NCBI GenBank assembly: GCA_023264975.1
Contig: JAHFUS010000018.1
Location: 2,333 to 56,661, forward strand
Direction: 5' to 3'
DNA: 54,329 nucleotides
From: Actinomycetes bacterium
GTDB lineage: Bacteria > Actinomycetota > Acidimicrobiia > Acidimicrobiales > GCA-2861595
Below the pieces are notes generated by a model. It worked only from the letters and a program-made list of their open reading frames with translations, had not been told where the DNA came from and ran no database searches. Shown in pieces: positions 1 through 54,329 of this stretch. The position numbers and the translations under genes are program-made. Position 1 is the first letter of the stretch, and each line of letters opens with the position of its first letter.

Positions 1-54
1 CTGCCGGCGGGGCACCCGCTGCCGGCGGGGCACCCGCTGCCGGCGAGGCACCTG
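1..54. repeat. Three tandem 18-bp repeats
   Basis: Units at 1-18, 19-36 and 37-54. The first two are identical (ctgccggcggggcacccg) and the third differs at two positions. They are in frame with the partial protein and encode a hexapeptide A-A-G-G-A-P. The array may continue upstream of the window. Confidence 0.85.
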
Positions 55-371
55 CGTCAGATGTCGCACGGACGGCGCCGTCCGGGCCCGCTGCCGGCGA
101 AGACCGCTCGGTAGCCGCTGAGCCGACCCCGATGGATGTGCCGCCCGCCGAGGAACCCATCGCGACCGCGGTCGCCGGCGACACTCCGGCCATCGAGCCC
201 GAGGCGGCCGGCGCGGCAACGTCGCCGGGGTTCGCCGCCGACACAGCCGCCGCGATGGCCGTGCCCGAGGTGCCGGCGGCCGACGAGACCCCTCCACCCG
301 CGGCCTCTCCGGTTCCGACGGCGGAGACGGCGTCCGTGAAAACCCTTGGGGGGGAAGCGCCCGGCAGCTAG
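1..371 (+). CDS. C-terminal part of an Ala/Pro/Glu-rich protein (5' end outside window)
   Basis: An open frame (codons from position 3) runs from the window edge to a TAG at 369-371. The visible 122 residues are almost only Ala, Pro, Gly, Glu, Val and Thr, with no hydrophobic core, and look like a disordered tail or linker. The first 54 bases are three 18-bp repeats encoding A-A-G-G-A-P. Codon composition agrees with a real high-GC coding frame, but no family can be named. It converges with the NUDIX gene at 473. Function unknown. Confidence 0.55.
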   Translation, partial: AGGAPAAGGAPAAGEAPASDVARTAPSGPAAGEDRSVAAEPTPMDVPPAEEPIATAVAGDTPAIEPEAAGAATSPGFAADTAAAMAVPEVPAADETPPPAASPVPTAETASVKTLGGEAPGS

Positions 372-472
372 TCCGAGCGCCCGTTTAGCCGAGTCCTGAG
401 GGCGCAGCCGAGAGCGAGGTCCAGCCAGAGGAGTCGATTTCGGCACAGGCCGACATCGACGTCGGACCTGGA

Positions 473-880
473 TCAGGTGATGACGTCGAGGATCCCGTGC
501 TCGTGGAGGAACTCCGCCAGGCCCTCCACCAGGTTGAGGTCGGCCACGTCGACCAGGGGGACCCATGCCGCCTCGGCCGCATCCGATCCCGCCACCGGGT
601 CGGCCGGGTCGAGCACGCTGACCCGGAAGTCCAGGATCACGAAATGGTGGTCGTCGTCGATGCGCTCGACCCACCCGATGAGCTCGTCGCACATGCCCTC
701 GAGGCCCGTCTCCTCCGCCACCTCGCGCAGGACCGCCTCGGCCAGCGTCTCGCCCCGCTCCACCCGGCCCCCCGGTACCGACCACTCGCCGGCGGCGGGG
801 CCGTGCCCACGGCGGACCAGGAGCAGACGCTCCGCATCGAGCGTCACCGCCCCGACGCAGACCTCGGGCCGCAGCGTCAT
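473..880 (-). CDS. NUDIX hydrolase
   Basis: A 135-residue NUDIX-family pyrophosphohydrolase, probably acting on a nucleoside diphosphate derivative; the substrate cannot be read from sequence. A complete NUDIX box (G-x5-E-x7-R-E-x-x-E-E-x-G) lies at about residues 38-60 (GGRVERGE...REVAEETGL), giving the Mg2+-binding glutamates. The start ATG at 880 overlaps the stop of the GNAT gene (ATGA), so the two are translationally coupled. A longer frame reaching 1009 exists but would run into the GNAT gene and has no family similarity. Last gene of a four-gene minus-strand group. Confidence 0.9.
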
Positions 881-1368
881 GGCGAGGGCCTCACCCCCTG
901 CTCCATGCGGTGGTGCATCACCAGAAGGCGGGCCGTGAAGCCGGACTCCTCGAAGAAGTTCTTGGTCTCGCGCGCACCCGGCAGCGCCGTCGAGTCGACG
1001 CCGATGCACGTCCGCTGCCGGAACCAGTCGAGCAGCTGGTCCATCATCGCCTCACCCACCCCGATGGCCCGGGCGTCCGGTTCCACGAACAACTCGTCGA
1101 TGATGCCGAGCGAGGTCCCGTCCCGCAAGCCCTCCACCCGGCCGGTGGCGTAGCCGAGCACCACGTCGTCGAGCATGCCGGCGATCACGACCACGTCGGG
1201 GTCGGCCACCGCTGACGCCAACCCGGTATCGAACGGTTCGGCCCGGGCCTCGCGCGCCACGAACACCGCCCCGCCCCGCTCCCGGGCCCCCAGCTCTGCG
1301 AGGGCCATCCGGCACAGGTCGGCCAGCCGGGGAACATCGGCCGCGGTGGCCGGCCGGGCGGCCTCCAT
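877..1368 (-). CDS. GNAT-family N-acetyltransferase
   Basis: A 163-residue acetyltransferase fold. The acetyl-CoA pyrophosphate loop is seen as R-A-I-G-V-G-E in the middle, after the strand [11 protein letters not shown]. It is followed by a helix and the typical C-terminal N-F-F-E-E-S-G-F segment (as in K-x-x-Y-E-x-x-G-F of GNATs). The acceptor is unknown. Its stop overlaps the NUDIX start by 4 bp, and it starts 5 bp after the stop of the 1373 gene, so it is part of the same operon. Confidence 0.87.
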
Positions 1369-1372
1369 GGTC

Positions 1373-1891
1373 CTACGCGGCAGACTGAATCTGGGCGATC
1401 CGGCTCAGGATCGTCTTGCGGCCACGGGTGGTCGCCTCGTAGGCCCGCACGGCCTCGAGCTCGTCCGCCGACAGGCCGTCGAGGCGTTGCACCACCTGCG
1501 GTGCCGACAGCGAGTCGTAGCCGGGGATGGCGAGGGCGTCGTCGGACGCCCGGGCCGCCGGCGCGGCGGCTTCGGGCGCGGGCGCCGGGCCCGGGTCGCC
1601 GGCCGCCTGGTCGCCGTCGCCGGCGGCAGGCTCTTCGGTGGCGGTGGAGCGTCGGGGGTCGGGCACCAGGCCCAGGTCGGCCAGGCGCTCGGTGGCCTGG
1701 CGGACGAGCTTGCCCGCCTCCCGCTGGCCCATGTCGACCGCCATCTTGCCGATGAAACGGGCGCCCGTGGCCTCCTGGCGGCCCTTGGCGATGAGGCGGG
1801 GCAACTCCTCCCGCGCCGTGACCAACACGCCCAGGGGCGCGTGGACCAGCAGGTCCACGGCCCGATCGACCGGCGACCGCTCGGCCGTCAT
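1373..1891 (-). CDS. Conserved actinobacterial protein with C-terminal helical PGYDSLSA domain
   Basis: 172 residues. The N-terminal part (to about residue 85) is amphipathic helix with a basic and hydrophobic pattern (LLVHAPLGVLVTAREELPRL). A low-complexity Ala/Pro/Glu linker follows, then a C-terminal module starting PGYDSLSAPQVVQRLDGLS and continuing ELEAVRAYEATTRGR. This C-terminal module resembles one I recall in actinobacterial lipid-droplet-associated proteins, but no biochemical role can be read. ATG at 1891 overlaps the DUF4193 stop (ATGA), which decides the start; a frame extended to 1957 would overlap DUF4193 much further. Confidence 0.7.
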   Translation of the reverse strand: MTAERSPVDRAVDLLVHAPLGVLVTAREELPRLIAKGRQEATGARFIGKMAVDMGQREAGKLVRQATERLADLGLVPDPRRSTATEEPAAGDGDQAAGDPGPAPAPEAAAPAARASDDALAIPGYDSLSAPQVVQRLDGLSADELEAVRAYEATTRGRKTILSRIAQIQSAA

Positions 1892-2352
1892 ACGCAGTCC
1901 CGGCACAGCTGGCGCTCGGCGTCCGCCAGCTGGCTCGGGTGCTTCACGAGGAAGCACGACTGGCAGGAGAACTCGTCGGGTTGCTTGGGCAGCACCTTGG
2001 TGGTGGTCTCGACGCGATCCTCCTGGTCGGTCGCCTCCTCGGTGTCCTCGTCGTCGGCCACGACCAGCTTCTCCTTGAGGATCACGTCGAGGCTGGCCTC
2101 CACGTCGTCCTCGTCGGCCTCGTCGTCGTCCTCCTCCTCGTCGTCGTCGTCCGACGAGGCCGGGGCCACCACCGGCACAACCGGCACGAGCACGTCGTCG
2201 ATCTCGGGCAGCTCGACCTCGTCGACGGCACCGTCGAGGCCGTCGTCGAGGAGATCGTCGTCGGGCATGTCGTCGAGATCGGCGTTCTCGAGATCCTCGG
2301 GTTCTTCTACGTCTTCGTCGAGGAGTTCCTCGTCGACGTTGTCTTCAGCCAT
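1888..2352 (-). CDS. DUF4193 family zinc-ribbon protein
   Basis: 154 residues with an extremely acidic N-terminal two thirds (runs of Asp/Glu interrupted by a Val/Pro/Ala stretch) and a compact C-terminal zinc-ribbon-like end: C-Q-S-C-F-L-V-K-H-x-S-Q, then L-C-R-D-C-V. The C-x2-C...C-x2-C pair and the FLVKH signature are those of DUF4193, a family largely confined to Actinobacteria with no established function. First gene of the minus-strand group DUF4193, 1373 gene, GNAT, NUDIX. The acidic part is longer than in the usual about 100-residue members. Confidence 0.85.
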   Translation of the reverse strand: MAEDNVDEELLDEDVEEPEDLENADLDDMPDDDLLDDGLDGAVDEVELPEIDDVLVPVVPVVAPASSDDDDEEEDDDEADEDDVEASLDVILKEKLVVADDEDTEEATDQEDRVETTTKVLPKQPDEFSCQSCFLVKHPSQLADAERQLCRDCV

Positions 2353-2707
2353 GTCGTCCCCTGCGAGCGGTTCGGGCGGGCGGAACGATACACCCGGGCG
2401 GAACCTATCCGGGAAGGTGCCGGAGGTCCCAGGAAGCCGTTGGTGCCGTCCTGTGGCTCGACCGTTCGCAGCCGCGACGATGAGTTATCGGGACGTTCTC
2501 TACTTGGCTTCCTGGAAACCCCAGCATGCCCGACGACTACCCCCTCCGCTTCCCCGAGGGGAACCAGAGGCCCACGACCTTGGCGTCTGGGGCGTCTTGG
2601 GACGGCGCACAGTCTCCCACGCCCGCCCACGCCCCTCAAGGCGCCCTGACCTGCGGCTTCGCGCGTCCTCCCAGGTCAGCGGGGTTGCCAGGCCCGCGAC
2701 TTTCTGC
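2353..2707. other. 355-bp intergenic region without a convincing gene
   Basis: Short frames on both strands here have no start signal and no family similarity. The part next to 2352 must hold the promoter of the DUF4193 operon, with a G-rich SD-like stretch just before its ATG. The part next to 2708 follows the lytic transglycosylase gene and contains an inverted repeat CTGACCT/AGGTCAG (2647-2653 and 2675-2681). A 14-mer at 2643-2656 recurs at 22651-22664. I see no tRNA or known ncRNA. Confidence 0.6.
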
Positions 2708-3436
2708 TCAGAATTTTGCGCGGAGGGCCAACACGTTGGCCACGTAGCGCCTCGTCTCCGGGAACGGCCCCTGGCGGCGCACGGAGGCCAGCCCCTGGTA
2801 GTACGACGACAGGGCCAGCGGCACGTCACCTTTGTTCTGGCGCAGCAGGTAGGCGAGGAACCGGGCCGACATGCGGATGTTGTGCTCCGGCTTCCTCGGG
2901 TCGAGGTTCGCCTCGAGCAGGATGCCGTTCACGAAGGCGATGGTGTCGGGCATGAGCTGGCCGATGCCGACCGCCTTGGTGGACGACACCTTTCCGTTCT
3001 GCCAGCCCGACTCCAGCCAGGTCATGGCCTTGAACAGATCGGCCGGCACGCCGAACTCGGCCGCCGCAGCGTCGAAGGTGGGGACCATGGCGAGCCGGTC
3101 GGGTTGGGCCCTCAGCCGCTCGGGCAGCGACGCCGGCACCTTTGCGGCGGCAGGCCTGGCCGCCGGCGGAGCGGCGGGCGCCGCCCCGGGCACGACGAGC
3201 CGGGCCCCGGCCCGCACCAGGTGGACATCGTCGATGCCGTTGGCCTGGGCCAGGCTGGCGACGGTGACCCCGAGCGACCTGGCCAGACCGGACAGCGTGT
3301 CGCCTTCGGCGACAACAACGCGCGAGCCCGGCTCGGCGGCAGCCCCCTTGGGCGCGGCGGCCGCCTGGCCACCGACGGCCACACCGAGGATGCCGACCAG
3401 GGCCAGCGCTCCCCGCAGGCGGTAGTTCAACACCAC
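2708..3436 (-). CDS. Secreted LysM / lytic transglycosylase (SLT) protein
   Basis: 242 residues: an N-terminal hydrophobic signal segment (about residues 8-28), a LysM peptidoglycan-binding domain (about 38-84: VVVAEGDTLSGLARSLGVTVASLAQANGI...) and a linker. A soluble lytic transglycosylase domain follows (about 115-242) with the catalytic Glu in T-W-L-E-S-G-W-Q-N and the G-x-G-Q-L-M-P motif. It probably cleaves glycan strands between MurNAc and GlcNAc outside the membrane. The start is GTG at 3436 or the next GTG at 3433, overlapping the end of the M23 gene by about 10 bp, so the two hydrolases form one operon. Confidence 0.88.
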   Translation of the reverse strand: MVLNYRLRGALALVGILGVAVGGQAAAAPKGAAAEPGSRVVVAEGDTLSGLARSLGVTVASLAQANGIDDVHLVRAGARLVVPGAAPAAPPAARPAAAKVPASLPERLRAQPDRLAMVPTFDAAAAEFGVPADLFKAMTWLESGWQNGKVSSTKAVGIGQLMPDTIAFVNGILLEANLDPRKPEHNIRMSARFLAYLLRQNKGDVPLALSSYYQGLASVRRQGPFPETRRYVANVLALRAKF

Positions 3437-4254
3437 TGGTGCAGCGTCGGGTAGGGGTTCACGGAGGGCCCGCCTCCTGGCTTGAGCTCGAAGTGCAGAT
3501 GGGGCGTGGTGCCCTTGGCGTTCCCGGTGGTGCCGACGGTGCCGACGACGGCGCCCCGGTCCACCCGCCCCGCCGGCGCCAGGGTGTCGAGGTGGGCGCC
3601 GTAGTACGTGTTGCCGTCGTCGCCGTCGAGGTAGTAGCCGTTGCCGGCAATCGCTCCGATGCTGTGGCGGGTTGTGCCGCCCACGTTGGCCACCACGGGT
3701 GTGCCCCGGGCGGCGAAGATGTCCACGCCGAGGTGGCGCCGGCCACCTTCACGCGGTTGGCCCCAGCCGTCGGAGAACTGGTGGGCGCCCTGTACAGGGC
3801 ACAACCACGGCGGCCCGGGCACCACCAGGTCCGCTCCGATGCGGATCAGGTTGGCGTCCTTCAGGTTGTTGGCCGTCACCAGTTCGGCCACGGTGGTGTC
3901 GTACAGGCGTGCGATGGCGGCCAGGTTCTCGCCCGCCGTCACCTGATGGGTGCGCCCGCCCCCGGCCACCACCTCGGGGGACGGCAGCGCCGGCAGCGGG
4001 GCTGCGGTGGCGGCCGGCGACGGCTCCCCCGGCGTCGGGATGGTGAGCACCCGGCCGGCTCGTACGTAGTTGACGTCTGTGATGCTGTTGGCCTTGGCCA
4101 GGGCCTCGATAGGCACGCCCGTCTTCTTGGCCACGCGGGAGAGCGTCTCGCCCTCGCGCACCTTGTACGTCCCGGTCGACGGCGCCGGCCCGGCGGCAGC
4201 CGACCCGGCGAGGGCCAGCAGCACCAGCCCCGCCACGACCTGCAGTCCTCGCAC
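3427..4254 (-). CDS. Secreted double-LysM M23 peptidase
   Basis: 275 residues: a short signal peptide (GLQVVAGLVLLALAGSAAAG), two LysM domains (about 30-75 and 102-147) and a C-terminal M23 (LytM) metallopeptidase. The Zn ligands are visible as R-H-L-G-V-D-I and H-L-H-F-E-L, so the domain should be active on peptidoglycan cross-links. GTG at 4254 is chosen because a GGAGGAG Shine-Dalgarno lies 5 nt before it (4260-4266); a TTG at 4275 is possible but has no ribosome-binding site. It is upstream of, and overlapping with, the LysM/SLT gene, giving a glycan-cleaving plus peptide-cleaving pair, divergent from alanine racemase. Confidence 0.9.
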   Translation of the reverse strand: MRGLQVVAGLVLLALAGSAAAGPAPSTGTYKVREGETLSRVAKKTGVPIEALAKANSITDVNYVRAGRVLTIPTPGEPSPAATAAPLPALPSPEVVAGGGRTHQVTAGENLAAIARLYDTTVAELVTANNLKDANLIRIGADLVVPGPPWLCPVQGAHQFSDGWGQPREGGRRHLGVDIFAARGTPVVANVGGTTRHSIGAIAGNGYYLDGDDGNTYYGAHLDTLAPAGRVDRGAVVGTVGTTGNAKGTTPHLHFELKPGGGPSVNPYPTLHQWC

Positions 4255-4400
4255 GCGCGCTCCTCCGCCAGTCAAACGGGAAGGTTACTCCTACCCCATT
4301 GTCAACAGCAACCCCATCCTCAACATCAACAACAGAGTGCTTCCCGAGACCGTCCGTCCGTAGATCGCTCCGCGACCGCGTCCGGTAACGTCGCCCCACC

Positions 4401-5549
4401 GTGGTGGACAAGGGCGCGGCCGGCGGATGGCGGGCCACGTGGGCGGAGATCGATCTGGCCGCCGTCCGCCACAACGTCGGCGTCCTGATCGAGCGGTGCT
4501 CCCCCGCCGCGGTCTGCGCCGTGGTGAAGGCGGACGGCTACGGGCACGGCTCGGTCGACGTCGCCCGGGCCGCCGTCGATGGTGGCGCCACGTGGCTGGC
4601 CGTGGCCTTGGTCGAGGAAGGGCAGGCGTTGCGGGACGCGGGCGTCGATGCACCGATCCTGTTGCTGGCCGAGCCGCCCGCCGCCTCCATGGCCGCAGTA
4701 CGACAGGCCGGCCTGACGCCCACCCTCTACACGCCCGACGGCGTGGCCGCCGCCTCGAGCGCCGGCGCCGCGGGTGGCGAGCCCCTGGTCGCACACCTGA
4801 AGGTGGACACCGGGATGCACCGCGTGGGCGCCGACCCAGCGGATGCCCTCGCCCTCGCCCGGGCCATCGACAAGGCGCCGGGCCTGCGCCTCGGCGGCAC
4901 CTGGACCCACCTGGCGGTGGCCGACGATCCCGCCCAGGCGTCGTACACCACGGCGCAGCTGCTCCGTTTCGACGCGGTGCTGGCCGAGCTGCGGACAGCC
5001 GCCATCGATCCCGGCCTCCTCCACGCCGCCAACTCGGCCGGCGCCCTCGCCGAGGCGTCGTCGCGCTACGACATGGTCCGTTGCGGCATCTCCGTGTACG
5101 GCTACTCCCCCGTCCCCCTTCCGGACGGCTGTCAATCCCTGCGACCGGCGCTCTCCCTACGGTCGAGAGTGAGCCTGGCCCGGCCCCTGGCCGCCGGCGA
5201 GCGGGTGTCCTACGGACTGCGTTATGCCCTCGCCGCCGACTCGGTGGTGGCCACCGTGCCCCTCGGGTACGCCGACGGCGTGCCCCGGCGGCTGTCGGCG
5301 GTTGGCGGTGAGGTGCTCGTCGGCGGCCGGCGAAGGCCGATCGCCGGCACCGTCACCATGGACCAGCTCATGGTGGACTGCGGTCCCGGCGCCGACGTGG
5401 CGGCCGGCGACGAGGTGGTGCTGCTCGGGCGCCAGGGCGGTGAAGAGATCACGGCCGACGAATGGGCCGGCCGCCTCGACACCATCGCCTACGAGATCCT
5501 GTGCGGGATCTCCAAGCGGGTGCCCCGGGTGGTGCGGGACGGGCCCTGA
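4401..5549 (+). CDS. alr: Alanine racemase
   Basis: 382 residues, normal length. PLP-dependent interconversion of L- and D-alanine for peptidoglycan. The PLP lysine is Lys43 in A-V-V-K-A-D-G-Y-G-H-G. The second catalytic tyrosine lies in the S-Y-G-L-R-Y stretch, and the G-Y-A-D-G and T-M-D-Q signatures are present. The GTG start has no clear SD; a TAACGT hexamer lies at 4386-4391, so transcription may begin very near the start codon. It sits next to two cell-wall hydrolases on the opposite strand, a wall-metabolism context. Confidence 0.95.
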   Translation: MVDKGAAGGWRATWAEIDLAAVRHNVGVLIERCSPAAVCAVVKADGYGHGSVDVARAAVDGGATWLAVALVEEGQALRDAGVDAPILLLAEPPAASMAAVRQAGLTPTLYTPDGVAAASSAGAAGGEPLVAHLKVDTGMHRVGADPADALALARAIDKAPGLRLGGTWTHLAVADDPAQASYTTAQLLRFDAVLAELRTAAIDPGLLHAANSAGALAEASSRYDMVRCGISVYGYSPVPLPDGCQSLRPALSLRSRVSLARPLAAGERVSYGLRYALAADSVVATVPLGYADGVPRRLSAVGGEVLVGGRRRPIAGTVTMDQLMVDCGPGADVAAGDEVVLLGRQGGEEITADEWAGRLDTIAYEILCGISKRVPRVVRDGP

Positions 5550-5589
5550 CGAACGAGCAGCCCGGTCCCTGCCTTCTGGTCCCGGGAAC

Positions 5590-5605
5590 CGACCGCCAGC
5601 GGTCG
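5590..5605. terminator. Short hairpin between convergent alr and thyX-like genes
   Basis: A perfect 7-bp palindromic stem CGACCGC/GCGGTCG with a CA loop, followed on the plus strand by ATTT. It lies between two convergent genes, as expected for a bidirectional terminator, but the stem is short and lacks a long T tract. Confidence 0.35.
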
Positions 5606-5626
5606 ATTTCCGTGACCAGAACGCAC

Positions 5627-7231
5627 TCAGGAGCTTGACGACCGGCGGGCCTCGGCCCGCCGCTCCGACTCCAGGCGCTCGAGGTCGTAGGTGCCGTGGT
5701 CGACGAAGGTCATCATCTCGGCCACCACCCGATGGCCGGCCTGCTCGGCGATGAGGCGGTGCATATCCTGGCACACCCGCCGGTACTCGGGGTGGCCCTG
5801 GGGGCCGGTGCGCAGCTCGAGCATGTGCATGGCCGAGCGGGCGTTGAGCTGCATGGCGTAGCGCACCTTGTAGGCCAGGGCCACGGCGTAGCCGGCCTGG
5901 GCCGGGAAGGGGCCGGCCAGGTCGCCGTGAAGCTGGGCCGAGCGCTCCATGGCCTCGTCGAACGCGCCCCGCCGGCCCGCCTCGTCGACCGCCTCGGGCC
6001 GGACGAACCCGTGGTGGGGCGTGAGGGCCTGCCACTCGATGGTGAGCATGCGGTGACGCTGGAGATCCCGAAAAGCCCCGTAGTCGGACACCACGTCGAA
6101 GCGGTAGCCGATGCGCTCCAGCGCCCGCCCCGGGCGCTGGCGCCGGTTTGACCGCTCCCCCGCGTAGGCCCGGGCCACGGTCAGTTTCTCGTCGGCGCCC
6201 AAGGTGCGCACCCTGGCGAGGATCTGGTCGTCGGGCAGGTCGGTGTACGGGTAGAGCATGGCGGCGACGAGCTTGTCCTCGGCGTCGGGGTCGAAGTCGA
6301 CGAGGGTGACGGCGGGACGGGACTCGGGTTTCTCGTCGCCCAGGAGCCGGGCGGCGACGGAGTGCATGGCGCCGCTGTTCGTCTCCAAATATGCCGACCA
6401 GGCGCCCCCCCGGTCGGGCATGTCGACCCGTTTGAGGAACGACGGGATGACCTTGCGGAGCTCGGTGAGCATCATCGCCGCGTAGGCCCGGGCCTCGGGC
6501 AGGGCCGACGCCCGCATGCGCAGGAGGAGCATCTCGTAGGCCTGGCCGGTGCCGTAGATGCCGACGTTGGACAGGGCGGCGGCGGGCAGGATGCCCCGCA
6601 GGGCGTCGAACGCCTTGGCCCGGACCGACTGGCGGTAGACGAAGTCGGAGTCCCCCGCCTCCTTCGGGTAACGCCCTGCGAACCACTCCTGCATCTGGGG
6701 CACGAGCTTGGCGTAGGTGTCGAACATGCGGTCCATGGCGCCCACGTAGCGGGCTCCGAAGGGTGAGTCCACCACCGCCGGGTCCCGGACGTAGCGGTAT
6801 CGGCCATTGTCGCGCATGTCATAGGCGACGTAGCGGGTGGACTGCTCCAGGTAGGCCATGAGGCGGCCCCACTCGAGGACCTTGGTGAGCAGGTTCGACG
6901 CCTGCTCGCAGGCCAGGTGCACCCCGCCCAGCTGGGCCACCGAGTCGTCGCCGTACTCCAGGAACACCTTGTCGTAGAGCTTCTCGGCCCGCGCCACGCC
7001 CATGGTGGCATCGACGGTGAGGTCGCCGGCCATGTCGAGGTCGACCACGAACTCGTCGAGGAACAGCCGCCGCAGGCTCTTGGCCGACCGCGAGTACCGG
7101 GCGAACAGGGCACCCTTCACGACCTCCGGGAGGTTCACCAGGGCGAACACTGGCCGGTCGAGGTTGGTGAAGTAGCGGCGCAGGACCGCCTGCTCGTCCT
7201 CGGTGAAGGTCTCCGGCGGGGGGACGGCCAT
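5627..7231 (-). CDS. Tandem ThyX-like (FAD-dependent thymidylate synthase family) protein
   Basis: 534 residues, more than twice the length of canonical ThyX (about 220-250). Two ThyX-like halves can be seen. The N-terminal half has E-W-G-R-L-M-A-Y-L-E-Q-S-T-R-Y at about 120-134, matching the second half of the R-H-R-x7-S-x-R-Y motif. The C-terminal half has Q-R-H-R-M-L-T-I-E-W-Q-A-L-T-P at about 391-405, keeping R-H-R but losing the Ser/Arg part. Neither half alone carries a complete motif, so dUMP methylation is uncertain. The ATG at 7231 is preferred; an in-frame GTG 24 nt upstream is possible. Downstream of the lipid-kinase-like gene on the same strand. Confidence 0.75.
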   Translation of the reverse strand: MAVPPPETFTEDEQAVLRRYFTNLDRPVFALVNLPEVVKGALFARYSRSAKSLRRLFLDEFVVDLDMAGDLTVDATMGVARAEKLYDKVFLEYGDDSVAQLGGVHLACEQASNLLTKVLEWGRLMAYLEQSTRYVAYDMRDNGRYRYVRDPAVVDSPFGARYVGAMDRMFDTYAKLVPQMQEWFAGRYPKEAGDSDFVYRQSVRAKAFDALRGILPAAALSNVGIYGTGQAYEMLLLRMRASALPEARAYAAMMLTELRKVIPSFLKRVDMPDRGGAWSAYLETNSGAMHSVAARLLGDEKPESRPAVTLVDFDPDAEDKLVAAMLYPYTDLPDDQILARVRTLGADEKLTVARAYAGERSNRRQRPGRALERIGYRFDVVSDYGAFRDLQRHRMLTIEWQALTPHHGFVRPEAVDEAGRRGAFDEAMERSAQLHGDLAGPFPAQAGYAVALAYKVRYAMQLNARSAMHMLELRTGPQGHPEYRRVCQDMHRLIAEQAGHRVVAEMMTFVDHGTYDLERLESERRAEARRSSSS

Positions 7232-7287
7232 GGGGATCGCCAGCGTACGACCCACCTCCCCGTCTGACGCGGACCGCCGTCCGCGCG

Positions 7288-7896
7288 CTAGATCACCACT
7301 GTGAGCGCGTCCACCTCCACCCGCACCGACAGCATGCGGCCCCGCCCTACGGCGACGCCGTCGACCCACACGTCGAGAGCCCGGGGCAGCTCGACCTGCA
7401 CGGCCGGGAGCCGGCGCTCGGTGATCCGGGGGTGCGGCAGGTGGGTGCCGTGGTGGAGGCGGGCCCGCACCTTGGGCAGGTCCGACAGCGTGAGGTCGGA
7501 CTGGTAGGTGTCGAGCTTGGCATCGCCCGGGTGGGCCCGGGGCCCCAGGTTCCACTCCCCCAGCCACTGCGCGTTCATGGCGACGAAGCTGTGCCGCCAG
7601 AACCGGTCCCGGGCCACCAGGTGGGCCACGAACAGGTACGGCCGCCCGTCGACCAGCGCCTCACCCAGGTCGACCGGGAAGGTGACGGCCTCGGGCGACC
7701 GCAGCCGGGACTCGTCGCCCAGTCCACCGAGGGTGTGCCACAGGTCGCCGCCGAGCAGGCCGAGGGCGGGGAACGGCCGGCCCTCCCGGCGGGCACCCTC
7801 CAGCACGGCGCGCGCCTCGGCGTCGCTGCGCGCAACGACGCCGTCATCGGGCAGCGCCCCTGGCGCTCCCCACGCCTTGCCCTTCTCGATCGTCAT
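7288..7896 (-). CDS. Diacylglycerol/lipid kinase C-terminal-domain-like protein
   Basis: 202 residues. The sequence (LGLLGGDLWHTLGG, FPVDLGEALVDGRPYLFVAHLVAR, MNAQWLGEWNLGPRAHPGDAKLD, LPRALDVWVDGVAVGR, LSVRVEVDALTVV) follows the beta-sandwich C-terminal part of YegS/DAGK-type lipid kinases, including R-A-H-P-x-D-x-x-L-D. The N-terminal ATP-binding G-G-D-G-T domain is absent, so this is not a complete kinase; related stand-alone proteins exist in Actinobacteria with unknown role. The initiator region lies just downstream of the 44-bp palindrome at 7909-7952. Confidence 0.65.
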   Translation of the reverse strand: MTIEKGKAWGAPGALPDDGVVARSDAEARAVLEGARREGRPFPALGLLGGDLWHTLGGLGDESRLRSPEAVTFPVDLGEALVDGRPYLFVAHLVARDRFWRHSFVAMNAQWLGEWNLGPRAHPGDAKLDTYQSDLTLSDLPKVRARLHHGTHLPHPRITERRLPAVQVELPRALDVWVDGVAVGRGRMLSVRVEVDALTVVI

Positions 7897-7908
7897 CGCT
7901 CACCTCGT

Positions 7909-7952
7909 TCCCGAGTAAATAGAGCGCCATTTTGGCGCTCTATTTACTCGGG
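7909..7952. repeat. Perfect 21-bp inverted repeat with 2-nt loop
   Basis: Arms 7909-7929 and 7932-7952 are exact reverse complements, separated by TT. The arms begin TCCCGAGTAAATAGAGCG. The palindrome is AT-rich compared with its surroundings. The helY stop codon (7940-7942) lies inside the right arm, and the start of the next minus-strand gene is 12 bp past the left arm. It could be the helY terminator (no T tract follows) or an operator; see findings. Confidence 0.95.
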
Positions 7953-10546
7953 AGTGGACCAGTGCCGACCACGGACGAGGCGGCCACCACGCCCCGGAAA
8001 ATCTGCTCGGCCGCCCTCCTGGCCGCCGTCGACGTGGCCGCCACCGGCGAGGCGTCGCCCAGCTGGCGGAGCAGGTCGACGAGCTGCTTGATGTTGCGAA
8101 CGAAGTCCCCGCCCGACATGTCGTCGCCCGCCACCACGTCCTCCAGCGCCTCCCCGGAGGCCCATGCGGAGGCCAGGACCATGAAGCCGGGGTCAGGAGC
8201 CCGGGTGAGGGGCAGATCCACCTCCTTCTCGGCCCTGTTGAGCTCCTTGGCCAGGTCCTCGACGGCCTGCCAGCGCCGGCGCAGGTCGGTCGTAGGGAAG
8301 CGGGGCGCGGGCGGGGGCCCGGGGCGGCGGTGCTCGTAGGTGAAGGCGGATGCCAGCGCAGCCACGCCCGGCGCGTCCAGCCCGTCGAACAGCCCTTCCC
8401 CGATGACCTCGGCGATCAGCAGGTCGCACTCGTGGTACACCCGGGCCAGCCGGCCTCCGGCGTCGGTGAGGGCCCAGCCCTCCACGTAGCCCCACGTCTC
8501 CATCACCCGCAGCACCCGGTCGAACTGGCGGGCCAGGCTCTCGGTGCGGCCCCGGATCCGGCGCTCCACCCAAGCCGACTCCGCCTCCAGCCGCTCGGCC
8601 CGCTCCGCCGCCCGCAGGTGGGCCCGGGCATCGGGGCAGGCGGCCACCGGATGGCGCCCCCGAGCCGGCTTGTCCCGGGGCGAGCCGTGCTCCTCGCCGC
8701 CCGACAGGCGGGCCTTGGTGAGGGCCTGGGCCACCGAGCGCTGGAAAGTGCGGTTGGCCGGCGCATAGGGCACGGGGAGGGTAACCCGGGCTCTGGGACG
8801 GGGCGGGGTGCGGAAGTCCCGGGGCGACAGGGTCACCTTGCGCCGGTCCGGAGTGAGGGCGATCACCCGCACGTCGGACCCCCGGCGCTGGGCGGTGGCC
8901 AGCACCGCCACCCTTCCGCCCGACTTGCCTCCTGGCACCACCAGCACGTCGCCCGGTCGCAGCTTGCCGAGCGCCTCGGCGACGTCGGCGTCCGGCGGCG
9001 ACGCCGCCGTTCGCTCGTGGGCCCGGTACCCGGCCACGTCGCCCAGGTGGCAGTGGGCCCGCTCCCTCGCCTCGGCCAAGGCGCTGCTGTTGCGCTCCAG
9101 CTGCGCTTCCAGCCGCACCACGTCGGCGTCGGCCCGGTACTGGGCGAAGCTCAGGTTCAACAGGTGGTGGGCGACGTCGGCCGGGTACCGCCGCACCAGG
9201 TTGGCGGCCATGTTGTAGGTGGGGCGGAACGACGAGGACAGGGCGTAGGTGCGGGTGGACGCCAATCCGGCAACTTGGTCGAACGGCACGAAGGGCGACC
9301 AGAGCACGACGGCGTAGCCCACGTCGTCGATCCCCCGCCGGCCGGCCCGGCCCGTGAACTGGGTGTACTCCCCCGGCGTGAGCGGCTCGTGGCGCTCGCC
9401 CGTGAACTTGGTGAGCTTCTCGATGACGACCGAGCGGGCCGGCATGTTGATGCCGAGCGACAGCGTCTCGGTGGCGAACACCACCTTCACCAGCGCGGCC
9501 GAGAAGCACGCCTCCACCGCCTCCTTGAACGGCGGCACCAATCCGGCATGGTGGGCGGCGAACCCGTTTTCCAGGCCACCGACCCACGCCTTGTACCCGA
9601 GGACCTCGAGGTCACCCTCCGACAGCGAAGCGACCTTGGCCTCGGCGATGGCCCGGACCTGGGCTCGCTCCTCGTGCGTGGTGAGGCGCAGGCCGTAGTC
9701 GATGCACTGGCGCACGGCGTCGTCGCAGGCGGCCCGGCTGAAGATGAACACGATCGCCGGCAGCATGTCCTCGTCGAACAGGCGCTCCACCGTCTCCGGC
9801 CGCCGGGGCGCGTAGTGGCGGCCCTTGCGGGGGCGGCCCCGCGCATCGCGCTGGCGGGCGGTGGTGTTGTCGAGGGCGGCCGCCTCCGGGTTCGGGTTGC
9901 CGTCCACGAACGTCGGCAGCAGGTGCAGCCGCTCCGAGAAGCGGTCCCCAACCAGGTACAGGTGGTCGAGCTCGACCGGCCGGCGCTCCTCGATGACGGC
10001 GGTGGTGGCGCCCCGCACCGTCTCCACCCAGTCGGCGAACTCCTCGGCGTTGGACACCGTGGCCGACAGGCACACCAGGTCGACCTCGGGCGGCGTGTGC
10101 ACGATCACCTCCTCCCAGACCGCCCCCCGGTAGGGGTTCTGGAGGTAGTGGACCTCGTCGAGCACCACGTAGCGGAGCCCCCCGAGGGCGGGCGACCCGG
10201 CGTAGATCATGTTGCGGAGCACCTCGGTGGTCATCACCACCACGGGCGCGTCACCGTTGATCACGTTGTCGCCGGTGAGCAGGCCGACCTGCTCGGGGCC
10301 GTGAAGCCGGACCAGGTCGCCGTACTTCTGGTTCGACAGCGCCTTGAGGGGCGTGGTGTAGAAGGCCTTCCGCCCCTCGGCGAGGGCCTTGGCGATGGCG
10401 TACTCGGCCACCACCGTCTTTCCCGAGCCGGTGGGCGCCGCCACCAGCACCGACCGGCCCGCGTCGAGGGCATCGATGGCGAGCAGTTGGAAGTCGTCTG
10501 CCGGGAACCCGAGGCCGGCGAGGAAGCGCTCGCGCACGCCGCTCAC
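7940..10546 (-). CDS. helY: Ski2/HelY-type DEAD/DEAH-box RNA helicase
   Basis: 868 residues. Motif I A-P-T-G-S-G-K-T at 37-44, motif II D-E-V-H at 130-133, motif III L-S-A-T, motif VI Q-F-T-G-R-A-G-R-R-G, then a long C-terminal region with the winged-helix/ratchet and DSHCT-like parts of the Mtr4/Ski2 superfamily. Actinobacterial HelY is a presumed RNA helicase; its substrates are not clear. GTG start at 10546, 10 bp after tatC. The order pafA-pafB-pafC-tatA-tatC-helY known from mycobacteria is kept here but with lepB, a kinase and other genes inserted. Its stop lies inside a strong palindrome. Confidence 0.93.
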   Translation of the reverse strand: MSGVRERFLAGLGFPADDFQLLAIDALDAGRSVLVAAPTGSGKTVVAEYAIAKALAEGRKAFYTTPLKALSNQKYGDLVRLHGPEQVGLLTGDNVINGDAPVVVMTTEVLRNMIYAGSPALGGLRYVVLDEVHYLQNPYRGAVWEEVIVHTPPEVDLVCLSATVSNAEEFADWVETVRGATTAVIEERRPVELDHLYLVGDRFSERLHLLPTFVDGNPNPEAAALDNTTARQRDARGRPRKGRHYAPRRPETVERLFDEDMLPAIVFIFSRAACDDAVRQCIDYGLRLTTHEERAQVRAIAEAKVASLSEGDLEVLGYKAWVGGLENGFAAHHAGLVPPFKEAVEACFSAALVKVVFATETLSLGINMPARSVVIEKLTKFTGERHEPLTPGEYTQFTGRAGRRGIDDVGYAVVLWSPFVPFDQVAGLASTRTYALSSSFRPTYNMAANLVRRYPADVAHHLLNLSFAQYRADADVVRLEAQLERNSSALAEARERAHCHLGDVAGYRAHERTAASPPDADVAEALGKLRPGDVLVVPGGKSGGRVAVLATAQRRGSDVRVIALTPDRRKVTLSPRDFRTPPRPRARVTLPVPYAPANRTFQRSVAQALTKARLSGGEEHGSPRDKPARGRHPVAACPDARAHLRAAERAERLEAESAWVERRIRGRTESLARQFDRVLRVMETWGYVEGWALTDAGGRLARVYHECDLLIAEVIGEGLFDGLDAPGVAALASAFTYEHRRPGPPPAPRFPTTDLRRRWQAVEDLAKELNRAEKEVDLPLTRAPDPGFMVLASAWASGEALEDVVAGDDMSGGDFVRNIKQLVDLLRQLGDASPVAATSTAARRAAEQIFRGVVAASSVVGTGPLPSK

Positions 10547-10556
10547 CGCTGCGGCC

Positions 10557-11300
10557 CTACTTCTTGAGCAGCTTCCCGATGATGATCGACGCCTCGTAGA
10601 AGATGTACATCGGGACGGCCATCGCGAACAGGGAGTACGGGTCCTGGCTGGGCGTGATTACCGCCGCGATGACGAAGATGGCCACCAGCGCCTGGCGCCG
10701 CCACGAGGACAGCTTGCGGCTGGTGAGGATGCCCGCCAACTGGAGGAACACCAAGAGCACGGGGAACAGGAAGGCCACGCCGAACGCCAGCGCCACCAGG
10801 ATGACCAGGCGCAGGTACTTCGACGGGCTGAGGATGGCCTCCAGGTCGTTGCCGCCCACCGACAACAAGAAGTCGAGGGCCTTCGGAAAGGTGAGCCGGG
10901 CAAGCACCGCGCCCAGGCAGAACAGGATCACCGACGACCCCACGAACGGGACCGCGTAGCGCTTCTCGTTGGGGTTCAGCCCTGGCGTGATGAACCGCCA
11001 GAACTGCCAGAGCACGACCGGCGACGACAGCAGGAACCCGGCCCACGTGGCCACCTTCAGGCGGGTGGCGAACCCTTCGAGCGGATCGGTGATGAACAGC
11101 GTGCACCTGCGGCCCGCCGGCAGCGTGTCGCAGTACGGCTTGATGAGGAAGGCGAGGATCTGGTCGTAGAAGACGAAGGCGATGATGGCGCCGATGCCGA
11201 TGGCGACGGCCGAGATCACCAGCCGGCGCCGGAGCTCCGACAGATGGTCGACAAGCGACATCCGGTCGGGCGAGCGCGCCGGCTCGCGTCGTCTCCTCAC
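10557..11300 (-). CDS. tatC: Twin-arginine translocase subunit TatC
   Basis: 247 residues with six hydrophobic segments. Tat signature regions are present: S-L-V-D-H-L-S-E-L-R-R-R-L at the cytosolic N-terminus, D-P-L-E-G-F in the first periplasmic loop, and F-W-R-F-I-T-P-G-L-N-P-N-E-K-R in the first cytoplasmic loop. It binds twin-arginine signal peptides and forms the receptor with TatB. The GTG at 11300 is used; an ATG at 11261 (M-S-L-V-D-H-L) is an equally possible start. 42 bp downstream of the tatB-like gene. Confidence 0.95.
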   Translation of the reverse strand: MRRRREPARSPDRMSLVDHLSELRRRLVISAVAIGIGAIIAFVFYDQILAFLIKPYCDTLPAGRRCTLFITDPLEGFATRLKVATWAGFLLSSPVVLWQFWRFITPGLNPNEKRYAVPFVGSSVILFCLGAVLARLTFPKALDFLLSVGGNDLEAILSPSKYLRLVILVALAFGVAFLFPVLLVFLQLAGILTSRKLSSWRRQALVAIFVIAAVITPSQDPYSLFAMAVPMYIFYEASIIIGKLLKK

Positions 11301-11342
11301 CAGGCCCGCGATGTTGATGCCTCGCCGTGCTCTTGACCGGGC

Positions 11343-11642
11343 TCAGGCCGACGTCGGCGGGTCGGGCTCCCGGACCACCGTGATCTCGGCACGCTCCGGC
11401 GACGAGGGCGGCGTGTGTGCAGACTCGGTCCCGCCTGCGGGGGCGGGCGGCTGCGACGGGTAGGTCGGTAGCGCCTCCGAGAACGCGTCGCGCATCTCGG
11501 CCTGGACTCCGGACGTCATCCGCCGCAGCTCGGCCATCGCCTTGCCCACCGATCGGGCCGCGTCCGGCAGGCGGTTGGGGCCGAGGACGACGAGCGCCAC
11601 GATCAACACGACGAAGATCTCGGCCGGACCGATGCTCCCCAC
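11343..11642 (-). CDS. tatB: Sec-independent translocase TatA/TatB-family protein
   Basis: 99 residues: a short N-terminal membrane helix (GPAEIFVVLIVALVVLGP) with the conserved Glu and the L-G-P-x-R-L-P hinge, an amphipathic helix (ARSVGKAMAELRRM) and a Pro-rich tail. The Glu within the membrane helix and the G-P-N-R-L-P hinge fit TatB better than TatA, but single TatA/B proteins may do both. Directly upstream of tatC. Confidence 0.85.
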   Translation of the reverse strand: MGSIGPAEIFVVLIVALVVLGPNRLPDAARSVGKAMAELRRMTSGVQAEMRDAFSEALPTYPSQPPAPAGGTESAHTPPSSPERAEITVVREPDPPTSA

Positions 11643-11676
11643 GTAACGAGTGTAAGCCGGTCCGACGCGGAGTCGG

Positions 11677-11874
11677 CTAGCGGCCCAGGCGGGAGATCCC
11701 CGCGCTGAGCTGCCGTGTGCCGGCAGAGATCTCGGTCACCATTGGGCGCAGGGTGGTCACCCGTGCCAGCACCGTGCTGAGCTGGTCCGCCTCGTCGGCC
11801 ACCTGCGCGTACGCCCGCCATACCGCCACCAGGGTGATGACGGTGAGTACGAGCGGCAGGAGGACGAGTGCCAT
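11677..11874 (-). CDS. Small membrane-anchored coiled-coil protein
   Basis: 65 residues: one N-terminal transmembrane helix (MALVLLPLVLTVITLVAVW) followed by a helical, heptad-like region (ADEADQLSTVLARVTTLRPMVTEISAGTRQLSAGI). ATG at 11874, 5 bp after the stop of the zinc-ribbon gene, gives the best start; longer frames upstream read out of frame through that gene. Function unknown; it lies in the tat/helY group. Confidence 0.65.
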   Translation of the reverse strand: MALVLLPLVLTVITLVAVWRAYAQVADEADQLSTVLARVTTLRPMVTEISAGTRQLSAGISRLGR

Positions 11875-11879
11875 GGGGC

Positions 11880-12245
11880 TCACGCTACGTCTTGGGGACC
11901 GGCGTTCTCCAGCCACCGGGCGGTGCCGGCGGCCAGGAGGGTGTCGAGATCGGCGCCGCTGCCCAGCTGGAAGTGGAACTCCAGCAGGTCGTCGTAGGAG
12001 ATCGGCTGCCCGGTCTTGGCCTCGTCGAGCTCGGCCGGCATCTGCCAGACCGACAGGGAGATCCCCGAGGCCAGCAGTACGTCGACCACACGGGCCTCGG
12101 CCGGCTTGGCCACGGCCACCCGGCACGACGGGCACTGGAACGCGTACGAGCTCTCGTAAGTGGTGGAGCACAAGAGCACCCGGACGTCGCGCGTCGTGAG
12201 CTCGACATCACCACATGTCGGGCAACTGGCCCGGATCATCGCCAT
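11880..12245 (-). CDS. Zinc-ribbon-containing hypothetical protein
   Basis: 121 residues. The N-terminal half has two C-x2-C pairs (C-P-T-C-G and C-P-S-C-R) separated by strands (ELTTRDVRVLLC, SSYAFQCPSC), a typical zinc ribbon. The C-terminal half is helical (ISYDDLLEFHFQLGSGADLDTLLA). No enzyme motif. The ATG at 12245 is preferred to a start at 12278 because the ribbon begins just after it. Divergent from the sensor kinase. Confidence 0.7.
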   Translation of the reverse strand: MAMIRASCPTCGDVELTTRDVRVLLCSTTYESSYAFQCPSCRVAVAKPAEARVVDVLLASGISLSVWQMPAELDEAKTGQPISYDDLLEFHFQLGSGADLDTLLAAGTARWLENAGPQDVA

Positions 12246-12389
12246 CGTCTCCTCCCTCGGCTTGCGTCGCGGTCTCATCGGCTTGGGAATTCCATCGGCA
12301 CGGACTCCGGTGCGACTTGAGGGTTGCGTTCTCTGTTCCCCGACGGATGCCGGACTAGTCCTGTCGGGGTCATCATCTGCACCACTCCG

Positions 12390-14306
12390 ATGCGTTCAAG
12401 GGCTGACCGGCGTGGGTCGATACGCGCACCAGTGGATCGGTCGCACGCTCTCCTGCAGTCCGTGCTGAGCGGGCTGGCGGCCGGCACCGATCCGGACGTG
12501 CTGCTGCGCGACGCGGTGGCCGGGGCGCTGGCCGCCTCGCGGGCCGACGACGGCTGCATCCTCAGCGTTGGCGCCGGGACATGCACGCCGCTCGCGGTGG
12601 CCGGGCACCTCGGCGCAAACGCCCTCGAAACGGGCGCAGCGGCCGTCAAGGGTGCCCGCTCGGTCCGCCGGCGTGATCCCGACAGCGGGTTGATTACTGC
12701 CGCCGAGCCCCTCCAGGCGGGCCAGGCGGTGATCGGCGCCCTGGTCGTGACGGGCCCGGCCGACCGGCTCGACAGCGCCGCCCTCCCGCTCTTCGCCGCC
12801 GCCGCCGCCGCCTTGGTGAAGCGGCATTCGGCGGCGGTGCCGGAGGCCCTGCCCGAGCTCCTGGCATCGCTTGCCGTCGTCGCCCGCGATCTGGACGCCT
12901 CCGCCATGTCGGCCCGCATCCTGGACGCCGCCCGCGACCTCTTCGGCGTGGATTGCAGCCTCTGCGCCCTCTCGGGTGACGGCCCCGTGCGGGTCTCGCA
13001 GTTCCGGGGCATCGACGCCGAGCGCATGGCCCGGGCGTCGCGGCAGCCGGGCTTCCGCGCCCTCGTCACGGGGAGCGACGTGCGGGTGGACGGACCCGAC
13101 GACCCGGTGGTGGCCTGCCTCTCCCCTCTCGACCACGTGGCCGTGGGCCTGCCCCTCGCCGCCGGCGGGCGGTTGCTCGGCCGCCTCGTCCTCCTCCTCC
13201 CCGAGGCCCCGGGCCCGGCCGGCCGGGCCGTCCTGGAGCGCTTCGCCGGCCAGGTCGCCGTGTGCCTCCTGGCCGCCGAGCTCCATCGCGCCATCAAGGA
13301 CCAGGAACACCGACTGGCGTCGGTGGCCCACTCGGTCGGGCAGCCGGTCGTGATGGTCGACGACAACGGCAGCCTGGTGGAGGTCAACGGTGCCGCCGCC
13401 CAGGCCTTCCACCTGGCCGGGGGATTCGAGCGGGGCCAGCCCGTCGTCGGGCGCCTGGGCCACGCCGACATCGAGCGGATGCTGACCTCCGGGCGGGAGG
13501 GCACCTCGGAGGTGGTGTTGGGCTCGGGTGAGGCGCATGTCTACCGGGCGACTGTGCGGCGGGTCCGTGGCGCCGACGGTCGTGTGACCGGGAGGGTCCT
13601 CGTGCTCGACGACGTAACCACGGCGCGCCAGACCGACGCCCTCAAGGCCGACTTCGTGGCCGTCATCGGCCACGAGCTGCGCACCCCCATCACCGTGATG
13701 AAGGGGTACCTCAAGACCCTCCTGCGCCGGGGCGACTCGCTCACCCCGGAGCGGCGCCTCCAGGCTCTCACCGCCGTCGACACCAACGTGACCCGCCTCG
13801 AGCGGCTCATCGAGGACCTGCTCTTCGTGTCCGCCATCGAGCAGCGGTCGACCCAGCTCGACGTTCGGCCGGTAGACCTGTGCGACCTGTTGCGGGGGCA
13901 GGCGGGCGGGCGGGTCACCGTCGTGGTGCCGGACGACGCCGTGCAGGCCGACGTGGACGAGGACCGGCTCGGCCAGGTCATCCGTCATCTGCTGGACAAC
14001 GCCCTGGAGCACTCCGAGGGCGAGGTCGTGGTACGCCTGTCGGAGGGGGAGGGCACCGTGCAGGTGGCGGTGGAGGACTCGGGCCCGGGCATCTTCTCGG
14101 GCGACATCGCCCACCTCTTCTCCCGGTTCCACCAGCTCGACAGTTCCTCGACCCGGTCCCACGGCGGCCTCGGCATCGGCCTGTACATCTGTCGGCGGAT
14201 CATCGAGGCCATGAGCGGTCGCATCTGGTGCGAGAGCCGGCTGGGTGTGGGGAGCCGCTTCATCTTCACCGTCCCGGCCGCCGTCGTGAAAGCCCCGATC
14301 GCCTAG
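12390..14306 (+). CDS. Sensor histidine kinase (GAF-GAF-PAS-HisKA-HATPase)
   Basis: About 638 residues, no membrane helix. Two GAF-like regions (about 15-130 and 150-310), a PAS-like segment (V-V-M-V-D-D-N-G-S-L-V-E-V-N-G-A-A), the HisKA helix with phospho-acceptor His428 in V-I-G-H-E-L-R-T-P, and a HATPase_c domain (R-H-L-L-D-N-A-L-E-H-S; D-S-G-P-G-I-F; G-G-L-G-I-G-L-Y-I-C). A cytosolic kinase sensing a soluble signal. No response regulator is adjacent, so it is an orphan here. The start is uncertain: ATG 12390 is used, an upstream ATG 12324 and a GTG 12432 are possible. Confidence 0.88.
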   Translation: MRSRADRRGSIRAPVDRSHALLQSVLSGLAAGTDPDVLLRDAVAGALAASRADDGCILSVGAGTCTPLAVAGHLGANALETGAAAVKGARSVRRRDPDSGLITAAEPLQAGQAVIGALVVTGPADRLDSAALPLFAAAAAALVKRHSAAVPEALPELLASLAVVARDLDASAMSARILDAARDLFGVDCSLCALSGDGPVRVSQFRGIDAERMARASRQPGFRALVTGSDVRVDGPDDPVVACLSPLDHVAVGLPLAAGGRLLGRLVLLLPEAPGPAGRAVLERFAGQVAVCLLAAELHRAIKDQEHRLASVAHSVGQPVVMVDDNGSLVEVNGAAAQAFHLAGGFERGQPVVGRLGHADIERMLTSGREGTSEVVLGSGEAHVYRATVRRVRGADGRVTGRVLVLDDVTTARQTDALKADFVAVIGHELRTPITVMKGYLKTLLRRGDSLTPERRLQALTAVDTNVTRLERLIEDLLFVSAIEQRSTQLDVRPVDLCDLLRGQAGGRVTVVVPDDAVQADVDEDRLGQVIRHLLDNALEHSEGEVVVRLSEGEGTVQVAVEDSGPGIFSGDIAHLFSRFHQLDSSSTRSHGGLGIGLYICRRIIEAMSGRIWCESRLGVGSRFIFTVPAAVVKAPIA

Positions 14307-14317
14307 CCGGCGTCTCC

Positions 14318-14323
14318 TACGTT
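14318..14323 (+). promoter_or_regulatory. -10-like hexamer TACGTT before the phosphodiesterase gene
   Basis: TACGTT followed by 6 nt and ATG (14330), fitting the TAnnnT-N6 arrangement of leaderless starts. The 6 nt are GGGAGG, so an SD-led start from an upstream promoter is an alternative. Confidence 0.35.
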
Positions 14324-14329
14324 GGGAGG

Positions 14330-15031
14330 ATGGAGCCAGTCGGCCGTCCCCCGATCGGCTTCGCCCACCGGGGTGCCCGGGCCCACGCCACCGAGAACAC
14401 CCTCAATGCATTCCGCCTGGCGCTTCGCCTGGGCGCCACCGGCCTGGAGAGCGACGTGTGGCTCACCAAGGACGGGCTGGCTGTGCTCGACCACGACGGC
14501 GTGGTGAGGGCCGGCCTGCGGAAGCGCCGGTTCGCCGACATGGATCGGACCGATCTGCCGGGCCACGTCCTCACCCTCCCCGAGCTCTACGCCGCCTGTG
14601 GCGCCGACTTCGAGCTCTCCCTCGACATCAAGGACACCGCCACCGCCGCTTCGGTGGTGGAGGCGGCCCGGGATGCCAGCGCCGAGGGGCGGCTGTGGCT
14701 GTGCCACCCGAGATGGGAGACGGTGGCCGGGTGGCGGGAGCTGGCGCCCACCGCCCGGCTGGTTGACTCGACCCGCCGGCGCTTCATGAAGGAGGGCGTG
14801 GAACGCAGGGCCGCCACCCTCGCCGACGCCGGCGTCGACGCCGTGAACCTGCACCACACCGACTGGACCACCGGGTTCGTCACCCTCTTCCACCGCTTCG
14901 AGATCCTCACCATGGCCTGGGACTGCCAGCACCCCCACGTCCTCGACGAGGTCCTGGGGATGGGCATCGACGCCGTCTTCAGCGACCACACCGACCGCAT
15001 GCAGGAGGCCATCGCCAGAGCCGGCCACTAG
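14330..15031 (+). CDS. Glycerophosphodiester phosphodiesterase
   Basis: 233 residues, normal size for UgpQ-type enzymes. The GDPD signature is complete: I-G-F-A-H-R-G-A at the N-terminus, T-E-N-T-L-N-A-F, the metal-binding E-S-D-V-W-L-T-K-D-G, then D-H-D-G, and S-L-D-I-K. It hydrolyses glycerophosphodiesters to glycerol-3-phosphate and an alcohol. No signal peptide, so cytosolic. It starts 23 bp after the kinase stop. Confidence 0.92.
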   Translation: MEPVGRPPIGFAHRGARAHATENTLNAFRLALRLGATGLESDVWLTKDGLAVLDHDGVVRAGLRKRRFADMDRTDLPGHVLTLPELYAACGADFELSLDIKDTATAASVVEAARDASAEGRLWLCHPRWETVAGWRELAPTARLVDSTRRRFMKEGVERRAATLADAGVDAVNLHHTDWTTGFVTLFHRFEILTMAWDCQHPHVLDEVLGMGIDAVFSDHTDRMQEAIARAGH

Positions 15032-15053
15032 CCGACCCCCGGCAAGCGAGGGG

Positions 15054-15950
15054 CTAGAGGAGCCCCAAAGCGGTGAGCGGCCAGACGCGGACGAAGGCCC
15101 GGCCGATGATGGTCGACTGCCGGACGGTGCCGAAGACCCGGCTGTCGCTCGAGTTGCCACGGTTGTCGCCCATCACCCAGATGAAACCCTCGGGGATGTT
15201 CTGGGGGGGGAACTCGGCGGTCGTGACGCCCGCTTGCAGGTACGGCTCGCGCAGTGGCCGTCCGTCCACGTAGACGGCGCCGTCGTGGGCCTCGACCGTC
15301 TCCCCCGGCAGCCCGACCACCCGCTTGATGAGGTCGCGGATCTGGCCCACGTCGTTGGGTGGTCGCTCGAACACCACGATGTCGCCCCGGTGGACGTCAT
15401 GCAGGCGGTAGCTCAGCTTGTTGACGAGCACCCTGTCCTGGATGTTGAGCGTGTGCTCCATGGACGCCGACGGGATGTAGAACGCCTGGATCAGGTACGT
15501 CTTGATACCGATGGCCGACAGCAGGGCGGCCCCGATGATGACCACCCACTCGACGGTGTTGCGAAGCGGGCTACGGGTCCTGGCGGGGGGCGTCTCGTCG
15601 GCCGGCGGCCGTTCGAGAGTGGCCGTCGCGGTGCCGCCGCCTTCGGCGGCCTGCATCACGGCACCGCCCGGCTCGTAGGACGACCCGGCGGTGGGCGCCG
15701 GATCAGGCGCCCGGGACGGGGTCGGGCCCCACCAGTCGGCGTCCGTCGGGGCGGGCGTCGCCACGGGGGCACGGGGAACGAACCCATCGGGGCCCTCTGC
15801 GTACGTCGGACCGGTCGGACCGGGAGCGACGACGGCGGCGGCGGAGCCGAGCCGCCCAGCCGCCAGGTTGCCGCTGCGGCGACCGCGCGCCCGTGCCCTG
15901 CTCGACCGAGAAGGCGGGCGTCGGTGACGAGCTTCACCCGGCGGGATCAC
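15054..15950 (-). CDS. lepB: Signal peptidase I with long Pro/Ala-rich N-terminal extension
   Basis: 298 residues. One membrane helix (about 134-156), catalytic Ser163 in P-S-A-S-M, catalytic Lys209 in L-I-K-R-V-V-G-L-P-G-E, and box E G-D-N-R-x-N-S-S-D-S-R. It removes signal peptides of secreted proteins. Before the helix are about 130 residues rich in Pro, Ala, Gly and Arg, probably disordered and cytosolic; the true start may lie further in (Met99 is a candidate). It lies 12 bp after pafC on the same strand. Confidence 0.92.
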   Translation of the reverse strand: MIPPGEARHRRPPSRSSRARARGRRSGNLAAGRLGSAAAVVAPGPTGPTYAEGPDGFVPRAPVATPAPTDADWWGPTPSRAPDPAPTAGSSYEPGGAVMQAAEGGGTATATLERPPADETPPARTRSPLRNTVEWVVIIGAALLSAIGIKTYLIQAFYIPSASMEHTLNIQDRVLVNKLSYRLHDVHRGDIVVFERPPNDVGQIRDLIKRVVGLPGETVEAHDGAVYVDGRPLREPYLQAGVTTAEFPPQNIPEGFIWVMGDNRGNSSDSRVFGTVRQSTIIGRAFVRVWPLTALGLL

Positions 15951-15962
15951 GGTTCATCCACC

Positions 15963-16916
15963 CTACTTCGGTCCCTCGTTCGCCCGGTAGCGCGCCGCCA
16001 CACGCAGCGCCGCAGCGGCGACCACGGCGGGGTCGCCCTCGACCACCCGGGCGCTGGGCCCGAGGCGCAGCAGCAGTCGCTCCAGCCAGGCCCGTTCGCT
16101 CACCCGCAGCCGGACACGCCGCCCACCGTCGGCCAGCTCCTCCGCCGACTCCACCGGGTACTCCTCGGCCACCCACCGGGCCTCGGGCCCGAGGTCGAGA
16201 ACCACCACGGGGTCGCCGGGTCGGGGCGAGAACGTGGGCGGCTGGGCGGCGGCGGGCCGAGGCTCGAACGAGGTCCCCAGCACACTGGCCGAGCGGGTGC
16301 GATCGATCCGGAACACCCGGTCGGCGCCGGCCCGGTGGCACCAGCCGGCCACGTACCACTGGCCGGCGGCGTTGAAGACCTGGTGGGGGTCGATGACCCG
16401 GCGGGCCCAGGCGTCGCGGCCGAACGAGTAGTAGTCGATCTCCACCTGGTGGCGGTCGGCGGACGCCCGCTGCAGGGCGGCCAGCACGTCGGGCGGCGCT
16501 GCCCCCAGCTCCACGCCGACGGCCTCGTCGGGGTCCACCCCGAGGACGGCGGCCACCTTGGCCAGGCCCCGGGCCAGCGGTCCCTCCGGGTCGGTACCGG
16601 GGACGGCGAGCAGGGTGGCGCCGGCCGCGACCAGCGCCAGTCCCTCGGCCGGGGTGAGGCGGAGGGGCCGGGTGAACCAGTCGGCGAAGCGGATCCACAC
16701 CCGGCCGTCCTCCACCGCCGAGTCGATCAAGGTGTCGGGGGTGAAGGGGTGGACGCCGCAGAGGAACAGCAGGCCGAGGTCGGCCACCACCTCCTCCTCG
16801 GTGCACCCGAACCGGGAGCAGACGTCCTCGATGGTGGGACCGTCCTGACCGGCGACCCACGGCACCATGGCCAGCAGGCGGCCGAGACGCTGGTCGGCCG
16901 GCGTGACCGGGCTCAT
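15963..16916 (-). CDS. pafC: WYL-domain transcriptional regulator PafC
   Basis: 317 residues: an N-terminal helix-turn-helix region (RLGRLLAMVPWVAGQDGPTIEDVCSRFGCTEEEVVADL), a WYL domain (VEIDYYSFGRDAWARRVIDPHQVFNAAGQWYVAGWCHR) and a WCX C-terminal part. With PafB it forms the PafBC activator of the LexA-independent DNA-damage response known in mycobacteria. Its ATG overlaps the pafB stop (ATGA), supporting coupled synthesis of the pair. Confidence 0.92.
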   Translation of the reverse strand: MSPVTPADQRLGRLLAMVPWVAGQDGPTIEDVCSRFGCTEEEVVADLGLLFLCGVHPFTPDTLIDSAVEDGRVWIRFADWFTRPLRLTPAEGLALVAAGATLLAVPGTDPEGPLARGLAKVAAVLGVDPDEAVGVELGAAPPDVLAALQRASADRHQVEIDYYSFGRDAWARRVIDPHQVFNAAGQWYVAGWCHRAGADRVFRIDRTRSASVLGTSFEPRPAAAQPPTFSPRPGDPVVVLDLGPEARWVAEEYPVESAEELADGGRRVRLRVSERAWLERLLLRLGPSARVVEGDPAVVAAAALRVAARYRANEGPK

Positions 16917-17848
16917 GCCGCCCCCAGGGCGTCGAGCCAGGCCAGCATCTCGGCCCGCAGGTCGGGCGGCCCCAGGACCTCGGCGTGATCGAGGAAACCG
17001 AGGACGAAGGTGCGCAACGCGGCCCGGTTGGTGACCGCCAGCGCCAGCACCACGGACCCGTCCGCCCGGCGCTCCCGCACCGCCCCGTCACCGGCGCGGG
17101 CCTCGGCCCATGCCGCCTGGTCGGCGTCGACCAGCAGTCGTGCCTCGACCTCGTCCTCGTCGCCCATCCGCCAGGGCGCGGGGGCGGGCGCCGGCGTGCC
17201 GGTAGGTCTTTCGAAGCTCGACGCCGGGCCGGGGACGGGCGCAGCATCAATACGGTCGAGGCGGAAGTTCCGCACCTCGCCCCGATCGTGGTCGTGGCCG
17301 ATCACGTACCAGTGCCCGCCGGTGTAGCGCAGGCTGTGGGGGTCGACCACGCGCCCGGCGCCCCGGTACCCGAAGCGCACGGTCCGCTGCTCGCCAAGGG
17401 CACCGAACAGGACCGGAAGGTGCTCGCTCCCCGGCAGGGCGGCGACAAGTGCGGTGGAATCGGCCTGCCCGGTCGCCCCACCAAGCTTCCAGATGGCGGT
17501 TCCGGCGTCGCCCGGGCCATGTGATCCACCGGCGCCGAGGCGCACGGTGGACGCGGCGAGGTGGAGTGCGGCCAGCTCGTCGGGCGCCAGATGGGGGTCC
17601 GGAAGCCGGTACTGCTCAGGCGGGATGCGGTAGCCCTCGCCCAACTCGGCGTGCTCGCGGTCGAGCGGCTCCAGCACCACCGGGATGCCCATCGCCCGCA
17701 GCGCGTCTTTATCCCGCTCGAACGCCCGTCGGGCCGATTTTCCCTCGCCGTAGCCGGGCACCCGGCGCTGGATCTCCGCCCGCGACAGGGGGCGGCCGGC
17801 GTCGAGCAGGGCGGCGACGAGGTTGAGCAGCCGCTCCAGCCGGTTCAC
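16913..17848 (-). CDS. pafB: WYL-domain transcriptional regulator PafB
   Basis: 311 residues: a winged helix-turn-helix (NRLERLLNLVAALLDAGRPLSRAEIQRRVPGY), a WYL domain (RTVRFGYRGAGRVVDPHSLRYTGGHWYVIGHDHDR) and a WCX extension. Partner of PafC. The start is the GTG at 17848, overlapping the DUF3866 stop (GTGA) and placing the HTH at the very N-terminus; a much longer frame upstream is the shadow of the DUF3866 gene. Confidence 0.92.
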   Translation of the reverse strand: MNRLERLLNLVAALLDAGRPLSRAEIQRRVPGYGEGKSARRAFERDKDALRAMGIPVVLEPLDREHAELGEGYRIPPEQYRLPDPHLAPDELAALHLAASTVRLGAGGSHGPGDAGTAIWKLGGATGQADSTALVAALPGSEHLPVLFGALGEQRTVRFGYRGAGRVVDPHSLRYTGGHWYVIGHDHDRGEVRNFRLDRIDAAPVPGPASSFERPTGTPAPAPAPWRMGDEDEVEARLLVDADQAAWAEARAGDGAVRERRADGSVVLALAVTNRAALRTFVLGFLDHAEVLGPPDLRAEMLAWLDALGAA

Positions 17849-18864
17849 GACGGCGACGTTAGGGCCGCCGCCAACATCCCTGCGGCGGCCGCGTACGCAT
17901 GGAACCGGGGGTCTTCGGCCGGCATCCGGCCCATGCTCGTGACGGCGACGCCGGCGCCCTCCAGCAGCGCCACCACGTCGGGGACGTCGACCTCCACCAC
18001 CTCGTGCGCCCTGGCACTGTCGGGATGCGGCTCGCCGCGAGGCACTGGCACGAACGCCCGCTCGCGGACCATCCCGAGCACGGCCACCGAGTGATGGCTC
18101 AGCCCCAGGTGGCGGGCCCGCGGGTCCACGTCCGACCACCGCAGCGCCACTACCACCGAGGCGCCCCGCCGAGCGGCCAGATCGATCAAGCCGGCGCCCT
18201 CGAGCGCCCCGTGACCCCGCTCGGTCCCGGTGCCGACAGTTCCGGGCCCGGGGGCGACCACGACTGCGGCAGCACCCGCGACGTTGACCGCCACGTCCAG
18301 CCCCGAGAGCGTATTCACCGCTTCGTGGTCCCCCCCGAACGCCTGCCCCGAGGAGACCGAGGCCGCCAGCAGTCCCCGGTCCCGCAGGTCCGCCACCAGG
18401 TCGGACAGCACGAGCGGCAACGCTGCGGTGTCCGTCATCACGTACACCAACCGCCGCCCGGGAGCGGCCGAAGCGAACGCACAGGCAACCGCCGCCAGCT
18501 GGCTGTGCAACGGGCACACCACCACCGGAAGGCCGGCCAGCGAAGCCGGAGGAAGATACCCGGCCACCTCCTCCGCCACCCCGGTGTCGGCCTGCAACGA
18601 CGTGTACCGGACCTTCATCACATGCCCCGGCCCAGGTGCGTCAAAGGAGGCACTGGAGAGGTTCCAGTGCACGACATCCCACCCCCCCGTACCGAGGCCC
18701 AGATCGACGGCGGTCGTGTTCACGATGACCGAGTCCCCCACGGTGACCGGGCCCACGAGCGAGGTGAGCACATAGGCGCGACGGCCGGAATCCAACGAGA
18801 CCCGCTGCAACCCCTCCCGGTGGGAGAGCAAGCCGGAGACGACATGCGTCGAGAAGCGGGGCAT
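17845..18864 (-). CDS. DUF3866 family protein
   Basis: 339 residues. No catalytic motif is recognised. Segments such as VVVCPLHSQLAAVACAF, RRLVYVMTDTAALPLVLSDLV and LGLSHHSVAVLGMV match the actinobacterial DUF3866 family, which commonly lies beside pafA and pafBC. Alternating hydrophobic strands and Gly-rich turns suggest a soluble alpha/beta fold. Start ATG 18864 fits the family N-terminus (P-R-F-S-T-H-V-V-S-G-L-L-S-H-R-E-G-L). It follows pafA by 32 bp and overlaps pafB. Confidence 0.85.
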   Translation of the reverse strand: MPRFSTHVVSGLLSHREGLQRVSLDSGRRAYVLTSLVGPVTVGDSVIVNTTAVDLGLGTGGWDVVHWNLSSASFDAPGPGHVMKVRYTSLQADTGVAEEVAGYLPPASLAGLPVVVCPLHSQLAAVACAFASAAPGRRLVYVMTDTAALPLVLSDLVADLRDRGLLAASVSSGQAFGGDHEAVNTLSGLDVAVNVAGAAAVVVAPGPGTVGTGTERGHGALEGAGLIDLAARRGASVVVALRWSDVDPRARHLGLSHHSVAVLGMVRERAFVPVPRGEPHPDSARAHEVVEVDVPDVVALLEGAGVAVTSMGRMPAEDPRFHAYAAAAGMLAAALTSPS

Positions 18865-18896
18865 CAGAAGCTGGGGCGCACGCGCAGGACCACCGG

Positions 18897-20255
18897 CTAC
18901 AGAGAGGCGATCAGCTTTTCGACGCGCTCGTCCTTCGACTTGAACGGGTCCTTGCACAGCACCGTCCGCTGCGCCTGGTCGTTCAGCTTGAGGTGCACCC
19001 AGTCCACGGTGAAGTCCCGCCGCCGCTCCTTGGCCCGCTTGATGAACTCGCCCCGCAGCTTGGCCCGCGTCGTCTGGGGCGGTTCGTCCACCGCCGTGTT
19101 GATGGCCTCGTCGGTGCAGATCCGCTCCACCATCCCGCGCTGCTGCATCTTGTAGAACAGGCCCCGCTCCTGGGACACGTCGTGGTACTGCAGGTCCATC
19201 AGGGCGATCTTCGGGTGGGTGAGGGGCACGCCGTGGCGGGCCTGGTAGCCGTCGAGCAGCTTGTACTTGATGACCCAGTCACATTCGCGGTCGAGGGACA
19301 TGGGGTCCTTCTCCAGCCCCTCGAGGCAGTGCTCCCACATGTGGAGTGCCTGCTCCTCCAGCGGGCTCAGCCCGCGCTGGGCGTGGAACTTCTGGGCGCG
19401 GGTCAGGTACTCCATCTGGATGTCGATGGCGGTGACCTCGCGGCCGTTGGCCAGGCGTACCCGCCGCTTGCAGGTGGGGTCGTGGCTGATCTCACGGATG
19501 GCCCGGATCGGGTTCTCGAGGGTCATCTCCCGCAGCACGACGTTGGGGTCCTCGAGCATCCGCAGCATGATGCTGGTGGCGCCCACCTTGAGGAAGGTGG
19601 CGTACTCGCTCATGTTGGAGTCGCCCACGATCACGTGGAGGCGCCGGAAACGCTCGGCATCGGCGTGGGGCTCGTCGCGGGTGTTGATGATCGGGCGGCT
19701 GCGGGTGGTGGCGCTGCTCACGCCCTCCCAGATGTGCTCGGACCGCTGGGCGATGCAATACACCGCGCCGCGTGCCGTCTGCAGCACCTTGCCGGCGCCG
19801 GCGTATATCTGGCGGGAGACGAAGAACGGGATGAGAACGTCGGCGTAGTGACCGAAATCGTCCCGGCGGCTGGTGAGGTAGTTCTCGTGGCAGCCGTAGG
19901 AGTTTCCGGCAGAGTCCGTGTTGTTCTTGAACAGGTAGATGACGCCCCGGATGCCCTCCTCCCGAAGCCGCTGCTCGGCGCTGAGGAGCAGGTGCTCGAG
20001 GATTCGCTCCCCGGCCTTGTCGTGCACGACCAGGTCGTAGATGGAGTCGCACTCCGGTGTGGCGTACTCGGGGTGGCTGCCCACGTCTAGGTAGAGGCGG
20101 GCGCCGTTCTCCAGGAAGACGTTGCTGCTGCGGCCCCAGCTCACGACCCTGCGGAAGAGGTAGCGCGCCACCTCGTCGGGGCTGAGCCGGCGCTGGCCGC
20201 GCAGGGTGCAGGTGACGCCGTACTCGTTCTCGAGTCCGAAGATGCGGCGATCCAT
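18897..20255 (-). CDS. pafA: Pup--protein ligase PafA
   Basis: 452 residues, normal length. Glutamine-synthetase-like ligase that attaches the C-terminal Glu of Pup to substrate lysines using ATP. The N-terminus [11 protein letters not shown], the catalytic-base region [18 protein letters not shown] and the nucleotide-binding [18 protein letters not shown] are all present. ATG 20255 matches the family start. Separated from prcA by 183 bp, in which a GC hairpin (20358-20374) lies, so it may have its own promoter. Confidence 0.96.
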
Positions 20256-20357
20256 GCTGGCGGTGCCCCTTGCGAGCCGGGTGTGTCCCCCACGGTACCG
20301 TCGCCCCCCTGGGTGCGGTCCCCATGGGTCCACCTGGTGTCGGTGGCCCGTGGTGAG

Positions 20358-20374
20358 CGGGCCCCCAGGGCCCG
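20358..20374. terminator. GC hairpin between prcA and pafA
   Basis: Perfect 7-bp stem CGGGCCC/GGGCCCG with a CCA loop, about 65 bp downstream of the prcA stop on the minus strand. No T tract. It may attenuate prcBA transcription before pafA. Confidence 0.3.
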
Positions 20375-20438
20375 TGGCCGGCCGTGGCCATGGTTGCCGT
20401 CGGCGGTGGCCGCCAGGGCCGTACGCCCTATTGAGCCG

Positions 20439-21227
20439 TCACTCCGGCGCCACGTCGGCCGAAGGCTCGCCGCTCCCTTCGCCAGCGGCCGGAGGCTCGA
20501 TGGCGCCCGGACCGGCATCGTCGGTGGCGGGGGGCGTATCGCCCAACCCGAGCAGCGCCGCCAGTTCGCCGTCCACGATGCGGTGAAAGGCCCGCCGCTC
20601 CCGGGGCCGTTCCAGCACGGCGACCTCGAGGTCGGAGGGCTGCAGGGTGCGTTCGGGGCCGGCCAGCGCGGCGATGGCCGCCTTCAGTGCGTCCGCCAGC
20701 GACCAGCCCTCGGTGAAGGCCGCCTCCATGCGGTCGTGGATGGCGTCGGCCTCGCCGCCCAGCACGGCGAAGTGGTCCTCGTCGTAGATCGTCCCGCTGA
20801 AGTCGATGTGGTAGAGCTGGTCCGCCCCCCCACCGGACTGGGGTCCGACCTCGGCCACCAGGATCTCGACCTCCATCGGCTTGATCTCGCGGGTGAACAC
20901 CTGGCCCAGCCACTGGGCGTAGGCGTTGGCGAGGGAGCGTGCGTCGACGTCCTCCCGGCTGTACTCGTAGCCCTTCACGTCGGCGTGGCGGACCCCGCCG
21001 ACGCGCAGCTGGTCGAACTCGTTGAACTTGCCCACGCCGGCGAAAGCGATGCGGTCGTAGATCTCGCTGACCTTGTGCAGCGTGCGGGACGGGTTCTCGG
21101 CGGCCAGCAGGATGCCGTCGGCGTAGGTGACCCCCATCAGCGAGCGGCCCCGGGCGATGCCCTTGCGGGCGTAGTCCGCCTTGTCCTTCATCATCTGCTC
21201 GGGGGCGACGTAGAAGGGCATGCTCAT
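20439..21227 (-). CDS. prcA: 20S proteasome alpha subunit
   Basis: 262 residues. The N-terminus M-S-M-P-F-Y-V-A-P-E-Q-M-M-K-D-K-A-D-Y-A-R-K-G-I-A is that of actinobacterial alpha subunits, forming the gated outer rings that dock Mpa/ARC. The C-terminus ends in a disordered Pro/Gly/Glu tail. ATG 21227 overlaps the prcB stop (ATGA). Confidence 0.95.
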   Translation of the reverse strand: MSMPFYVAPEQMMKDKADYARKGIARGRSLMGVTYADGILLAAENPSRTLHKVSEIYDRIAFAGVGKFNEFDQLRVGGVRHADVKGYEYSREDVDARSLANAYAQWLGQVFTREIKPMEVEILVAEVGPQSGGGADQLYHIDFSGTIYDEDHFAVLGGEADAIHDRMEAAFTEGWSLADALKAAIAALAGPERTLQPSDLEVAVLERPRERRAFHRIVDGELAALLGLGDTPPATDDAGPGAIEPPAAGEGSGEPSADVAPE

Positions 21228-22018
21228 GGGTGCATCCCCCGGTTGGTGCGGCGGTCGATGAGGGCGCCGAAGCGGGCCGCCACCTCGGACTCCGGGACCC
21301 GGGTGAACCCGTCCTCGGCGATGGTGGCGATGACGGGGTAGATCCCGCGCACCGGGTCGGGACCGCCGGTCGCGCTGTCCTCCTCGGCCGCCTCGTACAG
21401 GCTCTGGATGGCCAGCTCGACGGCGGCGTCGAGATCGAGGCCCTCTTTCCACCCCAGCTTGACCGTCGTGCGGGCGTCCCGGCCGCCGGAGCCGTCGGCG
21501 TGGTAGTCGCCCTCCTCGTAACGACCACCGGTGACGTCGTAGGTGAAGATGCGGCCGCGGTGTCGGCGCAGGTCGTAGCCGGCGAAAATCGGCACCACGA
21601 TGAGGCCCTGGAAGGCCATCGCCATGTTGGCGCGGATCATGCCCGACAGCTGGTTGGCCTTGCCCTCCAGGCTGAGGACAGCGCCCTCGACCTTCTCGTA
21701 GTGCTCCAGCTGGAGCTGGAACAGCTTCACCATCTCCATGGCCGGCCCCGCCGCCCCGGCGATGGCGACACCGGAGTGGCGGTCGGCCGGGTAGACCTTC
21801 TCCATGTTCCGGTGGGCGATGGTGGACCCCGCTGTTGCCCGCCGGTCGCCCGCCATCACCACCCCCTCTGCGTAGCGGAGGGCCACGATGGTGGTGCCGT
21901 GGGTGATGGTTGCCGGGTCGTCGACCGGGAACTGGGAGGGCCCGCCCCGCAGCCTGTGCAGCAGGTTGGAGAAGCTCGGGCCCGGGTCGTCCGTGGGAGG
22001 GAAGAGGGGCAGGTTCAT
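21224..22018 (-). CDS. prcB: 20S proteasome beta subunit
   Basis: 264 residues. A propeptide of 41 residues ends T-H-G, giving catalytic Thr42 as the new N-terminus (T-T-I-V-A-L-R-Y). Conserved G-D-R-R-A-T and the Lys in M-E-K-V-Y are present; self-cleavage should give the active peptidase. 13 bp downstream of the endonuclease VII gene, so it may be co-transcribed from that gene's LexA-controlled promoter as well as from the dop/pup promoter. Confidence 0.96.
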   Translation of the reverse strand: MNLPLFPPTDDPGPSFSNLLHRLRGGPSQFPVDDPATITHGTTIVALRYAEGVVMAGDRRATAGSTIAHRNMEKVYPADRHSGVAIAGAAGPAMEMVKLFQLQLEHYEKVEGAVLSLEGKANQLSGMIRANMAMAFQGLIVVPIFAGYDLRRHRGRIFTYDVTGGRYEEGDYHADGSGGRDARTTVKLGWKEGLDLDAAVELAIQSLYEAAEEDSATGGPDPVRGIYPVIATIAEDGFTRVPESEVAARFGALIDRRTNRGMHP

Positions 22019-22031
22019 GGCCCGCCGGAGG

Positions 22032-22604
22032 CTAGTTGCTGGCCGCGCCCGCCGACGCGACGAGATCGGCCACGCGGGCCCTGACCAGCCCGTCGAGGGC
22101 CCCGTCCATGGACGGCGGCCGGAGGTAGCGGACGGCCGCGGTCAGCCGCTCGTAGTCGTCCTCGAAGTCGCCCAGGGCGTTGTTGCAGCGGAAGCACAAC
22201 AGGCCCCGGATGGCGCCCGTGGCGTGGTCGTGGTCGACGTGGAGGGCGATATCGTCGCGCGGCAATCGTCCGCAGATGCCGCATCCGCCCCCCTGCTCCG
22301 CCAGGAGGTCGTCGTAGTGCTCGGGCGTGATCCCGTAGGTGCGCTTCAGGTAACTCTTTCGGTCAGCGATCGCCTTGCGTCCGGAGGCCCGGTAGTCCGC
22401 ATGGCGGGCGGCCACTCGCTCGGGATGGTCCCGGGCCCATTGCCTCGTGCGCTCGCGAGCAGGCTCCGGGTTCTTGCGGTGACGCTCGGCCTTGGCGTCG
22501 AGGTCGCAGCGCTTGCACTCGTTCCGGTGGCCATCCCGCATGCCGACCATTCGATAGAACTCGGTGAGCAGCTTGTCTATTCCACACTTCCGGCACGTCT
22601 TCAT
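22032..22604 (-). CDS. Endonuclease VII (HNH) domain protein
   Basis: 190 residues. N-terminal zinc finger-like C-R-K-C...C-K-R-C, a basic helical middle, and a recombination-endonuclease-VII HNH domain: G-G-G-C-G-I-C-G, then H-V-D-H-D-H-A-T-G, and L-L-C-F-R-C-N-N-A-L-G. A nuclease of this type is also found between pup and prcB in streptomycetes. The promoter at 22611-22640 places transcription start at or next to the ATG, and there is no SD, so the message is probably leaderless. The LexA box in that promoter implies DNA-damage induction. Confidence 0.9.
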   Translation of the reverse strand: MKTCRKCGIDKLLTEFYRMVGMRDGHRNECKRCDLDAKAERHRKNPEPARERTRQWARDHPERVAARHADYRASGRKAIADRKSYLKRTYGITPEHYDDLLAEQGGGCGICGRLPRDDIALHVDHDHATGAIRGLLCFRCNNALGDFEDDYERLTAAVRYLRPPSMDGALDGLVRARVADLVASAGAASN

Positions 22605-22610
22605 ACCGGG

Positions 22611-22640
22611 ATTCTAATCGAACATGCGTTCTGGAGTCAA
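22611..22640 (-). promoter_or_regulatory. Sigma70-type promoter of the endonuclease VII gene
   Basis: On the minus strand: -35 TTGACT (22635-22640), an 18-nt spacer, -10 TAGAAT (22611-22616). Each hexamer matches the consensus at 5 of 6 positions. The ATG at 22604 begins 7 nt after the -10, so the transcript would be leaderless or nearly so. The spacer is filled by a LexA box. Confidence 0.75.
22618..22632. promoter_or_regulatory. LexA (SOS) box
   Basis: TCGAACATGCGTTCT contains the perfect GAAC-N4-GTTC palindrome (22620-22631) of actinobacterial/Gram-positive SOS boxes. It lies between the -35 and -10 of the endonuclease VII promoter, where a bound repressor would block RNA polymerase. Confidence 0.75.
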
Positions 22641-22674
22641 GCGAAACGAGGCCCTGACCTGCGGTTTGTACGTA

Positions 22675-22872
22675 TTACTGACCACCCTTCTGCACGTACG
22701 ACCTAACGAAGTCCTCGGCATTCTCTTCGAGCACCTCGTCGATTTCGTCCAAAAGCTCGTCCAGCTCGGCCTTGATCTTGTCGCCCTGCTTGGAATCTGC
22801 CGGGGCGGCCTCGTCGACCTCCTCGGCCTGCCGGGTGGTCGTCTGCTTCTTCTTCTGCTCTCGCTCTGCCAT
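22675..22872 (-). CDS. pup: Prokaryotic ubiquitin-like protein Pup
   Basis: 65 residues, disordered acidic/basic N-terminus, a coiled-coil segment at about 31-52 (D-K-I-K-A-E-L-D-E-L-L-D-E-I-D-E) that binds the ARC/Mpa coiled coil, and a C-terminal K-G-G-Q. The terminal Gln must be deamidated to Glu by Dop before ligation. Good SD (GGAGG) and 14 bp after dop, so dop and pup form one transcript. Confidence 0.97.
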   Translation of the reverse strand: MAEREQKKKQTTTRQAEEVDEAAPADSKQGDKIKAELDELLDEIDEVLEENAEDFVRSYVQKGGQ

Positions 22873-22886
22873 GCTCCACTGCCTCC

Positions 22887-24377
22887 TCAGGAGCCCAACC
22901 GCTCGAGCAACTCGGCGGGGCTATCACATCCGTCCAACAACGTATCGACCATCGAAGCCGTTCCTTTGAGCGGCTCCATCATCGGGACCCTGCGCAGCGG
23001 GTCGCCACCCAGGTCGAAGACCAGTGAATCCCAGTTTGCCGCCGCGATGGAGGACCCCCACCGCTGGAGGCACTTGCCCCGGAAGTAGGCCCTGGTGCCA
23101 CGGGGCGGCTCGGTGATCGCCTCCACCACCGACGCCTCCGGGATGAGCCGTTCCATCCCCACCTTGTCGAACAGCGAGCGGCCCGCTTCGAGGGAGTGGT
23201 ACTGGAGATCCATGGCGGCCAGCTTGTGGTCGGCCCACGACAGGCCGTGGCGCTCGCGGTACCCGTTGACGAGGCGGTACTTGGCCACCCAGTCGAGCTG
23301 GTCGGCCAGCTCCATGGGGTCGCTCTCGAGCCCGGTGAGCACGGCCTCCCAGCGGCGCATGACCTCGGCCCCCACGTCGGCGCCGATGCACTCGAGGCCG
23401 CGGTCATCGGCGTACTTGCGGGCCAGGTCGAAGTACTCCCACTGGATCTCGAGCGCCGTCATTCGCCGGCCGTCGGCCATCTCGACCGGCTCGCGCAGGC
23501 TCAGGTCGTAGGAGACGCGCCGCAGGGTCCGGACGGGGGCGGCAAGGGTGAAGTCCCGGTCGCCGAACCAGTCGTCCTCGATCATGCACAGCACGATCGA
23601 CGTGACCCCGACCTTGAGGAGGTTGGCGACCTCGGACAGGTTGGCGTCACCGACGATGACGTGGAGCCGCCGGTACTTCGACGCATCCGCGTGGGGCTCG
23701 TCGCGGGTGTTGACGATCGGCCTCTTCAGGGTGGTCTCGAGGCCGACCTCCTCCTCGAAGAAGTCGGCCCGCTGGGTGAGCTGGAACGGCACCTCGAGCC
23801 CGCCGGTGGACGATGCCTCGGTGCCCACCTTGCCCGCCCCGCAGTACAGCTGGCGGGTGACGAAGTGGGGCATCACGTGCTGCACGACGCGGCCGAACGG
23901 GGTCTGGCGGGAGACCAGGTAGTTCTCGTGGGTGCCGTACGAATTGCCCTTGCGGTCCGAGTTGTTCTTGTAGACCACGATCGACTGGCCGGGCGGCAGC
24001 ACCCTGGCCGCCGCCTCCATCGAACGCTTCAGGACCAGCTCGCCCGCCTTGTCGAACCGGACACACTCCATGGCGTCGGCGCACTCTGGCGTGGAGAACT
24101 CGGGGTGGGCGTGGTCGACGTAGTACCGGGCCCCGTTGGTGAGCACGGCGTTCACCAGGTGGGTCTCCACCTCCGGCGCCACCGTTCCCTCCCGCGCGAA
24201 CCCACGCGCGTCGTTGCCAGGCGACTCGTCCTCGAAGTCCCACGCCACCTTTCGGGCCAGGTCGCTGACGTAGGCGTTGATGAGCACCGACGACGCCGCG
24301 ATCGGGTTCGACTCGCCCGCGCCGCGGTGCACGATCCCGTACTCCGTCTCCATGCCCACAACCTTGGCGATGGCCAC
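22887..24377 (-). CDS. dop: Pup deamidase/depupylase Dop
   Basis: 496 residues. Paralog of PafA with the Dop N-terminus (V-V-G-M-E-T-E-Y-G-I), the inserted Dop loop (about 40-80), catalytic Asp in A-R-Y-Y-V-D-H-A-H-P-E-F-S-T-P-E-C, and Y-K-N-N-S-D-R-K-G-N-S-Y-G-T-H-E-N-Y. It deamidates Pup-Gln and removes Pup from substrates. GTG start 6 nt after a TAGGGT hexamer, suggesting a leaderless message and the head of the dop-pup operon. Confidence 0.95.
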   Translation of the reverse strand: MAIAKVVGMETEYGIVHRGAGESNPIAASSVLINAYVSDLARKVAWDFEDESPGNDARGFAREGTVAPEVETHLVNAVLTNGARYYVDHAHPEFSTPECADAMECVRFDKAGELVLKRSMEAAARVLPPGQSIVVYKNNSDRKGNSYGTHENYLVSRQTPFGRVVQHVMPHFVTRQLYCGAGKVGTEASSTGGLEVPFQLTQRADFFEEEVGLETTLKRPIVNTRDEPHADASKYRRLHVIVGDANLSEVANLLKVGVTSIVLCMIEDDWFGDRDFTLAAPVRTLRRVSYDLSLREPVEMADGRRMTALEIQWEYFDLARKYADDRGLECIGADVGAEVMRRWEAVLTGLESDPMELADQLDWVAKYRLVNGYRERHGLSWADHKLAAMDLQYHSLEAGRSLFDKVGMERLIPEASVVEAITEPPRGTRAYFRGKCLQRWGSSIAAANWDSLVFDLGGDPLRRVPMMEPLKGTASMVDTLLDGCDSPAELLERLGS

Positions 24378-24383
24378 AAAGCG

Positions 24384-24389
24384 ACCCTA
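24384..24389 (-). promoter_or_regulatory. -10-like hexamer TAGGGT before dop
   Basis: Minus-strand TAGGGT followed by CGCTTT and the GTG start of dop. The 6-nt distance and the absence of an SD fit a leaderless start. Confidence 0.5.
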
Positions 24390-24534
24390 CAACGGCCGAC
24401 GCCGGAGACCGTGCCACGCGGCCAACGGGCGATGCGAAGCGAGCGAACTCGACGAAGCCGTATCAGGCCGCCCCTCCCGGCGCTCGTGTCGGCGACGGGT
24501 ACGGCCTTGTGCCCCGAGAACACGGAGGACGGCA

Positions 24535-26640
24535 ATGGACGACAAGGGCAACGAGATCATCGCCGAGGCGCCCGAGCGCGCCCGGCAGCACTTCCGGCAC
24601 CTGCTGGCGAGCAATCCCAACTACTTCGGGTCGTTCCCCGGTCTCGGCTTCGAGGCCGTGAGCCCGAAGGACGGCGACACCCGCTACGAGGAGGTGGACT
24701 GCATCGCCTACAGCCCGGCCCGCAACCGAATCGAGGCGACGCTCCAGGTGAAGCGCCCGTTCGGCTACGGCGGCGGACCGTGCACGGCGGGCTCGTTCGA
24801 GCACGTCCGCTTCTACGTCGACTACGGCAACGGGTGGGAGGACGCCGGCGTGGCCGGCGTCAACGTCCACGACATCCCCGTCGGCAAGGACTGCGCCGGC
24901 ACCCCGACCCACCCGCTGAGCTTCGTGTGCGGTGTCGACCACTCGCCTCGGCGCAAGTGGTGCGGGCAGCCCGTACTGCCGCTGGTGCGGGCCATCCTCT
25001 CGTGGAACCTCGAGCCCCCCGCCGGCGAGCCCGACTGGACGCCGCCGTGGGGCAACGTCGAGGAGTGCCGCATCCAGATCGCCCCGAGACGCTTCATCTT
25101 CTCCGACATCGCCGCCAAGCTGCCCAAGGAGGTCCTGGCGATCATCCCGCCGGCCGTCGTCGACGAGCCGCCCGCACCGGGCCCCGACCCGGGTCCCCTC
25201 ACCCCGCTGAGCCTCACGGCGCTGGCGAAGGCGTACCGGGCGGAGAAGGTGCCGCCCCACCGCTTCGCCTTCCAGGCCCTGTCGGCCAACACCGCCAGCC
25301 CGGTGGCAGGCGCCTCGGCGCTGTCGGAGACGGCGCTGTCCGCCAAGGCGGCGGGGATCAACCTGGCCGACGTGCTCAAGGCGGTGGAGGACACGTCGGG
25401 CAACACCACCTACGAGGAGCTGGAGTGCCTCGGCCTCGACAAGGCCCTCCTCGGCGGGTCCCTGGTGGCGTCGTTCGTGGTCAAGTTGTCGAGCGGCTAC
25501 TCGGGATCGCCGTGCAGCGCGGGCAGCACCGAGTACGTCGCCTTCTGGGCCGATTGGGAGGACGACTGCTCCCTCAGCTACCTCGGCACGGTCAAGGTCA
25601 AGGTGCACGACTACAAGGACATCGGCGGCGGCCTGTGCTACTCCGCCGTGCTGCCGGTGGACCTCGGCGCCCTGCGCCAGGGATGCGAGAAGCCGGTCCT
25701 GCGCCGGGTCCGGGCGGTGCTCTCCTGGAACGCCGCGCCGTCGACCACCGACCCCGACGCCGTCCCGGTCTGGGGCAACCGGATCGACCGCCACGTGCAG
25801 ATCGAGCCCGGCGTCGTCTACGACGGCACCGCCCGCTTCACCATCGTGGGCGGCGTGGCCGCCAACGACGTCGACCTGACGAGCGGCCTCACCGTCCCGG
25901 GGGCGGTCCTCGGCACCTCGGTCACCCCCCTGCCGGACGACTGCCCCTTCGCCGGCCTGGTGGTCCTCCACGGGCCGCTCGACCCGGCGCTGGCCGGCCA
26001 CCAGTACCGGGTCCGGGCGACCAACGTCGACGGCGGTGGCACCCAGCTGCTCACGGCGCCGTTCACCGTCGTCACCTCAGGAGGCTCGGCTGTCGTCGTC
26101 ACCCCGAACCCCATCGACGGGTGGGTGGCCTGGCCGACGTGGGTGGGCAACACCACCGGCGTGCTCGGCCACCTGGCGCCGGGAGGCGACGACCGGTGGG
26201 ACTTCACCCTCGAGCTGGACGTGGCCTTCAACGTGGTCGACACCGCGCGGGTGCAGATGGACAACACGGTGAAGGACGTAGCCCTGGTGAGCGACACCGC
26301 CAACGCCGGCGACCTCGAGCTCCAGACGGCTGGGCAGTGCAAGGTGCCCCACGGTCCCGTGAACGGGACCTTCGTGGCACGGGACATGCACTTCCTGCAC
26401 TGGTCCATCTCCGTGCTGGGCGGCCCGGGCGGCCCGATCCCGCCGATCCCGCTCACCGTCGGCATCGCCTCGACGACCGAGACGCCCTTCGCAGGCACGC
26501 CGTTCACGCTGGACTTCGGTGACCCGATGATCGCTCCCTGCGGCTACGTGGTGCGCCTCACCATCACCGACCGGGCCATCGTCAACAGCGTCTACCTCGG
26601 CAACCAGGCCACCGTCGATCGGGGCATCTGCCTGGAGTAG
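24535..26640 (+). CDS. Large uncharacterised protein with two tandem beta-rich modules
   Basis: 701 residues, no signal peptide or membrane segment. Two related modules occupy about residues 20-185 and 235-440. Each has T/R-Y-E-E-[VL]-x-C, a conserved S-G/Y-G...G-x-[PC]-C-x-A-G-S-x-E-[HY]-V-x-F strand, V-K-V-H-D/V-N-V-H-D, and L-x-x-V-R-A-[IV]-L-S-W-N. A C-terminal 260-residue beta-rich part has Ig-like character. I recall similar hypothetical proteins in unrelated bacteria, but no function. Clear SD (GGAGG at 24524-24528) before ATG 24535. It lies between dop and mpa on the opposite strand, inside the proteasome locus. Possible roles (secreted-like adhesin, proteasome partner) are speculation. 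Confidence 0.8.
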   Translation: MDDKGNEIIAEAPERARQHFRHLLASNPNYFGSFPGLGFEAVSPKDGDTRYEEVDCIAYSPARNRIEATLQVKRPFGYGGGPCTAGSFEHVRFYVDYGNGWEDAGVAGVNVHDIPVGKDCAGTPTHPLSFVCGVDHSPRRKWCGQPVLPLVRAILSWNLEPPAGEPDWTPPWGNVEECRIQIAPRRFIFSDIAAKLPKEVLAIIPPAVVDEPPAPGPDPGPLTPLSLTALAKAYRAEKVPPHRFAFQALSANTASPVAGASALSETALSAKAAGINLADVLKAVEDTSGNTTYEELECLGLDKALLGGSLVASFVVKLSSGYSGSPCSAGSTEYVAFWADWEDDCSLSYLGTVKVKVHDYKDIGGGLCYSAVLPVDLGALRQGCEKPVLRRVRAVLSWNAAPSTTDPDAVPVWGNRIDRHVQIEPGVVYDGTARFTIVGGVAANDVDLTSGLTVPGAVLGTSVTPLPDDCPFAGLVVLHGPLDPALAGHQYRVRATNVDGGGTQLLTAPFTVVTSGGSAVVVTPNPIDGWVAWPTWVGNTTGVLGHLAPGGDDRWDFTLELDVAFNVVDTARVQMDNTVKDVALVSDTANAGDLELQTAGQCKVPHGPVNGTFVARDMHFLHWSISVLGGPGGPIPPIPLTVGIASTTETPFAGTPFTLDFGDPMIAPCGYVVRLTITDRAIVNSVYLGNQATVDRGICLE

Positions 26641-26654
26641 GCGTGCGGTGCCAG

Positions 26655-26684
26655 GAGGGGGCGGGCATCTCGGCCCGCCCCCTC
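26655..26684 (+). terminator. Strong 12-bp stem-loop terminator
   Basis: Arms 26655-26666 (GAGGGGGCGGGC) and 26673-26684 (GCCCGCCCCCTC) pair perfectly over an ATCTCG loop, 15 bp after the stop of the 701-residue gene. No T tract, as is common in high-GC actinobacteria. Confidence 0.75.
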
Positions 26685-26749
26685 GGCCGGCGGCCCGGCC
26701 AGTGGCGGGCGTGGAGCGCCCACATGCGCCGGTAGTTTGCGTGCGCCGC

Positions 26750-26796
26750 TTCCGCAGCGATCTGCATCCGGAATCCGGGCACAGATCGCTGTGGAA
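26750..26796. repeat. 47-nt nested inverted repeat downstream of mpa
   Basis: Outer arms 26750-26764 (TTCCGCAGCGATCTG) and 26782-26796 (CAGATCGCTGTGGAA) pair over 15 bp with one G-U position. Inside is a second small stem CCGG-AAT-CCGG (26768-26778). It lies 60 bp past the mpa stop on the minus strand, so it may be the mpa terminator, but the nested structure is unusual. Confidence 0.8.
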
Positions 26797-26856
26797 CCGA
26801 ACCGACGGTGAGGTGACGGCGGCTGCTCGACGTCGGTGCGCGCCGGCCGGGCCGGG

Positions 26857-28647
26857 CTACAGGTACTGCCCTGTGCCCACCCGCTCGATGGCCCGGCCGC
26901 CGGTCGGCTCGCCCTTGCCCTCCGACATGAGCACCCGGAGGAAGACGATGCGCTCTCCCTTCTTGCCGGAGATCTTGGCCCAGTCGTCGGGGTTGGTGGA
27001 GTTGGGCAGGTCCTCGTGCTCCTTGTACTCCTGGCGGATCGACGCCGACAGGTCCGCCATGCGGATCCCCCGGCCCTCGTTGGCGATGCGTCGCTTGATG
27101 GCCAGCTTCTTTGCCCGCCGCACGATGTTCTCGATCATGGCCCCCGAGGAGAAGTCCTTGAAGTACATGACCTCCTTGTCACCGTTCTGGTACGTGACCT
27201 CGATGAACCGGTTGTCGTCGTCCTGGCGGTACATCTCCTCGACGGTGCTCTCGATCATCACCCGCACCGCCTTGTCGGGGTCGCCGCCACCGAGCTTGTC
27301 GACCTCGGCCTGGTCGAGCGGGAGGTCCGACGTGAGGTAGCGGGCGAAGATCTGGGTGGCCGCCGCCTCGTTTGGCCGCTCGATCTTGATCTTCACGTCG
27401 AGGCGGCCGGGGCGCAGGATGGCCGGGTCGATGAGGTCCTCCCGGTTGGAGGCGCCGATCACGATGACGTTCTTCAGCGTTTCAACGCCGTCGATCTCGG
27501 CCAGCAGCTGGGGGACGACGGTGGACTCCATGTCCGACGAGATGCCGGTCCCGCGGGTGCGGAACAGCGAGTCCATCTCGTCGAAGAACACGATGACCGG
27601 CATGCCCTCTTCGGACTTCTCCCGGGCCCGCTGGAAGACCAGGCGGATCTGGCGCTCGGTCTCGCCCACGTACTTGTTGAGCAGCTCGGGGCCCTTGATG
27701 TTGAGGAAATAGCTCTTGGCGTTCTTGTCGCCGGTGACCTCGCCGACCTTCTTGGCCAAGGAGTTGGCCACCGCCTTGGCGATGAGGGTCTTGCCGCAGC
27801 CCGGAGGGCCGTAGAGCAGGATCCCCTTGGGCGCCGGCAGCTTGTGCTCGATGAACAGGTCGCGGTGCACGAACGGCAGCTCGACGGCGTCGGTGATGGC
27901 CTCGATCTGCTCGTCGAGCCCGCCCACGTCGGCGTAGGAGATGTCGGGCACCTCCTCGAGGATCAACTCCTCCACCTCGGGGCGGGGCAGGCGCTCGAGC
28001 AGCATGCCGGTGCGGCTGTCCATGAGGACGGTGTCGCCCGCCCGCAGGTAGGTGCCCTCGAGCTCCTCGGTGAGCTCGACCACCCGCTCCTCGTCGGCCC
28101 GGCCCAGGATGAGGGCCCGCTTGCCGCCGTCGAGCAGCTCCTTCAGCGTGACGACTTCGCCGGCGATCTCCTGGCTGCGGGCCAGCACCACGTTGAGCGA
28201 CTCGTTCAGGACCACCTCCTGGCCCCGCTTGAGGTCGTCGATGTCGATCTCGGGGTGGAGGGCGACGCGCATCTTGCGGCCACCCGAGAAGACGTCGACC
28301 GTCCCGTCGTCGTTGGTGGCCAGGTAGGTGCCGTAGGCCGACGGCGGCTGGGTGAGCTTGTCGACCTCCTCGCGCAGGGCGGCGATGTGCTCGCGGGCCT
28401 CGCGGAGGGTGTAGGTGAGCTTCTCGTTCTGCGAGACGGCCTGGGCCAGCTGGCCCTTCGTCTCCAGCAGCTTCTCCTCGAGCGTGCGTACGCGCTTGGG
28501 GGCGTCGTGCAGCCGGCGGCGGAGCGTGACGATCTCCTCCTCCAGCACCTTCACCTGCTCGTCCAGCTCTGCCGCCTCCAGCTCGTCCGCGCTGGTCCTG
28601 CCCTGCTCCTCGGAGTCCGTCGGAACCACCTCCTCGTTGGCGACCAT
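26857..28647 (-). CDS. mpa: Proteasome-associated ATPase Mpa/ARC
   Basis: 596 residues: an N-terminal coiled coil (about 25-85) that captures Pup, two OB-fold interdomain regions (about 90-220), an AAA+ domain with Walker A G-P-P-G-C-G-K-T, Walker B I-V-F-F-D-E-M-D and arginine finger region, and the C-terminal G-T-G-Q-Y-L whose penultimate Tyr opens the 20S gate. It unfolds pupylated proteins for PrcBA. ATG 28647 is used; longer starts fall in the promoter. It is separated from dop by a 701-residue gene of opposite strand and divergent from a ferredoxin. Confidence 0.95.
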
Positions 28648-28684
28648 ACACGTCTGCCGCTTCTGCGACGCTGAATCCAGGCGG

Positions 28685-28710
28685 GTTTTCCCTGTCAATC
28701 CCGGGAAAAC
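28685..28710. promoter_or_regulatory. Inverted repeat (candidate operator) between mpa and ferredoxin
   Basis: Perfect arms GTTTTCCC (28685-28692) and GGGAAAAC (28703-28710) separated by 10 nt. The spacer contains the mpa -35 TTGACA (minus strand, 28693-28698), and the right arm sits just before the ferredoxin -10. A protein bound here would affect both promoters. Confidence 0.65.
28693..28698 (-). promoter_or_regulatory. -35 element TTGACA of mpa
   Basis: A perfect TTGACA on the minus strand, about 46 nt upstream of the mpa ATG. The -10 is less clear; GATTCA at 15 nt spacing is the best candidate. Confidence 0.5.
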
Positions 28711-28714
28711 TCGC

Positions 28715-28720
28715 TATGCT
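28715..28720 (+). promoter_or_regulatory. -10 element TATGCT of the ferredoxin gene
   Basis: TATGCT with a CTGTCA (28692-28697) 17 nt upstream as -35-like element. An SD (AGGAGG, 28745-28750) and ATG 28762 follow, giving a leader of about 35 nt. Confidence 0.55.
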
Positions 28721-28761
28721 CGGGACCCGGAGCAGCATGTGCCTGAGGAGGGCTGGACGAC

Positions 28762-29001
28762 ATGGGAATGAAGGTCTGGATCGACCAGGACCTCTGCACG
28801 GGCGACGGCCTGTGCGAAGAGATCGCCCCCGCCGTCTTCACGCTCCTCGACGACGGGCTCGCCTACGTGAAGGAGGGGACCAAGGTCTTCAACCCCGGCG
28901 GCCAGTCCGGCATGGCCGTCGTCCCCGCCGGCATGGAGGACGAGACCATCGAGTCTGCCGAGGAGTGCCCCGGCGAGTGCATCTTCATAGAGACCGACTG
29001 A
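28762..29001 (+). CDS. Ferredoxin (3Fe-4S/4Fe-4S, actinobacterial type)
   Basis: 79 residues, acidic. Cluster ligands: Cys12 and Cys18 in C-T-G-D-G-L-C and Cys69-Pro in E-E-C-P-G-E-C-I, with an additional Cys at 73. The C-x5-C...C-P spacing is that of single-cluster [3Fe-4S] ferredoxins that serve cytochrome P450s and other oxidoreductases in actinobacteria. A loop of about 20 extra residues (F-N-P-G-G-Q-S-G-M-A-V-V-P-A-G) separates the halves. No partner enzyme is nearby; it shares a divergent promoter with mpa. Confidence 0.88.
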   Translation: MGMKVWIDQDLCTGDGLCEEIAPAVFTLLDDGLAYVKEGTKVFNPGGQSGMAVVPAGMEDETIESAEECPGECIFIETD

Positions 29002-29026
29002 GGGCCTGACCCGGGAGGCCGGCGGT

Positions 29027-29461
29027 TCACTGCGGGTCGGCCGGCCAGCCCCCACGCAACGCCGTCGGGCCGAGCTCCACCGACGGCATCTCCTGGCCAC
29101 GCACTGACGCCGCTGCCACGCGGAGCACGTGTGCGTTCGACAGCACCGCCACCAGGGTCATGGCCGCCAGGCCCCAGCCGACGGCCCGCCCGATCGACGT
29201 CCACGAGCGGTCCATGAGCCACACCCCGGCCAGGGTGACGAGCTTCAGTCCGATCAACCCGGTCATGCCGACGGCGGCGAGGACCATCGCTCCGACCGGT
29301 GACTGCTCCATCGCTCCCCACCGCAGGGCGATCGCGGTCGTGGCCAGATCGAGGATCGACACCGCCGCCAGCACGAACACCAGGCGACCTCGCGGCGACG
29401 TCGGCCCTCTGCCCGCCTTGACCGCCGTCGGGCTGCCTCCCGTCGCCACGGATGCATGCAT
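29027..29461 (-). CDS. Small integral membrane protein (DUF5658-like)
   Basis: 144 residues with three predicted membrane helices (LVFVLAAVSILDLATTAIAL, VGAMVLAAVGMTGLIGLKLVTLAGVWLM, VGWGLAAMTLVAVLSNAHVL). The pattern L-D-x-x-T-T-x-x-A-L-x-x-G-A-x-E-x-x-P-x-G is reminiscent of DUF5658 proteins. Function unknown. Convergent with the ferredoxin. Confidence 0.6.
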   Translation of the reverse strand: MHASVATGGSPTAVKAGRGPTSPRGRLVFVLAAVSILDLATTAIALRWGAMEQSPVGAMVLAAVGMTGLIGLKLVTLAGVWLMDRSWTSIGRAVGWGLAAMTLVAVLSNAHVLRVAAASVRGQEMPSVELGPTALRGGWPADPQ

Positions 29462-29692
29462 GCGCAGGACTGTCGGCAGGCGGACGTCCCACCTGTACCG
29501 AAGTTCTGCCCGCTCGGGCCGCTGATGCGAAGATTCCGCGTGACCACCACCAGCAGCGCTCCCGCCGCCACCGTCGGGCGCAATCTTCGCTCACCACGGC
29601 GATCCCCAAGGGGCTCTACTTGCCGACCTGTGGCTCTGGGCGATACGGGCGTGGTCCTTGATATCGGGCCGGGCGGGGCCGATAGGGATGGC

Positions 29693-30676
29693 ATGCCCAC
29701 ACGAGCACCGATCGAAAGTGGTCCACCGGCCGCCCGCATGGACAATCCCGGGGGAGCCGCCCTCATCGGTGGCGTCATGATGATGAACGGCGATCACGTC
29801 AGCGCCGCTGTCCGGCTGCCCGACGGCACCATCCTGGTCGAGGCCCTCACCCCCGCCTCGGTCCTGCCCTGGGTTCGGGTCGCCCGTCGCCTGCCCTTCG
29901 TGCGGGGCCTCGCCGCCCTGGCCACCAGCCTGTCGGCGAGCGTGGCCGCCCTGCTCTGGTCGGCCCGGGCCAGCGGGTCGAACGAAGCCGAGATGGCCCG
30001 CCTGTCGAATCGCCGCGCCACCCGGGTGGCGGCTATGGCCTTCGCAGCCGTCGTGTCGGTGGCCCCATTCTGGGCCATCTACGCCGTCGTGAGCCGGGTC
30101 GGGGGCGGCCCCGTGGCGGCTGGCGCGGCGGAGGTCGTCCTGCGGCTTGCCCTGCTCGGCGGTTACCTGTGGGCCGTCGGCCGCTGGCATCGCATCGCCG
30201 ACGTGTTCGGCTACCACGGCGCCGAGCACAAGACGATCACCTGCTACGAGGCCGGCAACCCCCTCGTCCCCGCCGTCGTCGCCGCCCACAGTCGTTTCCA
30301 TCCCCGCTGCGGTACCGCCTTCGCCTTCTGGGCCGTCATGGTCGTCTCCGCCGTCGGGGCCGCCAGCGGCGACCTCGGTCCCGCCGTGGGTGCGGTGGTG
30401 CGCCTGGCGGCCCTCGTGGTCGCCGTGGGCATCGGGTACGAGATCGTCCGGGCCGGAGCGCGGGCCGGGTCGACGCCGCTCGGCCGGGCCCTCCAGGCGC
30501 CGGGGCTGGCGCTTCAGCACCTCACCACCCGCGAGCCGCGGCTCGACCAGATCGAGACGGCCATCGCTGCCCTGCGCAGCTGCGCGACCGACCAGCAACG
30601 GGCCGCCATCGACACCGCAATCGCCGGCTGGCACCAGCAGAGCGTCACGTTGGGAGCGGTCGCCGTCGACGCCTGA
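29693..30676 (+). CDS. DUF1385 family membrane protein
   Basis: 327 residues. N-terminal G-G-x-A-L-I-G-G-V-M-M-M-N-G-D-H segment and the central F-G-Y-H-G-A-E-H-K-T-I-x-C-Y-E, followed by S-R-F-H-P-R-C-G-T-A-F-A-F, are diagnostic for DUF1385. The His/Cys/Glu-rich motif could bind a metal. Several membrane helices lie in the middle (RVAAMAFAAVVSVAPFWAIYAVV and following). Role not established. ATG 29693 is the likely start; the frame is open further upstream without a good start. In related actinobacteria the gene often lies beside rpmE/prfA, which is not so here. Confidence 0.82.
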   Translation: MPTRAPIESGPPAARMDNPGGAALIGGVMMMNGDHVSAAVRLPDGTILVEALTPASVLPWVRVARRLPFVRGLAALATSLSASVAALLWSARASGSNEAEMARLSNRRATRVAAMAFAAVVSVAPFWAIYAVVSRVGGGPVAAGAAEVVLRLALLGGYLWAVGRWHRIADVFGYHGAEHKTITCYEAGNPLVPAVVAAHSRFHPRCGTAFAFWAVMVVSAVGAASGDLGPAVGAVVRLAALVVAVGIGYEIVRAGARAGSTPLGRALQAPGLALQHLTTREPRLDQIETAIAALRSCATDQQRAAIDTAIAGWHQQSVTLGAVAVDA

Positions 30677-30698
30677 CGCGAGCATCCGCGGCGCGGTC

Positions 30699-31877
30699 CT
30701 ACCCCGAGGTGAGGCAGGGGCCGGGGCTGACGCCGTTGCCTCGGGGGGCGGCGAGGACGGCTCGGAGCTCCTTGTCGGAGAGTGCGTAGGCGGTGCCTGG
30801 TCGGTCGGGGGCTATGGCGAAGGCGACTCCCATGACCTCGCCGGCCCGGTTGACGAGAGCGGCGCCGGAGTCGCCCGGGCGGAGGGCTGCGGCCAGGATG
30901 AAGACGTCGCGGCGGGTGGTGCGGGCGTCGTAGAGGTCGCGGCCGACAGCGTCGACCTGCTGGCGAATGGCGGCGGGGGCGATGCGCAACTGCTCCTGAC
31001 CGCCGGGGTGGCCCATCACCGCTCCCCGGTCGCCCACCCCCCCATTGCCGACAGCCAAGGGTGCCTGACCGAGGCCGGGCACGCGGAGCACGGCCAGGTC
31101 GCGCTCTGGGTCGAACACGACGACTGTCGCCGAGAAGCTCTTGCCGTCCGGCCGCTCCACCGACGTGCCCCCGGGATGGTGGCCCGCCACCACGTGGGCG
31201 TTGGTGATCACCGTGTCGGGGGCGGCGGAGAAGCCGCTCCCCTCCTGGGTGCGCGAGCAGGCGACCCCGGAGATCTTCACGGTGGAGCCGGCCACCCGGT
31301 CGAGGATCGCCGGGTCGATGCCGGTGGTGGCCGGGGGAGGGCCCGTCACCGGCGCCGGCCGCAGGGCCTCGAACACCTTGGGGAAGTTGGTCTCCCCTAC
31401 CACCCGGCGCAGGGCCTTGAGGGTGTCCGGCGGGGCGGGCAGGCGGGAGTCGAGGAACCGGGCGATAGCCGAGGTGCGGGCCTCCCTCGACACCGAGCCC
31501 GGCACGTCGGCGATGGCGGGCAGGAGCAGCCACAGGGCGGCGAGAACGCCGAGGGTGCCCACCACCGCGCCGACCGCGCTGTCGACGATGCGGACGGGGC
31601 CGACCGGCACGAAGCGGCGCAGCGACGACCCGAGGAGCAGGCCGGCGCCCTGGCCCACAAAGGCACCGCCCAGCAGCACCACGCCGGCGATCATGAGCTT
31701 GCTCGTCGGGTCGGGACCGTCGAACGTGCGGACGACGGCGGGCAGGAATCGGGCGGCCAGGACCAGGCCGAGTGTCATCCCGATCCACGACACGACGCGG
31801 GCCAGGAACCCGAGCTGCCACCCGCCGGCTGCAGCCGCCGCCGCGGCCAGGACGATGACGAGGTCGAGACTGTTCAC
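30699..31877 (-). CDS. marP: Membrane-anchored serine protease (MarP-like, CvpA plus trypsin)
   Basis: 392 residues: four N-terminal membrane helices of the CvpA/colicin V production type (about 5-125), then an extracytoplasmic trypsin-like protease with His in T-N-A-H-V-V-A-G, Asp in P-E-R-D-L-A-V-L and Ser in R-P-G-D-S-G-A-A-L-V. Cysteines in the protease region (V-A-C-S-R-T...) could form a disulfide as in mycobacterial MarP, which is required for acid resistance. It lies 13 bp after trmI on the same strand, so it may be co-transcribed with the tRNA-modification genes. Confidence 0.88.
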   Translation of the reverse strand: MNSLDLVIVLAAAAAAAGGWQLGFLARVVSWIGMTLGLVLAARFLPAVVRTFDGPDPTSKLMIAGVVLLGGAFVGQGAGLLLGSSLRRFVPVGPVRIVDSAVGAVVGTLGVLAALWLLLPAIADVPGSVSREARTSAIARFLDSRLPAPPDTLKALRRVVGETNFPKVFEALRPAPVTGPPPATTGIDPAILDRVAGSTVKISGVACSRTQEGSGFSAAPDTVITNAHVVAGHHPGGTSVERPDGKSFSATVVVFDPERDLAVLRVPGLGQAPLAVGNGGVGDRGAVMGHPGGQEQLRIAPAAIRQQVDAVGRDLYDARTTRRDVFILAAALRPGDSGAALVNRAGEVMGVAFAIAPDRPGTAYALSDKELRAVLAAPRGNGVSPGPCLTSG

Positions 31878-31890
31878 GGCGCAGGCGAGG

Positions 31891-32667
31891 CTACTGAGTT
31901 CCCACCAACCTGGCCGACGTCAGAAAGGCGGTGTGGGCCACCATGCGGTGGTCAGGCCGAACTGCCTGGCCCTCGATGTGCCAGGTGCGCACGAGCACCT
32001 CCTGAGTCTCGGCGAAGGCGAAGCCGCTCTCGTCGAGCGCCTCCCGAACCTGCGATGCCTGGAGGATGCTCGGCGTGTACGCCACCAGGATGCCGCCCGG
32101 CGACAGCGCCACCTGGGCGTGCTTCACGACACGCCACGGCTCGGGAAGGTCGAGGACAACCCGGTCGAAGCCGGTTCCGTCTATGCCCTCGTACACGTCA
32201 CGCTCCTCGACGGCGTAGCGCTCCAGCGCCTCGTCGCCGAGGAAGGACCCCACGTTGGCGATGGCCTTGGCCGCGAAGTCGGGTCGCAGCTCGTAGCCGG
32301 TGACGACGGCGCCGGCGCGCAACAGGGTCATCGAGAGCGCACCCGACCCGAGCCCCGACTCGAACACCCGGGCCCCAGGGAAGATGTCGGCCAGCATGAG
32401 GATGGGGCCGAGGTCCTTCGGATAGATGACCTGTGCGCCCCGGGGCATCTTCAGGATGAAGTCGGCGAGGGTCGGGCGGACGGCCTGGTACCAGGCGTTG
32501 GTGGTGGAGCGCACCACCACCCCCTCGGGCCGGCCGATCAGGTCCTCGTGCGGCACGTAGCCGGTGTGGGTGTGGAACTGGGCCCCGGGGGTGAGGGTGA
32601 CGAGGTACCGGCGGTTCTTCCTGTCCACCAGCAGGGCCCGCTCTCCTGCCGCCAGCGGCCCTCTCAC
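31891..32667 (-). CDS. trmI: tRNA (adenine58-N1)-methyltransferase
   Basis: 258 residues. N-terminal small beta domain (K-N-R-R-Y-L-V-T-L, F-H-T-H-T-G-Y-V-P-H-E-D-L-I-G) and a Rossmann methyltransferase with SAM motif E-S-G-L-G-S-G-A-L-S, then L-D-L-P-E-P-W (catalytic Asp). It forms m1A58 in the T loop of tRNA as a homotetramer. The GTG start at 32667 overlaps the ttuA stop (GTGA); the longer frame reaching 33582 is the shadow of ttuA. Confidence 0.93.
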   Translation of the reverse strand: MRGPLAAGERALLVDRKNRRYLVTLTPGAQFHTHTGYVPHEDLIGRPEGVVVRSTTNAWYQAVRPTLADFILKMPRGAQVIYPKDLGPILMLADIFPGARVFESGLGSGALSMTLLRAGAVVTGYELRPDFAAKAIANVGSFLGDEALERYAVEERDVYEGIDGTGFDRVVLDLPEPWRVVKHAQVALSPGGILVAYTPSILQASQVREALDESGFAFAETQEVLVRTWHIEGQAVRPDHRMVAHTAFLTSARLVGTQ

Positions 32668-33575
32668 GACGATGCGGCGCCGGCCCGCGCCCGCAGCTTG
32701 CAGAAGGCGCACGTGTCGCCCGGCGTGGCCGAGCCGCACGAGGAGCAGGGCCGTAGCTCGGCCCTGGTCGCATCCGCCGTGGCCTGGAACAGGTGGGAGG
32801 CCTTCTCGAGGAATTCGAAGTAGAAGGCCGCCTTCGCGCCGGGCGAGCGCTCCTCGATGTCGTTGAGCGCCTCCTTGTAGGCCAGATGCCGGTTTCCCTC
32901 GGCCATCGGGCACTCCTCGACGATGTAGTCGATGCCTCGCAGGATGCAGTACGCCGCCATCTCCCGCTCCCCCAGCCGTACCAGCGGCTTCACCTTCCGC
33001 ACGAACCCCAGGCCGGCCGCCAGGACGGGCAGCTGGCGGCCCAGGTACTCGATGTTCCAGCGCAGGACGTTGCCGAACAGGACGGCCGCCTCGTCGTCGA
33101 GGTTGTGCCCGGTGGCCACCACGTCGTAACCGCCGTCCACCGCCGCCTGGTTGAACAGGTGGCGCTTCGACAGCCCGCACGCAGAGCAGGGCACGCGCTT
33201 GGCCGCCCGTGACCCGTTCGGGATGTCGAAGCCGAGGTCGGTCGGCAGGTCGATCTCGATCAGGTGGGCACCGCGGCGGGCGGCGAAGGCCCTGGTGTGG
33301 TCGCCCGACGAGGCGCTGTATTCGCCTATGCCGAGGCCGAGGTACAGCCCGTCCACCGAGTAGCCGAGTTCGATCAGGATGTCCCACAGCGCGAGGGAGT
33401 CCTTGCCGCCGGACACGGCCACCAGGACCCGCTCCCCCGCCGCCATCATCCGGTGTTCGTCGATGGCCCGGCGCACCTGCTCCCGGCAGTGGTGCACGAA
33501 GCAGTCGCCGCAGAACCCGGCGTTGTGGCGGCGCAGCTCGATGACGGCCGGGCCCTTGCACCGGCGGCACTTCAT
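32664..33575 (-). CDS. ttuA: TtuA-type tRNA 2-thiolation enzyme
   Basis: 303 residues. PP-loop ATPase S-G-G-K-D-S (55-60). Zinc fingers at both ends: Cys3, 6, 22, 25 and Cys277, 280, 289, 292. Three further cysteines, Cys130, Cys133 and Cys222, match in spacing those that hold the [4Fe-4S] cluster in Thermus TtuA. That enzyme adds sulfur to m5U54 (T54) of tRNA, giving s2T, using the ubiquitin-like carrier TtuB. The adjacent ttuB gene and the trmI gene support this role rather than TtcA (s2C32). ATG 33575 overlaps the ttuB stop. Confidence 0.9.
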   Translation of the reverse strand: MKCRRCKGPAVIELRRHNAGFCGDCFVHHCREQVRRAIDEHRMMAAGERVLVAVSGGKDSLALWDILIELGYSVDGLYLGLGIGEYSASSGDHTRAFAARRGAHLIEIDLPTDLGFDIPNGSRAAKRVPCSACGLSKRHLFNQAAVDGGYDVVATGHNLDDEAAVLFGNVLRWNIEYLGRQLPVLAAGLGFVRKVKPLVRLGEREMAAYCILRGIDYIVEECPMAEGNRHLAYKEALNDIEERSPGAKAAFYFEFLEKASHLFQATADATRAELRPCSSCGSATPGDTCAFCKLRARAGAASS

Positions 33576-33772
33576 GCCGCACCCCCTGAGATCACCTGGC
33601 GGATCTCCACCACGTCGTCGTCCTGCAGGACGGCGTCACCCGTGACCAGGGTGTCGGAGCGGATCACCAGCACTGACTCCCGGTTGATGGCGAGGCGTTC
33701 GAGCAACGCGTGCACGGCCACGGGGCCGGGGACCTCGAGCTCGCGCCGAGGGTTGCGCAGCAGGACCCTCAC
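33572..33772 (-). CDS. ttuB: TtuB-like ubiquitin-fold sulfur carrier with GG-AA C-terminus
   Basis: 66 residues, MoaD/ThiS fold: M-R-V-L-L-R-N-P-R-R-E-L-E-V, L-L-E-R-L-A-I-N-R-E-S-V-L-V-I-R, D-D-D-V-V-E-I-R-Q-V-I-S-G-G-A-A. Sulfur carriers of this family end in Gly-Gly, which is adenylated and thiocarboxylated. Here two alanines follow, created by the ATGA overlap with ttuA. GTG start overlaps the stop of the upstream small gene. Encoded just before ttuA, its expected partner. ThiS or MoaD are less likely given this context. Confidence 0.85.
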   Translation of the reverse strand: MRVLLRNPRRELEVPGPVAVHALLERLAINRESVLVIRSDTLVTGDAVLQDDDVVEIRQVISGGAA

Positions 33773-33993
33773 CGCCGGCGCCGCACCACCTTGGCCGGGC
33801 GGTCGTGGCTGATCAGCAACGTCTGTCCTGGCCGAAGCTCTTCGGAGAACGCCACCACGGGCTCGTCCCTCGTGATCTTGCGGAGCACCTTCATGGCCAG
33901 ACCGATGGTACCGACGGCCGTCCAGAAGCGGCTGCCTCCGAGGAGGCCCTTCCGCAGGGCCCGGCCCAGTAGGAGTCGCTTCACCGTTCTCAC
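33769..33993 (-). CDS. Small basic hypothetical protein
   Basis: 74 residues, strongly basic (K-R-L-L-L-G-R-A-L-R-K at the start, R-P-A-K-V-V-R-R-R-R at the end), one weakly hydrophobic stretch (F-W-T-A-V-G-T-I-G-L-A-M-K-V-L). GTG start overlaps the stop of the following membrane protein, and its own stop overlaps ttuB (GTGA). No family recognised. Its tight coupling to ttuB makes it a candidate accessory in the same process. Confidence 0.6.
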   Translation of the reverse strand: MRTVKRLLLGRALRKGLLGGSRFWTAVGTIGLAMKVLRKITRDEPVVAFSEELRPGQTLLISHDRPAKVVRRRR

Positions 33994-34205
33994 ACCCGCC
34001 GGATCTCGACGAGGGTCGTCTTCTTCTTGCCCTTGCGCCGGCCCAGCAGGTACGCCATCCCGACGACGGCCACGGCCGCCACCGCACCGGCGATCAGGAG
34101 GTAGGGCTTCGCCGATTCGGCCGTGCTGTCGACCTCGCCGCGGATCTCCCGCAGCTTGGCCTCGATGGTGTTGCGGGTGACGGGACCGTCGACGTCGGTC
34201 GCCAT
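33990..34205 (-). CDS. Small single-helix membrane protein (DUF3618-like)
   Basis: 71 residues: an N-terminal helical part (T-R-N-T-I-E-A-K-L-R-E-I-R-G-E-V-D-S-T), one membrane helix (Y-L-L-I-A-G-A-V-A-A-V-A-V-V-G-M-A-Y-L-L-G) and a basic tail (R-R-K-G-K-K-K). The pattern resembles DUF3618 proteins that accompany holin-like proteins in actinobacteria. ATG at 34205 shares one base with the stop of the holin-like gene. Confidence 0.7.
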   Translation of the reverse strand: MATDVDGPVTRNTIEAKLREIRGEVDSTAESAKPYLLIAGAVAAVAVVGMAYLLGRRKGKKKTTLVEIRRV

Positions 34206-34567
34206 CAGGCCATCGTCCCCTTGCGGGCGGCCTTGCGCTTCTGGCTCCCGATGGCCCGTGCCGCCAACCCGGCGACGACCACGCCGGCGGTCAGGGTAAT
34301 GACGTATGGGAGGAACGAGAGGTTGCCGGCGAGGTGGCTGCCGGTTTCGGTCTGCAGTGCGCGCAGGAGGCCGAGGAGCCACAGGGAGAGGCCGACGCTC
34401 AGCAGTAGCGAGCCTGCGACGCCCCAGGCCAGGAAGTGCAGCATCCCCTTGAGGGGCTCGACCGTCTCCTGCTTCAGGTAGCCGAGGACCAGCTGCCACA
34501 ACTCGGTGGCCAGGGTCGGAAGGCTCTTTTCGCCGGCGCGGCGCGGCTCGGCGGTGGTCGTGGCCAT
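34205..34567 (-). CDS. Holin-superfamily-like membrane protein
   Basis: 120 residues: an amphipathic N-terminal helix (L-A-T-E-L-W-Q-L-V-L-G-Y-L-K-Q-E-T-V-E-P) and two membrane helices (F-L-A-W-G-V-A-G-S-L-L-L-S-V-G-L-S-L-W-L and L-P-Y-V-I-T-L-T-A-G-V-V-V-A-G-L) with a basic tail. This is the pattern of actinobacterial phage-holin-III-like proteins, not evidence of a prophage. First gene of the run holin-like, DUF3618-like, 74-aa protein, ttuB, ttuA, trmI. Confidence 0.7.
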   Translation of the reverse strand: MATTTAEPRRAGEKSLPTLATELWQLVLGYLKQETVEPLKGMLHFLAWGVAGSLLLSVGLSLWLLGLLRALQTETGSHLAGNLSFLPYVITLTAGVVVAGLAARAIGSQKRKAARKGTMA

Positions 34568-34622
34568 TTGCGGAGTGCTTATCCCCCGCACACCCGGGGC
34601 GCAAGCACACGCTCCGTGGTGA

Positions 34623-35798
34623 TCAAAGGCTGAACCGGGCACCGCTCACCGACGGGTCGGCGTTGGAAGCGTCGGCATTGGTCTGCAGGCCTCCCCAGAC
34701 CAGGAGGTCCTTTCCCGTCCAATGGCCAGCCGGGACGAAGCGCGGATCGGTACGGGCGATGCGCCGCCACAGCTTCGTAGCAGGGTCGTAGGCAGCGCCG
34801 TTGCCCAGGAAAACGGGCCCGGCGGCCGGCGCACCACCCCACACGACCATCTCCGTGCCGGTCCACTCGATCACCGCGCCCCGCCGGGCTGAGATGGGGG
34901 CCGCCGGAAGCCTGCGCCACGTGTCCGTTCGGGGATCGAAGGAGGCGCCGTCGGCGAACGCCGCCTGCTCCCCGTCGCCGCCCTGCCCCTCGCCCCCCCA
35001 GAACAGCAGCTCCTTTCCGGTCCACACCGCCCTGGTGCCTCGGGCGGACAGGGGCGACTTGGCCATTGGCCGCCACGAGTCAGTGGCCGGGTTGTATAGG
35101 GCGCCGTCGGCCAGGTAGGTCAGGTCCGAAGCCAGTCCGCCCCAGAACACGGCCTCGGTGCCGGTCCACTCGCCGGACACGAACGACCGGGCGGACAGTG
35201 GCGGCGACTTGATCGGGCGCCAGGCGTCGGCGGCCGGGTCGTAGGCGGCTCCGTCGACGCGCTCCGGCGTGGCCGCCGCGCTCCCGAACGCCAGCATCTC
35301 CTTGCCCGTCCACACCCGGCCCATGGTGCTGGTGACGAACGGCGAAGTGGCGAGCGGACGCCAGGCGGCGGTCGAAGGGTTGAAGGCGGCCCCGTCGGTG
35401 CGGGTCAGCTTGTTGGGCCCGCTCCCTCCCCAGACCAGGACCTCGGTGCCCGTCCAGAGGGCCGCCGCCCCCGCCCTGCCCGACAGCGGCGCGGCGGGGA
35501 GAGCCTTCCAGGTGTCGGCGACGGGGTCGTAGGTAGCGCCGTCGGTGAAGGGCTCGACCGACTCGTCCTCGCACTTTCCGGGCGTGCACGGACGCCCACC
35601 CCAGACGAAAAGTTCCGCGCCGGTCCAGGCACTGGCCGGGAAGACCCTGGTCGACAGCGGCGCCGGCGTGATGGCCTTCCACGTGCCGACGGTGGCGAGG
35701 GACACCGACCCGCCGCCGCCGCCGTCTCCCGAGCACGACACGAGGCCGGTGAGAACCACGGAGGTGAACACCAACCTGCGGACGAGCGACGGAGCCAT
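34623..35798 (-). CDS. Kelch-repeat lipoprotein
   Basis: 391 residues. Signal peptide with lipobox L-V-S-C (L-T-G-L-V-S-C-S-G), then a Gly/Ser linker and six to seven Kelch-like repeats of about 50 residues, each with W-T-G-x-E-[LMV]-x-[VF]-W-G-G and G-A-x-[YF]-[DN]-P-x-[TA]-x-x-W-[RK]. A beta-propeller anchored to the outer face of the membrane; ligand unknown. ATG 35798 is preferred to the one 27 bp upstream because it gives the usual signal-peptide length. Confidence 0.87.
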   Translation of the reverse strand: MAPSLVRRLVFTSVVLTGLVSCSGDGGGGGSVSLATVGTWKAITPAPLSTRVFPASAWTGAELFVWGGRPCTPGKCEDESVEPFTDGATYDPVADTWKALPAAPLSGRAGAAALWTGTEVLVWGGSGPNKLTRTDGAAFNPSTAAWRPLATSPFVTSTMGRVWTGKEMLAFGSAAATPERVDGAAYDPAADAWRPIKSPPLSARSFVSGEWTGTEAVFWGGLASDLTYLADGALYNPATDSWRPMAKSPLSARGTRAVWTGKELLFWGGEGQGGDGEQAAFADGASFDPRTDTWRRLPAAPISARRGAVIEWTGTEMVVWGGAPAAGPVFLGNGAAYDPATKLWRRIARTDPRFVPAGHWTGKDLLVWGGLQTNADASNADPSVSGARFSL

Positions 35799-36004
35799 GC
35801 CGGGAACCGTACGGGCGGGCGCCACGCCACGCCACGACGGTCGCTGCTGGTGGACCGTCCTCCCGGCCGGTCACGCGCCGGCCAACCGGTACCCGAGTAC
35901 CTCGGCCGCCTCCGTGACACGGACGGCGATACCCGCCATCCGGTTCTGATCTGCATATCGCCGTGAACCGGTTCGCCGACCACGATTTACGCCCAGCGGA
36001 CGGC

Positions 36005-37402
36005 TCATGGAGCCAGCTCCTCCGCCGCAGGGGCCTCGGGGTACCGGGCCAGGATGGCGCCCACCTGCTCCTGGAGGGCGCTGCCGAGAGCGTCGCGGGG
36101 CAGGTCGTTCACCAGGAGCGAGAAGGCGAGTGGGTCGCCGCCGGCCGGCGCGTCCACGTAACCACTGAGGCCGACGACGCCATCGAGCGAGCCGGTCTTG
36201 GCCCGCAGGCGGCCGGCGGCCGGGTTGCCCCCGAGAAAGCGTTTGGCCAGCGTGCCGTCCCTGGCCGCCACGGGGAACCCGGCCGCCACCGGCCCCGTGG
36301 GGCCTGAGCTGTCGATGACGGCCATAAGCAGGCCGCACGTGGCCCGGTCGGAGCGGTCGAGGCCCGAGCCGTCCACGCTGGTGAGCTGGTCGACCGGGAG
36401 GCCGGCCTCGGTCAGCGTCTCCCGCAGCACGCCCAGGCCGGCGGTGGTACTGCCGTCGCCGGCGAAGCGCCGGCCCAGCTCCTTCACCAGCAACTCGGCG
36501 GTGAGGTTGTCGCTCTCCCGCAGCATCTGGCGCACCACCTCGCCGAGCGGCGGCGACTCGACCTTGGCCACCACGGCGGACCCGTCCGGCGCCCTTCCCT
36601 CCCCGGCCACACCCTCCACGGTGACTCCCCGGGCCTGGAGCAGAGCAGTGAGCACCCCGGCCGCGTGCGCATCCGGCTCGGGAGCAGCGATGTGGCGGGG
36701 CGTGAACTGGGCGAACCCGTCGTTGACCACGAGGGCGCTGGCGGGGCCCGACTCGAAGTCGGTGATGTAGCCGGGCTTCCACGTCGGGATGTAGCGCTGG
36801 GTGTCGTACCTGGTCTCGTCGCCGACCACGCCCCCGCGCACGAGCGTCACCCCCGCCGCCACGACTGCGTCGGCCAGCCCCTCCAGCGACGTCCGTACCT
36901 GGGGCTGGTTCTCGAACGAGGCGGCGTAGTCGGCCGTGCCGAGCAGCGGATCGCCCCCGCCCACGAGGAACAGGGGGCCCTCGACCACCCCGCCCCTGGG
37001 GGCGGGCGCGGCCCGTACCTCGGTCACCAGGTGCTCGTCGGGGCCCAGCCGGGCGAGCACGGCCGAGGCGGTGAGGATCTTCAGGTTGGAGGCCGGGATG
37101 AGGCGCTCGTCAGGCCGGCGCTGGAGCACGGGCCGGGACCCCTGGCGGACGACCAGGCACGAGCGGTCCCGCGCCGCGCCCAGCGCGGGCTCGGCCAGGG
37201 CGGAGTCGAGCTGCACCCGGAGCCGGGTGTCGGCCACCGTCCGCGAGAGGAAGGCAGGGGCCCGGCGGGCGGACAGCACCGGGGCGCGGAGGGCAGGCGC
37301 TTCGTCACCGTCGTCGCCACCCGCGGCCGGGACGCGGACGGCCGCTGTTGACGCCGCCGCGCACACGACGGCCAGGAGCACGGGGAGCGGCCAGCGGGGC
37401 AC
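36005..37402 (-). CDS. dacB: D-alanyl-D-alanine carboxypeptidase/endopeptidase (PBP4, S13)
   Basis: 465 residues. N-terminal signal/anchor, then an S13 penicillin-binding protein: S105-x-x-K108 in P-A-S-N-L-K, the S-D-N motif in R-E-S-D-N-L-T-A-E-L, and K-T-G in R-A-K-T-G-S-L. It trims D-Ala from peptidoglycan or cleaves cross-links outside the membrane. 16 bp after a TetR gene on the same strand, so likely co-transcribed with it. Confidence 0.93.
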   Translation of the reverse strand: MPRWPLPVLLAVVCAAASTAAVRVPAAGGDDGDEAPALRAPVLSARRAPAFLSRTVADTRLRVQLDSALAEPALGAARDRSCLVVRQGSRPVLQRRPDERLIPASNLKILTASAVLARLGPDEHLVTEVRAAPAPRGGVVEGPLFLVGGGDPLLGTADYAASFENQPQVRTSLEGLADAVVAAGVTLVRGGVVGDETRYDTQRYIPTWKPGYITDFESGPASALVVNDGFAQFTPRHIAAPEPDAHAAGVLTALLQARGVTVEGVAGEGRAPDGSAVVAKVESPPLGEVVRQMLRESDNLTAELLVKELGRRFAGDGSTTAGLGVLRETLTEAGLPVDQLTSVDGSGLDRSDRATCGLLMAVIDSSGPTGPVAAGFPVAARDGTLAKRFLGGNPAAGRLRAKTGSLDGVVGLSGYVDAPAGGDPLAFSLLVNDLPRDALGSALQEQVGAILARYPEAPAAEELAP

Positions 37403-37418
37403 GGCGGACCAACGTTAG

Positions 37419-38093
37419 TTAGCCCTCCGACGGGCTGGGTTCGAGGGCTGCCCGGAAGAAGCTCCGGATGTGCTCCAGGCGGCGCTCCAGGGACGCCACC
37501 GCCAGAGGGTCGCGGTTGAGGAGGGACTCGAGGAACGGGAGATCGCCGAAGTAGCTGAGCAGGGCGCCGTACCCGGTGAGCAGGAGCTGTTCGGGGTCGT
37601 GGCGGCGGAAGTGCCCCGCCGCCATCTCCTTGTCGAAGAACCCCACGGCCCGCAGGAACAGCGGCTTCAGCGCCTCGCCGAGGTCGAGCCCGAGGTGGTC
37701 GCCCCCGTCGAGCGCCTCACGGCGCACCATGCGCACGAAGTCCGGGTTCTCGGCGAAGAAGCGAAAACCGGCGGTGAGAACGTGGTCCACCTGGGCCCAG
37801 CCGTCCGTGGGCCGCTCGATGGCCTCGTGCACCCGCGTGAACCAGTCGGCCAGGGCGAACTCGAACACCTGCCGGTACAGGGACTCCTTGGACGGGAAGT
37901 GGTGGAGGAGGCTGGGGCGACGGATGCCCACGGCGGCGGCGATGTCGTTGAGCGACGTGCCGGCGTACCCGTGCTGGGCGAACAGGCGCCTGCCCTCCTG
38001 GAGGATGGCCTGGCGCGTCGAGGGGACCTCGGACAGCGCCTGAACTTCCGCTTCGTGACCGGTCAACCGCTGCTCACCTGCTCGATCTGTCAT
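37419..38093 (-). CDS. TetR-family transcriptional regulator
   Basis: 224 residues. N-terminal helix-turn-helix: [31 protein letters not shown], then [15 protein letters not shown]. The C-terminal ligand domain is a typical helical TetR core. ATG 38093 removes a basic, unstructured leader of 27 residues predicted from the longer frame. Divergent from the DUF6941/FIST/PPP group, with two 16-bp direct repeats in the intergenic region that may be its operators. Confidence 0.9.
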
Positions 38094-38131
38094 TCCCCGG
38101 AAAGAGCGCAAGGGACAGGGTGCCCGGGCAG

Positions 38132-38179
38132 CGCTGTGCCGATCGACCAACCCAATCAACCAACGCTGTGCCAATCGAC
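38132..38179. repeat. Two 16-bp direct repeats in the TetR intergenic region
   Basis: CGCTGTGCCGATCGAC (38132-38147) and CGCTGTGCCAATCGAC (38164-38179), one mismatch, 32 bp start to start, or about three helical turns. They lie between the divergent TetR and DUF6941 genes, upstream of the pentose-phosphate cluster. Confidence 0.8.
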
Positions 38180-38244
38180 GCCGGCGGCCCGTACGTTACG
38201 CCCTGGGGCCCGCGGCGGCGGCCTTGGGCGCGCAGGCGAGCCGG

Positions 38245-38250
38245 TAGCTT
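38245..38250 (+). promoter_or_regulatory. -10-like hexamer TAGCTT before the DUF6941 gene
   Basis: TAGCTT followed by 6 nt and the GTG start 38257, without an SD. A TTGGGC (38224-38229) lies upstream at 15 nt spacing. Fits a leaderless start. Confidence 0.45.
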
Positions 38251-38256
38251 GGCGGC

Positions 38257-38652
38257 GTGGACATCGTCTCAGCCCTCTTCTGCGAGAGCCTCAACCTTCG
38301 TCAGGCCGGTCCCGGCGGGCCGACGCGCATCGACCTCACCGGCGTCATGTTCTCCATGGCGGCCCCGAGCGAGCCCCCGGTCACCGTTGCGCCCCACCTC
38401 ATCGTGCTCATCCGCTGCCGGCCCGACGAGCCCGGCAACGGCGTGCTCGAGGTCGTGTTCCGCAACGAGGCGGGCGACGAGGTGGCCCGCAACGCGTCGC
38501 CCTTCACGGTCGAGCCGGGCAAGTTCACCTACCGCCTCGTGCGGGGTGAGCTCACCTTCGAGGCGGTCGGCACCATCGAGGCGCACTGCCGGGTCGGGCA
38601 GGGCCCGGTGATCGTGGTGCCCCTCACCCTCATCCCCGCTCCCGCCGCCTGA
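38257..38652 (+). CDS. DUF6941-like protein
   Basis: 131 residues, beta-rich. The N-terminus M-D-I-V-S-A-L-F-C-E-S-L-N-L and the following immunoglobulin-like strand pattern (H-L-I-V-L-I-R-C-R, L-E-V-V-F-R, F-T-Y-R-L-V-R-G-E-L-T-F) recall DUF6941. No function known. It starts at a GTG placed right after a -10-like hexamer and is followed after 7 bp by the FIST gene. Confidence 0.6.
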   Translation: MDIVSALFCESLNLRQAGPGGPTRIDLTGVMFSMAAPSEPPVTVAPHLIVLIRCRPDEPGNGVLEVVFRNEAGDEVARNASPFTVEPGKFTYRLVRGELTFEAVGTIEAHCRVGQGPVIVVPLTLIPAPAA

Positions 38653-38659
38653 GGGGCCG

Positions 38660-39838
38660 GTGCCGTTCACCGCCGCCCTCTCCGAGCACCCGGTGCCCGC
38701 CACCGCCGTGGCGGAGGTGGCAGGTGAGGTGCTCGAGCGTCTGGGACCGGGGCCGGACCTGGCCGTGCTGTTCGTCACGCCGCACCACGCCGGTGCACTG
38801 GAAGATGCGGCCTCCGCCCTCGACGACATCCTTCGGCCGGGCACCCTCCTCGGGTGCGCCGCCGTCAGCGTGCTCGGCACGGCCAGGGAGGTCGAGCGGG
38901 CGCCGGCCGTGAGCCTGTGGGCCGGCCGCTTCGGGCCCACCCGGGCCGTGCGCCTCACGGCTGCCCGCACCCTCGACGGTGTGGTCGTCGAGGGGTGGCC
39001 AACCGACCTCGACTTCGATCCGGGCGCCTTCCTCCTTCTGGCCGACCCGTTCTCGTTCCCCGTCGACGCCCTGTACGCCGACTTGGCCGAGCGCCACCCC
39101 GGGCTCCCGGTGATCGGCGGCAACGCCTCCGCTGCCGTCGGGCCGGGTGGCAACCGCCTCGTGCTCGACCGCATGGTCCACACCGCCGGTGCAGTGGGTG
39201 TCCTCGTCGGTCCGGGCGTCGAGATCGAGACGGTGGTGTCGCAGGGCTGTCGCCCCATCGGCCGGCCCTACATCGTCACCCGGGCGGAGCGGGGCCACGT
39301 CTTCGAGCTGGCCGGTATCCCCGCCCTCGAGCGGCTGGTGCAGATGAGCGCCGACGGCATGTCCGAGGCCGACATCGACCTCATCGACAACGGCCTGCAC
39401 CTCGGTCAGGTGATCGACGAGCACAAGCTCGACTACGAACGGGGCGACTTCCTCGTGCGCAACGTGCTCGGCGCCCACCAGGCCGATGGCGCCATCGTGG
39501 TGGACGAGTTCGTCCCCGTCGGCGCCACCGTCCAGTTCCACGTGCGGGACGCGGCCACCGCCGACGAGGACCTCCGCCAGCTGCTCGCAGGCCGCGAAGC
39601 GGGCGGGGCGCTCGTGTTCACCTGCAACGGTCGCGGGGTACACCTCTTCGGTGCACCCGATCACGACGCCGCTGTGCTCGACGAGCGGGTCGGCGCCCCG
39701 GCCGCTGGGTTCTTCGCCGCCGGCGAGTTCGGTCCCGTGGGCGGCCGCAACTTCCTCCACAGCTTCACCGCCTCGATCGCCCTTTTCCGGGACGCAGAGC
39801 GGCCTGCTCAGCTACCCCCTCAGCGAGTGGCTCAGTAG
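38660..39838 (+). CDS. FIST-domain sensory protein
   Basis: 392 residues: a FIST N domain (to about 210: L-A-V-L-F-V-T-P-H-H, G-T-L-L-G-C-A-A-V, P-V-I-G-G-N-A-S) and a FIST C domain (about 215-375: H-V-F-E-L-A-G, G-A-L-V-F-T-C-N-G-R-G). FIST domains are thought to bind small molecules such as amino acids. No output domain is fused. GTG start. Its TAG stop forms part of a -10-like hexamer for tkt. Confidence 0.85.
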   Translation: MPFTAALSEHPVPATAVAEVAGEVLERLGPGPDLAVLFVTPHHAGALEDAASALDDILRPGTLLGCAAVSVLGTAREVERAPAVSLWAGRFGPTRAVRLTAARTLDGVVVEGWPTDLDFDPGAFLLLADPFSFPVDALYADLAERHPGLPVIGGNASAAVGPGGNRLVLDRMVHTAGAVGVLVGPGVEIETVVSQGCRPIGRPYIVTRAERGHVFELAGIPALERLVQMSADGMSEADIDLIDNGLHLGQVIDEHKLDYERGDFLVRNVLGAHQADGAIVVDEFVPVGATVQFHVRDAATADEDLRQLLAGREAGGALVFTCNGRGVHLFGAPDHDAAVLDERVGAPAAGFFAAGEFGPVGGRNFLHSFTASIALFRDAERPAQLPPQRVAQ

Positions 39839-39841
39839 GGT
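39836..39841 (+). promoter_or_regulatory. -10-like hexamer TAGGGT before tkt, overlapping a stop codon
   Basis: TAGGGT, 6 nt, then ATG 39848. The first three bases are the stop codon of the FIST gene. No SD is seen before the tkt ATG. Confidence 0.5.
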
Positions 39842-39847
39842 GGGCGC

Positions 39848-41836
39848 ATGAGCGAGACGGATCTGGAGCAGCTGGGCATCAACGTCATCCGCGGCCTGGC
39901 GATGGACATGCCGCAGGCGGCCAACTCGGGCCACCCCGGCACGGCGATGGCGCTGGCGCCACTGGCCCATGTGCTGTGGACCAAGGTGATGCGCCACGAC
40001 CCGAGCGAGCCCGACTGGCCGGACCGTGACCGCTTCGTGCTGTCCGTCGGCCACGCCTCGGTGCTGCTGTACTCCATGCTCTACCTCACGGGCTACCCGG
40101 ATCTCACCCTCGATGACCTCAGGAACTTCCGGCAGTGGGGCAGCAAGACCCCCGGCCACCCCGAGGTCCATCACACCAAGGGCGTGGAGGTCACCACCGG
40201 CCCCCTGGGCCAGGGCTTCGCCAACGCCGTGGGCATGGGCGTGGCCGAGCGTTTCCTGCGGGCACGGTTCTCGCCCGAGGTGTGCGACCACCACACGTTC
40301 GTGTTCTGCAGCGACGGCGACCTCGAGGAGGGCGTGAGCCACGAGGCGGGCTCACTCGCCGGCCACCTCGGCCTCGGCCGACTGGTCTACGTCTACGACG
40401 ACAACCACATCACCATCGACGGGCCCACCGAGCTGTCCTTCAGCGAGAACGTGCCCAAGCGCTTCGAGGCCTACGGCTGGCACGTGGACGACATCGGCCA
40501 GGTGGCGAACGACACCGGGGCCCTCGAGGCCGCGCTGCGGGGCGCCATGGCCGTCGAGGACAAGCCGTCGATGATCGTGCTGCGCAGCCACATCGGCTAC
40601 CCGTCGCCCAAGTACACCGACACCTCCGCCGCCCACGGCAACCCGCTGGGCGACGACGAGATCGCGATCACGAAGCAGCTCATGGGCCTCCCGGCCGACG
40701 AGAAGTTCTACGTGCCCGCCGAGGTGCTCGAGATGTACCGCCAGTGCATCCCCCGTGGCCAGGCCATTCGCCGGGAGTGGGAGCAGCGCCTCCAGGCATG
40801 GACCGGCGACCGGAAGCGCTACGAGGCATGCCTCGACGGCCGCGGCCTCACCGGGTGGGAAGCCAAGCTGCCCACGTTCGAGGCGGGCAAGGCCATGGCC
40901 ACCCGCAAGGCCAGCGGCGCGTGTGTGCAGGCCATCGCCGACGACGTGCCCGGCCTCCTGGCCGGCGGCGCCGACCTCACAGACAACACCGGCACCTTCC
41001 TCAAGGAGCACGGCGTGCAGTCGGCCGCCGAGCCCGGCGGGCGTCTCCTGTACTACGGCATCCGTGAGCACGCCATGGGCTCGCTCATGAACGGCGCTGC
41101 CCTGCACGGTGGCGTGGTGCCCGTCGGTGGCACCTTCTTCATCTTCAGCGACTACATGCGCCCCGCCGTCCGCCTGGCCGCCATCAGCGAGGCCAAGGTC
41201 GTCTACTCGTGGACGCACGACTCGGTCGGCCTCGGTGAGGACGGGCCCACCCACCAGCCCATCGAGCAGATCGCCGCCATCCGGGCCATTCCCCATCTGC
41301 GGGTCATCCGCCCGGCCGACGCGAACGAGACGGCCCATGCATGGCGGGTGGCGATCAACTCCGACGGCCCCACCGCCCTCCTCCTCACCCGCCAGGACGT
41401 GCCCGTGCTCGAGGGCACGGCCGACCGGGCCGACGATGTGGCGAGGGGCGCCTACGTCCTCGAAGCCGGGGCTGAAGATCCCGACCTGATCCTGGTGGGC
41501 ACCGGCAGCGAGGTCCACATCTGCCTGGGCGCGGCCGAGCAGCTGGCCACCGAGGGCGTGGTGGCGCGCGTCGTGTCCATGCCCTCGTGGGAGCTGTTCG
41601 AGGCCCAGGACGACGACTACCAGGAGTCGGTGCTCCCCTCCGACGTGCCCACCCTCGCCGTCGAGGCGGGCGCTTCGTTCGGTTGGGACCGCTGGGCCGA
41701 CGACTCGGTTTCCATCGACAACCGGTTCGGCGCCTCGGCCCCGGGCAAGGTCGTGCTGGAGAAGCTCGGCTACTCGCCCAGGAACGTGGCGGAGCGGGCG
41801 AGGGCCCTCCTGGCCGCCTTGGAGGACGAGGAATGA
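39848..41836 (+). CDS. tkt: Transketolase
   Basis: 662 residues, full length. ThDP-binding region H-x-S-A/V...G-H-P-E-V-H-H-T-K-G-V-E and the G-P-L-G-Q-G motif, G-D-G-D-L-E-E-G with D-D-N-H-I-T-I-D-G, and pyrimidine-domain motifs are all visible. It moves two-carbon units between sugar phosphates in the non-oxidative pentose phosphate pathway. Head of a seven-gene plus-strand group; its stop overlaps tal (ATGA). Confidence 0.95.
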   Translation: MSETDLEQLGINVIRGLAMDMPQAANSGHPGTAMALAPLAHVLWTKVMRHDPSEPDWPDRDRFVLSVGHASVLLYSMLYLTGYPDLTLDDLRNFRQWGSKTPGHPEVHHTKGVEVTTGPLGQGFANAVGMGVAERFLRARFSPEVCDHHTFVFCSDGDLEEGVSHEAGSLAGHLGLGRLVYVYDDNHITIDGPTELSFSENVPKRFEAYGWHVDDIGQVANDTGALEAALRGAMAVEDKPSMIVLRSHIGYPSPKYTDTSAAHGNPLGDDEIAITKQLMGLPADEKFYVPAEVLEMYRQCIPRGQAIRREWEQRLQAWTGDRKRYEACLDGRGLTGWEAKLPTFEAGKAMATRKASGACVQAIADDVPGLLAGGADLTDNTGTFLKEHGVQSAAEPGGRLLYYGIREHAMGSLMNGAALHGGVVPVGGTFFIFSDYMRPAVRLAAISEAKVVYSWTHDSVGLGEDGPTHQPIEQIAAIRAIPHLRVIRPADANETAHAWRVAINSDGPTALLLTRQDVPVLEGTADRADDVARGAYVLEAGAEDPDLILVGTGSEVHICLGAAEQLATEGVVARVVSMPSWELFEAQDDDYQESVLPSDVPTLAVEAGASFGWDRWADDSVSIDNRFGASAPGKVVLEKLGYSPRNVAERARALLAALEDEE

Positions 41837-42963
41837 CGGACGCCGGCGGCTCAAGCACCGAGCGCAGCCGGCTCCACGAGCTGTACGCGATCCACGGGCA
41901 GAGCCCCTGGATCGACAACCTGACCCGCACCATGATCGCCTCCGGCCACCTCCGGGACGTGGTGGACCGCGGCGTCCGTGGGGTCACCTCCAACCCCACG
42001 ATCTTCGCCAAGGCGTTCGAGGCGGGCACCGACTACGACGAGGCGTTCGCCGACCTCGTCCAGGTCCACAGCGTGGAGGACGCCTACTGGGAGCTGGTGA
42101 TCGACGACGTCCTGCACGCCCTCGAGATCCTCCGCCCGGTGCACGAGGAGAGCAGGGGCACCGACGGCTTCGTGTCCATCGAGGTGGCGCCCGCCATCGC
42201 CCACGACGCGGTGGCCACAGCCAGAGCGGCCCGGTTCCTGCACAGCCGCATCGACCGCCCGAACCTGCTGGTGAAAATCCCCGCCACCAAGGAAGGCGTC
42301 GCCGCCATCCGCACCATGGTGGGCGAGGGCGCCGACGTCAACGTCACCCTCATCTTCGGGCTGGAGCGCTACGACGAGGTCATCGAGGCGTACCTGTCCG
42401 GCCTGGAGGCGGTCGAGGGCGACCTCAGCGGCATCCAGGGTGTGGCCTCGTTCTTCGTGAGCCGGGTCGACACTCTGGTCGACCGCCTGCTCGACGAGAT
42501 CGCCACGCCGGAAGCCCTGGCCCTGCGGGGAAAGGTGGCCGTGGCCCAGGCCCAGGTCGCCTACCAGCACTTCCTCCAGGCGTTCTCGGGGCCTCGCTGG
42601 GAGGCGTTGCGGGCGCGCCGCGCCTGCCCGCAGCGGCCGCTGTGGGCCTCCACGTCCACCAAGAACCCCGCCTATCCCGAGCTCCTCTACGTCGACAGCC
42701 TGATAGGGCCCGACACGGTGAACACCATGCCGGACGCCACTCTTGAGGCGTTCGCCGACCACGGCACGCCCGCCCGCACGATCGACGTCGACGACGACGA
42801 GGCGCGCATCGTGCTCGAACAGGTCGCCGCCGTCGGCGTCGACATGGACGACGTGGCCATGATCCTCGAGGGCGAGGGCGTGGCGTCGTTCGCCAAGTCC
42901 TACGACGAGCTGCTGCAACGCCTCGACGACAAGGCCAACGCCCTCACCGGCGGGGCCGGATGA
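41833..42963 (+). CDS. tal: Transaldolase
   Basis: 376 residues, the longer actinobacterial type. Conserved G-V-T-S-N-P-T-I-F, and the Schiff-base Lys in L-L-V-K-I-P-A-T-K-E-G. It transfers dihydroxyacetone units in the pentose phosphate pathway. ATG overlaps the tkt stop; its own stop overlaps the pgi ATG, so tkt-tal-pgi are translationally coupled. Confidence 0.95.
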   Translation: MTDAGGSSTERSRLHELYAIHGQSPWIDNLTRTMIASGHLRDVVDRGVRGVTSNPTIFAKAFEAGTDYDEAFADLVQVHSVEDAYWELVIDDVLHALEILRPVHEESRGTDGFVSIEVAPAIAHDAVATARAARFLHSRIDRPNLLVKIPATKEGVAAIRTMVGEGADVNVTLIFGLERYDEVIEAYLSGLEAVEGDLSGIQGVASFFVSRVDTLVDRLLDEIATPEALALRGKVAVAQAQVAYQHFLQAFSGPRWEALRARRACPQRPLWASTSTKNPAYPELLYVDSLIGPDTVNTMPDATLEAFADHGTPARTIDVDDDEARIVLEQVAAVGVDMDDVAMILEGEGVASFAKSYDELLQRLDDKANALTGGAG

Positions 42964-44330
42964 CCGTGACGAGCGACGCCGGGACAGCAGAGCTGCTGGC
43001 CCGGCTTCGGGCCGGCGACGCCGGGCTGTGGCCCGAGGGCAATGTCTCGCCCAACCGGCTTGGGTGGATCACCGTCCCCGAGCGCATGCGCTCAGAGGCG
43101 GGGGACATCGGCGCATGGGCGGCGGGCATCGACGCCTCCAAGGTGGTGCTGCTCGGCATGGGCGGCTCGTCCCTCGGCCCCGAGGTGCTGCGGGCAGCGG
43201 TCGGCTCCGACCGGCTGGTCGTGCTCGACACCACCGAGCCCGAGACCATCGCTGCTGTCGACACGGACGACGCCTTCTTCCTCGTCTCGTCCAAGTCGGG
43301 CACCACCCTCGAGGTGATGGCGCTCCTGGCCCATTTCCGCGAGCGGGTGCCCGACGGCAGCCGCTACGCCGCCATCACCGACCCGGGCACCCCCCTGGCC
43401 GACATGGCCGCCGACTTCGGCTTCAACCGGCTGTTCGTCAACCCGCCGGACATCGGTGGGCGCTATTCGGTGCTGTCGTATTTCGGGTTGGTGCCCGCCG
43501 CCCTGTGCGGGATCGACGTGGCCGGGTTGTGCGACCGGGCCCTGGCCACTGAGGCCACCGCCGCCGTGGAACTCGGGCTGGCCGCTGCCCACGCGGCCAA
43601 GGACGGTCGCGACAAGCTCACCGTGGTGGTGCCCGAGCCGTTCGCCGCCTTCGGCCTGTGGGTGGAGCAGTTGGTGGCGGAGTCCACCGGCAAGCGGGGC
43701 ACGGGGTGCGTACCTGTGCCCACCACCGAGGTCGAGATGGGCGACGACCGCCACCTGGTGGCCCTCGAGCTTTCCGACCCGCTCGAGCTGGGCGCCGAGT
43801 TCTACAAGTGGGAGATCGCCGTGGCCGTAGCCGGCCACGCTCTCGGCGTCGACCCGTTCGACGAGCCCGACGTGGCGGTGGCCAAGGCCAACACGGCCAA
43901 GGTCCTGTCCTCGCTGCCGCTGCCCGAGCTCGAGTCGGCCGACCCTGCCGGCGTCACCGCCTGGCTGGAGGAGCAGGTCCGCCCCGGCGACTACGTGGCC
44001 GTGCTGGCCTACCTTCCCTACAAGCACGGCGACGCCCTGGAGCGGGTGCGCCACTCGCTGCGCGACGGCCTCGGGGGCATCGCCGTCACGGCCGGCTACG
44101 GGCCCCGCTATCTGCACTCCACTGGCCAGATGCACAAGGGCGGGCCCAACACGGTGGTGGTAGTGCAACTCGTGCCCCGCACGTCGGCGCCCTCGGTGCC
44201 CATACCGTCCCACCCGTACGACTTCAACACCCTCATCGAGGCGCAGGCCATGGGCGACCTCCAGTCGCTCGGGGAGCGCGGCCGGCGCGTCCGGCGCTTC
44301 GCGGTGGACGACCTGAAGGAGGTGCGCTGA
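42960..44330 (+). CDS. pgi: Glucose-6-phosphate isomerase (short type)
   Basis: 456 residues, shorter than the about 550 of typical PGI. SIS-domain motifs G-M-G-G-S-S-L-G-P-E-V and S-S-K-S-G-T-T, and the C-terminal G-Q-M-H-K-G-G are present. In some bacteria tal and a short pgi are fused into one protein; here they are separate but overlap by 4 bp, which keeps them stoichiometric. Confidence 0.9.
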   Translation: MTVTSDAGTAELLARLRAGDAGLWPEGNVSPNRLGWITVPERMRSEAGDIGAWAAGIDASKVVLLGMGGSSLGPEVLRAAVGSDRLVVLDTTEPETIAAVDTDDAFFLVSSKSGTTLEVMALLAHFRERVPDGSRYAAITDPGTPLADMAADFGFNRLFVNPPDIGGRYSVLSYFGLVPAALCGIDVAGLCDRALATEATAAVELGLAAAHAAKDGRDKLTVVVPEPFAAFGLWVEQLVAESTGKRGTGCVPVPTTEVEMGDDRHLVALELSDPLELGAEFYKWEIAVAVAGHALGVDPFDEPDVAVAKANTAKVLSSLPLPELESADPAGVTAWLEEQVRPGDYVAVLAYLPYKHGDALERVRHSLRDGLGGIAVTAGYGPRYLHSTGQMHKGGPNTVVVVQLVPRTSAPSVPIPSHPYDFNTLIEAQAMGDLQSLGERGRRVRRFAVDDLKEVR

Positions 44331-45298
44331 TCCGCATCGGCATGGTGGGCCTCGGACGCATGGGCGCCAACATGACCAGGCGCCTGGTCGACGCCGGCCA
44401 CGAGGTGGTCGCCTACGACCGTGACCTCACGCTGGTGGCGAAGGCGGCCGACGAGGGGGCCATCGGCGCCGCCGGCCTCGAGGAGATGATCGGCAAGCTC
44501 CCCGCTCCGCGTGCCGTGTGGCTGATGGTGCCGGCCGGCGACGTCACCCGGTCGGCCATCGACGCGGTGTCCGCCCTGATGGACGAGGGCGACACCATCG
44601 TCGACGGCGGCAACTCCCGGTTCACCGACGCCCAGGCCCGTTCGGCCAAGCTGGCCGGGAAGGCAATCGCCTTCGTCGACGCCGGCGTGTCCGGCGGTGT
44701 GTGGGGGCTGAAGAACGGGTACTGCCTCATGGTGGGCGGCGACCGTGACGCGGTGCGCCGGCTGGAGCCCGTGTTCATGGCCCTGGCCCCTGAGAACGGC
44801 TATGCCCACGTGGGGCCGTCGGGCGCCGGCCACTACACCAAGATGATCCACAACGGGATCGAGTACGGCCTGCTCCAGGCCTACGCCGAGGGTTTCGCCC
44901 TCCTCGAGGCGGCGCCCGAGTTCAACCTCGACCTGCACCGCATCGCCTCGTTGTGGAACCACGGCTCGGTGGTGCGCTCGTGGCTCCTCGAGCTCACCGA
45001 GCTGGCCCTCGCCAACCCCGATCAGTTCGCCCAGGTCAAGGGCGTGGTGGCCGACTCGGGCGAGGGTCGCTGGACGGTGGAGGAGGCGGTGAACCGCTCA
45101 GTGCCGGCTCCGGTGATCACCGCCTCGCTCTTCGCCCGCTTCGCCTCCCGGGACGAGGAGCGCTATGCCGCCCGCATCGTCGCCGCCCTGCGTAACCAGT
45201 TCGGCGGGCACTCGTTCTTCACCGAAGCCATGGCGGCCGAGGACCAGAAGGAGTCCTCCGACCACGACCCAGGCGATGTGACCACGCCAGAGACGTGA
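44327..45298 (+). CDS. gnd: 6-Phosphogluconate dehydrogenase (decarboxylating, short type)
   Basis: 323 residues. Rossmann G-L-G-R-M-G, substrate motif G-V-S-G-G-V-W-G-L-K-N-G, catalytic Lys in H-Y-T-K-M-I-H-N-G-I-E-Y. It oxidises 6-phosphogluconate to ribulose-5-phosphate. The family needs the strand I-R-I-G-M-V before the first Gly motif, so the ATG at 44342 would cut it off. The start is placed at CTG 44327 (overlapping the pgi stop) or ATC 44330, both preceded by a GGAGG at 44318-44322. Confidence 0.9.
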   Translation: MIRIGMVGLGRMGANMTRRLVDAGHEVVAYDRDLTLVAKAADEGAIGAAGLEEMIGKLPAPRAVWLMVPAGDVTRSAIDAVSALMDEGDTIVDGGNSRFTDAQARSAKLAGKAIAFVDAGVSGGVWGLKNGYCLMVGGDRDAVRRLEPVFMALAPENGYAHVGPSGAGHYTKMIHNGIEYGLLQAYAEGFALLEAAPEFNLDLHRIASLWNHGSVVRSWLLELTELALANPDQFAQVKGVVADSGEGRWTVEEAVNRSVPAPVITASLFARFASRDEERYAARIVAALRNQFGGHSFFTEAMAAEDQKESSDHDPGDVTTPET

Positions 45299-45311
45299 GC
45301 CGTCGGCCCCG

Positions 45312-46823
45312 GTGACCGACGCCAACCCGCTCCTCGAAGGGCTGGACTCCGATCGCCGGGCCCCGCCGTGTGTGCTGGTCGTCTACGGCGCCTCGGGCGA
45401 CCTCACCCAGCGCAAGCTGATCCCCGCCCTGGAGGCCCTGGCTTCCGACGGCCGCCTGTCCCCCGCCTTCGCCGTCGTCGGCGTGGCCCGCACCGAGATG
45501 ACCGACGAGGAGTTCCAGGCCCGTGTGCGCAGGGCCGTCCCCGAGGCCAGCGGGGCGTGGGAGGCCGTGGTGGGCAACTTCCGCTACGTCGCCGGCAGCT
45601 ACACTGGCGACGAGACGTTCGAGCGCCTCGGGCAGGTACTCACCGAGCTCGACGAGCAGGTGGGCACGTCGGGCAACCGGGTCCACTACATGGCCACCGT
45701 TCCCGAGGTGTTCGAGGGGGTCACCGCCGGCCTCGGCCGCCACGGCCTGGGCGAGCCCCGCGACGAGGGCTCCTTCGTGCGCCTGGTGATCGAGAAGCCG
45801 TACGGCCGGGACCTGGCCGGCGCCCTGCACCTGGACCAGGCCATCCACGAGGTGTTCCGGGAGGAGCAGATCTACCGGATCGACCACTACCTCGGGAAGG
45901 AGACGGTCCAGAACGTCCTCGCCCTGCGCTTCGCCAACGCCATCTTCGAGCCCATCTGGAACCGGCGCTACGTCGACCACGTGCAGATCACCGTGGCCGA
46001 GTCGCTCGGCATGGGCCACCGCGGCGGGTTCTACGAGACGGCCGGCGCCCTGCGCGACATCGTGCAGAACCATGTGCTCCAGGTGCTGGCCCTCACCCTC
46101 ATGGAGCCCCCTGCCACCATCGACGCCAAGGGCATCCGGGACGAGAAGGTGAAGGCGCTGCGGGCGGTCGACATCCCGGCGCCCGACGATGTGACCATCG
46201 ACGTGGTGCGCGGCCAGTACGACAGCGGCTGGGTGGAGGGCGAGGAGGTGCCCGGCTACCGGGAGGAGGAGGGCGTGGACCCGGCCAGCCGCACCGAGAC
46301 CTACGTGGCCATGCGGATGAGGATCGACAACTGGCGGTGGGCCGGCGTGCCGTTCTACGTCCGTACCGGAAAGCGCCTGCCCAAGCGGGTCACCGAGGTG
46401 GCCATGGAGTTCCAAGACGTCCCCCACCTGCCATTCGGCTCCAAGGAGACCCGCGGCCTCGGCCCCAACGCCCTGGTGCTGCGCATCCAGCCCGACGAGG
46501 GCATCTCGCTGCGCTTCGGCGCCAAGGTGCCGGGCCAGGCCTTCCGGGTACGCAGCGTGTCCATGGACTTCTCCTACGGCGCCGCTTTCCTGGAGGAGAC
46601 GCCCGACGCCTACGAGCGCCTCCTGCTCGACGCCATGGTTGGCGACCCCACCTTGTTCATCCGGGCCGACGAGGTGGAGCAGGCGTGGCGGATCGTCCAG
46701 CCCATCCAGGAGCTCTGGTCCGACGATGCCACCCCGCTGGCCCGGTACGGGGCCGGCTCGTGGGGGCCGAGGGAGGCGGACCGCCTCCTCGAACGGGACG
46801 GGCGGCGGTGGCGCAGCCCGTAG
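45312..46823 (+). CDS. zwf: Glucose-6-phosphate 1-dehydrogenase
   Basis: 503 residues. NADP-binding Y-G-A-S-G-D-L-T-Q-R-K-L and the catalytic R-I-D-H-Y-L-G-K-E are present, with E-K-P-Y-G-R-D. First step of the oxidative pentose phosphate pathway. GTG start 13 bp after gnd. Overlaps opcA by 16 bp. Confidence 0.95.
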   Translation: MTDANPLLEGLDSDRRAPPCVLVVYGASGDLTQRKLIPALEALASDGRLSPAFAVVGVARTEMTDEEFQARVRRAVPEASGAWEAVVGNFRYVAGSYTGDETFERLGQVLTELDEQVGTSGNRVHYMATVPEVFEGVTAGLGRHGLGEPRDEGSFVRLVIEKPYGRDLAGALHLDQAIHEVFREEQIYRIDHYLGKETVQNVLALRFANAIFEPIWNRRYVDHVQITVAESLGMGHRGGFYETAGALRDIVQNHVLQVLALTLMEPPATIDAKGIRDEKVKALRAVDIPAPDDVTIDVVRGQYDSGWVEGEEVPGYREEEGVDPASRTETYVAMRMRIDNWRWAGVPFYVRTGKRLPKRVTEVAMEFQDVPHLPFGSKETRGLGPNALVLRIQPDEGISLRFGAKVPGQAFRVRSVSMDFSYGAAFLEETPDAYERLLLDAMVGDPTLFIRADEVEQAWRIVQPIQELWSDDATPLARYGAGSWGPREADRLLERDGRRWRSP

Positions 46824-47917
46824 CGCACAGCGACCTCGACGGCTGGCGGGGCGAGGATGTGCGCCTCGGCCAGGTCCTCGACGCCCTGGCCGAGCTGCGC
46901 CACCACCGCCAGGGCGGCGCCACCCGGGCCAGCGTCACCAACCTTGTCGTGGTTTCGCGCCACGACGACGAGGTGGAGCAGGCGTGCGACGCCGTCCACC
47001 GACTCGGGCGGCGCCACCCCGGTCGCAACATCGTGCTCCTCGCCTCCCCCGGGGCCGGCCCCTCCCGCATCGACGCCGAGGTGCGGCTGCACGGATCGGT
47101 GGCGGAAGGGCACGCGGTGTGGTCGGAGGACGTCCGCCTGGTCGTCCAGGGCCCGCTGGCCGGCCATCTGGAGTCGCTCATCGAGCCCTTGACCCTGCCC
47201 GACCTGCCAGTGGCGGTGTGGTTCGTGAGCGGCCTGCCCGACCCGCACGATCCGCTCGTCCTGGCCGCCACCACCGTGGTGGTCGACGGCGACACCCTGG
47301 CGGACGCGACGTCGGTGGCGGCCATGGCCCGCCTGGCCGCCCGGCGGGTGGTGTTCGACCTGTGCTGGGAGCGACTGCGCCCGTGGCGCCAACTGCTGGC
47401 CGGTGCATTCGAGGTCCCCGCCGCCCGCCCGTTCCTGGCCGGGGTGACGCGCGTCGAGGTGGAGGGACCGCAGTGGCCCAGCGCCCTGCTGGGCGGATGG
47501 GCCGCCTCCCGGCTCGGCCTGCCCCCGTCGGCCATCGGGCGTGCGCCGGCGGCCACACCGGCCATCCGGTTGGTGGCGGAGCACGGCGGGCAGGTCGCCA
47601 CGTTCGTGGCCGAGCAGGCTGAGGGTGCAGGCGGGACCCCGGTCGTGCGGCTGGTGAGCAGCCTCGCCTCCCCCGGCGCCCGCCCGGACAGGCTCTCGTT
47701 GCCGGAGGACCCGACGGCCTGGGCGCTCGGCGAGGTGCTCACCCGCAGCGGGCGTGACCGGCCCGGGAGGTCGGTCCGTCAGGCAGCTCGCTTTGGGGCC
47801 ATCCCACAGGGATGGTCCACCGGCGACCGGGTGCAGGGCCAGGCGCTCCAGGCGGCCGTCGCCCTCGCCGGACCACCCCCACAAGCGGAGGCGTCCGCAG
47901 GACCACCGGCCTCATAG
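46808..47917 (+). CDS. opcA: OpcA-like glucose-6-phosphate dehydrogenase assembly protein
   Basis: 369 residues. Matches the OpcA family that supports assembly or activity of Zwf in cyanobacteria and actinobacteria: V-T-N-L-V-V-V-S-R-H-D-D-E-V, H-P-G-R-N-I-V-L-L, V-Q-G-P-L-A-G-H-L, L-P-D-L-P-V-A-V-W-F. GTG start inside the end of zwf; the longer upstream frame is the zwf shadow. Its TAG stop is the first part of the pgl -10 hexamer. Confidence 0.88.
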   Translation: MAQPVAHSDLDGWRGEDVRLGQVLDALAELRHHRQGGATRASVTNLVVVSRHDDEVEQACDAVHRLGRRHPGRNIVLLASPGAGPSRIDAEVRLHGSVAEGHAVWSEDVRLVVQGPLAGHLESLIEPLTLPDLPVAVWFVSGLPDPHDPLVLAATTVVVDGDTLADATSVAAMARLAARRVVFDLCWERLRPWRQLLAGAFEVPAARPFLAGVTRVEVEGPQWPSALLGGWAASRLGLPPSAIGRAPAATPAIRLVAEHGGQVATFVAEQAEGAGGTPVVRLVSSLASPGARPDRLSLPEDPTAWALGEVLTRSGRDRPGRSVRQAARFGAIPQGWSTGDRVQGQALQAAVALAGPPPQAEASAGPPAS

Positions 47918-47920
47918 GCT
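47915..47920 (+). promoter_or_regulatory. -10-like hexamer TAGGCT before pgl, overlapping a stop codon
   Basis: TAGGCT, 7 nt, then GTG 47928. The first three bases are the opcA stop codon. Same arrangement as tkt. Confidence 0.45.
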
Positions 47921-47927
47921 CCGCCGT

Positions 47928-48593
47928 GTGAACGGAGAGCTTCTCGTTGTCGACGACGTGGCGGGCAGCTTCGCGGAGTGCGTGACCGAGGCGTTCCGGC
48001 AGCGTGTCGGCGACGAATTCTCGTTCGCCCTGTCCGGCGGGGAGACGGCCCGGCGCTGCTACGAGCGGCTGGCCGCCGACTCGATCGAGTCCATGGACTG
48101 GTGGCTGGTCGACGTTTACTGGGGCGACGAGCGGTGCGTGGCGCCCGACCACGCCGACTCCAACGAGCGGCTCGGGCGCCAGGCGCTCCTGGAGAGGGTG
48201 GGTGGGGCCCAGTCGGTGCACCCGATGCGCTGCGAGGAGGGCCCCGACCCCTATCAGCTGCGGGTGGGCGAGCTGGGCCGCTTCGACGTCGTCCATCTGG
48301 GCCTCGGCAGCGACGGCCACACCGCCTCACTGTTCCCGGGCTCGCCGGGCCTCGAGGCCGACCCCGGCCGCCTGGTCGTCATGAACGAGGACCCGTCGGG
48401 CCGCAACCCCCACCGGCGCATGACGCTCACGCTCTCGGGCATCGCCCGGGCCCGCCTGGCCCTGTTCACCGTGTCGGGCGAGGAGAAGCAGGAGGCCATG
48501 CAGCGGGTGGCCGACGGCGACGACCTCCCGGCCGCCCGGGTGCGGGCCGACCGGGTCGTGTGGCTGGTCGACCCCGCTGCCGCGCCCCGCTGA
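47928..48593 (+). CDS. pgl: 6-Phosphogluconolactonase
   Basis: 221 residues. DevB/NagB-like fold: F-A-L-S-G-G-E-T-A-R near the N-terminus, W-W-L-V-D-V-Y-W-G-D-E-R-C-V, and G-L-G-S-D-G-H-T-A-S-L-F-P-G. It hydrolyses 6-phosphogluconolactone and completes the oxidative branch beside zwf and gnd. GTG start, probably leaderless. Confidence 0.92.
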   Translation: MNGELLVVDDVAGSFAECVTEAFRQRVGDEFSFALSGGETARRCYERLAADSIESMDWWLVDVYWGDERCVAPDHADSNERLGRQALLERVGGAQSVHPMRCEEGPDPYQLRVGELGRFDVVHLGLGSDGHTASLFPGSPGLEADPGRLVVMNEDPSGRNPHRRMTLTLSGIARARLALFTVSGEEKQEAMQRVADGDDLPAARVRADRVVWLVDPAAAPR

Positions 48594-48626
48594 ATCGTCA
48601 GGGCCCCGAACACGCCCGGCGCGCCG

Positions 48627-48632
48627 TAGACT
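48627..48632 (+). promoter_or_regulatory. -10-like hexamer TAGACT before the CooC-like gene
   Basis: TAGACT, with the ATG 43 nt downstream behind an SD-like GAAGGGAG (48661-48668), so this gene would have a short leader. Confidence 0.4.
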
Positions 48633-48674
48633 TTCGTGTACGTGGCGGGACTCGTCCGCCGAAGGGAGCACGGC

Positions 48675-49517
48675 ATGAAGATCGGCATCGTAGGCAAGGG
48701 CGGCGTGGGGAAGACGACCACATCGGCGTTGCTGTGCCAGGTGTACGCCCGCCGGGGCCAGCGGGTCCTGGCCGTCGACACCGACTCCAATCCGAACCTC
48801 GCCCTCAGCCTGGGCCTCAGCCCCGACGACGCCGACCGCGTCCCCGTGCTGCCCCGCTCCCTCGTGGTGGGCACCGGCAACGGCGCCATCACGCCGGCCG
48901 ACCTGCTGCGTGACTACGGCGTGGCCACCCCGTCGAGCGTCACCCTCCTCAACGCCATGGCCATAACCCAAGCGGGGGCCGGCTGAACCTGTTCCAGCCA
49001 CGCTGCCGTGCGCAGCCTTCTGGGAGCAGCCATCGAGGAAGAGGCCGACGTCACGCTGGTCGACATGGAGGCGGGGCTGGAGCACCTGTCGCGCTCGGGC
49101 GGCACGCTGGCGTACGCCGACGTGCTCCTGATGATCATGGAACCGTCGCGCAAGTCGATCCTGACCGCCGGGCGCACCATCGCCCTGGCCCATGAGCTCG
49201 GCATCCCCCTCGTCTACGGCGTCGGCAACAAGGCCCGCATGCCCGAAGACAAGGAGTTCTTCGAGTCGGTGGCGGCCGAGTACAACGTGCCCCTCGCCGG
49301 CATCATCCCCCATGACCCCGACGTGATCGAGGCCGACCGCTCCGGCGAGAACATGTCCCTCGAGCAGGGCCTGCCGGTGCGCCAGGCGGTCGACGCCATC
49401 GTCGCCTTCGTCGACAAGGCCATCGCCGGCGAGAACCCCGGCCAGGCCGAGCGGGAGGCGTTGCTCAAAGAGCGCGAGCGGGTCGACAAGCGGCTCGCAG
49501 AGCTCAGCGCCGAGTAG
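48675..49517 (+). CDS. CooC-like P-loop ATPase with in-frame TGA (candidate selenocysteine)
   Basis: 280 codons if the in-frame TGA at 48984-48986 is read through; otherwise two fragments. N-terminal deviant Walker A G-K-G-G-V-G-K-T-T, then A-V-D-T-D-S-N-P-N-L, V-D-M-E-A-G-L-E-H-L (Walker B), and V-V-Y-G-V-G-N-K-A-R match CooC/MinD-type ATPases, which in CooC insert Ni into CO dehydrogenase. CooC has a C-x-C motif at the dimer interface (Cys112/Cys114 in Carboxydothermus CooC1). Here the frame reads A-G-A-G-(TGA)-T-C-S-S-H-A, so the stop replaces the first Cys at position 104. The frame stays open and well conserved on both sides. Selenocysteine is the favoured reading; a nonsense mutation or sequencing error (TGC to TGA) is the alternative. 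No CO dehydrogenase is in the window. Confidence 0.7.
48992..49025 (+). promoter_or_regulatory. SECIS-like hairpin downstream of the in-frame TGA
   Basis: Outer stem TTCCAG (48992-48997) with CTGGGA (49020-49025, one G-U pair), an internal loop, and an inner 5-bp stem GCTGC (49002-49006)/GCAGC (49012-49016). The apical loop is CGTGC with a G in its second position. The loop starts 20 nt after the TGA, inside the distance used by bacterial SECIS elements. Confidence 0.5.
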
Positions 49518-49530
49518 CCCGACGAGCAAC

Positions 49531-49559
49531 CGACAGCGCCGGCATCGCCGGCGTTGTCG
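49531..49559 (+). terminator. Terminator hairpin after the CooC-like gene
   Basis: Arms CGACAGCGCCGGC (49531-49543) and GCCGGCGTTGTCG (49547-49559) pair over 13 bp with one G-U, loop ATC, 13 bp after the gene. No T tract. It could serve the convergent FKBP gene too. Confidence 0.65.
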
Positions 49560-49652
49560 CGTTCGCGAGCATGCAGGAGCTCCCGACGGCATGAGGGCCC
49601 GGATTCCGGACGCTGACGCCGTCGCAACCTCCGCCGGCCTGCGGAGCCCCGG

Positions 49653-50306
49653 CTAGGTCGCCTTCGACTCCAATACCTCTACAACGAACCACAGCGGCTC
49701 GTCGGGACCGATGTCGGCCCCCGAGCCCTGCGGCCCGTAGGCGAGCGCCGAGGGGATGCCGAGGAGGCGCTTGCCGCCCACCTTCATGCCCGGGATGCCC
49801 TGGGTCCACCCCGGGATCACCCCCGACAGGGCGAAGGTGGCGGGCTCCTTGCCGTAGGAGTAGTCGAAGATCTTGCCCGTGCTGCAGGCCACGCCGATGT
49901 AGTTGACGGTGATGGTGGCCCCGGGCGCCACGACGGCGCCGGTGCCCTCGGAGATGTCCTCCATGATCAGCTTCTCCGGCGCCGGCCCCTCCTTCACCGC
50001 CACCTCAGGGGCGCCGGCGGGCAGGGGGTCGGCCGTCTTCACGCACGGCTTGCCGGCAGCCGAGCCGGGTGCCGCCGGGGTGGGCGCGGTGGTGTTGGTG
50101 CTGTCGCCCGCCGTCACATCGGTCTTGTCGTCGTCGCCGCCGGCGATCAAGAAGGCGAACACGCCGATGAGGCCGATGGCGGCGACGATCGACACCGCGG
50201 CGATGAGGCGCTTGCGCCGCTTGGCGGCGCGCTGCTGGGCGGCGCGGGCCCGCTCCAACTTCGCCCGCTGCACGGCCCGCTGTCGGTTCTTCTGCACGCT
50301 CGGCAC
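49653..50306 (-). CDS. Membrane-anchored FKBP-type peptidyl-prolyl isomerase
   Basis: 217 residues: a basic N-terminus (Q-K-N-R-Q-R-A-V-Q-R-A-K), one membrane helix (L-I-A-A-V-S-I-V-A-A-I-G-L-I-G-V-F-A-F-L), an Asp/Thr/Pro linker, and an FKBP domain (about 110-215: V-N-Y-I-G, F-D-Y-S-Y-G-K-E-P-A-T-F, G-V-I-P-G-W-T-Q-G-I-P-G-M-K-V-G-G-K-R, P-L-W-F-V-V-E-V-L). The catalytic domain would lie outside the membrane and help fold exported proteins. Monocistronic. Confidence 0.9.
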   Translation of the reverse strand: MPSVQKNRQRAVQRAKLERARAAQQRAAKRRKRLIAAVSIVAAIGLIGVFAFLIAGGDDDKTDVTAGDSTNTTAPTPAAPGSAAGKPCVKTADPLPAGAPEVAVKEGPAPEKLIMEDISEGTGAVVAPGATITVNYIGVACSTGKIFDYSYGKEPATFALSGVIPGWTQGIPGMKVGGKRLLGIPSALAYGPQGSGADIGPDEPLWFVVEVLESKAT

Positions 50307-50451
50307 GGCGGGGACGCTAGCAAGACGCCAGGGCCCGATCCGGTCGCCCGGTTGCCTGGTCGCGCCGGCGGCACGGCCGGAATTCTCGCCGGCGAACCGC
50401 CGTGAACTTCGCAGGGATCTGCCGGACGGGCGGAGCGGCGGCTCCGGGACG

Positions 50452-50457
50452 TAGGTT
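50452..50457 (+). promoter_or_regulatory. -10-like hexamer TAGGTT before fbiC
   Basis: TAGGTT, 7 nt, then ATG 50465. Supports ATG 50465 as the start and a leaderless transcript; no SD is seen. Confidence 0.5.
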
Positions 50458-50464
50458 GTGGGTC

Positions 50465-52738
50465 ATGGGCCCGGACCTGCTGGCCGCCTCCCTGGCCGAC
50501 CTGGCGGCGGCGGCGGCGGCGGTACGGGACGAGGCCTACGGCCGGCGGGTGACCTTCTCCCCCAAGGTCTTCATCCCCCTCACCCGGCTGTGCCGGGACC
50601 GTTGCGGCTACTGCACCTTCGCCACCGCGCCGGCCCGCCTGGAGTCGCCGTACCTCTCCCCCGAGCAGGTGCTCGACATCGCCCGGGCCGGCGCCGCCGC
50701 CGGCTGCCTCGAGGCCCTGTTCACCCTCGGCGAGGCGCCCGAGGACCGCTACCCGGTGGCGGCGGAGTGGCTGCGGGAGCGGGGCTACGCCTCCACCGTG
50801 GACTACCTGGTCGCCGTGTGCGCCCTCGTGCGCGACGAGACGGGCCTGCTCCCCCACGCCAACGCGGGCGCCCTCGACGGCCGGGACCTGGCCCGCCTAC
50901 GCGAGGTCGCCCCCTCGCAGGGGATGATGATCGAGTCGCTCCGGGCCGACCTGGCCTGCCACACCGGGGCGCCGGACAAGACGCCCGAGCGGCGCCTGGC
51001 CACACTGGAGGCGGCGGGCGAGCTGTCGATCCCGTTCACCACCGGCATCCTGTGCGGCATCGGCGAGACCCGGCAGGACCGGCTGCAGGCACTGGAGGCC
51101 ATCGCCGGCTCGGCCCGCCGCCACGGTCACGTGCAGGAGGTGATCGTGCAGAACTTCGTGCCCAAGGCGGGCACGGCCATGCACCGGGCGGCGGCCTGCC
51201 CGACCGACGAGCACCTGTGGTCGGTGGCGGTGGCCCGACTCGTGCTCCCCCCCGAGGTGCACGTGCAGGCGCCGCCCAACCTGGCCGACGACTTCGGTCC
51301 CCTGCTCGACGCCGGCATCGACGACTGGGGCGGCGTCTCCCCCGTCACGCCCGACCACGTGAACCCCGAACGCCCGTGGCCCGCCCTCGACCGGCTGCGG
51401 GCGGTCACCGAGGAGCGGGGCTTCACCCTCGCTCCCCGGCTCACCGCCTACCCCGAGTTCGTGGCCGGCGCCGGCCGCTGGCTGGCGCCGACGACCCGCA
51501 CCGCCGTGCTCCACCGCAGTGACGCCGAGGGCCTCGGTCGTGACGACGCCACGTGGCACGCGGGCGCCGACGTCCGCCCGCCCGACGTCCTCGGCCCGAC
51601 CGGCCCTCCGGTCGGGCGCGTGCGCGGCGGCCGGGTGGCCGAGGTGCTGGAGGGCGTGACGGCGGGTCAGGAAGCCGGGGTCGGGGAACTGGTCGCGCTG
51701 TTCGGTGCCCGTGGGCCCGAGGTCCGCCAGGTGGCCGACGTGGCGGACGACCTCCGCCGGCAGGCCGTGGGCGACACGGTCACCTGGGTGGCCAACCGGA
51801 ACATCAACTACACCAACGTGTGCACGTTCAAATGCCGCTTCTGCGCCTTCTCCAAGGGCCCGCTGTCGCTGAACCTGCGAGGGGCGCCGTACCTGCTGGA
51901 GCTGGACGAGATCACCCGCCGCGTGGCCGAGGCCGAGGAGCGGGGCGCCACCGAGGTGTGCCTCCAGGGCGGCATCCACCCCAGCTTCGACGGCGACTAC
52001 TACCTCCACGTGATCGAGGCGGTGCGGAAGGCGTCGCCCGCCATCCACATCCACGGCTTCACCGCCCTCGAGGTGACCGAGGGGGCCAGGCGCCTGGGCG
52101 AGCCGTTGGCCGACTACCTGCGCCGGCTCATGGACGCCGGCCTACGCACCCTGCCGGGCACGGCGGCCGAGATCCTCGACGACGAGATCCGCGCCGTGCT
52201 GTGCGCCGACAAGGTGACCACCGACGAGTGGCTCGATGCGCATCGGGCCGCCCACTCGGTCGGCCTGCGGTCCAACGTCACCATCATGTTCGGCTCGATC
52301 GAGCGGCCGGTGCACTGGGCCCGTCACCTGATCCGCACCCGGGACCTGCAGAAGGAGACCGGCGGCTTCACCGAGTTCGTGCCGCTGCCCTTCGTGCACA
52401 TGGCGGCCCCGATCTACCTCCAGGGCAACAGCCGCCGGGGCCCCACGTTCCGCGAAGCCCTCCTGATGCACGCCGTCGGGCGCATCGCATACCACGGCTG
52501 GATCCCGAACATCCAGGTGTCGTGGGTGAAGATGGGCGTGCACGGGGCCCGCCAGGTGCTGCGGGCGGGGGCCAACGACCTGGGCGGCACCCTCATGGAC
52601 GAGAACATCTCCCGGGCGGCCGGCGCCGACCACGGCCAGGCAATGGACGAGGCCGGGTTCCGGGCGCTCGTCGAGCCGCTCGGGCGGCCGCTGGCTCAGC
52701 GCAGCACGCTCTACGCCCCGGTGCCCGCCTGCACGTAG
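50465..52738 (+). CDS. fbiC: 7,8-didemethyl-8-hydroxy-5-deazariboflavin (FO) synthase
   Basis: 757 residues: a CofG-like half and a CofH-like half fused. Two radical-SAM clusters: Cys43-x3-Cys47-x2-Cys50 (C-R-D-R-C-G-Y-C) and Cys453-x3-Cys457-x2-Cys460 (C-T-F-K-C-R-F-C). It makes the FO chromophore of coenzyme F420 from tyrosine and a ribityl-diaminouracil. The fused form is typical of actinobacteria, so the organism makes F420. An upstream ATG at 50402 exists but has no support. Confidence 0.96.
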   Translation: MGPDLLAASLADLAAAAAAVRDEAYGRRVTFSPKVFIPLTRLCRDRCGYCTFATAPARLESPYLSPEQVLDIARAGAAAGCLEALFTLGEAPEDRYPVAAEWLRERGYASTVDYLVAVCALVRDETGLLPHANAGALDGRDLARLREVAPSQGMMIESLRADLACHTGAPDKTPERRLATLEAAGELSIPFTTGILCGIGETRQDRLQALEAIAGSARRHGHVQEVIVQNFVPKAGTAMHRAAACPTDEHLWSVAVARLVLPPEVHVQAPPNLADDFGPLLDAGIDDWGGVSPVTPDHVNPERPWPALDRLRAVTEERGFTLAPRLTAYPEFVAGAGRWLAPTTRTAVLHRSDAEGLGRDDATWHAGADVRPPDVLGPTGPPVGRVRGGRVAEVLEGVTAGQEAGVGELVALFGARGPEVRQVADVADDLRRQAVGDTVTWVANRNINYTNVCTFKCRFCAFSKGPLSLNLRGAPYLLELDEITRRVAEAEERGATEVCLQGGIHPSFDGDYYLHVIEAVRKASPAIHIHGFTALEVTEGARRLGEPLADYLRRLMDAGLRTLPGTAAEILDDEIRAVLCADKVTTDEWLDAHRAAHSVGLRSNVTIMFGSIERPVHWARHLIRTRDLQKETGGFTEFVPLPFVHMAAPIYLQGNSRRGPTFREALLMHAVGRIAYHGWIPNIQVSWVKMGVHGARQVLRAGANDLGGTLMDENISRAAGADHGQAMDEAGFRALVEPLGRPLAQRSTLYAPVPACT

Positions 52739-52772
52739 GACCGGGCGACGGCGAGTAGACCGTTCCCCCGAC

Positions 52773-53846
52773 ATGACCGAACGCCTCCCGCGCTACCGCA
52801 CCGGCGACGAGGACCTGGACCGCCGCATCACCGAGCTGCTCGACGCGGCCGGCGCCGGCGCCAACCGGGACCAGTTGTTCCAGATCCTCGTGACCGGCGT
52901 GGGCCTGGCGGGCGACGACGTCGAGCGCCTCGACCTCAAGATCACCAACGCCGCCCTGCGCGAGCTGCGGGGGGCGTTCCGGGTATTCGCCCCCTACCGC
53001 TCGGCACGCAAGGTCACCATGTTCGGGTCGGCCCGCACCCTGCCCGACGACCCGCTGTACGCCCAGGCCCGGCAGACGGCCCGGCTGGTGGCGGCGGCCG
53101 GATGGATGGTGGTGACGGGAGCCGGGCCCGGGATCATGGCCGCCGGCATGGAGGGCGCCGGCCGCGACCAGTCGATGGGCATCAACATCCGCCTGCCCTT
53201 CGAGCAGGGCGCCAACGAGTTCATCGCCGGCGACCCCAAGCTGGTGGAGATGAAGTACTTCTTCACCCGCAAGCTGATGCTGCTGAAGGAGTCGTCCGGC
53301 TTCGTGGTGCTGCCCGGCGGCTACGGCACCCTCGACGAGGCCCTCGAGCTGCTCACCCTGATGCAGACGGGCAAGGCAGACCCCGCGCCCGTCGTCCTCC
53401 TCGACGCCGCAAACGGGTCGTACTGGACGGCGTTCGAGCACTTCATGCGCACCGAGGTACTGTCCCGCGGCCTGGTGTCGCCCGAGGACCGCGTCCTCTA
53501 CCGCATCACCGATGACCCCCAGGAGGCGACGGCCGAGGTCCTCGGCTTCTACCGGAACTACCACTCCCGCCGGGTCGTCGGCCACCGGATGGTGATCCGG
53601 CTCCAGGCTGAACCCACGGCGGCGGAGCTGGCCGGGCTGTCCGACGAGTTCGCCGACATCTGCGTGGGTGGCGCCATCGAGGCCAGCGGCCCGCTGCCGG
53701 CCGAGGTCGCCGACCACGACGACGTGGCGCTCCCTCGAATCGTCCTCGAGTTCGATCACATCGGCCTCGGGCGCCTGCGCTCCATGATCGATCGGCTGAA
53801 CCGGCTCTCAAGCGCTCCCCCGGCGCGGTCGATGACCGCTGGGTGA
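52773..53846 (+). CDS. LOG-family nucleotide phosphoribohydrolase-like protein
   Basis: 357 residues, longer than simple LOG proteins (about 190). The Rossmann-like core has V-T-M-F-G-S-A-R, V-V-T-G-A-G-P-G-I-M and the family signature P-G-G-Y-G-T-L-D-E. LOG proteins remove ribose-5-phosphate from purine nucleotides (cytokinin activation in plants); old labels call them lysine decarboxylases. There is an N-terminal helical extension of about 75 residues and a C-terminal extension of about 90. ATG 52773, 34 bp after fbiC. Confidence 0.85.
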   Translation: MTERLPRYRTGDEDLDRRITELLDAAGAGANRDQLFQILVTGVGLAGDDVERLDLKITNAALRELRGAFRVFAPYRSARKVTMFGSARTLPDDPLYAQARQTARLVAAAGWMVVTGAGPGIMAAGMEGAGRDQSMGINIRLPFEQGANEFIAGDPKLVEMKYFFTRKLMLLKESSGFVVLPGGYGTLDEALELLTLMQTGKADPAPVVLLDAANGSYWTAFEHFMRTEVLSRGLVSPEDRVLYRITDDPQEATAEVLGFYRNYHSRRVVGHRMVIRLQAEPTAAELAGLSDEFADICVGGAIEASGPLPAEVADHDDVALPRIVLEFDHIGLGRLRSMIDRLNRLSSAPPARSMTAG

Positions 53847-53892
53847 TGCTGCACCTGTCGACAATTGCAACAAAGCGCCAGCGGCGGGGGTT

Positions 53893-54329
53893 GTGACCGG
53901 CCCTGCGCTGCAGTCGGTCGCCTACAGGCTGTCGCCCGCCGGCGGCCGCTTCCGCTGGTCCCAGGGGTGCACCGAGGTGGCCAGCGCCGTGTGGCGCGAC
54001 CACTGCTGGGACGTGCACCGCAGCAACGACGACGCGACCGTGCTGTCGCTGGTCGCAGGTTCGATGGACGGCCGCACGCGCATCGCCCTCGTCGACCACC
54101 AGAACCGCCGGGCTGCGACCTTCTCGCCGGCCGAGCCGATGTCCCGCTCGCACATCGCCATGGTGCGCGACAGTTGGGATGCACCGGCGATGCTCGTGCG
54201 GGCCGACGGCCCCACCGGCCTCCACATCATCAACCCGGTGGGCGAGCTCCTCGCCCTGTCCAGCCGGCGCCGGCCGCCCGAAGGCGCCGGCTGCAACGTG
54301 CTGGTGACGGCCGAGGGCGCCACCCACGG
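53893..54329 (+). CDS. Hypothetical protein, 3' end outside window
   Basis: Open from GTG 53893 to the window end (145 codons), behind a GCGGCGGGGG stretch that could be an SD. Residues alternate strands and turns (S-V-A-Y-R-L-S-P-A-G-G-R-F-R-W-S-Q-G-C; D-V-H-R-S-N-D-D-A-T-V-L-S-L-V-A-G; L-H-I-I-N-P-V-G-E-L-L-A-L), suggesting a beta-rich fold. No family recognised. The long opposite-strand frame (53506-54327) is less plausible. Confidence 0.5.
   Translation, partial: MTGPALQSVAYRLSPAGGRFRWSQGCTEVASAVWRDHCWDVHRSNDDATVLSLVAGSMDGRTRIALVDHQNRRAATFSPAEPMSRSHIAMVRDSWDAPAMLVRADGPTGLHIINPVGELLALSSRRRPPEGAGCNVLVTAEGATH

Follow-up and report, generated by a model that had tools for sequence, protein, structure and literature searches.

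The window, a 54,329-nt stretch from a draft genome of the order Acidimicrobiales, raises the question of whether a gene that appears to be broken in fact encodes a whole protein with selenocysteine (Sec) in a metal-binding motif. Positions 48675 to 49517 of the plus strand hold a single open frame, interrupted by one in-frame TGA at 48984-48986. The preliminary description had read this gene as a CooC-like, nickel-chaperone-type ATPase with TGA in place of the first cysteine of the C-x-C motif, and had therefore called it a candidate selenoprotein.

The window gene and its likeness to CooC1

A Shine-Dalgarno-like AGGGAG (48663-48668) precedes the ATG, and translation through the TGA gives a product of 280 amino acids that contains the motif AGAG-U-TCSSH and ends at a TAG (49515-49517). 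This product matched the Pfam family CbiA (E = 3.8e-18), and no NCBIfam model scored above the cut-off for it or for its CooC-like paralogs. Residues 7 to 15 (48693-48719) form a deviant Walker A motif, GKGGVGKTT, which is the motif given for CooC1 (PMC6006190). The closest solved relative by sequence was CooC1 of Carboxydothermus hydrogenoformans (PDB 3kje, E = 6.7e-24). In the alignment with 3kje, the TGA, read as residue 104, falls on Cys112 and a TGT (48990-48992, Cys106) falls on Cys114, exactly as the preliminary description had placed them, and the two residues would together form a U-x-C pair. In the family alignment, position 104 was invariably C or U and position 106 was nearly invariant. 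The window protein and CooC1 share the position of the C-x-C motif, and no extra cluster cysteines were found. An AlphaFold2 model of the window protein (pLDDT 86) also had 3kje as its top Foldseek match; as its VIA-align Z scores tied CooC1 with MinD, FlhG and the Fe proteins of DPOR and nitrogenase, the fold by itself cannot single out CooC.

Judged from these features, the window protein would be a CooC-type protein, namely a MinD-type ATPase with a deviant Walker A in which the C-x-C is present as U-x-C. It resembles CooC1 (PDB 3kje, 3kjg, 3kjh, 3kji) in fold, in the Walker A motif and in the location of the C-x-C at the dimer interface, with an identity of about 30%, and differs from it in the predicted selenocysteine where CooC1 has Cys112. 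Unlike CooC1, the family has several paralogs per genome, some of them with two Sec or none, and the genomic context found for it is [NiFe] hydrogenase, whereas that of CooC1 is CO dehydrogenase (CODH).

The window gene itself is not in a hydrogenase cluster, and its neighbours are pentose-phosphate genes. The region directly upstream (38660-48593) encodes a FIST-domain protein, transketolase, a phosphoglucose isomerase-like protein, glucose-6-phosphate dehydrogenase and 6-phosphogluconolactonase. Near the selenoprotein region, at 50402-52738, lies a radical SAM gene with a CofH/MqnC-type C-terminal domain, which is likely FbiC-like.

Conservation of the frame and exchange of Sec and Cys

Seven genomes of the order encode an ortholog of the window gene with 72-94% identity, and all of these orthologs kept the TGA at the same codon. 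When the window gene was compared with these orthologs, dN/dS was below 0.5 on both sides of the TGA, which shows that the frame is conserved and under purifying selection past the TGA; the earlier view that one TGA splits a single frame with two intact halves thus held. Among about 230 family genes, premature stops of the motif region were all located within the C-x-C motif, and all were TGA save one TAG. The decay that the preliminary description had considered was not seen: homologs had Cys or TGA at exactly the motif position, with no premature stops elsewhere and no frameshifts in the relatives compared. Paralogous subfamilies carry TGA in cultured Pseudonocardia type strains too (L065, L066). 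Among cultured strains, the Sec paralog of Pseudonocardia kunmingensis DSM 45301 and P. nigra DSM 104088 has the form CPUCG. A sequencing error or a decaying pseudogene, as might be suspected from the single base that separates TGA from TGC and from the draft, metagenome-type assembly, is refuted for the family by this shared codon, by the intact frames and by the selection acting 3' of the TGA, and has next to no chance of explaining the window gene.

The window genome contains three TGA-bearing CooC-like genes, one of which has two TGAs; the paralogs among them have the motifs GGGUTGGSH (contig C45) and PGULUCG (C86, two TGAs). Its Cys paralogs have the motifs CSCANH (C102), CWCPAH (C54), CLCSSH (C79) and CLCCGSH (C101). 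Wider relatives with U or C at the motif position occurred in Actinomycetota, SAR324, Thermomicrobiales, Gemmatimonadota and Verrucomicrobiota. Mapped onto a 136-row tree, the Sec/Cys state changed 11 times, and at least eight of these changes were forced by well-supported branches. Sec and Cys have swapped at least eight times across five or more phyla.

By sequence, the Sec-bearing paralogs fall into what appear to be three to four subfamilies. The motif of subfamily II is U-T-G without a second Cys and that of subfamily III is U-x-U-C, so that the sets of ligands vary among paralogs. A small extra subfamily (L175:1094-, L177:513-; genomes G066 and G029) lacks motif cysteines and has its only Sec within RPG-U-GGLSAGQ.

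Each copy of the double-Sec paralog (ULUCG), or of its relative of the C101 type, adjoined a same-strand CooC paralog lacking any motif cysteine. This arrangement was seen in 37 pairs, represented by L007/L008 (G000:C86:17994-19531) and at least 30 other loci, and the two neighbours probably form a heterodimer.

Some further TGAs were rejected as Sec codons. L003 and L006 merely end with them as ordinary stops at the C-terminus; in L034/L059, the second TGA comes near codon 266, past the conserved region, and was taken as the true stop. The plasmid collection gave one distant match only to the family.

A conserved SECIS-like hairpin

In the window gene, a SECIS-like stem-loop (GCUGC-CGUGC-GCAGC) occupies 49002-49016, which corresponds to nt 19-33 counted from the T of the TGA as 1. 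It consists of a 5-bp stem and the loop CGUGC, with an apical GU at 49008-49009. The same arrangement was found throughout subfamilies I and II, where nt 19-23 pair with nt 29-33 and the loop GU is at 25-26. The preliminary description had proposed a hairpin with a G-containing apical loop that starts 6 nt after the TGA; the hairpin is real and the G is there, as part of GU, but the conserved element is situated at nt 19-33. A GU at almost this spacing is required in the SECIS of E. coli fdhF.

Of the 24 Sec genes in subfamilies I and II, 21 had the full 5-bp stem, as opposed to none of the 81 Cys homologs (Fisher p = 3e-19, the kinship of the rows being ignored). Over the 24 rows, 94% of the pair cells were paired and 25 cells were changed on both sides, i.e. 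by compensatory changes, and the covariation score was 0.557 against 0.307 ± 0.035 in shuffles. When the register of the stem was slid, the paired share dropped to 15-44%. Subfamily III has a 7-bp stem with an invariant loop AGUU at the same distance from its second TGA. In SAR324 rows L081/L084 and the Verrucomicrobia row L090, the full stem was not kept in the 19-33 register. The expectation that a bacterial SECIS would be found past the TGA was thus borne out by a hairpin conserved with compensatory changes. As the minimum-free-energy z-scores past the TGA were weak (mean -0.6 for Sec genes and 0.0 for Cys homologs), the argument rests on the fixed-register stem and on covariation, not on folding energy. 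Rfam gave no match anywhere in the 54,329-nt window.

One gene, L078:3034-3732 (minus strand), has TGC at the second motif position and a whole hairpin, in a genome without selA or tRNA-Sec above the cut-off. This hairpin is likely a fossil SECIS left after the loss of Sec.

Selenocysteine machinery and a shifted Sec codon

In the window genome (3.78 Mb in 139 contigs, 98% complete), selA and selB are neighbours, and selD and a tRNA-Sec gene (67 bits, anticodon TCA) are also present; all four genes by which the preliminary description proposed to judge the candidate were therefore found. Among 148 genomes of the order, selA was above the cut-off in 86, and in 18 out of 18 that have hydrogenase-type CooC genes (Fisher p = 4e-5). 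For L076, L078 and L079, which have Cys at both motif positions, the genome yielded neither selA nor tRNA-Sec above the cut-off. No tRNA-Sec above background was found in three Sec-CooC genomes, two of which have selA; because the genomes are drafts, a missing tRNA-Sec, or missing HypA/HypB, in a single genome is weak evidence.

A test that the preliminary description had not foreseen was provided by Geodermatophilus chilensis, in which the CooC-like gene (L077:6770-7468, minus strand) has TAG where those of its relatives have TGA. The sole tRNA-Sec-type gene above 60 bits in this genome has the anticodon CTA (CUA in RNA) and lies 0.7 kb from selA; ARAGORN names it tRNA-Pyl, going by the anticodon alone. 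Mukai and colleagues reportedly described UAG as a Sec codon in Geodermatophilus/Blastococcus in 2016. The joint change of the codon and of the tRNA-Sec anticodon gives independent proof of Sec decoding. It also speaks against decoding of UGA as Cys, Trp or another residue by a suppressor tRNA or a general reassignment. Given the Cys found at this position in homologs, a Cys-tRNA(UCA) would also yield a working protein, but 24 of the family's 53 Sec genes still end with UGA, the Sec machinery is complete and the SECIS-like hairpin occurs only alongside TGA or TAG; this explanation was rejected as highly improbable.

Taken together, the machinery, the Sec/Cys relatives, the hairpin and the Geodermatophilus TAG/CUA pair argue for the proposed selenoprotein. 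Selenocysteine at the TGA of the window gene is near certain, and its support is as good as sequence alone allows.

Linkage to [NiFe] hydrogenase and distribution of HypA/HypB

Hydrogenase, Hyp and CooC genes were surveyed in the 148 genomes of the order, 18 of which have hydrogenase-type CooC genes. A [NiFe] hydrogenase large subunit was encoded in all 18 CooC genomes and in 9 of the 130 others. Hydrogenase and hypCDEF genes are found no more than a few kb from CooC genes, and this also holds for those genes of G079, G029 and G135 that are direct orthologs of the window gene. The CooC loci encode the hydrogenase small and large subunits, a NifU-like protein, two HycI-type proteases, HypC, HypD, HypE, HypF, and SIS and TPR proteins. 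No Sec was found in the hydrogenase large subunit, which has ordinary RACGVC and DPCMPC motifs.

Two types of large subunit could be distinguished. Type A, which is CooC-linked and includes both hydrogenases of the window genome, is 49-77% identical to the L068 enzyme, and type B is 37-39% identical to it. The nearest solved relative of type A is the group 1h HofG (PDB 5aa5), at 487 bits; the HypAB-linked hydrogenases of the order (type B) fit HofG far better, at 1111 bits, and by bit scores type A is a sister of group 1h. Type A is 55% identical to the enzyme of the Marinovum algicola FF3 locus (L094), and this strain is reported to encode a group 1l hydrogenase (PMC10305171). By sequence, type A is probably group 1l.

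HypB was above the cut-off in 10 of the 148 genomes and HypA in 17. Neither was found above the cut-off in 13 of the 18 CooC genomes (drafts), the window genome included. The remaining five have both HypA and HypB, together with a second, HypAB-linked hydrogenase or with HypAB elsewhere; in the two of these that were examined (G004, G046), HypB is on the contig of the type-B hydrogenase. In genomes that have a hydrogenase, CooC and HypA are mutually exclusive to a degree beyond chance (p = 0.004). In G063, an incomplete genome, type A was present and CooC was not found. Five genomes (G018, G028, G049, G078, G092) have a group 1h-like hydrogenase and HypA, with no HypB above the cut-off and no CooC, so that the absence of HypB alone does not imply CooC; they may represent another gap in nickel insertion.

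The CooC family is defined by CODH maturation, and clostridial and archaeal relatives (L092-L138) are in loci without the hydrogenase genes searched for, which could mean that the selenoprotein matures a Ni-containing CODH or another nickel enzyme and that the hydrogenase link is incidental. We regard this as very unlikely, since a hydrogenase is encoded in every CooC genome of the order and type-A genes are found beside CooC in at least six phyla, with cases in Pseudomonadota, Gemmatimonadota, Chloroflexota and Thermomicrobiales, Marinovum algicola FF3 among them (PMC10305171). In Rhodospirillum rubrum, maturation of the Coo hydrogenase is reportedly not carried out by CooC (PMC6006190). For the family described here, a [NiFe] hydrogenase is a more probable client than CODH. 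Of the initial proposal of a nickel-chaperone-type ATPase, the Sec ATPase has stood; it is not a single gene but a set of three to four subfamilies, and its client has shifted towards hydrogenase.

Proposed role of the Sec-x-Cys site

In CooC1, the Zn site at the dimer interface is made up of both cysteines from each subunit, and Ni competes for it (PMC6006190). In the proposed mechanism, selenocysteine would fill the first position of the C-x-C, decoded from UGA under the direction of the hairpin at nt 19-33. If it behaves like CooC1, the protein may work as an ATP-dependent dimer whose interface would bind metal through two selenolates and two thiolates; this metal would most likely be Ni(II), or else zinc. 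ATP binding or hydrolysis would then shift the two halves and release the metal into the apo large subunit. The recipient would be a type-A, probably group 1l, [NiFe] hydrogenase, for which the role of HypA/HypB would be taken over. Selenium might provide a softer, more acidic and more readily re-reduced ligand, and thus a metal site that survives oxidation in aerobes.

Three observations suggest a nickel carrier for the type-A hydrogenase: the homology to CooC1, the linkage of the genes, and an occurrence complementary to that of HypA/HypB. The likeness to HypA/HypB, which insert nickel into [NiFe] hydrogenases, is one of proposed task only: HypB is a SIMIBI-class NTPase as well and has been compared with CooC (PMC6006190), and HypA/HypB are not homologous to the CooC-type ATPase at the family level. 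The sequence comparisons show Sec decoding, the motif position, Sec/Cys exchange and the linkage to hydrogenase loci and to the absence of HypA/HypB. The whole model of a Sec ATPase with a U-x-C metal site that loads the [NiFe] hydrogenase in place of HypA/HypB is considered likely, and the nickel insertion role, taken singly, reasonably probable.

The most serious competing explanation accepts the selenoprotein and assigns the U-x-C to redox or sulfur/selenium transfer, or to Zn or Fe-S binding, instead of nickel delivery. The corresponding interface binds 4Fe-4S clusters in NifH-like and NUBPL-like relatives. The nitrogenase and DPOR Fe proteins are fold neighbours with Z scores like that of CooC1, the ligand sets (U-T-G; U-x-U-C) are unequal between paralogs, a NifU-like protein is encoded in the same loci and Zn is also bound by CooC1 (PMC6006190). 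However, the closest solved sequence is CooC1, with the same C-x-C and without extra cluster cysteines, and the genomic exchange is with the nickel pair HypA/HypB. We consider this explanation unlikely, though worth weighing, and prefer nickel delivery to the hydrogenase.

Novelty and implications

A list of prokaryotic selenoproteins from 2022 comprises 16 verified and 71 predicted families, 87 in total (PMC9312934). There is no CooC/COG3640 or MinD-type entry among these 87, and no such protein among the nine new families of deep-Sep, 2025 (PMC12013277). Searches of the open-licence literature gave no report of selenocysteine in a CooC/COG3640, CODH accessory or group 1l context. CobW-like proteins (COG0523, U-x-x-C), which are metal-chaperone NTPases, and an E1-E2 cation ATPase (U-x-x-C) are likewise predicted selenoproteins with Sec at a metal site (PMC9312934, Table 1), but they belong to other families and have another motif spacing than U-x-C.

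The CooC-like ATPases would therefore constitute a new, well-supported selenoprotein family with three to four paralogous forms. Automatic annotation will truncate these proteins at the TGA, in cultured type strains and uncultured bacteria alike. The site would be an unusual case of Sec, as it would serve metal transfer instead of a catalytic centre, and it points to an answer on the nickel supply of group 1l-type hydrogenases without HypA/HypB. Whether a set of CooC-type ATPases, several with Sec and one with two, has replaced HypA/HypB for a widespread [NiFe] hydrogenase of the atmospheric-H2 type seems to us evenly balanced; H2 oxidation in aerobes would then be selenium-dependent with a hydrogenase that itself lacks Se. 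If true, aerobic H2 oxidation would be tied to the supply of selenium.
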